The notes below the pieces were generated by a model. It saw only the letters and a program-made list of their open reading frames with translations, was not told where the DNA came from and did no database searches. Made by a program: the position numbers and the translations under genes. DNA of 35,859 nucleotides from a bacterium (GTDB taxonomy: Bacteria; Pseudomonadota; Alphaproteobacteria; Rhizobiales; JAKIUO01). The stretch lies in NCBI GenBank assembly GCA_024228495.1, contig JAAETJ010000298.1, forward strand, positions 1 to 35,859. The letters run 5' to 3'. Positions 1 to 35,859 of the stretch are shown in pieces (within the stretch, counting starts at the first letter, position 1; each line of letters begins with the position of its first letter).

Positions 1-236
1 AATCATTTCAGCTGGCGGTTTTGCTCCGTTTTCGGCGCAAAGAAACTTGAAAATATCCAGATATATCCTGCATTTCTTCACTTGAAACCGAACCAAAACA
101 GCTCAGCTGATTCTGATCCCGAGTGAACGCAAACCGCTCTAGTCTTTCGCGCCACGGTAAAATAAAAACCCCTCCTCTTGTGCAAAAGGGGAGGGGTTTT
201 ATTGTTGGGTAGTCGTCTGTCCTACTCAAACGGTAG
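1..236. other. Left-edge non-coding or decayed stretch
   Basis: No intact gene is visible here. On the minus strand an open frame of about 50 codons (roughly 155 down to 8) has plausible protein-like composition, with a charged N-terminal part and a basic C-terminal end, but it lacks a convincing start codon and ribosome binding site downstream of the terminator hairpin. It may be the tail of a decayed gene. The rest is terminator sequence. Confidence 0.3.
165..200. terminator. Strong bidirectional intrinsic terminator
   Basis: A near-perfect inverted repeat has arms AAAACCCCTCC and GGAGGGGTTTT around a short loop. The A-run on the left and T-run on the right give a U-tract on either strand, so it can end transcription from both sides. 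It lies between two apparently decayed gene fragments, so the genes it once served are not clear. Confidence 0.75.
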
Positions 237-428
237 TATATTCCCGGACCCGCTCCCCGTTCCCTTTCCAACTTATCGCATCACGGTCCGAGCCCCGGGT
301 ATTTGCAGGAAAAAGAAATCACTTATGTGCTGCGGGTCTATTGCAGGTCGGGTCGTTTTGATGAAACCAAAGCGAAAAAACTGGCGTTCAATATAGTGCG
401 TAAGGATGAGCGCTGGAAAAAGCTTTGA
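237..428 (+). pseudogene. Possible 3' remnant of an unidentified gene
   Basis: The frame ending in TGA at 426-428 reads like genuine protein in its last 42 codons (from 303), with a charged lysine-rich end (RFDETKAKKLAFNIVRKDER). It is closed upstream by a stop at 234-236 and has no ATG or ribosome binding site. It therefore looks like the tail of a gene whose 5' part is lost. The family is not recognised. The overlapping 72-codon frame from 178 has a composition unlike protein and is treated as spurious. Confidence 0.25.
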
Positions 429-446
429 CTGACATGATGAGCGCTT

Positions 447-2222
447 TTATTTCCAGAGATTGTCGATCATCGTAAGCAGTATATCCTGCCGCTCGGCGAT
501 GTCATTCAAGGACCAATCACTCATATTTTTCAAGGTATTGGTGAAATGTATAGGGTGATCGGCATTGTTCTTGAAAAGGATTGCATACTTGTCGGGAAAG
601 TCGGAATTTTTCATTAGCCTGTTTTCGCTGTCTTTACGCACCAGAAACAGATTGCCGAACAATTGAGTATTATATTTGCGCAGTTTTTCATCGGGAAAAT
701 TCGCAAGCCATTGACTGTTTTGCTCGGGACTGAGTGGCAAGAGATGCTCGACCGACAATGCTTCAGTTTCCATCAACTGATTATAATAGCTGACCGGCCT
801 GCCGGTTTCCTCCATATCAAGACGCAACAAGAGCAGCTTTGCCGCTACCGGTCTGGTCTGATGCATGTTACGCTCGATCGTATTGCGGACAATACGTTTT
901 TCAGCGGCTGACAATTCAACAACTTTGAACGGGTCCTTGCCATATTGCTGATCCCTCAATGCCCGCTTTAGCGGATTATATTTTTTCTTGCGATCTGGGG
1001 CACCACCCTTCATGACCAATAGTCCATAAGCAAGGCGTTCAAGCTTTTTAAAAAATGCCAAAGCTTGCGCAGGATCATTTCTATATCTGGTGATTGCCAA
1101 CATGGCCGGTGCGATCCAGTCATCATGGGGTAACCAGTTCAGAGTGCCAAAAATACGGTCCAGTTCGTGCTTGTTTTCCTGGTCAGGCCAGTTGGCCTCA
1201 TTGATGATGTTATAGGCATCCACATTGGGAATGATGTGATTTTCGATGAACGGTATTGCCCCACCGGCCTCGTCGATCATCTTGCGAAAATCGGCAAGAA
1301 GGTTGACATGGTCGGAGGTCAGGACAAAGCGGAAATGATTGAAAAAAGTTTTCTTTTGGCTTGAAGCCTTGCTACGCATAGTGCCAAGACTATCATTCCA
1401 CTGCTCCCAGATCGGGCGGTATTTTTCCACATATTCTGCACTTAAACTAGCCATCAACTCGACCTTTAATATGTCGCCTTCCGTGAGCTTTGTGCCGCTA
1501 TCATTGATGGATAAAAAGATCTGGAATGCATGATCGATTTTCTCCGATAAGATGATCACCACCTGACAATGATCGACAATATAGCCAAGCAGTCTGGTGC
1601 GGTCAGTTGCTGACAGATCAAGCAGGTTTCGATGCAGGCTGTCACGCACTTTGATCATATTCTCCTCACCTGTAGAGATATTGTCCAGATCAGGGACAGG
1701 ATTAATCGAGGATCCAAGTGTTAGCACATGCTTATGCAGGAATGCACCTTCTCCGCCGCAAAGGTCCAATCGGTACTGATTGTTGTCGCGACCGTCTCCA
1801 ATCAGGTTTTTGAGTGAGGGAAGATCCCCACTACTAGAGAGGTCGCGTAGTAGACAAAGAAGAATTGTCAAGGTGACAAGGCGCTGTTTGCCGTCGACAA
1901 CATCGAAATCTCCTTTGATATTGTCTGGGAGGCCAGCTTGCCCAGATATAATGGACGTAAAGGCGGCAGCAAGTTTTCCAGCAAGCGGTCGTTTTGCTGT
2001 CTCAGCCATATTGCCGGTGAGGATCAAGGCGCCAAGAAAGAAGCTTTCAATCTGGTTTTGTTCATGTTCTTCCCCCATTGCCTCGACAATATCTTCAAAT
2101 AGCTTGGTGCTTTGATCATTGGACCAGGAAAAGGCGCGTTGGTAAATCGGGATTGTGTAAGAGAATCTGCGGTCAAAGAGTTTTTTGAGAAGAATGGCAT
2201 GGGAAACAAATGAAGTGGACAT
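447..2222 (-). CDS. DUF262/DUF1524 protein (GmrSD-like)
   Basis: The predicted protein has 591 aa. The N-terminal DUF262 region shows IPIYQRAFSW at residues 24-33 and DGKQR at 110-114, a variant of the family DGQQR motif that belongs to the ParB/Srx-like nucleotide-hydrolysing fold. The C-terminal DUF1524 region starts at VEHLLP with His493, followed by conserved Trp and Asn residues of the His-Me-finger nuclease type. This two-domain layout is that of GmrSD-type type IV restriction enzymes, which cut modified phage DNA, and of other defence proteins. The start is taken as ATG at 2222; an in-frame TTG lies two codons upstream inside a tandem repeat, and no strong Shine-Dalgarno is seen for either. 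It stands alone, with no methylase or partner nearby. Its restriction activity and modification specificity are inferred only. Confidence 0.85.
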   Translation of the reverse strand: MSTSFVSHAILLKKLFDRRFSYTIPIYQRAFSWSNDQSTKLFEDIVEAMGEEHEQNQIESFFLGALILTGNMAETAKRPLAGKLAAAFTSIISGQAGLPDNIKGDFDVVDGKQRLVTLTILLCLLRDLSSSGDLPSLKNLIGDGRDNNQYRLDLCGGEGAFLHKHVLTLGSSINPVPDLDNISTGEENMIKVRDSLHRNLLDLSATDRTRLLGYIVDHCQVVIILSEKIDHAFQIFLSINDSGTKLTEGDILKVELMASLSAEYVEKYRPIWEQWNDSLGTMRSKASSQKKTFFNHFRFVLTSDHVNLLADFRKMIDEAGGAIPFIENHIIPNVDAYNIINEANWPDQENKHELDRIFGTLNWLPHDDWIAPAMLAITRYRNDPAQALAFFKKLERLAYGLLVMKGGAPDRKKKYNPLKRALRDQQYGKDPFKVVELSAAEKRIVRNTIERNMHQTRPVAAKLLLLRLDMEETGRPVSYYNQLMETEALSVEHLLPLSPEQNSQWLANFPDEKLRKYNTQLFGNLFLVRKDSENRLMKNSDFPDKYAILFKNNADHPIHFTNTLKNMSDWSLNDIAERQDILLTMIDNLWK

Positions 2223-2224
2223 AT

Positions 2225-2275
2225 ACAAGGGCTCAACAATTACAAGGGCTCAACAATTACAGGGACTCAACAATG
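2225..2275. repeat. Three tandem 17-bp repeats upstream of the DUF262 gene
   Basis: The unit ACAAGGGCTCAACAATT occurs perfectly at 2225-2241 and 2242-2258. A third degenerate copy (ACAGGGACTCAACAATG) lies at 2259-2275. The array abuts the start codon on the minus strand and so forms its 5' leader. It could be iterated binding sites or a slippage-prone expression switch. There are no spacers, so it is not CRISPR. Confidence 0.85.
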
Positions 2276-2563
2276 AGGATAGGTTACCGTACGAGATGAG
2301 CAAGCGGGGTGAGGGTGAAAAATATCAATCCTTGTATGGAACGCTGGAATTTCAATTTTTGTGCGAATATTTTGTCCCTAAAATGTAACCAGCTTTCAAA
2401 AATCTCGCAACTTAAATCGGATCCTCAAGGCAATAAATTTTATTCGTTAAAAATAGTATCTTACACATCAATCTTTCCAGATATTGGGGGGGTTAGGATT
2501 AGAAACCTAGAAGTCGTGGATCCTTGCAAACAGGGTTTGCTTGTTTGGCTAGCGTCGGTGAAC
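2276..2563. other. AT-rich gap between the DUF262 gene and the repressor gene
   Basis: No credible gene is seen in this stretch. It contains a small perfect hairpin (GCAAAC-agg-GTTTGC at 2526-2540) followed by a T-rich run on the plus strand. That would be a weak terminator reading rightwards, though no plus-strand gene precedes it. The promoter of the DUF262 gene must lie here or inside the repeats, but no clear -35/-10 pair was identified. Confidence 0.4.
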
Positions 2564-3202
2564 CTATTGGCTGGCCCAGATGATGCGTGCGATCCAGTCA
2601 AGCTCTTGAAGCGTGAATGACAGAGTTTGATGTTCGGGGTTAAGGGAGTAAAGTTCGATCTGCGTTGCTGTTTTTCGCAACAGCTCTTTTGCCAGAACCT
2701 GCCCTTCCAGTGTTTTGACGATAACCCGGTCATGACGCCGGATTTCTGAGCCAGGAGAGACGATCAGGATATCCCCTTCGCGGTACATTGGCTCCATCGA
2801 GTTTCCAGACACCTCAAGAGCGTAGGCATTTTCGTCGCGAATTTCGGGAAATTTAACCAGATCCCAACTGCCACCAACCGGGAATCCACCATCGTCAAAA
2901 AAACCTCCGACGCCAGCCTGGGCAAAACCAATGAGAGGGATGGGCGTAGTGTGACCGGGGGTCTCGCCGCCAGCGGTTATGACAAGGCGGGAAAAATCAT
3001 CAAAGCTGGCGTTTGTCGCCTCTAATATTTTTGCAATGCTTTCAGTGGAGGGCCAGCGTGGTTTCCCGCTTGCTGTCGTGCGTTTTGATTTATTGAACGT
3101 GGTAGGGTCCAGGCCAGCTTTTTTAGCCATGCCCGAAGGGGTCAAGCCATTTTTGCTGGCGAGCGCTTCAATTCCTGTCCAGATTTGCCAGTGTGTCAGC
3201 AT
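2564..3202 (-). CDS. LexA/CI-like S24 repressor with N-terminal HTH
   Basis: The protein has 212 aa from ATG at 3202; an in-frame TTG lies immediately upstream. Residues about 5-70 form a Cro/C1-type helix-turn-helix domain (GLTPSGMAKKAGLDPTTF). The C-terminal half is an S24 peptidase domain with the nucleophile serine in SGNSMEP (Ser135) and the general-base lysine in LAKE (Lys172). An Ala-Gly pair in FAQAGVGG near residue 97 is the likely self-cleavage site. Proteins of this kind repress target promoters and cut themselves on RecA activation or another stress signal. It is divergent from the gene at 3280, with a palindromic site between them. No phage structural genes are visible, so this may be a chromosomal or domesticated regulator. 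Confidence 0.85.
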   Translation of the reverse strand: MLTHWQIWTGIEALASKNGLTPSGMAKKAGLDPTTFNKSKRTTASGKPRWPSTESIAKILEATNASFDDFSRLVITAGGETPGHTTPIPLIGFAQAGVGGFFDDGGFPVGGSWDLVKFPEIRDENAYALEVSGNSMEPMYREGDILIVSPGSEIRRHDRVIVKTLEGQVLAKELLRKTATQIELYSLNPEHQTLSFTLQELDWIARIIWASQ

Positions 3203-3250
3203 CAAGATACACCATTTGGATAAGTTGATAATCGTTCGCGATGGGGATAA

Positions 3251-3268
3251 ATTCCCATTAATAGGAAT
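3251..3268. promoter_or_regulatory. Palindromic operator candidate
   Basis: ATTCCCATTAATAGGAAT is an 18-bp near-perfect palindrome, with 16 of 18 positions symmetric. It sits in the 77-bp gap between the divergently transcribed S24 repressor (start 3202) and the secreted protein gene (start 3280). Its position and symmetry fit an operator for the neighbouring repressor, perhaps with autoregulation. That assignment is inferred. Confidence 0.5.
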
Positions 3269-3279
3269 ATAGGCAGTAG

Positions 3280-3918
3280 ATGATTAAGATGTCCATAAAA
3301 ATACCGGCTGGCGATGTTCGAGATACCAATAAACTCTGGTCGCAATGGCTGTTCCCATTTTTATTTATTGTCGCCATATTGATCGCTGGCCTGTCAGCAA
3401 GCACGCCGGGGATAACGCAAGAAAAAAGCGAGGTGATTATCCGGATCGATCAGTTGCCACTTCGTGTCAGGCGGATGCATCAAGCGTTAACGCGCGCGGT
3501 CCGCAGCGGCAATGTTGAGAAAATGCGCCAAGTTTTGCAAATCAACGAACTTATGCCCTTGATCAACGGCCGGTTTATTCACGATCCTATCAAGTATTGG
3601 AAGGCTCAATCCCCCGATGGCAGCGGTCGCGAAATCCTGGCGGCTTTATCCGAGATTTTGGAGCTGCCTCCCGTAAAGGTCACGGTTAAACGACAAGCGA
3701 TTTATATCTGGCCCTATTTTGCGGTCGTGCCGCTCGATAAACTTTCATCAAGCGAGTTGGTACGGTTCTATCGGTTGGCACCGGCGAATAAAGCAGCGCA
3801 AATGTTGAAGAATAATCGCTATAGGCACACCCAAATGAACGTTGGCGCTGATGGCACTTGGCATTCTATAGAGATCGCGCTTGATCACTTGCTCGAAAAA
3901 CCGCCACAAAAGCCATAA
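3280..3918 (+). CDS. Conserved hypothetical membrane-anchored or secreted protein
   Basis: The protein has 212 aa. One hydrophobic segment at about residues 22-44 is an uncleaved signal anchor or a signal peptide, so the remainder should be periplasmic. The pattern GREILAALSEILEL (about 117-130), IYIWPYF (141-147) and PLDKLSSSEL (151-160) resembles, from memory, a family of uncharacterised secreted alphaproteobacterial proteins; this was not checked. No enzymatic motif is recognised. The start ATG at 3280 has a weak AGG six bases upstream, and ATG at 3289 is an alternative. It precedes the RND adaptor by about 195 bp on the same strand, so co-transcription is possible. Confidence 0.7.
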   Translation: MIKMSIKIPAGDVRDTNKLWSQWLFPFLFIVAILIAGLSASTPGITQEKSEVIIRIDQLPLRVRRMHQALTRAVRSGNVEKMRQVLQINELMPLINGRFIHDPIKYWKAQSPDGSGREILAALSEILELPPVKVTVKRQAIYIWPYFAVVPLDKLSSSELVRFYRLAPANKAAQMLKNNRYRHTQMNVGADGTWHSIEIALDHLLEKPPQKP

Positions 3919-4100
3919 AATGCTCCTATAGTGCCATCAAGCATGTCGGGCCATTGAATGCCCCCTCAAAATTGCATACTTCTTGCAAAAGAATATGTGC
4001 GCGCCACAAAATGCGACCCAATCGTGTTGTACGATCGTAAGGATTGTACGCAATTACCATCATAAAACGAGGCTTTTCATCGTATGTACCGCGTTTTGTC

Positions 4101-4106
4101 AGGAGG
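4101..4106 (+). promoter_or_regulatory. Shine-Dalgarno deciding the TTG start of the RND adaptor
   Basis: A perfect AGGAGG lies six bases before TTG at 4113-4115. The longer open frame from 4044 would place this site inside the coding region, and no comparable site precedes 4044, so TTG is the likely start. Confidence 0.8.
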
Positions 4107-4112
4107 AAAGAC

Positions 4113-5666
4113 TTGTCCGCTAGAACCCCCATATCGCGTATTTTCTTGGGCGGATTGAAGGTAGCTTTACCGGTTTTTGCGTTGTTCGTCGGGATCTATT
4201 CCTATCTGACGCTAAAATCTAATCGGCCGCCGTCTCCCAAACCGCAAAAACACGAGACGGTGCAGCCCGTGCGCACCATGTTGATCCACCTCTCGTCGCA
4301 TCAGCCAGCATTAAAACTTTATGGAGAAATCAAGTCCGGGCGCAAACTCGAATTACGCACCCTGGTGGCTGGCAAGGTGTTTGAAACCGGTACTCGGTTT
4401 CGTGAGGGAGCGCTTGTAAAAAAAGGCGATCTGTTGTTCTCAATCGATCCGTTTTCCTATAAGGGCGCGGTGGTTGAGGCCAATGCCAATATGGTTGAGG
4501 CACGGGCCCGTTTGAAAGAAAATACCGTCCAGACCAGAGCAGAAGAAACCAGCATCAGATATGCGGTTGAGCAGCTCAGGATCGCCAAGCGAGATATGGA
4601 GCGCGCGAAAAAACTAATGAGGAAGGGGTCGGTTACTCGTCAGGGAGGAGATCAGCGGGCACTGATCGTCTCGCAAAGACGCCAGACCCTAGATTCCAAG
4701 CGCGCAAATCTTGCGATCCTGCGCGCCAAGGCTGAACAACAAACCGCAAATATTAATAGTTTGAAATGGCGCCTCCAGCAGGCCCGGCGTAACCACCGTG
4801 ACACGCAATTGAAAGCCCCCTTTAGCGGTTATATCAATGAGATCAATGCTAATGTGGGGAAGCTGCTCAATGTTAATGACCGGGTGGCCGTGCTGCTCGA
4901 CGCCGATTGGATGGAGGCGGTTTTTACACTTTCCGATCGTCAGTATGGACGGTTGCTTGCGCCCTCAAGTAGCGAACCGACAGGACAAAAAATAAAGCCC
5001 TCAGGAAAAAAAGCGGTAGGGCAGCAAGAGAATGCCAGGGAGGGGCTGATCGGGCGACAAATTAAAGTCACCTGGAAGCTGGGGGCAACCTATCTCACTT
5101 ACAATGCTGTTGTGGAGCGGATTGGTGCGCGGATCTCCTCGGAAAGTGGTGGTGTTAAAGTGTATGCCCGATTGCTAAACCCCTCATACCCGCAACCGAT
5201 CAGAGATGGGGCCTTTGTTGATGTTAGAGTGCCCGACCGGCTCTATCACAAGGTGGCACGCTTGCCTCAAACGGCCCTTTATGGACGTTCCAAAGTCTAT
5301 ATTGTGGGATCAGATAAAAGACTGAGAGAACGGCTTGTAAAACTACACGCCATTGACGGTGAATTTGTGCTTGTCAGTGGTGCTCTGGCAGACTATGAGC
5401 GCGTTGTGGTGACGCGTATGTCGGTGATCGGCGGCGGCATGAAAGTAAATGATCTAGATGTGTCTTCTGGTCCATCAAATAAGTCGGGAAATTCGGGTAC
5501 ATCGAGTGATGCCAAACCCCGCAACAAGAACAGTTGGAAACCAATCAAGGGGGACGGAAGCGCCAGGCACCCAGGCGCGCGGCGTCAAGGTAATCAAGGG
5601 AACCAGGTCAAGAAACCCAGAGACCGGAGCAGTCTAAGCCGTGCGGAGCAAAAAAACCGTGGCTGA
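4113..5666 (+). CDS. RND efflux periplasmic adaptor (HlyD/membrane fusion family)
   Basis: The protein has 517 aa. A membrane anchor spans about residues 14-34. It is followed by the first half of a barrel-sandwich (biotinyl-lipoyl-like) domain, a long charged alpha-helical hairpin (about 115-235), the second half-motif LKAPFSGYINEINANVGKLL, and beta-barrel and membrane-proximal domains. The role is to link the inner-membrane pump encoded immediately downstream to an outer-membrane channel; no TolC-type gene is in the window. Unusual features are a polar insert near 285-312 and a disordered, lysine/arginine/asparagine-rich tail of roughly 65 residues, making it much longer than usual adaptors (about 350-420 aa). 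Its 3' end overlaps the pump gene, which indicates translational coupling. Confidence 0.88.
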   Translation: MSARTPISRIFLGGLKVALPVFALFVGIYSYLTLKSNRPPSPKPQKHETVQPVRTMLIHLSSHQPALKLYGEIKSGRKLELRTLVAGKVFETGTRFREGALVKKGDLLFSIDPFSYKGAVVEANANMVEARARLKENTVQTRAEETSIRYAVEQLRIAKRDMERAKKLMRKGSVTRQGGDQRALIVSQRRQTLDSKRANLAILRAKAEQQTANINSLKWRLQQARRNHRDTQLKAPFSGYINEINANVGKLLNVNDRVAVLLDADWMEAVFTLSDRQYGRLLAPSSSEPTGQKIKPSGKKAVGQQENAREGLIGRQIKVTWKLGATYLTYNAVVERIGARISSESGGVKVYARLLNPSYPQPIRDGAFVDVRVPDRLYHKVARLPQTALYGRSKVYIVGSDKRLRERLVKLHAIDGEFVLVSGALADYERVVVTRMSVIGGGMKVNDLDVSSGPSNKSGNSGTSSDAKPRNKNSWKPIKGDGSARHPGARRQGNQGNQVKKPRDRSSLSRAEQKNRG

Positions 5667-8600
5667 AGCAGTCGATAATTCAAAAGGTTCAAGAGATCAG
5701 GGCGCTCACAAGCTGATTTCCATGTTCGTGAGCCATCCAACCGCAGCCAATCTGATGATGGTGCTGATAGTGATCGCTGGTATGTTTGCGCTTGGCAAAT
5801 TGAACACGCAGTTTTTTCCAACCTTCAGTGTCCCCAATATTTCCATAAAAGTATCCTGGCCGGGTGCCAGTGCTGCGGATGTGGAAAGCACAATTATCGA
5901 CGCGCTGGAGCCGCAGTTACGTTTTCTCGATGGTGTCGATGGTATTGGTGCGGTGGCTCGCGAAGGCTTTGCAACTATTGGCATCGAGTTCATTCCATCG
6001 ACAGATATGCAAAAAGCGCTGGGGGATGTGCAACAGGCCGTGGACGGGGTCACTACATTGCCTGCTGATGCCGAAGCGCCGGTGATTGCACGTATCCAGC
6101 GCTATGACCGTGTCGCCAATATGTCTGTTTCTGGTCCCTATAGCGAGCAGGCCATTCGCAGTTTTGCCAAAACTATTCGCGATGGTCTGCTAAATGCCGG
6201 TATCGACAAGGTTGATTTTGTGGGGATGCGAGATCCCGAAATCGAAATCCGCGTCAAAGATCGCGACCTGCGCCGCCTCAAGCTGACGCTTGATGATATT
6301 GCCAAAAGAATAAACGAGGATAGCCGCGATTTTCCTTCAGGCATACTGGAGGGGGCGGTGGAGCGACAATTGCGCTCGGTGGCCGAGCGCAAAACCCCGG
6401 AGACCATTGGTCAGGTTGAAGTGCGTTCAGATAAGGCAGGCAATATAATTGTGCTGCGTGATATCGCAGATCTCGCCGAGCGCTTTGACGAGAGCAGCTT
6501 GGTGGGGCTTAAAAACGGCCAACCGGCGATTGAGCTGATCATCCGTCGCAGCCTCAAGTCAGACACGCTCAAGTCGCTGGAAATCTTGCGCAAATATATC
6601 ACGCAGATCCGCCCGACCCTGCCGTCCAATTTGCAGGTGGAGCTCTATAATGTGCGCGGTGATCATGTGGTCAATCGCCTCAATATCTTGATCAAGAATG
6701 GTGCGCAAGGGCTGATCCTTGTGTTGGTCATATTGTTTTTGTTTCTCAATGCACGTATTGCTTTTTGGGTAGCGGCCGGTATTCCCGTTGCCTTGATGGC
6801 GACATTTTCGGTGATGTATTTCACCAGCCAGAGTATCAATATGGTGTCCATGTTTGCGCTTATCATGATGCTTGGCATTATCGTTGATGATGCAATTGTG
6901 GTGGGGGAACACACAGCCACAAGACAGGGTAGGGGAGATACGCGCCTTGAGGCCTCGATTGCGGGAGCGGGGCGCATGTTGACGCCGGTGTTAGCTGCCA
7001 CCTTGACCACCATGGCCTCATTTCTCCCCATGATCCTCATTAGCGGGCGGCTTGGCGATATTATGGGCACGATGCCACAGGTCGTGCTGGCGGTGCTGAT
7101 CGCCTCGGTTATTGAGTGCTTTTTTATTCTGCCGGGGCATTTGCGTCATGGCTTTGGTAAAATGCAGGAAAAACCGGGGCGCTTTCGTAGCTGGTTTGAC
7201 GGACATTTTGATCGCTTTCGAGAGGGGCCGTTCAATTGGTTCGTGACGTTCTCTTATAATTGGCGCTATTCGACGCTGACCCTGTCGCTGATTTCCATGT
7301 TCATTGTCATCGGCCTTATAGCTGGGGGCCATATACATGTGCGCCGCTTCCCCTCGCCGCCGCCTGAACAATTGCGAATGAGTGTTGAATTTGCGGTGGG
7401 CACGCCCCGCGACCAACAGATCAGCGCCCTGCTTGAACTCGACCGCTCCTTGTATCGTGCTGAAAAGAAAGTAGCCGGTACAAAAGGCACGTTTATCACA
7501 TCAAGCTTCACCACCATTGGCTCCATTGGGCGTGACCGCGGCGATAATCTGGCCGAAGTGGAAGTGCAATTGACCTCAAGCGAAACGCGCTCGAAACCAA
7601 GCCGAGTAGCGCAATACTGGACGCGTTTAACGGAGGCCAGAGAGCAATCTGGTGAACAAAGTAAAAAGGGCGCATTGACGGCGCGCCGATTCATTCGTGT
7701 CTGGCGAGAATTACGACCAAAGATTGCTGGCGTGGAGCGTTTGACCCTGTCAGCCCAGCGTCATGGTCCAGGTGGCAAGGATGTGCATATCCAGCTGACG
7801 GGTGGCACGGTGCAGCAAATAAAAAAAGCTGCCGAAGCATTGAAGCCCCTATTGGCCGAGTTCCCTGGCATCTCGGCGGTGGAAGATGATCTGCCCTATG
7901 GCAAACCCGAACTTGTTCTGGAATTGACGTCACGCGGGCGAGCCCTTGGTTTTACTGCTCAAAGTGTTGGCACCAAGGTGCGCAACGCTTTTCAAGGGGC
8001 GATTGCGATGCGTTTTGCGAGGGATGACGAGGAAATTACCGTGCGCGTCAAGCGAGAGCAAAAGACGCGCGGATTGGGGGTTCTGGAACAGCTTTATCTG
8101 CGCAGCCTCGCCGGTGTTAGCGTGCCACTGACAGAGATTGTTTCTATTACCGAAAAGGCCGGCTTCTCGATCATCAAGCATGATGAAGGTCAACGCATTG
8201 TCTCGGTGACAGCTGATCTTGATAGCGATCAAATGGAGGTGCCGCAGCTCACCCATGAGCTCGACACCAAGGTGATGCCGCAGATCATGGCCGACTATGG
8301 GGTGCGCTACGACTATTCGGGTGCTGCCGAAGAGCGCAAACGAAATTTCAAGGATATGAAGAAGGGGGCGCTCGTGGCTCTGGCGCTCATCTATATTATT
8401 CTGGCCTGGGTGTTTGGTCATTACGCCAAGCCGTTGGCTGTGATGGCGATCATTCCCTTTGGTATTGTCGGTGCCGTTTTTGGTCATATGATCATGGGCA
8501 CTAATTTGACCATGATCAGTATGATCGGCCTGCTCGGCCTGTCAGGGATTCTGGTTAATGACAGCATCATTCTTGTCTCCACTGCCACGGAGAGGCTGGA

Positions 8601-8895
8601 TCGAGGGCAAAATATGATGGCTGCTGCCATCGGCGCTTCCAAGGACCGCTTGCGCGCTGTGGTGCTAACCTCGCTGACGACGATTGTTGGCCTCACCCCT
8701 TTGATGTTTGAAACCAGCCGCCAGGCGGCGTTCCTGATCCCCATGGCTATCACAATGGTATTCGGCCTGCTCACAGCCACCATTCTCGTGCTGGTGCTTG
8801 TACCAAGCCTGCTGGGCATTGGCCGCGACCTTGGTCGTATTGGCAGATGGATCATTGATCTCTACCGCACCCCGAAGCCGCAAGCGGGGGAGTAG
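5641..8895 (+). CDS. RND efflux pump, inner-membrane permease
   Basis: The protein is about 1084 aa, with the RND architecture of two repeats each holding one TM helix, a large periplasmic domain and further TM helices. The paired aspartates of TM4 are present in GIIVDDAIVVGE (Asp416/417 from this start), as needed for proton-coupled transport. In TM10 the motif is GILVNDSIIL rather than the lysine-bearing AcrB form, which points to a different RND subfamily. Substrate is unknown. The start is uncertain: GTG at 5641 gives a 26-bp overlap with the adaptor, while GTG at 5659 is preceded by GGAG at 11 bases and gives an 8-bp overlap. The pump and adaptor form a two-gene operon; the outer-membrane partner must be elsewhere. 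Confidence 0.93.
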   Translation: MRSKKTVAEAVDNSKGSRDQGAHKLISMFVSHPTAANLMMVLIVIAGMFALGKLNTQFFPTFSVPNISIKVSWPGASAADVESTIIDALEPQLRFLDGVDGIGAVAREGFATIGIEFIPSTDMQKALGDVQQAVDGVTTLPADAEAPVIARIQRYDRVANMSVSGPYSEQAIRSFAKTIRDGLLNAGIDKVDFVGMRDPEIEIRVKDRDLRRLKLTLDDIAKRINEDSRDFPSGILEGAVERQLRSVAERKTPETIGQVEVRSDKAGNIIVLRDIADLAERFDESSLVGLKNGQPAIELIIRRSLKSDTLKSLEILRKYITQIRPTLPSNLQVELYNVRGDHVVNRLNILIKNGAQGLILVLVILFLFLNARIAFWVAAGIPVALMATFSVMYFTSQSINMVSMFALIMMLGIIVDDAIVVGEHTATRQGRGDTRLEASIAGAGRMLTPVLAATLTTMASFLPMILISGRLGDIMGTMPQVVLAVLIASVIECFFILPGHLRHGFGKMQEKPGRFRSWFDGHFDRFREGPFNWFVTFSYNWRYSTLTLSLISMFIVIGLIAGGHIHVRRFPSPPPEQLRMSVEFAVGTPRDQQISALLELDRSLYRAEKKVAGTKGTFITSSFTTIGSIGRDRGDNLAEVEVQLTSSETRSKPSRVAQYWTRLTEAREQSGEQSKKGALTARRFIRVWRELRPKIAGVERLTLSAQRHGPGGKDVHIQLTGGTVQQIKKAAEALKPLLAEFPGISAVEDDLPYGKPELVLELTSRGRALGFTAQSVGTKVRNAFQGAIAMRFARDDEEITVRVKREQKTRGLGVLEQLYLRSLAGVSVPLTEIVSITEKAGFSIIKHDEGQRIVSVTADLDSDQMEVPQLTHELDTKVMPQIMADYGVRYDYSGAAEERKRNFKDMKKGALVALALIYIILAWVFGHYAKPLAVMAIIPFGIVGAVFGHMIMGTNLTMISMIGLLGLSGILVNDSIILVSTATERLDRGQNMMAAAIGASKDRLRAVVLTSLTTIVGLTPLMFETSRQAAFLIPMAITMVFGLLTATILVLVLVPSLLGIGRDLGRIGRWIIDLYRTPKPQAGE

Positions 8896-8946
8896 CTGGC
8901 TCTATTTATCTTGAGACTATTTGTGCTCCGTACTGCCTCCAAAGGG

Positions 8947-8960
8947 CGCGCTACAGCGCG
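8947..8960. other. Short GC-rich hairpin after the RND operon
   Basis: CGCGCT-ac-AGCGCG is a perfect six-pair stem about 50 bases past the pump stop codon. It has no T-run, so it is not a classical intrinsic terminator. It could be a 3'-end stabiliser or part of the adjoining IS debris. Confidence 0.3.
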
Positions 8961-9029
8961 GTACTCAGTCGAGCTTGCCTCTCGATGTTCGGAGTTCTTT
9001 TCGTATTAGCAATTTTGTGTATATTCTTC

Positions 9030-9179
9030 CTACTCCAAAATCCGAAAATTCTGGAATGATGTGGTTCGGGAATCATCGCTGACGCGTTCACGAAAATCGT
9101 GCCAGTCTTTTGGCACTGTTTTGTGGAAAAACGCCAAAATTGCTTCCGCAAACTCGTTGAATGTCGAGTAAATTTTTTC
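9030..9179 (-). pseudogene. IS630-family transposase C-terminal remnant
   Basis: Read on the minus strand, 49 codons ending in TAG at 9032-9030 give a typical IS630 transposase C-terminus, including YSTFNEFAEAILAFFHKTVP and a DWHDFRERV segment. The frame is closed by a stop just upstream and the catalytic DDE-bearing part is absent. The homology breaks off within a few bases of the left-end hairpin of the IS200-type element, suggesting that insertion or an associated deletion removed the rest. Assignment is by pattern recognition of the family. Confidence 0.7.
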
Positions 9180-9180
9180 T

Positions 9181-9640
9181 TATTTTAGAATTGATCTAAA
9201 AGCTCCGTTCAAATGGGCTATTCAAAAGGGAAGTCACACAATTTTTCATCATCGGTATCATATTGTCTGGATTACGGAATATCGCTATCATGTGTTGCAA
9301 GGGAAAATGCGCGAACGTATTCGTGATATCATCAGGCAAGTAAGTGATGAAATGGGGATCACCATCGTCAAGGGTGTTTTGTCAACGGATCATGTCCACA
9401 TGTTTGTCGAAATCCCGCCGAGCGTTGCCGTCAGCCGCTTCGTGCAGAAGGTAAAAGGTCGCTCATCGTATAAAATCCGGCATGAGTTTCCCTAACTGAG
9501 AAAGAGGTACCTGGGTTGATGATTTTGGGGCAGGGGGGTATTTCTCGACAACAAGTGGAACCAATATAGATGAGGTGATACTTCAGTTATATTGGTCACA
9601 TAAACCTGCCGACGCCAGTCGGTGGTTTAGTCAGTAACCC
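9181..9640 (+). mobile_element. Decayed IS200/IS605-type element (tnpA only)
   Basis: The element is bounded on the left by a perfect hairpin (TTTTAGA-attga-TCTAAAA, 9183-9201) and on the right by an imperfect hairpin with core CCGAC-gcca-GTCGG (about 9604-9630). This is the subterminal architecture of IS200/IS605 elements, which move as single strands and lack terminal inverted repeats. The exact ends and target site cannot be fixed. It holds only a broken tnpA and no tnpB. Mobility is lost unless supplied by another copy. Confidence 0.7.
9213..9637 (+). pseudogene. tnpA: IS200/IS605 TnpA (Y1 HUH transposase), broken in three places
   Basis: ATG at 9213 begins MGYSKG, then a one-base shift around 9231-9232 is needed to enter the frame SHTIFHHRYHIVW. 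That frame carries the HUH metal-binding motif in DHVHMFVEIPP. It then meets a TAA at 9493-9495, where family members have a glutamate codon (PELRKRY), and further stops near 9517. A second shift restores GGYFSTTSGTNIDEVI with the catalytic tyrosine, ending at TAA 9635-9637. The intact protein would be about 140 aa. Only the central 67 codons are open, so the gene is inactive. Confidence 0.85.
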
Positions 9641-9729
9641 TATCGTTAGCTGACATGGGCTTATCGATAGACTGGGTGCCTGCTTTGGTGTAAATGGTTA
9701 TGATCGATAAACCTATCCAAGGGATTGAC

Positions 9730-11244
9730 ATGTCGCGTAAAAATTATGCCCAAAATCGACTGGCGAGACTGAAAGAACATCTTCAGCATGAAAACTCGGA
9801 CCTCATGGAAGCGGTTGACAGCTATAGTGAGATGGACCTGATCGCTTGGCGCATGGGTCTTTTGCCCCGTGGTATTTCCTATGCTAACCATATTTCCTGG
9901 TGGCCGCTGGTGTCTATTCTTGGAACATTTAGCGCCGGTAAATCGAGTTTCATCAATACCTGGCTGGGTAAGGACGTGCAGCGCTCTGGTAATCAGGCTG
10001 TGGATGATCGCTTTACAGTGCTTTCATATGGTCCTGACAAAAAGGTGAAAACTCTGCCTGGACAAGCGCTTGATAGCGATCCGCGTTTTCCCTTTTACCA
10101 GATAAGCAAGGATATTGAGAGCGTTTCACCTGGAGATGGTAATCGCATCGACAAGTTTTTGCAGATGAAAGTTGTGTCATCTGAAGTGTTGCGCGGCAAG
10201 CTGGTCATTGACAGCCCCGGTTTTGATGCCGACGAGCAGCGCAAATCGACCTTGCGCTTGACCAAACATATTGTGCGCCTAAGTGATCTGGTGCTGGTGT
10301 TTTTTGATGCCCGCCATCCTGAAAGCGGTGCCATGCAAGACACGCTCAAACATCTCGTGGAAGAGCATGTGGACAGCATGGATAGCGAGAAATTCATCTA
10401 TATTCTCAATCAGATCGATACCTCGGCTGCTGACAATAATCTTGAAGACATCGTTGCCTCATGGCGTTCATCGCTGGCGCAAAGGGGCTTGTCGGCGGGC
10501 AAGTTCTACGTCTATTTTAATGATGAGATTGCGGTTCCCGTTGAAGACAAGAATGTCTGGAGCACCTATAAACACAAGCGCGACCAGGATCACAAGCTGA
10601 TCATGGGGCATCTTGACGAGCTTAACACTGTGCGCACTTATCGCATTGTCGGCAATCTCAAACTGCTGGCTAATGATATAGAAGGCGATGCCATTCCGCG
10701 TCTTAAAGTGGCCCTAGGAAAATGGCGCAATAGTGTACGCATTACAGATCTTGTCTTGCTGGCATTGATCGGGCTGATTGCTCTGATTGTCTGGTTTAAA
10801 ACCGGTTTTGTCCTCGCCACCTGGAAGCTACTGGCGCTGCTCGTAGGAGCTGCCGGCTCGTTCCTTGGTGTTCATTATCTGGTACGGCGCGGTTTCGCCT
10901 CCCTATATAATAAGGGCCTTGGCGATGAGGATGTTGGTGATCTGGGCGCAGCGTTTGACAAAAATACCAGATGGTTCAGATCCGTCTGGTTGCGCCGTAA
11001 TCCTGTTGGCTGGAGTACTGGTGTAAGGCGTAAACTGGATCGTATCCGCAATAAAACCGAGCAAATGATCGAATTTCTTAATAGCAAAAATTCCGATCCA
11101 TCAGGACGGCTGTCAGATGTGCTAGGTTCCACATCGAAAGTCAAGTCGCTGAGTGATTCGCCAGAGGTGCCCAAGCCGGTCTCGTCAACTCAGACTGTAG
11201 AAAAAAACCTGGATAATGGCAGCGGCAAGCACAAAGTCGACTAG
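9730..11244 (+). CDS. Membrane-associated dynamin-like GTPase
   Basis: The protein has 504 aa. The dynamin-type GTPase motifs are in order: P-loop GTFSAGKS (65-72), switch-I threonine in DDRFTVL (Thr96), G3 DSPG (161-164) and G4 NQID (227-230). Two hydrophobic helices at about 338-356 and 364-384 form a membrane hairpin, followed by a basic, serine-rich C-terminal tail. Bacterial dynamin-like proteins act in membrane remodelling, repair or phage-stress tolerance; the specific role here is unknown. ATG at 9730 is preferred because AAGGGA lies five bases upstream, whereas the ATG at 9694 has no such site. The gene stands alone and begins about 90 bp after the IS debris. Confidence 0.85.
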   Translation: MSRKNYAQNRLARLKEHLQHENSDLMEAVDSYSEMDLIAWRMGLLPRGISYANHISWWPLVSILGTFSAGKSSFINTWLGKDVQRSGNQAVDDRFTVLSYGPDKKVKTLPGQALDSDPRFPFYQISKDIESVSPGDGNRIDKFLQMKVVSSEVLRGKLVIDSPGFDADEQRKSTLRLTKHIVRLSDLVLVFFDARHPESGAMQDTLKHLVEEHVDSMDSEKFIYILNQIDTSAADNNLEDIVASWRSSLAQRGLSAGKFYVYFNDEIAVPVEDKNVWSTYKHKRDQDHKLIMGHLDELNTVRTYRIVGNLKLLANDIEGDAIPRLKVALGKWRNSVRITDLVLLALIGLIALIVWFKTGFVLATWKLLALLVGAAGSFLGVHYLVRRGFASLYNKGLGDEDVGDLGAAFDKNTRWFRSVWLRRNPVGWSTGVRRKLDRIRNKTEQMIEFLNSKNSDPSGRLSDVLGSTSKVKSLSDSPEVPKPVSSTQTVEKNLDNGSGKHKVD

Positions 11245-11384
11245 ACCTTAGAATGACAGATATAAAAAGGTTGGCCTATATTTTTTGTTCTCAAGCTTTT
11301 TGAGTGTCGGGATATATGTCTGGTATATTCAAAACTCATTTGCAGCATATGCCTCGCAGCGTCGTCAAACTGCTGGGAAGTTAA

Positions 11385-11708
11385 GTGATTTTCGTCTGTA
11401 TCCTGGCAGGGTTTTTCCTTGCCGCTTTTGCTCAAATATTGCGGGGTGCCATGCCGCTTTCGCCGGATGATTTCCGTCCCAATCTGAGTATTGTAACTTT
11501 CTGTATGTTTGCCCTGCCTTTATTGCCGATGTTTAATCTGATGGCGATACCGATTCCATTTATGGTACTTTTGGTTCTCGGCGGAAAAGTCTGGCTTTTG
11601 CTTGTCGCCGTACCAATGGTTTATCTTATCGCCGTTTTGGCAGAGGCTGCTGATCGGCCGGTCGCGATACTATTGCTGTTTTTGTGGATTGCTTGTCTTG
11701 GCTCGTAG
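11385..11708 (+). CDS. Small hypothetical membrane protein (possibly a nonsense-truncated longer gene)
   Basis: From GTG at 11385, with GGGAAG four bases upstream, the frame encodes 107 aa with about three hydrophobic helices. No family is recognised. The same frame continues upstream to ATG at 11316 (start MSGIFKTHLQHMPRSVVKLL), interrupted only by TAA at 11382-11384. A single T-to-A change of a TTA leucine codon would explain that stop. So the gene is either a 107-aa protein from GTG or a recently interrupted 130-aa protein. It follows the dynamin-like gene by 140 bp on the same strand and could be co-transcribed. Confidence 0.5.
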   Translation: MIFVCILAGFFLAAFAQILRGAMPLSPDDFRPNLSIVTFCMFALPLLPMFNLMAIPIPFMVLLVLGGKVWLLLVAVPMVYLIAVLAEAADRPVAILLLFLWIACLGS

Positions 11709-11805
11709 CTGGTCTTTGGTCTCATCTATATCTGAGCTGTGGACATCAGGCTTAAAATTGTCCGCAGTCCACTTCATCCTCGTGTCAAGCGATGCTTACC
11801 GACAA

Positions 11806-11826
11806 GGGTGCAAGTAACAAGCACCC
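11806..11826. other. Hairpin between convergent genes
   Basis: GGGTGC and GCACCC form a perfect six-pair stem around a nine-base loop, lying between the small membrane protein and the convergent caspase-like gene, three bases before the latter's stop. There is no clear T-run on either strand. It could contribute to transcription termination or to 3'-end protection. Confidence 0.35.
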
Positions 11827-11828
11827 GA

Positions 11829-13211
11829 CTATTGTGCCTTGCAGCGCTTTTTATTTTCCCATAGTTGGATCAGTTTGACATTCATGTGTTCCACTGGTTT
11901 TTTTAAAATATCCGAGCTGGTGGTATTGCATGTCGCATTGTTGAAATACTGAATACCTAATGGCGTGACAAAACAATAGCCGTTGCGATCATAGATTTCA
12001 TTGCGCGCCCGCCATAACTCCAGACAGCTTAATGTTTTGATCTGCCGGGGAAGGATTGGCTTTCTTGAACTGTCGTGAAAGATCGGCTTATTGTCTCGCA
12101 CCCCCACTTTGATGAGCGGTAGTGCAGAGGGCGTGATCGCATTTTGGTTCTTTGTCGCGCCCATCCTGGATCCCGCAAAACTGGCAAAGTTTGTACTCAG
12201 CATGTTAAAGTTGAGAAAGCTGGCCTGCATGATCGTGGGTTGTTTGTTTAAGTCGAGCGCACCAAATTTTTGAATTTTCTGTTCTGCGCTCGTCTTAAAC
12301 TTTCCTTGCGGATAGACCTGCAGATAGATTTTGAAAGCCGAGGAATTGGTATTGTTCTTGATGCTGCTCCAGAACAGTTCTTCGTCGCTCTTTTTCTTCT
12401 CGTGAAAAAAGAACTTGCCAAACAGGCGGTCCACATAAAAGGGAGCTTGGCTCTGGTTCTGTACTTTGGCTTCAACGGTATTGAGTACGCTCAACTGGAT
12501 GTTTTTGGCAAGTTCCGTCAATTCGAGATCGGGATTGTCCAGCTGTTCTAGCAGGCTACGGGTAAAGACAGAATTATTGTTCGTATCATCGGCGCCAAGG
12601 CTGTCAAAGGCTTCCTGGCCCTCATCAGCAGAATACATGATAAAGGTGCCGCGCCGCGTTTCGCGAATGGGCACAAGCCCTCTTGTCAGGCCCCCGATGG
12701 CTCTGGTTTTCTTACTGGCTTTAAAGGGATTATTGCGACAGGCATCCAGGATCATAATGGTAGTCTGTGCGCCGCGCCCCCGGATCATATCGAGAATTTT
12801 TTGTACGTCGAATCCTTCAAAACGCACATATTCCTCTTCAATACCGCCGGTGGCTGGAATGTCGGTGGCCAGCAGCAGGTTGGAGCGGTCAATTTGCACA
12901 CCGTGGCCGGCATAAAAGAACACGACCTTGTCGCCAATGGAGATACGGCTGGCGAGGTCCTGAATTTTTTGCACCATTTGCCGGCGCGTAAGATTAGTCC
13001 CCTGAATGACCTCAAAGCCAAGCGCGGTAAGTTTTTTGTCTAGCGCCGTTGCATCATTGACGGCTTTTTGCAGACTGGGAACGTCGGCATAGGAATCATT
13101 TCCCAGCACCAGTGCGAGGCGTTTTTCGGCAATGGCGGATGAAATGAAACCAGATGTGCCAAGTGCCAGACAAAGCGTCGACGTGGCTAAAATCCTTTTA
13201 AAAGTCCTCAA
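11829..13211 (-). CDS. Secreted caspase-like (peptidase C14) protein
   Basis: The protein has 460 aa. A signal peptide (about 1-28, cleavage after AIA) exports it to the periplasm or beyond. Residues about 30-265 form a caspase p20-like domain, with the catalytic histidine in YAGHGVQ (His103) and cysteine in LDACRNNPF (Cys158). A helical segment with FWSSIKNNTNSSAFKIYLQ follows, common after this domain in alphaproteobacteria, and then an unassigned C-terminal region with four cysteines. Related proteins cleave after basic or acidic residues; the substrate here is unknown. The start is TTG at 13211, supported by GAGGGAG seven bases upstream. The gene converges with the small membrane protein gene and follows the PhnA-like gene on the same strand. 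Confidence 0.85.
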   Translation of the reverse strand: MRTFKRILATSTLCLALGTSGFISSAIAEKRLALVLGNDSYADVPSLQKAVNDATALDKKLTALGFEVIQGTNLTRRQMVQKIQDLASRISIGDKVVFFYAGHGVQIDRSNLLLATDIPATGGIEEEYVRFEGFDVQKILDMIRGRGAQTTIMILDACRNNPFKASKKTRAIGGLTRGLVPIRETRRGTFIMYSADEGQEAFDSLGADDTNNNSVFTRSLLEQLDNPDLELTELAKNIQLSVLNTVEAKVQNQSQAPFYVDRLFGKFFFHEKKKSDEELFWSSIKNNTNSSAFKIYLQVYPQGKFKTSAEQKIQKFGALDLNKQPTIMQASFLNFNMLSTNFASFAGSRMGATKNQNAITPSALPLIKVGVRDNKPIFHDSSRKPILPRQIKTLSCLELWRARNEIYDRNGYCFVTPLGIQYFNNATCNTTSSDILKKPVEHMNVKLIQLWENKKRCKAQ

Positions 13212-13301
13212 CGTATTGCTCCCTCATAAGACGTACCCCTACGAGACATATAGGGTTCTGGTAGGAGAGTACCAGAGTTGAGCATTGCCTCAAGCAGATT
13301 T

Positions 13302-13886
13302 TTAAGTGGATTTTTTGACGAACTGGACGAGGATGACAATTTGCTGGCCGCTGATGCGCCCTTCAATATGTTCTGCATTGTCACTGACCAGAGAGATATT
13401 GCGCACCGCAGTGCCACGTTTTGCCGTAAAGCCAGCGCCTTTGACATTTAGATCCTTGATCAGGGTCACCGTATCTCCCGATTGCAAGATCGTGCCATTA
13501 GCATCCTTGTGAATGATAGCGGTGTCATCGTTTCCCTCATCTACACCCGATTTTGCCCAAGCGAGGGTTTCATCATCAAGATAAAGCATATCGAGCAGAT
13601 CGCGTGCCCAACTCTCGTTGGATGACAGGCGTGATAGTATGCGCCAAGCCATCACCTGTACGGGAGGATGCGTGCTCCACATGCTGTCATTGAGAGCGCG
13701 CCAGTGATGCACATCGACTTTGTCAGAGTGATCGATCTGCTTCTTGCAGGTCTCACAGATCAGTATGCATTGCACAATCGAGCCGCCGCTGGATGGCGGT
13801 ACCTCAAAAACAGTGAGTTCATCGGGGGCGCTACATAGCTCGCATTTATGTTCGCTGCGCTGGCGCAGTTCGGTTTCAATGGTCAT
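13302..13886 (-). CDS. PhnA-like zinc-ribbon protein
   Basis: The protein has 194 aa. The N-terminal part is a zinc-ribbon with CxxC pairs at Cys15/18 (CELC) and Cys44/47 (CETC). The C-terminal part (about 124-194) is the conserved PhnA/YjdM domain, recognisable in NGTILQSGDTVTLIKDLNVKG and the KRGTAVRNI segment. The E. coli member was named from its place near the phosphonate operon, but its role is not established and it should not be taken as phosphonoacetate hydrolase. No phosphonate genes are nearby. The region between start and end is complete and the length is usual for the longer family members. Confidence 0.85.
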   Translation of the reverse strand: MTIETELRQRSEHKCELCSAPDELTVFEVPPSSGGSIVQCILICETCKKQIDHSDKVDVHHWRALNDSMWSTHPPVQVMAWRILSRLSSNESWARDLLDMLYLDDETLAWAKSGVDEGNDDTAIIHKDANGTILQSGDTVTLIKDLNVKGAGFTAKRGTAVRNISLVSDNAEHIEGRISGQQIVILVQFVKKST

Positions 13887-14191
13887 TTTTCATCTGTCCT
13901 GCATTATTGTGAAAAATATTTTGTCCCTTATGATTTGGTCGAGAGCTTAAAGTAAACAGATGATCTGTTTTTTACCCAATTCATCTCGCAGACGTTAACA
14001 ATTGTCCCGCTTCACTTCGAAACGGGGGTACAATAAGTGAAAAATCGCAGGAGGATTTTACCTTTCCCAAAATTCATACAAAAACAACAACGTCATTTCC
14101 GCTTTCGCGTGAATGACGTGGGAGATACCGTGTTCTTGCAGGGCTATTGATTGGGCATGCACATGCAGATCACGCGAGCCCATATACAGCC
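13887..14191. other. Gap between the PhnA-like gene and the DUF4261 gene
   Basis: About 300 bp hold no credible gene. The region should contain the PhnA promoter at its left and the 3' untranslated end of the thiC transcript at its right. An AGGAGG-like sequence at 14049-14055 is not followed by a useful open frame. The main structure is the hairpin at 14090-14119. Confidence 0.5.
14090..14119. repeat. REP-like hairpin
   Basis: Arms ACGTCATT and AATGACGT enclose an inner GC-rich stem (CGC/GCG) with a TTTC loop, giving a stem of about 12 pairs with one mismatch and one G-T pair. It resembles the GTCATTCCCGCGAAAGCGGGAATGAC-type palindromes scattered through many proteobacterial genomes. Only one copy occurs in this window. 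It may serve as the 3' boundary of the thiC-DUF4261 transcript. Confidence 0.5.
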
Positions 14192-15028
14192 TCAACTTAT
14201 ATAGAGACGATACACTTGGTTACCTGGATTGAGGGTCGAGTCTTCAAATTGGATTTTGATTTGCGATTGTTCGTTCAGACCGACGGTATCACCATCATTG
14301 ACAACGGGTCCCGACGTTAACAGATAGCTTGCCATATTTTGCATATTATCAATCATTGGTTCTGGGGTTTCTCCTGCAAAGCCGCGTGTTTCGATTTCCA
14401 TGATACCAAATGTCCTGAGCCCAAATGTCATGCCGAGCCAGGCCGGATTGCCATTCTTTGCCGGGAACTCAGTGTCTCGACCAAGCTTTATGGAAACAAA
14501 CAGGGGTAAGGGGGGCTCGATTCCATATTGGTTGACAATGCCAAGGAACATGTCGGTCCGCCAAGCCGCGTCGGCTCCGTTCCAAAGGACGCCAATAGCA
14601 TCGTTGCTTTCAATTACAGCTGCGGTTAATCGGGCCAGCAAGGCATGGTCCGCAATCGTTGGCTCACCAGCCATCACCGTGACAACGGCGTGGGATTTGC
14701 GGGCCTCGACTTCTTTTTGGATAGTTGGCCACCACCAGGCACTCTGGATGAAGCTTTCTTCTGGACCCAGAGGATTGGGAGCATTGATGAGCATGAGAGC
14801 ACAGATTTTACCATCGACGGTTCCCATTATTGGGCCCGGTTCTTCTTGTGTGTTACCCTCTGGCGTGTGCTCGAACTCTGGAATACGCTTTTTGATAGCC
14901 CCAACCATTTCGTCCGTTGTGGGAAAATCAGTGTTTTTCATCATCACAAAAGACAAGAGAGGAATTGTTTCCGGCTCTTGGCTGTTTTCAATATCTGTCA
15001 TCGCGCTCTCTTTATTTTTTTCATCCAT
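14192..15028 (-). CDS. DUF4261 domain protein
   Basis: The predicted protein is about 278 aa, soluble and acidic, with no signal peptide. The N-terminal part after an acidic leader (LLSFVMMKNTDFPTTDEM), the AWWWP motif near residue 97 and the end segment VVNDGDTVGLNEQSQIKIQF fit, by recollection, the uncharacterised DUF4261 family. No catalytic residues can be assigned. Three starts are possible: TTG 15034, ATG 15028, and ATG 15001, the last with AGAGAG four bases upstream. It begins 18 bases after the thiC stop on the same strand, so it is probably co-transcribed with thiC. Whether it has any link to thiamine is unknown. Confidence 0.65.
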   Translation of the reverse strand: MDEKNKESAMTDIENSQEPETIPLLSFVMMKNTDFPTTDEMVGAIKKRIPEFEHTPEGNTQEEPGPIMGTVDGKICALMLINAPNPLGPEESFIQSAWWWPTIQKEVEARKSHAVVTVMAGEPTIADHALLARLTAAVIESNDAIGVLWNGADAAWRTDMFLGIVNQYGIEPPLPLFVSIKLGRDTEFPAKNGNPAWLGMTFGLRTFGIMEIETRGFAGETPEPMIDNMQNMASYLLTSGPVVNDGDTVGLNEQSQIKIQFEDSTLNPGNQVYRLYIS

Positions 15029-15046
15029 GGTCAATTGGACCTTGTC

Positions 15047-16936
<1,890 letters not shown>

Positions 16937-16950
16937 TTAGAAAAATTATC

Positions 16951-17337
16951 TTAGGCGAAATAGCCCATATAGCTCATAAAAACGCCCAAAAATACGATGA
17001 TAGTCGCCTGGATATTGAGAGCTGTATCATTGCTTTTATAGTGCTCGGCAATCTTTACCGTCATCTGCGGGGCGATTATCGCCAGAGCGCCTTTAATAAG
17101 CGTGAGCCAGCCGATCAGCGTTACCAAAACGCGCCAGTCGAGCGACCAGACATTATGGAATTGCAGCATTAACAGTCCGAGGATCAAGGTAAAGGCTCCT
17201 GTGACCATAAATAACAGAGGCTGATCCTGAATATCGTCGATCAGGCGATCATAAATACTTCGATTGGTATAGAGCCCAATCGCGGCGATCAGCATGTAAG
17301 GGCCGATGATGCGGGCCAACAAATATGATGTTTCCAT
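16951..17337 (-). CDS. Small 4-TM membrane protein under TPP riboswitch control
   Basis: The protein has 128 aa with four predicted membrane helices at about 4-22, 41-59, 66-89 and 110-127 and short polar loops (an acidic one at 30-39). No transporter family signature was recognised; similar small membrane proteins are annotated as hypothetical in other alphaproteobacteria. ATG at 17337 is preferred over the in-frame start at 17370 because GGAGAG lies about five bases upstream. It is the first gene after the TPP riboswitch and lies 38 bp before thiC. That placement suggests a role in thiamine or precursor transport or in thiamine stress, but this is inference from position only. Confidence 0.75.
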   Translation of the reverse strand: METSYLLARIIGPYMLIAAIGLYTNRSIYDRLIDDIQDQPLLFMVTGAFTLILGLLMLQFHNVWSLDWRVLVTLIGWLTLIKGALAIIAPQMTVKIAEHYKSNDTALNIQATIIVFLGVFMSYMGYFA

Positions 17338-17470
17338 GATGTCTCTCCAAAACGGCTTGTCTGTCTCCATCTATATAAGGATGATGAACAGTTTTCACAG
17401 ATCCGTTTCAATGCGTAGGGGAATATGGGAAGGTTGGCTATGTGTTCGTCAGGAGTGAACAATCCAGCAA

Positions 17471-17567
17471 AACCCGTCCCTTCGCCAGCATAACCCGGAT
17501 CAGGTTCAAAGGGTTTACCACAAGCAGATATCTCAGCCCTTGTCGTAAAGGGCACCCCTCAGGTGTC
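17471..17567 (-). promoter_or_regulatory. TPP riboswitch (THI element)
   Basis: On the minus strand the conserved THI-box blocks appear in order: GGGGTGCC, GGGCTGAGAT, then ACCCTTTGAACCTGATC followed by CGGGTTATGCTGGCGAAGGGA. Together they cover the pyrimidine- and pyrophosphate-sensing arms. The element lies about 135 bases upstream of the 4-TM gene start and should lower expression of that gene and thiC when thiamine pyrophosphate is plentiful. Whether it works by termination or by hiding the ribosome binding site cannot be decided by eye. Confidence 0.95.
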
Positions 17568-17712
17568 AAGTTCACTTTGCGGATTTATTTGAGGGAGTGC
17601 AAGTCAATTGTGATGTGAAAATTTCTCATTGTAATACAGCTATTAATTTATTGTTCATTTCCACCGTATACAAATTCAATTGGTTTCTTAAAGCGATATA
17701 TGGGGTTTTCAT

Positions 17713-18579
17713 ATGGGATCTCGATTCAAAAAAGGCTCGCAAAACGGAGCCCTTTCGAGTTATAGCCAGAACTTGGGCAGCGCCTTGTCGCTTCAGAAGG
17801 CCAGAATAGCCGAGCATACAGCGCGCGTTGAGGCCGAACAGGCGAACAAGATGAAGTCGGCCTTCATTGCCAATATGAGTCATGAATTGCGCACGCCGTT
17901 GAATGCTATTCTTGGGTTTTCGAAAATCCTGAAAAAAGCAGAAAGCACGGATTTTGCGCCCGAACAGATTGTTGAATTTTCCAGCTATATTCACGAAGCT
18001 GCGGATCATTTGCTGGATGTCGTCAATTCCATTCTCAATATTTCGAAGATTGAGAGCGGGACGACCATGCTGGATGTGCAAGATGTGTCCATCTGCGAAA
18101 TTCTTCGCTCCGCCATTCGGTTCATAGAGCTTAAGGCAAAAGACAACAATATTACGCTACATGAAGAATATGAGTCTGATCTGGCAATTTTACGCGGTGA
18201 CCCGGTGCGGTTGAAGCAGATCTATACAAATTTGCTATCCAATGCCGTCAAATTCACACCATCGGGCGGTAGCATTTCTATATGTGTCGCAAGTTTTGAA
18301 AACAAAAAGCTGATGGTGACCATCGGAGATACCGGCATTGGCATGAACCAGGCCGAGATCGAAGTTGCTATTTCGCCGTTTGGTCAAGTCGATAACAAGC
18401 TATCGCGTGAGCAAGAGGGAACCGGCCTTGGATTGGCCATTGCCAAGGGGCTGATCGAGCAGCATGGTGGCAAATTGGAAATTTCCAGCGCCCGCGGTAA
18501 AGGAACAGTCGTTGCAACAATATTGCCGGTAGAAGCCAGTGAACAGAAACAAAAATTATCTGAAAAAGTAGCAGCATAA
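17713..18579 (+). CDS. Histidine kinase without an obvious sensor domain
   Basis: The protein has 288 aa. A short coiled-coil leader (about 20-48) runs directly into the HisKA domain with the H-box MSHELRTPLN (His57). The HATPase domain shows the N-box NLLSNAVKF (173-181), G1 DTGIG (206-210) and G2 GTGLG (236-240). No membrane segment, PAS or GAF domain precedes the H-box, so the kinase is cytosolic and must receive its signal through a partner. It resembles the catalytic halves of PleC/DivJ-type alphaproteobacterial kinases. GGGG lies eight bases before the ATG. No response regulator is adjacent; the HerA-like gene follows 44 bp downstream and may be in the same operon. Confidence 0.88.
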   Translation: MGSRFKKGSQNGALSSYSQNLGSALSLQKARIAEHTARVEAEQANKMKSAFIANMSHELRTPLNAILGFSKILKKAESTDFAPEQIVEFSSYIHEAADHLLDVVNSILNISKIESGTTMLDVQDVSICEILRSAIRFIELKAKDNNITLHEEYESDLAILRGDPVRLKQIYTNLLSNAVKFTPSGGSISICVASFENKKLMVTIGDTGIGMNQAEIEVAISPFGQVDNKLSREQEGTGLGLAIAKGLIEQHGGKLEISSARGKGTVVATILPVEASEQKQKLSEKVAA

Positions 18580-18623
18580 TTTGATGCGCGCTTGAATAAA
18601 AAATTTTATTGATTGGGACGGAT

Positions 18624-20597
18624 ATGAATATGATACAAAATGGGCACAGCAAGTCCCCCATAGAGGACTCTACAAAGGGCGTTTCGGTTGGCCGTATTGT
18701 CTCTGTGACGGGATCGCAGGCTATTGCCTTAGTTTTCCATAATTCGAATGGATCAGAAGAAAGCAAGGCGCTGCAACCAGAAATGGGTACTTTGTTGAAG
18801 GTGGATACGCCAATTTCCGTGGTTCTTTGTCTGGTGTCAGCGCTAAGCTCTCCCGCTCCGACTGAAGTAGATAGCGATAAAGAGCTGTGGATTGCCGAGA
18901 TTGAGCTGGTAGGCGAATTGTTCAAAAATGAACAAGGTGTGCCGGATAAATTTCGCCGCGGTGTCATGGCTTATCCAGCGCTGGGTGATCTCGTTTACAA
19001 ATGTTCTCATCAGGAGCTGGAAAAAGCCTATTCATGGGATAATGAAGAAACTATTCGGATTGGCAAAATTCATCAAGATCAAAGCATTGATGCGGTGATC
19101 CGGGTCAATGAAATGCTTGGCAAGCATTTCGCCGTACTGGGCTCTACGGGTACCGGTAAATCCTGCTCAACAGCACTTTTGCTGGGCCAGATACTTGAGA
19201 AAAACCCCGAGGGCCACGTCGTACTGATTGACCCGCACAATGAATATACAAAATCCTTTGGCAATATGGCTGAGGTTATTTCCGTGAATGAACTGCAATT
19301 GCCGTTCTGGTTTTTGAACTTTGAAGAAATTGTCGAAGTGCTGGTGGGAGATCGCAAGGGTCGATCCAAGGAAGTCGAAATTCTTGCTGACCTCATTCCC
19401 ATGGCGAAGGCTCGTTATGCCAATGGCAAGCGCAATGGCCGTCTGGCCATGCGCACCAGCGACAATGCTAATTTCTCTGTCGATGCGCCATTGCCTTATC
19501 GGATCTCCGATATAAATGATCTGCTCAATGAGCATATGGGTCGCCTCGATATGAAAAACTCGATTGGCCCCTACAAGGTCCTCAAAGCCCGCATTGAAGC
19601 TGTGACGTCAGACGTTCGCTACTCCTTTATGTTCGGATCGACAACCGTGCAAGATCAAATGGCGGTCATCCTTGGGCGCTTGTTCCGCATACCGGTGAAT
19701 GGCCGACCGATCACCATTATTGAAATGACGGGCCTGCCGTCTGAAGTCATCAATGTGGTGGTGTCAGTAATTGCCCGCATGGCCTTTGATTTTGGCCTGT
19801 GGAGCGGTGGCAAAGTGCCGGTCACTATTGTTTGCGAAGAAGCGCATCGCTATATTCCAGCCGACAGCGCCATGGGGTTTGAGCCAACCAAACGCTCGCT
19901 GGCCAAGATTGCCAAGGAAGGGCGTAAATACGGAGTATCGCTCGGTGTTATTTCGCAGCGCCCTTCAGAAATCGACTCGACTATTCTCTCCCAGTGCAAC
20001 ACCTTGTTTGTGATGCGCATAGCCAATGACCTGGACCAAAAGATCGTCTTGTCGGCGATCTCGGATGCTGCCAGTTCGTTGCTGGAATTCTTGCCATCTC
20101 TTGGCATGGGGGAATGTATTGTTTTTGGCGATGGTGTGACCTTGCCGGTGCGCATGAGATTTGACCGTTTAGAGGACAAATATCTGCCGCGCAGCTCTAC
20201 CGCCAAATTTACTGAAAGCTGGCGTGAGACCATCGAGAACAATGAAGATTTTCTTGAAAATGTCGTCAAGCGCTGGCGGGCAGCCGGCACTCCGACAGCT
20301 GATATGACGGGGGGCGCGAAAATCGCTGAGGCCGTGGCGATGCCAGGCGATGCAGGTTTATCGGCCCGCAAGATGTCCCCGGCTCTACAAGATAATCCTG
20401 CGCCGCAAATGCAGGCACCTGTGCCGACTCCGGTGGTGCCGCAATCACCTGAATCCGAGGCACCAGTCCTGGATGCTCCAGACTTTGAAGAAAAGGTGCA
20501 TGTGGCAGAGGTGAGCAAGGGATCTATTGCGTCTGCGATGGAAGAAAAAGAGCGCATACGTGATGCGCTCCGAGCCAAGAGTCGCTTCTTTAAATAG
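18624..20597 (+). CDS. HerA-like ATPase (DUF87/HAS-barrel)
   Basis: The protein has 657 aa. Residues about 18-100 look like the HAS-barrel. The RecA-like core follows with Walker A LGSTGTGKS (172-180) and Walker B VTIVCEEAHRY (400-410), then RKYGVSLGVISQRPSEI with a likely sensor polar residue. A proline-rich linker and a short charged helix form the last ~110 residues. HerA proteins form hexamers that move DNA, usually in end resection with the NurA nuclease, or in phage-defence pairs such as Sir2-HerA. No NurA, Sir2 or DUF4297 nuclease gene is adjacent, so the partner is unknown. ATG at 18624 is preferred to the in-frame TTG at 18609 because GGGACGG sits just upstream. Confidence 0.87.
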   Translation: MNMIQNGHSKSPIEDSTKGVSVGRIVSVTGSQAIALVFHNSNGSEESKALQPEMGTLLKVDTPISVVLCLVSALSSPAPTEVDSDKELWIAEIELVGELFKNEQGVPDKFRRGVMAYPALGDLVYKCSHQELEKAYSWDNEETIRIGKIHQDQSIDAVIRVNEMLGKHFAVLGSTGTGKSCSTALLLGQILEKNPEGHVVLIDPHNEYTKSFGNMAEVISVNELQLPFWFLNFEEIVEVLVGDRKGRSKEVEILADLIPMAKARYANGKRNGRLAMRTSDNANFSVDAPLPYRISDINDLLNEHMGRLDMKNSIGPYKVLKARIEAVTSDVRYSFMFGSTTVQDQMAVILGRLFRIPVNGRPITIIEMTGLPSEVINVVVSVIARMAFDFGLWSGGKVPVTIVCEEAHRYIPADSAMGFEPTKRSLAKIAKEGRKYGVSLGVISQRPSEIDSTILSQCNTLFVMRIANDLDQKIVLSAISDAASSLLEFLPSLGMGECIVFGDGVTLPVRMRFDRLEDKYLPRSSTAKFTESWRETIENNEDFLENVVKRWRAAGTPTADMTGGAKIAEAVAMPGDAGLSARKMSPALQDNPAPQMQAPVPTPVVPQSPESEAPVLDAPDFEEKVHVAEVSKGSIASAMEEKERIRDALRAKSRFFK

Positions 20598-20807
20598 GGC
20601 GGTATGAGCGCTCTAGCACTCCTGTCGTTCACATGATCGTGTCAGCTTCCCATGCAATTTTGTGTTATACTTGCTCAGGTATTTCGAGCAATTGCGCGCG
20701 CAACAGCAAGGGAGGCACGCAGAAGTGGCTAGGGAAATCTGCACAGTGTCTATAAGTGGATTTATGGCCTGTAAACCGGCATGATTGCCGACAACAGGAG
20801 ACCCTTT

Positions 20808-21119
20808 ATGACGAGACGACCACGTAGAAATCACACCGCGGCTTTCAAATCCAAAGTTGCCCTTGAAGCGATTAAGGGTGAAAAGACCCTGAGTGAGCTG
20901 GCGCAGCAGTTTGATGTGCATCCGAACCAGATCAAGATATGGCGCGACCAGTTGCAGGAGGGAGCAAAAGAGGTTTTCAGTAAAGACAGCAAGTCTGCCA
21001 AGCCTGAGCCCGCCATTGACGTCAAAACCCTGCACGCCAAGATCGGCGAATTGACCCTGGAAAATGATTTTTTAGAAACCGCGCTCACCAAGGCAGGATT
21101 GCTGAGCGCAAAGAAATGA
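20808..21119 (+). CDS. IS3-family transposase OrfA
   Basis: The protein has 103 aa. It opens with basic residues and a helix-turn-helix (TLSELAQQFDVHPNQIKIW), then a leucine-rich coiled coil (LHAKIGELTLENDFLETALT), the standard layout of IS3 OrfA, which binds the IS ends and forms the OrfAB fusion by frameshifting. AGGAG lies seven bases before the ATG. Its stop overlaps the orfB start in ATGA at 21116-21119. It is intact but has no full orfB to work with. Confidence 0.9.
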   Translation: MTRRPRRNHTAAFKSKVALEAIKGEKTLSELAQQFDVHPNQIKIWRDQLQEGAKEVFSKDSKSAKPEPAIDVKTLHAKIGELTLENDFLETALTKAGLLSAKK

Positions 21120-21193
21120 TTGATCGCAAAGACAAACTGCCGCTCATCCGTCAGGCCAAAGCCCTCGGCATCAGTCGTGGCAGTCTCATATAT
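21116..21193 (+). pseudogene. IS3-family OrfB, 5' fragment
   Basis: The first 26 residues (MIDRKDKLPLIRQAKALGIS then RGSLIY) match the usual beginning of IS3 OrfB. Immediately after that the frame continues into sequence unlike the family and into the antisense of the chemoreceptor's 3' end. The break at about 21193 therefore marks a deletion or recombination joint. No catalytic residue remains. Confidence 0.8.
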
Positions 21194-21286
21194 GTAGGCG
21201 ATTTTCATCTCTGCTTCGTGCCCAGACCAGTCCAACCGGAAGAATTTATCATCAAGGCAACGAGCATAGGCGCTTACTTTAGAAAA

Positions 21287-23365
21287 CTATCCAGCCCTCA
21301 CATGTGCAATGAATTTACCAACTTCTCCTTTCAGCAATTCTGCCTGCTGCGAAAGTTCACCGGCCGCCGACATCACCTCACCAGAGACAACCCCAGCTTC
21401 CTGGGATGCCTCAGTCACGGATACGATATTGTCGCTGACCTGTTGGGTGCCAGTGGCAGCCTTATAGACGTTCCCAGCGATTTCCTGGGTAGCAGCACTT
21501 TGCTCTGACATTGCCGCTGCTATTGCGGATGAAATCTCATCAACACTTCTGATAGTCCGACTAACATTTTCCATCGAACTGGAAGCTTGATTGGTCGCCG
21601 CCTGGATATCGCCAATTTGCTGGGAAATTTCATCTGTCGCCTTTACCGTCTGACTAGCAAGCTCTTTGACTTCACCCGCCACGACTGCGAATCCTCTGCC
21701 CGCGTCTCCGGCTCTGGCTGATTCTATCGTTGCATTCAGCGCCAGCAAATTTGTTTGTTCGGCAATGCTTGAAATTATCTCGACGACTTCACCGATTTTG
21801 TTTGCTGTTTTAGCTAAAACACCCATTTGCTGGCTGGTACTATCGACTTCTTCAACGGCTTGCTGCGAGGCACTAGAAGCCTGAGCCACCTGTTGGCTAA
21901 TTTCTCCGATGTTGCTCGTCATTTCTTCGGTGGCGGTGGCGACGGATTGTACATTGCTTGAGGTCTGTTGCGATACAGCCGAGGCAGCTGTCGCCTGACG
22001 ACTCGTTTGCTCGGATATTCCCGCCATAGACTGCGCTGTTGAGTTGAGTTCAGTCGAAGCAGAGGAAACTGTTTCGACAATACAGCCGACACTGGCATCG
22101 AAATCGTTCGCTATTTCATGCATCCTGCGATGTCTATCGTCTTCATTTTGCTTAGCCAGTTCGACCTGCTTAGCTTCCATTTCGATCTTGGATAAAGCGT
22201 TCTCTCTAAACACGCGAAGACCCTCCACCAGCTCACCAATTTCGTTGGCTCGAGCTTCAGGAAGTTTTATGTTTAATTTTCCCTTCGTTAGGTCCGTCAT
22301 GGCCTTGGTGATACAGCCCAAGGGACTAATGATTTGCCGGAAAAGAACCATATACACAAAGAGTGCCATTATGGCTGAAGTTACACCCGCTATGATCAAG
22401 GCCAGGAGAGACATGTTACGCGAAGACACAAGGTTGTTTGATAGGTCTTCTCCTTGTAATTTCATTTCCTCTCCCGTAGCTATGACAAGAGTTTTTAAGC
22501 CTTCAATTGCTGGTTTATCATTGATTTTTATCGCTTTATCGATTTGCTCTGGTGTCTTGCCCTGTTTGCTGAGTTCACGCGCAGTACCAACCGCTTTGGC
22601 ATATTTGCCTACGGTGTGGTCTATATTCTGAAGCGCTTTTTTTTCAATGTCTGACAAGGGTTTGTTACGGTAGACTCCAATGGCATCGTGTATTTTTTTG
22701 ATAGCATTTTGCATCTTGTCTATTCGTTGCATATCGCCACGAATAACGAAATTCTTGAATTGGTGAATCATGCCGCCATAGCCTATGGCAGATCGGATAT
22801 TACCGATAAGATCGGTTTTGGTTAAGTTATCTCTATGTTTGGCTATCTTGGACGCCCGGGTGAACTTGTGGAGTTTGTGCAGTCCTGCAAGTGCTGAAGC
22901 GTCATTCACCTTCACGCTTCGATCTATCTTACGAGCTTTATGTTTGTAACGTACTAATAGTCGAATGGCTGTGATCTTGCGCGCATATTTCCCTACTGTT
23001 TTGCTGATGTGGTCTAGAGCCTCCAACTCTTCCTTACTGGGACCCGTGGCCTTGTACTGGTCAATAGCAGCTTGTACACCACCCGCTGCATTTTGAAATT
23101 TTGCGATACGAGGTTTATCTTTCCGAAGCACGTAATTCTTGAAGTGATGTACCATTCCACCATAACCGATATTTTTTACGATTGCGGAATAGGCGACTGC
23201 CTTTGGATTGGTATCAGCCTTGTATTGATCCCATACGTCAAGTGTGTGATCCATGCTCTTTGAGGTGGTCAATGAGGTGCTGATAAACACTCCTCCTGAC
23301 GTGATGATGAGCACAAGCACCATTATAGCTAAGTGCCTGATCTTAAGATTCATAATTGTGTTCAT
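21287..23365 (-). CDS. Methyl-accepting chemotaxis protein with tandem sensory modules
   Basis: The protein has 692 aa. TM1 lies at about 9-31, a periplasmic region at 32-317, TM2 at 318-342, HAMP at about 340-393, and a methyl-accepting signalling domain to the end, with the hairpin tip near [15 protein letters not shown]. The periplasmic region is an internal duplication: [19 protein letters not shown] (65-83) is echoed by [19 protein letters not shown] (193-211). Later blocks also repeat, such as TVGKYARK and TVGKYAKA, and IDRSVKVND and IDKAIKIND. The ligand is unknown. ATG at 23365 has AGGTGA just upstream. The 3' end lies about 95 bp from the truncated IS3 element, but the C-terminus appears intact. 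Confidence 0.93.
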
Positions 23366-23826
23366 GCCGATCACCTGTAGTGTTGTTGACGTTCTTACAC
23401 AGGTACTGGGGGAACTAACTGTAGGTTTGGGACAATTTTTTTACGATGTACAATTTATTGCTGTTCTTTAAAACATGTTCAAAGTTTGTAATGGAAGTAA
23501 AAACTATACCTATACGAAAATATCGTTGGAAAATTGATACCAACTCAACACGTGTACATACATTTTTTTAATTGGAAAAGGTTAAGATTTTATACAAGGT
23601 TCGCCATAGCTAAACTGGCGATCCTGAAGGTCCGCTTTTTTCTTTGACCAAATATCTATTGGAACTGCTCACCACTTGAAAATATCATGCGATTCCCCTG
23701 GCATCAAGACCGATACTGTCGACACAATAACCCTGCGCTCCCTTCCAAGAACATATGCCAGTCTGAAATTGGCGAAACGCAGATAAATAATATATGGGAC
23801 GAACAGGCGTTAAGAGGGAGGCCGTG
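23366..23826. other. AT-rich gap between chemoreceptor and nsrR
   Basis: About 460 bp hold no intact gene. Next to the chemoreceptor the sequence is strongly AT-rich and should carry its promoter; it includes TGTACAAT at about 23449-23456, matching half of the palindrome at 24442-24459. A small hairpin (TCGCCA/TGGCGA) lies near 23603-23624. On the minus strand 23669-23809 is a 46-codon frame of protein-like composition, described separately. Confidence 0.45.
23669..23809 (-). pseudogene. Possible gene remnant, family unknown
   Basis: The minus-strand frame ending in TGA at 23671-23669 encodes 46 residues of plausible protein (ANFRLAYVLGRERRVIVSTV in the middle). It is closed by TAA at 23812-23810 and has no ATG start upstream of the protein-like part. 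It could be a fragment of an old gene or a chance open frame. No family is recognised. Confidence 0.2.
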
Positions 23827-24276
23827 CTATTCAGCCTCTTGCTTCATCAAGTCAAGAGCCTGCATGAGGTCTTTACGGCCCACAATCAAATCTTCCACGG
23901 TCACATCATCCACCACTTCGAGAAAAGCTGCCAGAGCCTTATTGAATGTCAATGATAGCTCACACAAACCTGTCAGAGGGCACGTACTGGTGGCTGGCAC
24001 AAAACATTCTACCAAATCAAAACCGTCTTCCGTTTTGCGCAAAATCTCGCCAACTGTAATATCGCCGGGCGCTTTGGCCAGTTTAAAACCACCATTTCGA
24101 CCGCGATAATTATCGAGATAGCCCCATTGACCCAGCTGGTGAACGCATTTCACGAGATGTGCCTTGGAGATATTATATGCGACAGCAATGTCCTTGACGC
24201 GTGAGAGCTCGCCTCCCTTGAGTCCTGAGTACATCAAGGTTCTCAATGCGTAATTGCTGTAAGCTGTTATTCTCAT
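23827..24276 (-). CDS. nsrR: NsrR-type nitric-oxide-sensing Rrf2 repressor
   Basis: The protein has 149 aa. It has an N-terminal winged helix typical of Rrf2 (MRITAYSNYALRTLMYSG; recognition helix around ISKAHLVKCVHQL). The three cluster-ligating cysteines lie in ECFVPATSTCPLTGLCELS at Cys91, Cys99 and Cys105, spacing that fits NsrR rather than IscR. NsrR carries an iron-sulfur cluster that reacts with nitric oxide, releasing repression of NO-detoxification genes such as hmp or norB. No such target is in the window. It lies downstream of glnD on the same strand, about 240 bp away, with a palindrome in the gap. Confidence 0.9.
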   Translation of the reverse strand: MRITAYSNYALRTLMYSGLKGGELSRVKDIAVAYNISKAHLVKCVHQLGQWGYLDNYRGRNGGFKLAKAPGDITVGEILRKTEDGFDLVECFVPATSTCPLTGLCELSLTFNKALAAFLEVVDDVTVEDLIVGRKDLMQALDLMKQEAE

Positions 24277-24441
24277 GATTTGTTCCCCCGGGTATGGCTT
24301 CCCGTCTGCAATCGATAAACACTGTTTTGTTCGTTATTGTTGCACCTTAAAAGTCTTCATGTCACCTTCCCAAACGACAATGAACCCCAAAGCGATTATA
24401 CAGTGCGGTAATTTTCTACACCTTCTATGCAGTAGTTTATT

Positions 24442-24459
24442 GTACAATAAAAATTGTAC
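24442..24459. promoter_or_regulatory. GTACAAT-N4-ATTGTAC palindrome
   Basis: A perfect seven-base inverted repeat has an AAAA spacer, between the glnD stop (24518) and the nsrR start (24276), 166-183 bp upstream of nsrR. It is AT-rich and lacks the GC stem and T-tail of an intrinsic terminator, so an operator is more likely. Which protein binds is unknown; nsrR autoregulation is one possibility. Confidence 0.45.
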
Positions 24460-24517
24460 TTGATATATAGATTTAATTTTTCGCACCGATTTTCAAGATG
24501 TGGTTCTGTCAATTCTA

Positions 24518-27295
24518 CTACAAGTCCGCTCGTTGCAACAAGTCGGTTAACCTATGGCGGATGGTCGACCAGCGCTGCTCATCCCTGATTTTTTTTCCCA
24601 GCAGATCCTTGACGTAAAAAGCATCCACCGCCCGTTCTCCATAGGTACTGATATGGGCCGAGGTCACAGACAGATTAAGCTCTGCCAATTCATGGGTCAG
24701 ATCATAGAGCAAGCCCGGGCGATCCAGAGCTTCGATCTCGATCACCGTAAACTTATCAGACAATTTGTTGTCCAGGGTGACGATCGGGTCGATTGTGAAA
24801 GCATCAATTGCCCTTTTGGCAATCAATTTTTTTGACATGATTTTATCGAGACCGGTTTCACCACGCAATAGCTTGCCAATCGTCTGCGCGATCCTTTTGC
24901 CCCTGCGCAATTCATCTTCTTCCATCTCGAACTGACGTTGCAGATAAAAAATATCCAGCGCCATGCCATCGCGCGTGGTGGAAATCTGTGCCCCGACAAT
25001 ATTGGCCCCAGCCGCTGCGCAGGCCCCAGCAACTTGCGACAAGAAACGAGGATGCGCTTGTGAATACAATATCAGCTCGGAAATTTCCGTAAACTGATCG
25101 GTAATCACCTTGGTTGCAATATTGAGTTTTTTGCGAGTGGCGCGATACACCAGAGCCGCATGTTGAAGCTGATGCTCCTGATTGGTTTTTAACCAATAAT
25201 CATCATAGTGGTTAGCCACATACTGGTCACGTTCATCGCTGGACCACCCCTCTAGACTCTCTTTCAGGCTGTCAATGATCGCGTCAATACGCCGTTTTTG
25301 GTCGAGCCTAGTGTGGCCGCCGCCCAAAACCGGCTCCGTTTCATAGTAAAGATTGCGCAACAGCTCGCCTTTCCAGCCGTTCCACACGCCGGGACCAACG
25401 CCTCTGATATCGGCAACGGTGAGCACCAGAAGCAATTTCAACCGCTCGCGGCTTTTGACAATGGCGGCAAAGTCAGCAGATGTTTTTGGATCCGAACTAT
25501 CACGGTTTTGCGCGTAATGACTCATCACTAGATGGTTTTCCACCAACCAGACAACAATATCGGTTTCAGAGCGCGATAATCCAAAACGAGGGCACAAGTC
25601 CCGCGCAACCTCGCCGCCCGCTTCCGAATGATCCTGATCGCGTCCCTTGGCAATATCATGCAATAGCAAAGCCACATAGAGCAGGCGGGTGTTTTCAATC
25701 GAATCCAGAATTTCGGCGGAAAGCGGATGATCCTCCGCATAGTCACCAAGTGCAATTTTAGCCAGCACGCCGATGGTTTTGATCAAATGCTCGTCAACCG
25801 TATAGCGATGATACATATTGAACTGCATCAAACAGACAATTTTGCCAAAATCGGGGATGAAGCGCCCTAACACTCCTGCTTCATTCATCTTGCGCAGGGA
25901 GTTTTCGACGCCGCGCGGGGTCGTCAAAATATCCAGAAACAATTCATTGGCTTCTGGGCTTTCACGCAGTTCATCATTGATCAAATGAAAGCTTTTTTGC
26001 AGCAGGCGCAGGGCCGCTGGATGCAACAAGACATTGTTCAATTCGGCCAGATAAAACAAACGGATAATATTCGTTGGATCTTGCTCAAAACAGTCTTCTG
26101 TTTTGACATTCATGCGCCCATGCTCGATAGTAAAAACTTCGTTTTCAAACACTGGATCCGACTTGGCTGGCCTTAGTTTGTCGAACAAGCGGTAGAGTAC
26201 CGGGGGCTGCTTGAGCTGCTTTAGTTCAAGCGCCGAGCAGATAATGCGCGTCAGTTCGCCTACATCGCGGGCCATCAGAAAATAGTGCTTCATAAAGCGT
26301 TCGACGGCTCGCAGTCCCGCCCGTTCTTGATAATCCATACGCTCGGCCATGGGGATCTGGACATCAAAGCTAAGCCGCTCTTCAGGACGGTTACTCATGA
26401 AATGCAAATGACAGCGCGCCGTCCACAAAAAGGCTTCGCAGCGGGCAAATGTGGCTCTTTCCGCAGATGACAGCTCGATATTGCGCTTGGCCTGCATGAC
26501 TTTTACGTCCCGCTTTGTGTAATCAAGCAACCAGTGCAGCGTATGCAGATCGCGCAGACTGCCCTTGCCCTCTTTAATATCGGGTTCGACAATATAGCGA
26601 GAGCTGCCGCTTTTCTTGTGGCGTTCTGTTCGCTCATCAAGCTTGGCCTCGATAAATTCTTCCGAGCGCCCCTTGATTACCTGCTGGGTAAAACTGTCGG
26701 TGAATTTCTTAAACAATTCTTCATGCCCACACAAGAAGCGGCTATCGAGCAGGGCTGTGCGAATAGTAAAATCTTCAAGTGCTGTGCTGATGCATTGCTT
26801 GATGGTGCGCGTCGCGTGTCCCACCTTGAAGCCCAGATCCCACAAGGTATAAAGAATGAATTCCAGCAGGCTTTCGCCCCAGGCCGTTTGCTTGTACGGC
26901 AGCAAGATAAGCAGATCAATATCGGATCCAGGTGCCAGTAGGTTACGACCATAACCACCTGTTGCAACGAGACAAATTCGCTCGCCAGAGGTGGGATTAA
27001 GACGCGGATAAATATGCTGCGAACCAAAGATGAAGATATGTTCGATCAACCGGTCCTGAAAGGTCGAAAAATCACCAGCGCAAGAAATGCCGTTATTATC
27101 ATCCTCAAACCGGCTCTGCAAATCCCCATGTACATCGGCCATCCACGCCTTGAACACCGATAAGAGCTCGGAGCGCATTTTGGCTTCATTGCCTTGATGG
27201 TTTTTTGCGATTTTGTCCAGATTCTTGATAATTTCCGCCTTGCGAAAAATATCATTGTCTCTTGCCGGCGCCGATTTTTGGGTCGCTTGTTCCAT
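24518..27295 (-). CDS. glnD: PII uridylyltransferase / uridylyl-removing enzyme GlnD
   Basis: The protein has 925 aa. The nucleotidyltransferase domain carries GGYGRNLLAPGSDIDLLILL with GG at 113-114 and the metal-binding Asp125/Asp127. A linker region and the HD domain follow (LLLHDIAKGRDQDHS, His546-Asp547), then two C-terminal ACT domains (about 735-815 and 845-920). GlnD adds UMP to PII proteins when glutamine is low and removes it when glutamine is high, setting nitrogen-assimilation status. All motifs are present and the length is normal for alphaproteobacteria. ATG at 27295 is chosen; an in-frame TTG at 27358 would add 21 residues that include a GC-rich hairpin, which looks like leader. 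It diverges from purS. Confidence 0.97.
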   Translation of the reverse strand: MEQATQKSAPARDNDIFRKAEIIKNLDKIAKNHQGNEAKMRSELLSVFKAWMADVHGDLQSRFEDDNNGISCAGDFSTFQDRLIEHIFIFGSQHIYPRLNPTSGERICLVATGGYGRNLLAPGSDIDLLILLPYKQTAWGESLLEFILYTLWDLGFKVGHATRTIKQCISTALEDFTIRTALLDSRFLCGHEELFKKFTDSFTQQVIKGRSEEFIEAKLDERTERHKKSGSSRYIVEPDIKEGKGSLRDLHTLHWLLDYTKRDVKVMQAKRNIELSSAERATFARCEAFLWTARCHLHFMSNRPEERLSFDVQIPMAERMDYQERAGLRAVERFMKHYFLMARDVGELTRIICSALELKQLKQPPVLYRLFDKLRPAKSDPVFENEVFTIEHGRMNVKTEDCFEQDPTNIIRLFYLAELNNVLLHPAALRLLQKSFHLINDELRESPEANELFLDILTTPRGVENSLRKMNEAGVLGRFIPDFGKIVCLMQFNMYHRYTVDEHLIKTIGVLAKIALGDYAEDHPLSAEILDSIENTRLLYVALLLHDIAKGRDQDHSEAGGEVARDLCPRFGLSRSETDIVVWLVENHLVMSHYAQNRDSSDPKTSADFAAIVKSRERLKLLLVLTVADIRGVGPGVWNGWKGELLRNLYYETEPVLGGGHTRLDQKRRIDAIIDSLKESLEGWSSDERDQYVANHYDDYWLKTNQEHQLQHAALVYRATRKKLNIATKVITDQFTEISELILYSQAHPRFLSQVAGACAAAGANIVGAQISTTRDGMALDIFYLQRQFEMEEDELRRGKRIAQTIGKLLRGETGLDKIMSKKLIAKRAIDAFTIDPIVTLDNKLSDKFTVIEIEALDRPGLLYDLTHELAELNLSVTSAHISTYGERAVDAFYVKDLLGKKIRDEQRWSTIRHRLTDLLQRADL

Positions 27296-27324
27296 TCTCA
27301 AATCCGATTCTGGTCCATAAAGCT

Positions 27325-27342
27325 CCCCCTGTATAGAGGGGG
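27325..27342. other. GC-rich hairpin between divergent glnD and purS
   Basis: CCCCCT-gtatag-AGGGGG is a perfect six-pair stem in the 190-bp gap between the glnD start (27295) and the purS start (27486). It lies in the probable 5' leader of glnD. It could affect translation or act as a protein site; no T-run supports termination. Confidence 0.35.
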
Positions 27343-27485
27343 ATAAGTACGGCTGCAATCAACATTGCTCAACAATAAGCCCAAGATAAATATTGCACAG
27401 GGCGAGTAGCTTGACTAAACAATTGATCAGCTTGCGCCAGCAGCTTACATATTCTTTACGACAAGCACTCACAAAAGGCCTCCCC

Positions 27486-27728
27486 ATGAAAGCACGTATT
27501 CATGTCACCCTCAAACAAGGCGTCCTTGATCCCCAGGGGAAAGCCATCTCGCATACCCTTGAAGCTCTTGGCTTTGAGGGTGTGAAAAAGGTACGCCAAG
27601 GCAAATTCATCGAAATCGAACTAGCAGAGACCGATGAACAACGCGCCGGTGAACAGGTAGAGCAAATGTGCCAGAAACTGCTCGCCAATATGGTTATCGA
27701 AAATTACGACTACAAGCTGGTATCCTAG
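27486..27728 (+). CDS. purS: PurS subunit of FGAM synthase
   Basis: The protein has 80 aa, full length for PurS, beginning [20 protein letters not shown] and containing the conserved [20 protein letters not shown] stretch. PurS bridges PurQ and PurL in the formylglycinamidine ribonucleotide synthase complex of purine biosynthesis. ATG at 27486 has AAAGG eight bases upstream; longer frames from 27393 have no support. It begins the purS-purQ-127aa-purL cluster, with purQ 17 bp downstream. Confidence 0.96.
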
Positions 27729-27745
27729 CCAGAAGGAACTTTGTC

Positions 27746-28435
27746 ATGAAAGCATCCGTCATTGTCTTTCCCGCCTCCAATTGCGACCGCGATGTCGCGG
27801 TGGCGCTCAAAGAGGTCAGCGGCAGGGCGCCCGCGATGGTCTGGCACGGGGGCGTGGATCTCCCTTCCAGTGATCTCATTGTATTGCCCGGTGGGTTTTC
27901 TTATGGCGATTATCTGCGCTCAGGCGCTCTGGCGGCACGCTCCCCGGTGATGCGCGCGGTCATTGAGCAGGCGAAATCCGGTGTGCCGGTGCTGGGCATA
28001 TGCAACGGTTTTCAAGTGCTCACCGAAAGCGGCTTGCTGCCCGGAGTACTGCTTCGCAATGCCGGGCTCAAATTCATCTGCAAAGATGTCCATCTAACGA
28101 TCGAGCGCGATGACACCCTGTACTCCTCTGATTATAAAGACAATAAGGTTATCAAGGTGCCTGTTGCTCATCATGATGGCAATTACTTCGCTGATGACAA
28201 CACTATAAGCCAGCTCGAAGACGAAGGCCGCGTGGCTTTTCGCTATTGCGATAGGTACGGCAACGCATCGAGTGAGGCCAATATCAATGGCTCGCGCAAC
28301 AATATCGCCGGCATTTATGATGAAAAAGCGTGTATTCTTGGTATGATGCCGCATCCAGAACGCATGATCGCCCCTGAACTTGGCGGCATCGGGGGCCTTC
28401 CCTTGTTCCGCTCCATTCTTGATACCCTGCACTAA
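27746..28435 (+). CDS. purQ: PurQ, glutaminase subunit of FGAM synthase
   Basis: The protein has 229 aa of the class I glutamine amidotransferase fold. The triad is visible: nucleophile Cys86 in LGICNGFQ, and His203 and Glu205 in MPHPERM. The oxyanion region is [14 protein letters not shown]. It releases ammonia from glutamine for PurL. ATG at 27746 follows AAGGA at about eight bases. Translation is likely coupled with purS upstream, and the acidic protein gene follows at 33 bp. Confidence 0.97.
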
Positions 28436-28468
28436 TGCCCCCCTGCCGCCCAAAAAAGGATCTTCGCC

Positions 28469-28852
28469 ATGAGCTTTGATGATGATGTAGACGACCAGAA
28501 GAAAAAATTTCTCGCCGCCCGCCTTGAGCCAGAGCAAGTCATTCTTGCCACAGAGGCCTTTGCCGACAAATTATCGTTGGAAATCCAGAGCAAGCGCCTT
28601 AAATTTGACTATGAATTCGACAATGAAGACGGCCCAAGAGTGTCGGTGCTGTACGCCACCGCTCCTTTTCACATCGGCACAGTTTATGTTCAGGGCAACG
28701 GCTCCATTGCCTTTACCTCCGAGAGCGAATATTTCCCCCAGGTCGTCGCATATGAAGACGAAGAAGAATTTTTTAAAGACGCCAAGGAGTTCTTCGTTGA
28801 AGGCCTCGCCGCCTTCGAACTCGACGAAGAAGAAGACAGCTACGAGGCTTGA
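28469..28852 (+). CDS. Small acidic hypothetical protein between purQ and purL
   Basis: The protein has 127 aa, soluble and strongly acidic, with an Asp/Glu-rich beginning and a Glu/Asp-dense C-terminal quarter (YEDEEEFFKDAKEFFVEGLA). The middle looks like a beta-rich fold (FHIGTVYVQGNGSIAFTSES). AAGGA lies eight bases upstream of the ATG. No family was recognised. Tight packing within the pur cluster (33 bp after purQ, 39 bp before purL) suggests co-expression with the FGAM synthase subunits, perhaps as a complex accessory. That role is inference from position. Confidence 0.8.
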   Translation: MSFDDDVDDQKKKFLAARLEPEQVILATEAFADKLSLEIQSKRLKFDYEFDNEDGPRVSVLYATAPFHIGTVYVQGNGSIAFTSESEYFPQVVAYEDEEEFFKDAKEFFVEGLAAFELDEEEDSYEA

Positions 28853-28891
28853 GGTGACGATGACACCCCATAACGGACATTCACATCTTAT

Positions 28892-31111
28892 ATGACCAAC
28901 ATGACCAAGATAAAAATCACTCCTGAACTCGTGGCCGAGCATGGCATTAACGAGCAAGAACATGAGCATTTGCTGGATATTCTGGGGCGCGAGCCAAGCT
29001 ATACCGAACTAGGTATTTTTTCCGTCATGTGGTCGGAGCATTGTTCTTATAAATCCAGCCGCTTTTGGCTCAAACAACTGCCCACAGAAGGTCCTCAGGT
29101 CGTTCAAGGACCGGGCGAAAACGCGGGCATTGTCGATCTTGGTGATGGCGATGCCGCCGTTTTCAAGATGGAGAGCCACAATCACCCCAGCTATATCGAG
29201 CCCTATCAGGGCGCAGCGACCGGTGTTGGCGGTATCATGCGCGATATTTTCACCATGGGTGCGCGCCCGGTTGCCAATATGAACGCCTTGCGCTTTGGCT
29301 CTCCTACGCACAAGAAAACCCGTCACTTGGTGGCTGGAGTGGTATCGGGTATTGGCGATTATGGCAACTGCATGGGGGTGCCAACGATTGGCGGCGAAAC
29401 CGATTTCGACAGCCGTTACAATAATAATATTCTCGTCAACGCCATGTGTGTGGGCCTCATCAAGACAGATAAAATCTTCTATTGCGCCGCGCATGGCACC
29501 GGTAATCCGGTTATCTATGTAGGTTCCAAGACGGGCCGCGACGGTATTCACGGCGCTACCATGGCGTCCGCCGAGTTCGCCGAAGACAGCGAAGAAAAAC
29601 GTCCTACGGTACAGGTCGGTGATCCGTTCACGGAAAAGCTTTTGCTCGAAGCCTGCCTCGAATTGATGGCCGGTGACACCATCATCGCCATTCAGGATAT
29701 GGGCGCAGCGGGTCTCACCTCTTCGTCGGTTGAAATGGCCGACAAGGGCGGCGTGGGTTTCGCACTTGACCTAGATCAGGTGCCCCAGCGCGAAACCAAC
29801 ATGACCGCCTACGAGATGCTGCTTTCTGAAAGCCAGGAGCGTATGCTGATGGTGCTCAAACCAGGCAGCGAAGAAGCAGCCCGCAAAATTTTTGAAAAAT
29901 GGGAACTGGATTTCGCCATTGTCGGTGAGACCAATGACACCAACCATCTGACCATCACCCATCAAGGTGAGGTCGTGGCAGATATTCCTGTCGCCTCGCT
30001 CGCCGATAGTGCCCCCGAATATCAGCGCCCCTTTGTAGAGCCAACCCCACCACCTGCGATCAACTCGCAAAATATCAAAGCCCCACCTTCCATTCTTGGT
30101 GCATTGACGCTGATGATGGCGTCGCCAAACCTGTGCTCGCGGCGCTGGATCTGGGAACAGTATGACCACATGGTAATGGGAGACACTGTCGGTCGCCCCG
30201 GCGGCGACGCTGGTGTCGTGCGCATTCACAGCACGAATAAAGGACTTGCCGTCACCACCGATGTGACGCCGCGCTATGTAACGGCTGACCCCTATGAAGG
30301 GGCCAAGCAGGCTGTCGCAGAAGCGGCCCGCAATTTGAGCGCCGTTGGCGCCCGCCCGCTAGCCGTCACCGATTGCTTGAATTTTGGCAATCCCGAGCGC
30401 CCGGAAATCATGGGACAGTTCGTGGCCGTCATCAAGGGCATGGGCGAAGCATGCGAGATGCTCAATTGCCCGGTCGTGTCGGGTAATGTCTCGCTTTATA
30501 ATGAGACCATCATTGACGGGGAATATGAGAACATCCCCCCAACGCCGGCAATAGGCGCGGTCGGTCTCATAGAAGACCTTGACCTCATATGCGATATTGC
30601 GGTCAAAGACGAAAATGATGTGATGATCCTTATTGGCCCCGAACAGGGCTGGCTTGGACAATCGCTTTATCAAGAGGTGATCGTTGGTTGCCTTGAAGGT
30701 GCACCGCCCCCAATCGACCTTGAGCTTGAGAAAAAAGTTGGCGCGCTTGTGCGCACCCTCATTCGTAAAAAGCTGGTCAATGCCGTGCATGATATTTCAG
30801 GAGGAGGCCTGCTGGTCGCCGCCGCCGAAATGGCACTAGCTGGTGGCAAGGGCATTGAGTTTGGCCCCATCGATACCAAATTACCCGCTCACGCCCTGTG
30901 GTTTGGCGAAGATCAGGCCCGCTTCATCCTCACTTGCAAGGAAGAAAACCTCGGTAAAATCGCCATGGCCGCACAGTTTACCGGCCTGCCGTCCGGCATG
31001 ATCGGCACTGTTAAAGGCGACGCGCTGGTTATCGAAGGCGAACCCGCCCTGCCACTCAATGATCTGCGCAAGGCGCATGAGGCATGGTTGCCAGGGTACA
31101 TGAGGGTTTAG
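28892..31111 (+). CDS. purL: PurL, synthetase subunit of FGAM synthase (small form)
   Basis: The protein has 739 aa, the small PurL that works with PurS and PurQ. Conserved segments include [12 protein letters not shown] with His50, [20 protein letters not shown] and [20 protein letters not shown] for ATP and metal binding, and the second-half [17 protein letters not shown] and [11 protein letters not shown]. It converts FGAR, ATP and ammonia into FGAM. ATG at 28892 has only a weak upstream site; ATG at 28901 (MTKIK) is possible. It is the last gene of the cluster; no bolA or grxD follows, as it does in several related genomes. Confidence 0.97.
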
Positions 31112-31168
31112 GTTACACCAGTCTCAATTTTTTCCAGTTTCCCTATAGAACAGAACATGATTCCATGA

Positions 31169-31273
31169 TGTTCTGAAAAGCAAGCTGAAAAATTCATCGC
31201 CTTTTTCAACAAGACCACGGCCAAACCATTCAAATGGACCTATGAAGGAAAACCGCTCAAAGGCGTATCATAA
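31169..31273 (+). pseudogene. IS630-type transposase C-terminal remnant
   Basis: The frame ending in TAA at 31271-31273 reads EKFIAFFNKTTAKPFKWTYE followed by GKPL, the typical C-terminus of an IS630-superfamily transposase. It is closed upstream by TGA at 31166-31168, and nothing of the DDE domain is left. The sequence belongs to a different subgroup from the IS630-like remnant at 9030-9179. Confidence 0.65.
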
Positions 31274-31327
31274 AATGACGTCAAGACTTCCAATGGGGTG
31301 TGCTAGGAGCGGCAGATAAATCGGATG

Positions 31328-31367
31328 AAAACAAAACGCCCTTCCGGGGAAAACCGGCGAGGGTGTT
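31328..31367 (-). terminator. Intrinsic terminator of the LysR gene
   Basis: On the minus strand the stem AACaCCCTcgCCGG pairs with CCGGaAGGGcGTT, followed by the T-rich tail GTTTTGTTTT. It lies about 40 bases downstream of the LysR gene's stop codon. Confidence 0.65.
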
Positions 31368-31408
31368 CTTGCATTTGATGAGCGAAAATCGATTTTGACG
31401 CTGTGCCA

Positions 31409-32290
31409 TCAATCCCATGAGGCCTTAACAAACTTGCAGAAAACCTCTCCGGCCGTGGACAGCTTGACATTTGCTGGCGACAATAGATGAAAGGTCCAGC
31501 ACAGAGGTGGGTTTAGTTTTTTTACAGCGATCTGTTGGGACTCTTTCACGGTAATGGCGTCCACAAAGCTGATGCCAAAGCTCATGGATACCAGTTTTAC
31601 AATCAAGCTTTGCGTTTCGACCTCTAGAGTGCGTGTGAAGGTTAGCCTTTGTTGTGAAATATACTGATCCAATACATATCGAAACGGGCTCCCTGCCGTC
31701 AGAGCAATAAATTTTTCTGAACTCAAATTGGCGAGATCGAGATCATTCCCGCCAGTACCAAAACGAGAGTTTGGACCGATGAGTACCGCGTGACTGCTCA
31801 TTTGCGCATGGCTTTGGTAATCGCGCGCGCCGTCATGCATGACGATCGCCAGATCTGCATTGCCCCGTTCCAGCATGTTCAGTGCCCTGTGTCCTTCGGC
31901 TACATTGACGTTAAGTTCGATTTCAGGGTGAGACTTGGAAAATAGGCACAAAATTTCAGGCAGCAGATAATCGGCCGCCACTGGAATTGCCACTAACTGG
32001 ATATGACCATGTTTTGCCGAGCGGATATCATCCGCTACGCTATCAAGGCGGGTGAGAACAGACATGGCAGTGCCGGTTTCATCAAAAAACAACCGACCAT
32101 CCTGGGTCAATTCCAGGCGTCGACCCTTTTTGCCAAACAGAGTGAGGTCTGTGGTATTTTCCAGCCTGCGCAAAAGATGGCTGATGGCTGGTTCGGTTAT
32201 AAAGAGATGTTTTGCGGCAGCCGCAATCGATCCGAGGGTGACAACGGCATGAAATGCTTCAAGCGAACGTAGACTGGGCTTCTTTTTCAT
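31409..32290 (-). CDS. LysR-type regulator, possibly of cysteate/sulfite metabolism
   Basis: The protein has 293 aa. An N-terminal winged helix-turn-helix (about 5-64, LGSIAAAAKHLFITEPAISH) is followed by a two-lobed effector-binding domain (about 93-290). It diverges from the exporter-lyase-binding protein genes with only 75 bp between, the usual arrangement in which a LysR regulator controls its neighbours in response to their substrate. No Shine-Dalgarno is visible before the ATG, because the operator-like palindrome abuts it. By synteny it could correspond to the CuyR-type regulator of cysteate degradation, but the name is not assigned because the inducer is unknown. Confidence 0.9.
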   Translation of the reverse strand: MKKKPSLRSLEAFHAVVTLGSIAAAAKHLFITEPAISHLLRRLENTTDLTLFGKKGRRLELTQDGRLFFDETGTAMSVLTRLDSVADDIRSAKHGHIQLVAIPVAADYLLPEILCLFSKSHPEIELNVNVAEGHRALNMLERGNADLAIVMHDGARDYQSHAQMSSHAVLIGPNSRFGTGGNDLDLANLSSEKFIALTAGSPFRYVLDQYISQQRLTFTRTLEVETQSLIVKLVSMSFGISFVDAITVKESQQIAVKKLNPPLCWTFHLLSPANVKLSTAGEVFCKFVKASWD

Positions 32291-32311
32291 AACTTAAGTT
32301 ATACTTAAGTT
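32291..32311. promoter_or_regulatory. LysR operator candidate
   Basis: AACTTAAGT-tat-ACTTAAGTT is a 21-bp inverted repeat made of two ACTTAAGT palindromes. It abuts the LysR start codon and is about 50 bp upstream of a TATACT -10-like hexamer (32343-32348) that precedes the exporter gene. No -35 element matches, which suits an activator-dependent promoter. The site could serve both autorepression and activation. Confidence 0.6.
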
Positions 32312-32365
32312 TAGCATGATAAAAAGTCAATTGTCTAAACAATATACTCATGTCATCATCGAGAT

Positions 32366-33136
32366 ATGGATGACTTCACCCTAGCTCTGGTTTCAACAAG
32401 CGGTCTTGGTCTGATGTTCGGCCTGATCTTGCTAGGGTCAACGTTGCAAGTTGCCACAGGGGTGGGGTTGGGCTTGATCGCCGGTCCGTCTTTACTGTAT
32501 TTTCTCGACAGTATTTCGGCAGTACAAACGGCCATTATCCTCAATCTTGTCCTGACCTTGTTTCTGCTGCCATCCGAAAAAAATGCGATTTCTCACTCAC
32601 CCTTGCTGCATCTCTCGATCTGGTTTTGTCTTGGCTTGCCTCTCGGATTTGCTCTATTGTTCTTGCTTGAAATATCGACCCTGAAACTGATTGGAGCGGC
32701 GGTAATTTTATTGTCAGTTGTGCAGCTGAAATTCTTTCCGGCCAAGGCGAGTAAAGGCACTGACGGATCTTGGATGATCCGTGTCGGTGGCAGCTTGTCA
32801 GGGGCAATGACCGGGGCGCTGGCTATTCCGGGACCAGTGGCACTTTGGGCGCTATTATCAAGTGGTTTGGATACCGTAATGACCCGCGCTACTTTGCGGG
32901 CTTATTTCGTCATCGCCTACACCTTGACGTTTTTGCTGCATCTTGGTTTTATCGGCAGCGGGCAACAAACCTGGGGAATGTCCGGTATCTTGGTCCCTGC
33001 CGTGATTGGTGGCATCATCGCAGGGAAATATGGACGGCGCTATCTCGAACCGGATCAATTACGCCACATACTCGAAATTGTACTTGTAATCATGGGTCTT
33101 TCACTACTCATAAAGGGGGTATTGGATGTTACATGA
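32366..33136 (+). CDS. TauE/SafE (TSUP) family exporter, probable sulfite exporter
   Basis: The protein has 256 aa with about eight hydrophobic helices in two repeats, each starting with a glycine-rich helix (LILLGSTLQVATGVGLGLIA near 20-40; GGSLSGAMTGALAIPGPVAL near 137-157). TSUP proteins move sulfite, sulfonates or other organosulfur anions across the inner membrane. The 11-bp overlap with the PLP lyase gene shows tight coupling, so it plausibly exports the sulfite produced by that lyase, like CuyZ; an uptake role is an alternative. Substrate is inferred from context. Confidence 0.85.
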   Translation: MDDFTLALVSTSGLGLMFGLILLGSTLQVATGVGLGLIAGPSLLYFLDSISAVQTAIILNLVLTLFLLPSEKNAISHSPLLHLSIWFCLGLPLGFALLFLLEISTLKLIGAAVILLSVVQLKFFPAKASKGTDGSWMIRVGGSLSGAMTGALAIPGPVALWALLSSGLDTVMTRATLRAYFVIAYTLTFLLHLGFIGSGQQTWGMSGILVPAVIGGIIAGKYGRRYLEPDQLRHILEIVLVIMGLSLLIKGVLDVT

Positions 33137-34190
33137 CAGCCTTGATCTACTACCTGCTCTGAAGGCATTTCCAACTGCTGATCTGAATACACATGTTACC
33201 TCTCTGGATCATTTGCCCCGTCTGGGAGCGCGGTTGGGGGTCGAGTTGATTGTCAAGCGAGATGATACTCTACAGCTGGGAATGGGCGGCAACAAAGTAC
33301 GCCAACTTGAATATTATCTGGGGCCTGGCGTGCGTGAGGGCGCTGATACGGTGCTGATAACGGGTGCGGTACAATCCAATTTCGTACGCCTTTGCGCGGC
33401 CGCAGCCCGTAAGCTTGGATGGCAGGCGGTTGTGCAGCTGGAACACCGCGTGCCAAGGGATGATGTGATTTACAAAAATTCTGGCAATGTCCTGTTGAAC
33501 CAGTTGTTTGGGGCGGAAATCCATTATTTCTCGCAAGGCGAAGATGAGGCCGCAGCGGATGCCGCTCTGGACCGTATGGCGAACGAGGTGCGTGCCAGAG
33601 GTCGTCGCCCCTATGTGGTTCATCTGGGCATTAATCATCCGCCAATCGGTGGCCTTGGATATGCCAGTTGTGCCGCCGAATGTTACGCTCAGTTTCAAGC
33701 CAGGGGCGCCATGCCGGACCATGTGGTCATTGCGTCTGGCAGTGGCCTGACCCATGCCGGCTTTCTGGTTGGCGCAAGAGCGGTTGGCTGGGACGTCAAA
33801 ATTCATGGTATCTGCGTCCGGCGCGAGGCCACCCAGCAACGCAAACGTATCGTGCGCCGCGCCGCCGAACTCGATAAGATGTTGGGTACAGATCGGATAA
33901 CGCCGCAGGATACTATCGTCGATGACAGTGTTTTGGCTCCCGGTTACGGGCAGATGAACGATCGGGTGATGGAAGCCATCACCTTTGCTGCTAGAGATGA
34001 AGGTTTGCTGACCGACCCGGTCTATACGGGGCGCACTTTGGCGGGCCTGATCTCACTTGTTAATTCCGGAAAAATCGAGCAAGGCTCGAGCGTCGCTTTC
34101 ATCCATACTGGTGGCTTGCCCGCAATTTTCGCCTACCAGAACGATATTGTTTCTGGTCTTGATAATCAGCAAACGAAAGGGGGAGGCTAA
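33126..34190 (+). CDS. PLP-dependent D-cysteine desulfhydrase / L-cysteate sulfo-lyase family enzyme
   Basis: The protein has 354 aa of the ACC deaminase/D-cysteine desulfhydrase fold. The PLP lysine is Lys57 in GMGGNKVRQLEYYL, and the phosphate-cradle/active-site motif is QSNFVR (83-88); the canonical D-cysteine desulfhydrase has QSNHVR. IASGSGLTHAGFL and HTGGLPAIFAY are further conserved segments. The family includes CuyA, which splits L-cysteate into pyruvate, ammonia and sulfite. Linkage to a TauE/SafE exporter and a LysR regulator favours CuyA over D-cysteine desulfhydrase, and the Phe in place of His suggests a different substrate. GGGGG lies six bases upstream of the ATG. Confidence 0.88.
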   Translation: MLHDSLDLLPALKAFPTADLNTHVTSLDHLPRLGARLGVELIVKRDDTLQLGMGGNKVRQLEYYLGPGVREGADTVLITGAVQSNFVRLCAAAARKLGWQAVVQLEHRVPRDDVIYKNSGNVLLNQLFGAEIHYFSQGEDEAAADAALDRMANEVRARGRRPYVVHLGINHPPIGGLGYASCAAECYAQFQARGAMPDHVVIASGSGLTHAGFLVGARAVGWDVKIHGICVRREATQQRKRIVRRAAELDKMLGTDRITPQDTIVDDSVLAPGYGQMNDRVMEAITFAARDEGLLTDPVYTGRTLAGLISLVNSGKIEQGSSVAFIHTGGLPAIFAYQNDIVSGLDNQQTKGGG

Positions 34191-34202
34191 CCGGTAAAAA
34201 TC

Positions 34203-34219
34203 CCAGCGATCAATGCTGG
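34203..34219 (+). other. Intercistronic hairpin
   Basis: CCAGC-gatcaat-GCTGG is a five-pair stem in the 110-bp gap between the lyase and the TAXI binding-protein gene. It is not followed by a T-run. Such hairpins often protect binding-protein transcripts or separate their expression from the upstream gene. Confidence 0.35.
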
Positions 34220-34300
34220 AAACAACCATAAACGATCCCCTGCACAAAGCGGTTCACCCCGTAATAAACAAATGCAGGATCAAAATTCAGGGAGAAGATA

Positions 34301-35278
34301 ATGAAACGTTTTTCCAAAAATATTGCCACTAAAACAGCCTTGGGTGTTGTTTTGGCAGCAGGCCTTTCTTGGCCTGTTGCAGCCGATGACTTCGTCTCGA
34401 TCGGCACAGGCGGTGTAACCGGGGTTTACTATCCAACGGGTGGTGCTATTTGTCGCCTGGTCAACAAGGGTAAAAAGACACACGGCATTCGCTGTTCAGC
34501 TGAATCCACCGGTGGATCAATCTACAACATTAACACCATTCGCGCTGGTGAATTGCAGTTTGGTGTTGCCCAATCTGACTGGCAGTACCACGCCTATAAC
34601 GGGACATCAAAGTTTGCCAAAAAAGGCAAATTCGCAAAGTTGCGGGCCGTATTTTCTGTTCATGCCGAACCGGTCACCGTGATCGCCCGTGATGATGCCA
34701 AAATCAACAATATCACCGATGTCAAAGGCAAGCGCATGAATATCGGCAACCCCGGTTCTGGTACTCGTGGTACTTGGGAAGTTCTTGAAAAAGCCCTTGG
34801 TTGGAAGCGTGCGGATCTGGCTCTTGCTTCAGAAATGAAATCAGCGGAAACCGGCGCCGCCGTTTGCGATGGTAAAATCGACGCCTATTTCTGGCTGGTG
34901 GGGCATCCTTCCGCTCTGACACGCGAAAGTCTTGCCTCTTGCAAATCGCATCTTGTCGACGTGACCGGTTCTGCCATCGACAAGCTCGTTGCAGATAAAC
35001 CCTATTATCGCACCGCAACCATTCCGGCGGGGATGTACAACAATAAAAAAGATGTCAAGACGTTCGGCGTTGGGGCAACCTTTGTCTCCAGTACCGATGT
35101 GTCTGAAAAGGTTGTTTATACAGTCGTCAAATCAGTTTTTGACAACTTTAAGCAGTTCAAAAAACTGCATCCGGCATTTGCTAATCTCAAACCAGAGGAA
35201 ATGATCCGTGATGGATTGTCTGCGCCTTTGCATGCCGGTGCTGTCAAATATTATAAAGAACGCGGCTGGATAAAATAG
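34301..35278 (+). CDS. TAXI-family TRAP transporter substrate-binding protein
   Basis: The protein has 325 aa. A signal peptide ends near VAA-DDF (about residue 28), so it acts in the periplasm. The mature part begins with the TAXI hallmark [20 protein letters not shown], and further family segments are [16 protein letters not shown] and [24 protein letters not shown] proteins capture an organic acid (glutamate and similar in known cases) and hand it to a fused DctQM-type permease. No permease gene follows, so the partner is elsewhere. Linkage to the exporter-lyase pair suggests cysteate or a related sulfonate as ligand, which is inference. AGGGAGAAG precedes the ATG closely. Confidence 0.92.
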
Positions 35279-35286
35279 TCGTCCGG

Positions 35287-35322
35287 CGGCAGGGGAATTA
35301 TCTCCTGCCGCTCATTATTTTC
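35287..35322 (+). terminator. Intrinsic terminator after the TAXI gene
   Basis: The stem CGGCAGGGGA-atta-TCTCCTGCCG (ten pairs with one G-T) starts nine bases after the stop codon and is followed by CTCATTATTTTC, a moderate U-tract. It ends the exporter-lyase-binding protein transcript. Confidence 0.75.
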
Positions 35323-35381
35323 TCCTGGCACTGTGCTGACAATCGCCAGGGACTAAATGCGCTAGAATTACTGTTGTTTTA

Positions 35382-35859
35382 TTACAAGCATTCCGGGCTG
35401 TGGCGCTGATAAACCGGTTTCCACAGGCTGATGCTTAGGGGCACGATGACATTGAGTAAAAAAGCGGTCATCATCAGCGTATAAAAAGCCTCGCTAGAAA
35501 GGATTTTATTTTCCAGATAGGCAATATCCATGACCACAAAAGCCAGTTCGGCACGCCCCAGCATACCAAATCCTACCATGATACTTTGCACCCAGTTCAT
35601 GCCGCTTGTGAACCGTGCCGCGATGCTGGCCGAGCTTACCTGAGCTAAGAACAGGGCCATCGTCAAAATAAGTGTATGGAGAATAATGGAAATAAATGTG
35701 GACCAGTCAAACAGCAATTTTGTCCCCAGATTGACAAAAAACACAGGTCCAAAAATCGAAAAGGCGACAATATCAACGACACGTCTTGTGTGCTTGTAGA
35801 GCTTGTCATCAGCGGGGTGCGCAAAATAATCTTCCTTGAGGATAAGGCCCGCCATATAG
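35382..35859 (-). CDS. Cation:proton antiporter, C-terminal part (runs off the window)
   Basis: At least 158 codons are open to the right edge, so the N-terminal part lies outside. The visible part has about four hydrophobic helices. GPVFFVNLGTKLLF, SIMVGFGMLGRAELAFVVMD and FYTLMMTAFLLNVIVPLSISL are typical of the C-terminal membrane domain of CPA2-type Na+/H+ or K+/H+ antiporters (Kef-like). The ion cannot be told. It converges with the TAXI gene. Confidence 0.8.
   Translation of the reverse strand, partial: YMAGLILKEDYFAHPADDKLYKHTRRVVDIVAFSIFGPVFFVNLGTKLLFDWSTFISIILHTLILTMALFLAQVSSASIAARFTSGMNWVQSIMVGFGMLGRAELAFVVMDIAYLENKILSSEAFYTLMMTAFLLNVIVPLSISLWKPVYQRHSPECL

What the first reader, a model, noticed from the sequence alone, without database searches (positions are those of the whole stretch)
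447..3202. DUF262/DUF1524 (GmrSD-like) protein next to an S24 repressor
A solitary candidate modification-dependent nuclease carries the DGQQR-type and His-Me-finger motifs. It sits beside a LexA/CI-like self-cleaving repressor transcribed on the same strand. The pair resembles a stress-switchable defence module, in which damage or phage entry would release expression. DUF262 partners of this kind are only partly described.
Basis: partly seen in the sequence, partly recalled or inferred. Interest (0 to 1): 0.5.

Follow-up and report, generated by a model that had tools for sequence, protein, structure and literature searches.

The report
CI-like repressor paired with GmrSD nuclease
In a group of alphaproteobacteria, a gene for a DNA-cutting enzyme of a phage-defence type sits directly behind a gene for a repressor related to the phage lambda switch protein, with a matching conserved site between them, which suggests (untested) that the repressor keeps the enzyme switched off until it is needed.

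Summary
Both genes are real. The nuclease (NUC, 447-2222, minus strand) is a single-chain GmrSD protein; its predicted fold is nearest to DndI and SspE, and its key residues are conserved. The repressor (REP, 2564-3202, minus strand) has the lambda CI/LexA fold with an intact Ser/Lys dyad and Ala-Gly site; it is not LexA. The pair is adjacent in 5 of 5 genomes of the genus. It is also adjacent in 4 genomes of a distant genus, where the repressor's protease looks dead. Across the order REP is common (280 of 397 genomes) and lay near pyrD without NUC in 13 of 15 neighbourhoods fetched. Distant NUC relatives sit at that same pyrD-lysK slot in 21 genomes, 20 of them without REP. An operator motif learned from REP promoters of 25 other families predicts a site, TAGGTTTCTAATCCTA, between REP and NUC. 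It is identical in 4 of 5 species, is the longest conserved block of that gap, and has no equal before 28 other NUC homologues. This supports repressor control of the nuclease. Binding, self-cleavage, inducibility and phage defence are untested, and no SOS box was found. Verdict: new variant of a known kind (repressor-controlled GmrSD enzyme), moderate interest.

The parts
447..2222 (-). NUC: single-chain GmrSD (DUF262 + DUF1524) protein, candidate modification-sensing nuclease (ORF 447..2228 with a TTG two codons upstream of the probable ATG)
2564..3202 (-). REP: CI/LexA-like XRE-S24 repressor; Ser136/Lys173 dyad and Ala97-Gly98 candidate cleavage site (numbered from the TTG at 3205)
2494..2509 (-). 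Candidate REP operator TAGGTTTCTAATCCTA between REP and NUC; identical in 4 of 5 genus genomes
   Evidence: matrix from other families; only strict-pattern match in the 5.1-Mb own assembly; longest conserved block of the gap
3241..3258 (-). Candidate REP auto-operator ATGGGAATTTATCCCCAT (matrix core 3242-3257), just downstream of REP's -10; a weaker match to the matrix (9.9) than the NUC-side site (13.5)
3252..3267 (-). Overlapping inverted repeat TTCCTATTAATGGGAA touching REP's -10
   Evidence: direct reading
3266..3295 (-). Candidate REP promoter TGGACA-N18-TATATT (10 of 12 consensus bases; the scan found 10 sites in 4.2 kb against 5.9 in shuffles)
2382..2410 (-). Candidate NUC promoter TTGCGA-N17-TACATT, in blocks conserved in 4 of 5 genomes; found by eye, not listed by the scanner
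3280..8895 (+). Divergent genes: 212-aa protein of unknown family, HlyD-type protein, AcrB-type RND transporter; the first two lie next to REP in 5 of 5 genus genomes, the transporter in 4 (the G003 contig ends there)

Best explanation
REP is a lambda CI/LexA-like autorepressor whose dimer binds inverted repeats of the type TAGG-N8-CCTA. In this genus it has been coupled to NUC, a GmrSD-type nuclease, by gene order and by a second operator placed between the two genes. While REP is intact, transcription from its own promoter and onward into NUC is held low, either directly or by looping between the two operators about 750 bp apart. When REP cleaves itself at Ala97-Gly98, or is otherwise inactivated, REP and NUC are made, and NUC uses NTP-coupled recognition by its DUF262 domain and its HNH domain to nick or cut foreign or modified DNA. 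Shown by sequence: both genes and their catalytic residues, conserved adjacency, the operator motif and its second copy. Inferred: binding, repression, cleavage-driven release, DNA target and defence role.
For: Adjacency, same strand, in 5 of 5 genus genomes; three different downstream flanks but a constant REP-NUC junction. REP dyad and cleavage site conserved in 31 orthologues: Ser 31, Lys 30, Ala-Gly 30. Operator motif found de novo in 25 non-genus REP upstream regions: log-likelihood 148.4 against at most 36.5 in 20 shuffled sets. That motif ranks the REP-NUC site first in 12.7-20 kb in three genomes and third in the 36-kb window; shuffles of each gap reach it 5-9 times in 1000. The strict pattern occurs once in the 5.1-Mb own assembly and once in G004, each time here. 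It is the longest conserved block of the gap, 18 bp against 9. Nothing above 5.9 lies downstream of REP in 25 other-family loci, nothing above 8.2 upstream of 28 other NUCs; the site scores 13.5. The genus NUCs fall, with modest support, among NUCs of the pyrD-lysK slot, REP's usual home.
Against: One genus member (G003) keeps the pair without the site. REP's own auto-operator in four genus members is a weaker match to the matrix (9.9; 20-42 of 1000 shuffles reach it). The site lies 84 bp upstream of the best NUC promoter candidate, so plain occlusion does not fit well. The second clade that keeps the pair has a REP without the Lys and the Ala-Gly site, and no site above 7.2 around it. 20 of 21 slot NUCs have no REP, so NUC works somewhere without it. 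The strict pattern also occurs at chance level (0-3 places per genome; reversed control 0-2). Two stretches of coding DNA in the window outscore or approach the site (16.5 and 14.3). No binding, cleavage or phage data exist.
Confidence: 0.45

Rival explanations
1. Inherited neighbours only. REP and NUC come from one ancestral pyrD-lysK neighbourhood and stayed adjacent; NUC is expressed from its own promoter. The inner TAGG-N8-CCTA site is an auxiliary operator for REP autorepression or part of an RNA end, and does not control NUC.
For: A candidate NUC promoter lies between the site and NUC. Most NUC homologues found live without REP. G003 and the four genomes of the second clade keep the order without a comparable site. 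The site can also be read, by eye, as a short GGTTT...AAACC hairpin in 3 of 4 sequences (alignment).
Against: A site of this strength appears in 4 genomes with REP next to NUC and in 0 of 25 other REP downstream regions. The junction survived changes of the downstream flank.
Confidence: 0.35
2. REP in this genus is mainly the switch of the divergent RND efflux operon, and NUC is a passenger behind it.
For: The 212-aa and HlyD-type genes lie divergent to REP in 5 of 5 genus genomes and the RND gene in 4 (contig end in G003), and the auto-operator lies between REP and that block.
Against: In 15 non-genus REP neighbourhoods no RND relative is adjacent; one lies about 6.5 kb away in L060. The second operator is on the NUC side.
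Confidence: 0.12
3. REP protects the cell from a self-toxic nuclease: NUC behaves like DndI, which damages cells lacking phosphorothioate marks, and REP is a safety catch, not a damage sensor.
For: Closest solved relatives are DndI and SspE; DndI is toxic in unmarked cells (PMC11662687, passages); no dndC match in 5 of 5 genus genomes.
Against: NUC homologues persist without REP in 20 slot genomes; a protein of the same architecture, PFLU4242, is not toxic without the plasmids (PMC8544851, passages).
Confidence: 0.08

Closest known systems
GmrSD family type IV restriction enzymes (Eco94GmrSD, BrxU)
   Same: Single chain, DUF262 with D-G-x-Q-R, DUF1524 with (D/E)-H...N...N; BrxU 7p9m is among the fold matches (Z 12.6, rmsd 19.6 over 410 residues)
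   Different: No restriction or BREX family among the 22 window ORFs scanned by Pfam other than NUC itself; DNA target unknown; at most about a third identical to the nearest relatives found outside the genus
DndI and SspE, phosphorothioate-sensing nucleases
   Same: Best fold matches (7dri Z 21.6, rmsd 4.8 over 334; 9jfl Z 20.2, rmsd 7.2 over 514) and best PDB sequence match (9jfl E 1.5e-8); the P-x-Y-Q stretch is present (by eye)
   Different: No dndC match in 5 of 5 genus genomes
lambda CI / LexA (S24) repressors
   Same: Fold, Ser/Lys dyad, Ala-Gly site
   Different: Not LexA: 23.9 bits against a cut-off of 110.95, and the genome has another LexA; no phage family among the window ORFs scanned; operator TAGG-N8-CCTA
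BrxR (WYL) and RptR, repressors of defence islands with type IV or type I restriction enzymes (PMC9122601, PMC12255303)
   Same: A repressor controls restriction genes encoded beside it
   Different: Other regulator types (no S24 mentioned in RptR paper; BrxR is a WYL protein); REP is widespread in its order with its own usual locus
PFLU4242 of Pseudomonas fluorescens (PMC8544851)
   Same: Solitary chromosomal DUF262-DUF1524 protein; reacts to plasmids and sets off SOS
   Different: Under GacA/S; no adjacent S24 repressor mentioned in the passages read

Membership tests
GmrSD family | DUF262 and DUF1524 in one chain above curated cut-offs | tested here: met
   98.9 and 52.1 bits against 33.2 and 23
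GmrSD family | DGxQR nucleotide motif and (D/E)H...N...N nuclease motif conserved | tested here: met
   33 homologues; 31 of them
GmrSD family | Cleavage of modified DNA | not testable with these tools
   needs biochemistry
DndI/SspE phosphorothioate-sensing systems | Fold of DndI/SspE | tested here: met
DndI/SspE phosphorothioate-sensing systems | Companion modification genes (dndC as marker) | tested here: not met
   TIGR03183 0 of 5 genus genomes at E 0.001 (the search rang in 5 of 14 control genomes, none over the cut-off); ssp genes not searched separately
S24 LexA/CI-like repressors | HTH plus S24 fold | tested here: met
   HTH by Pfam below cut-off; linker 79-117 mostly low confidence
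S24 LexA/CI-like repressors | Ser/Lys dyad and Ala-Gly scissile site | tested here: met
S24 LexA/CI-like repressors | RecA-stimulated self-cleavage | not testable with these tools
   needs biochemistry
LexA orthologue / SOS regulon | NCBIfam lexA cut-off; SOS box GTTC-N7-GTTC (box recalled, not from a call) | tested here: not met
Prophage or mobile defence island | Phage or mobile-element genes around | tested here: inconclusive
   no phage or mobile-element family among Pfam hits of 22 window ORFs; not all ORFs were scanned, no PHROGs search was run, and the contig ends 446 bp beyond NUC

The most novel reading that the evidence does not exclude
An old alphaproteobacterial chromosomal CI/LexA-like repressor, outside the SOS regulon and normally resident at a pyrD-lysK slot, has been wired to a type IV-like nuclease as a self-cleavage-released immune switch. 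The slot may be a long-standing address where this repressor and DNA-acting enzymes (GmrSD here, SNase-domain proteins in some other families) replace or join each other.
Probability: 0.25. Interest if true: 0.68.

Novelty: new variant of a known kind. Interest (0 to 1): 0.5.

Why it matters
How solitary type IV restriction enzymes are kept from harming their host is poorly known. A repressor of the lambda CI type, with a predicted operator that can be tested in one gel-shift, would offer a simple inducible-immunity switch. The REP-or-NUC pattern at one chromosomal locus gives a natural experiment across families.

Tried and rejected
SOS control: no GTTC-N7-GTTC or GAAC-N7-GAAC in the REP upstream region or the REP-NUC gap of 5 genomes. 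Hidden small gene in the gap: a frame of 28 codons (MFAQ...) is open in G002 and G004, has no ATG in the window, stops after 12 codons in G001 and was not found in G003; not claimed (sense strand only). Phosphorothioate system: no dndC match. Other strict operator sites, two in G001 and one in G002, are not shared; by my reading of neighbouring frames one lies inside a coding frame and two on contigs with recombinase or conjugation-like genes, so no wider regulon is claimed. A general repressor-plus-nuclease rule at the slot was considered: of four genes behind REP that were scanned, two pass the SNase cut-off, one is below it and one has no hit, and a fifth is TonB-like; too uneven to claim. 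NUC of G444, G454, G488 and G511 shows no REP or pyrD within 1.5 kb. L079 and L080 NUCs sit in type I RM operons by my reading of neighbour proteins. NCBIfam gave no family for NUC. The genome-contig scan returned one relative. BrxU was not among the 50 rows listed by Foldseek but appears in the second look.

Not in print: the searches listed no paper whose title or abstract start describes an S24 repressor paired with a GmrSD enzyme. The lists were capped where long, the library lacks most subscription papers, and two of the four papers holding both GmrSD and LexA were not opened.

Full report
What is there. The window is the whole of contig C297 of an unnamed 5.1-Mb, 1254-contig assembly. 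A record titled 'MAG: Alphaproteobacteria bacterium isolate Dive100_bin1.47' holds a NUC of 82% identity on a contig of the same length as the genus genome G001's. NUC (447-2222, minus) is a GmrSD_N + GmrSD_C protein; PADLOC profiles Orf5, HEC-06 and SspE match it. REP (2564-3202, minus) is a Peptidase_S24 protein. Divergent from REP are a 212-aa protein without a family, an HlyD-type protein and an AcrB-type transporter.

Are the motifs real. In 33 NUC homologues the DUF262 residues D112, G113, Q115, R116 are invariant, and the nuclease residues E494, H495, N526, N536 are kept in 31-33. An AlphaFold model (mean pLDDT 82.9) matches only DndI 9jfl and SspE at E under 0.001 in Foldseek. In VIA-align: SspE 7dri Z 21.6, rmsd 4.8 over 334; DndI Z 20.2, rmsd 7.2 over 514; BrxU Z 12.6, rmsd 19.6 over 410. 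REP's model (mean pLDDT 78.5, linker 79-117 mostly under 50) matches lambda repressor and LexA. Among 31 REP orthologues Ser136 is kept in 31, Lys173 in 30, Ala97 and Gly98 in 30; the exception is G636. The genome has a separate LexA above its curated cut-off.

Who has what. In 61 genomes (own and relatives) REP matches in 49 at E 0.001, 40 of them under 1e-20 (the 40 being my count of the listing). NUC of 63% identity or more occurs only in the five genus genomes, always directly behind REP on the same strand, with gaps of 335, 273, 302, 246 and 293 bp. In an order-wide sample of 397 genomes REP (E up to 1e-25) is in 280 and NUC (E up to 1e-20) in 33; both in 10. The 33 divide, by context within about 1.5 kb, into 5 of the genus, 21 at a pyrD/DUF952/lysK slot, 4 elsewhere (G444, G454, G488, G511), 1 of unknown context (G019, near a contig end) and 2 whose locus was not fetched (G682, G735). 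In a class-wide sample of 385 only two other genomes pass E 1e-40.

One slot, two occupants. Of 15 non-genus REP neighbourhoods fetched, 13 have pyrD and DUF952 near REP, directly adjacent in 12 and 2.6 kb away in one, and none holds NUC. The 21 slot NUCs stand in that same place, and only one of those genomes (G636) has REP. Fisher's exact test on the 397 genomes gives p 1e-10, but 17 of the 21 are from one family (f2), so the independent evidence is nearer five families. In family f2 a search of 103 genomes found REP in 9. The four from genus g387 have REP directly before an open NUC frame; three are at the pyrD slot, and the fourth's contig ends beside REP. The four g419 genomes whose downstream side could be read have REP at the slot without NUC within 1.5 kb; the fifth is cut. 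The f2 REPs, eight full ones and one partial, lack the Lys and the Ala-Gly site in their translations. The best operator score around eight of them is 7.2 (one upstream region too short to test). In the tree the genus NUCs lie in a 25-row set of 19 slot NUCs, 5 genus NUCs and G019's (support 87/92), and in an inner set with f2 slot NUCs (82/85); both are modest, two slot NUCs (G696, G005) fall outside with the NUCs of other contexts, and the program warns of long branches. In the genus, pyrD sits with an ArsC-family gene in 5 of 5 genomes, with no REP, NUC, DUF952 or lysK found within 1.5 kb in all five, nor in the 11-14 kb stretches fetched for four. The simplest reading is that REP and NUC shared the slot in an ancestor, that one or other was lost in most lines, and that the genus moved the pair beside an RND operon. 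That history is inference.

The operator. A palindromic 16-mer was sought de novo in up to 200 bp before REP in 25 non-genus loci: TAGGAATATATTCCTA, log-likelihood 148.4; 20 dinucleotide-shuffled sets reach at most 36.5. I had looked at these regions by eye first, and had fixed width and symmetry. With this matrix the site TAGGTTTCTAATCCTA in the REP-NUC gap scores 13.5, in the lower half of the training sites (5.3-18.6). It is first in L052 (20 kb), L054 (20 kb) and L056 (12.7 kb), third in the 36-kb window, and absent in G003. Gap shuffles reach it in 8, 5, 6 and 9 of 1000; these are not independent, the species being related. REP's own site in the same four genomes scores 9.9 (reached by 20-42 of 1000 shuffles), in G003 13.9 (2 of 1000). 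The pattern TAGGWWWNWWWWCCTA occurs once in the own assembly, once in G004, at two places in G002, three in G001, none in G003; reversed controls give 0-2. In the alignment of the gaps an 18-bp block around the site is the longest run identical in four species, the next being 9 bp. The best score downstream of REP in 25 other loci is 5.9, one region being only 63 bp long; before 28 other NUCs it is 8.2.

How it may work. REP would repress itself through the sites at 3241-3267, which touch its -10. The inner site lies about 750 bp downstream, 84 bp before a promoter candidate for NUC that the scanner did not list. So REP may act by looping, by blocking read-through from its own promoter, or on a promoter not yet seen. 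The intact dyad and Ala-Gly site make self-cleavage the likeliest release, but the trigger is not shown.

What is known. GmrSD enzymes and their neighbourhoods were surveyed in PMC4619093 (passages): type I RM, helicases, integrases and HTH regulators are enriched; 'repressor' and 'LexA' do not occur in the text held. BrxU: PMC8565348 (passages). DndI: PMC11662687 (passages). Regulators of defence islands: BrxR, PMC9122601 (passages) and RptR, PMC12255303 (abstract, outline and passages). PFLU4242: PMC8544851 (passages). The review PMC12707154 (passages) describes C proteins and repressors of restriction systems; 'LexA' does not occur in the text held. PMC13373217 (listing, and a search in the text without hits) describes DNA-damage control of immune operons by a kinase and a repressor.

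Verdict. The regulatory half of the interpretation has gained independent sequence evidence; the stress-release and defence halves remain plausible and untested.

Noticed in passing
window 2224-2274: A 17-bp unit in three copies just upstream of the NUC start codon; the three other species that carry the operator site show one copy, so it looks like a local expansion in this genome.
   Followed up: partly
window 291-416 (+): A 42-aa piece (79-81% identical) of a 1193-aa protein that in G001 and G002 lies beyond an Fe-ADH gene and a 147-aa gene downstream of NUC; those two genes gave no convincing match in the window, so the flank looks deleted or rearranged.
   Followed up: partly
window 11829-13211 (-) and 9694-11244 (+): A caspase-like Peptidase_C14 protein with a YARHG domain, and a dynamin-type GTPase, close to each other.
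   Followed up: no
L115-L122 (family f2): REP orthologues that lost the S24 Lys and the Ala-Gly cleavage site while keeping the HTH region.
   Followed up: partly
L059 8465-9139 (-), L065 10003-10791 (+): In some other families the gene directly behind REP carries an SNase domain just above the Pfam cut-off.
   Followed up: partly
L091, L095, L098, L100, L101: Tandem second NUC copies at the pyrD slot in family f2.
   Followed up: no
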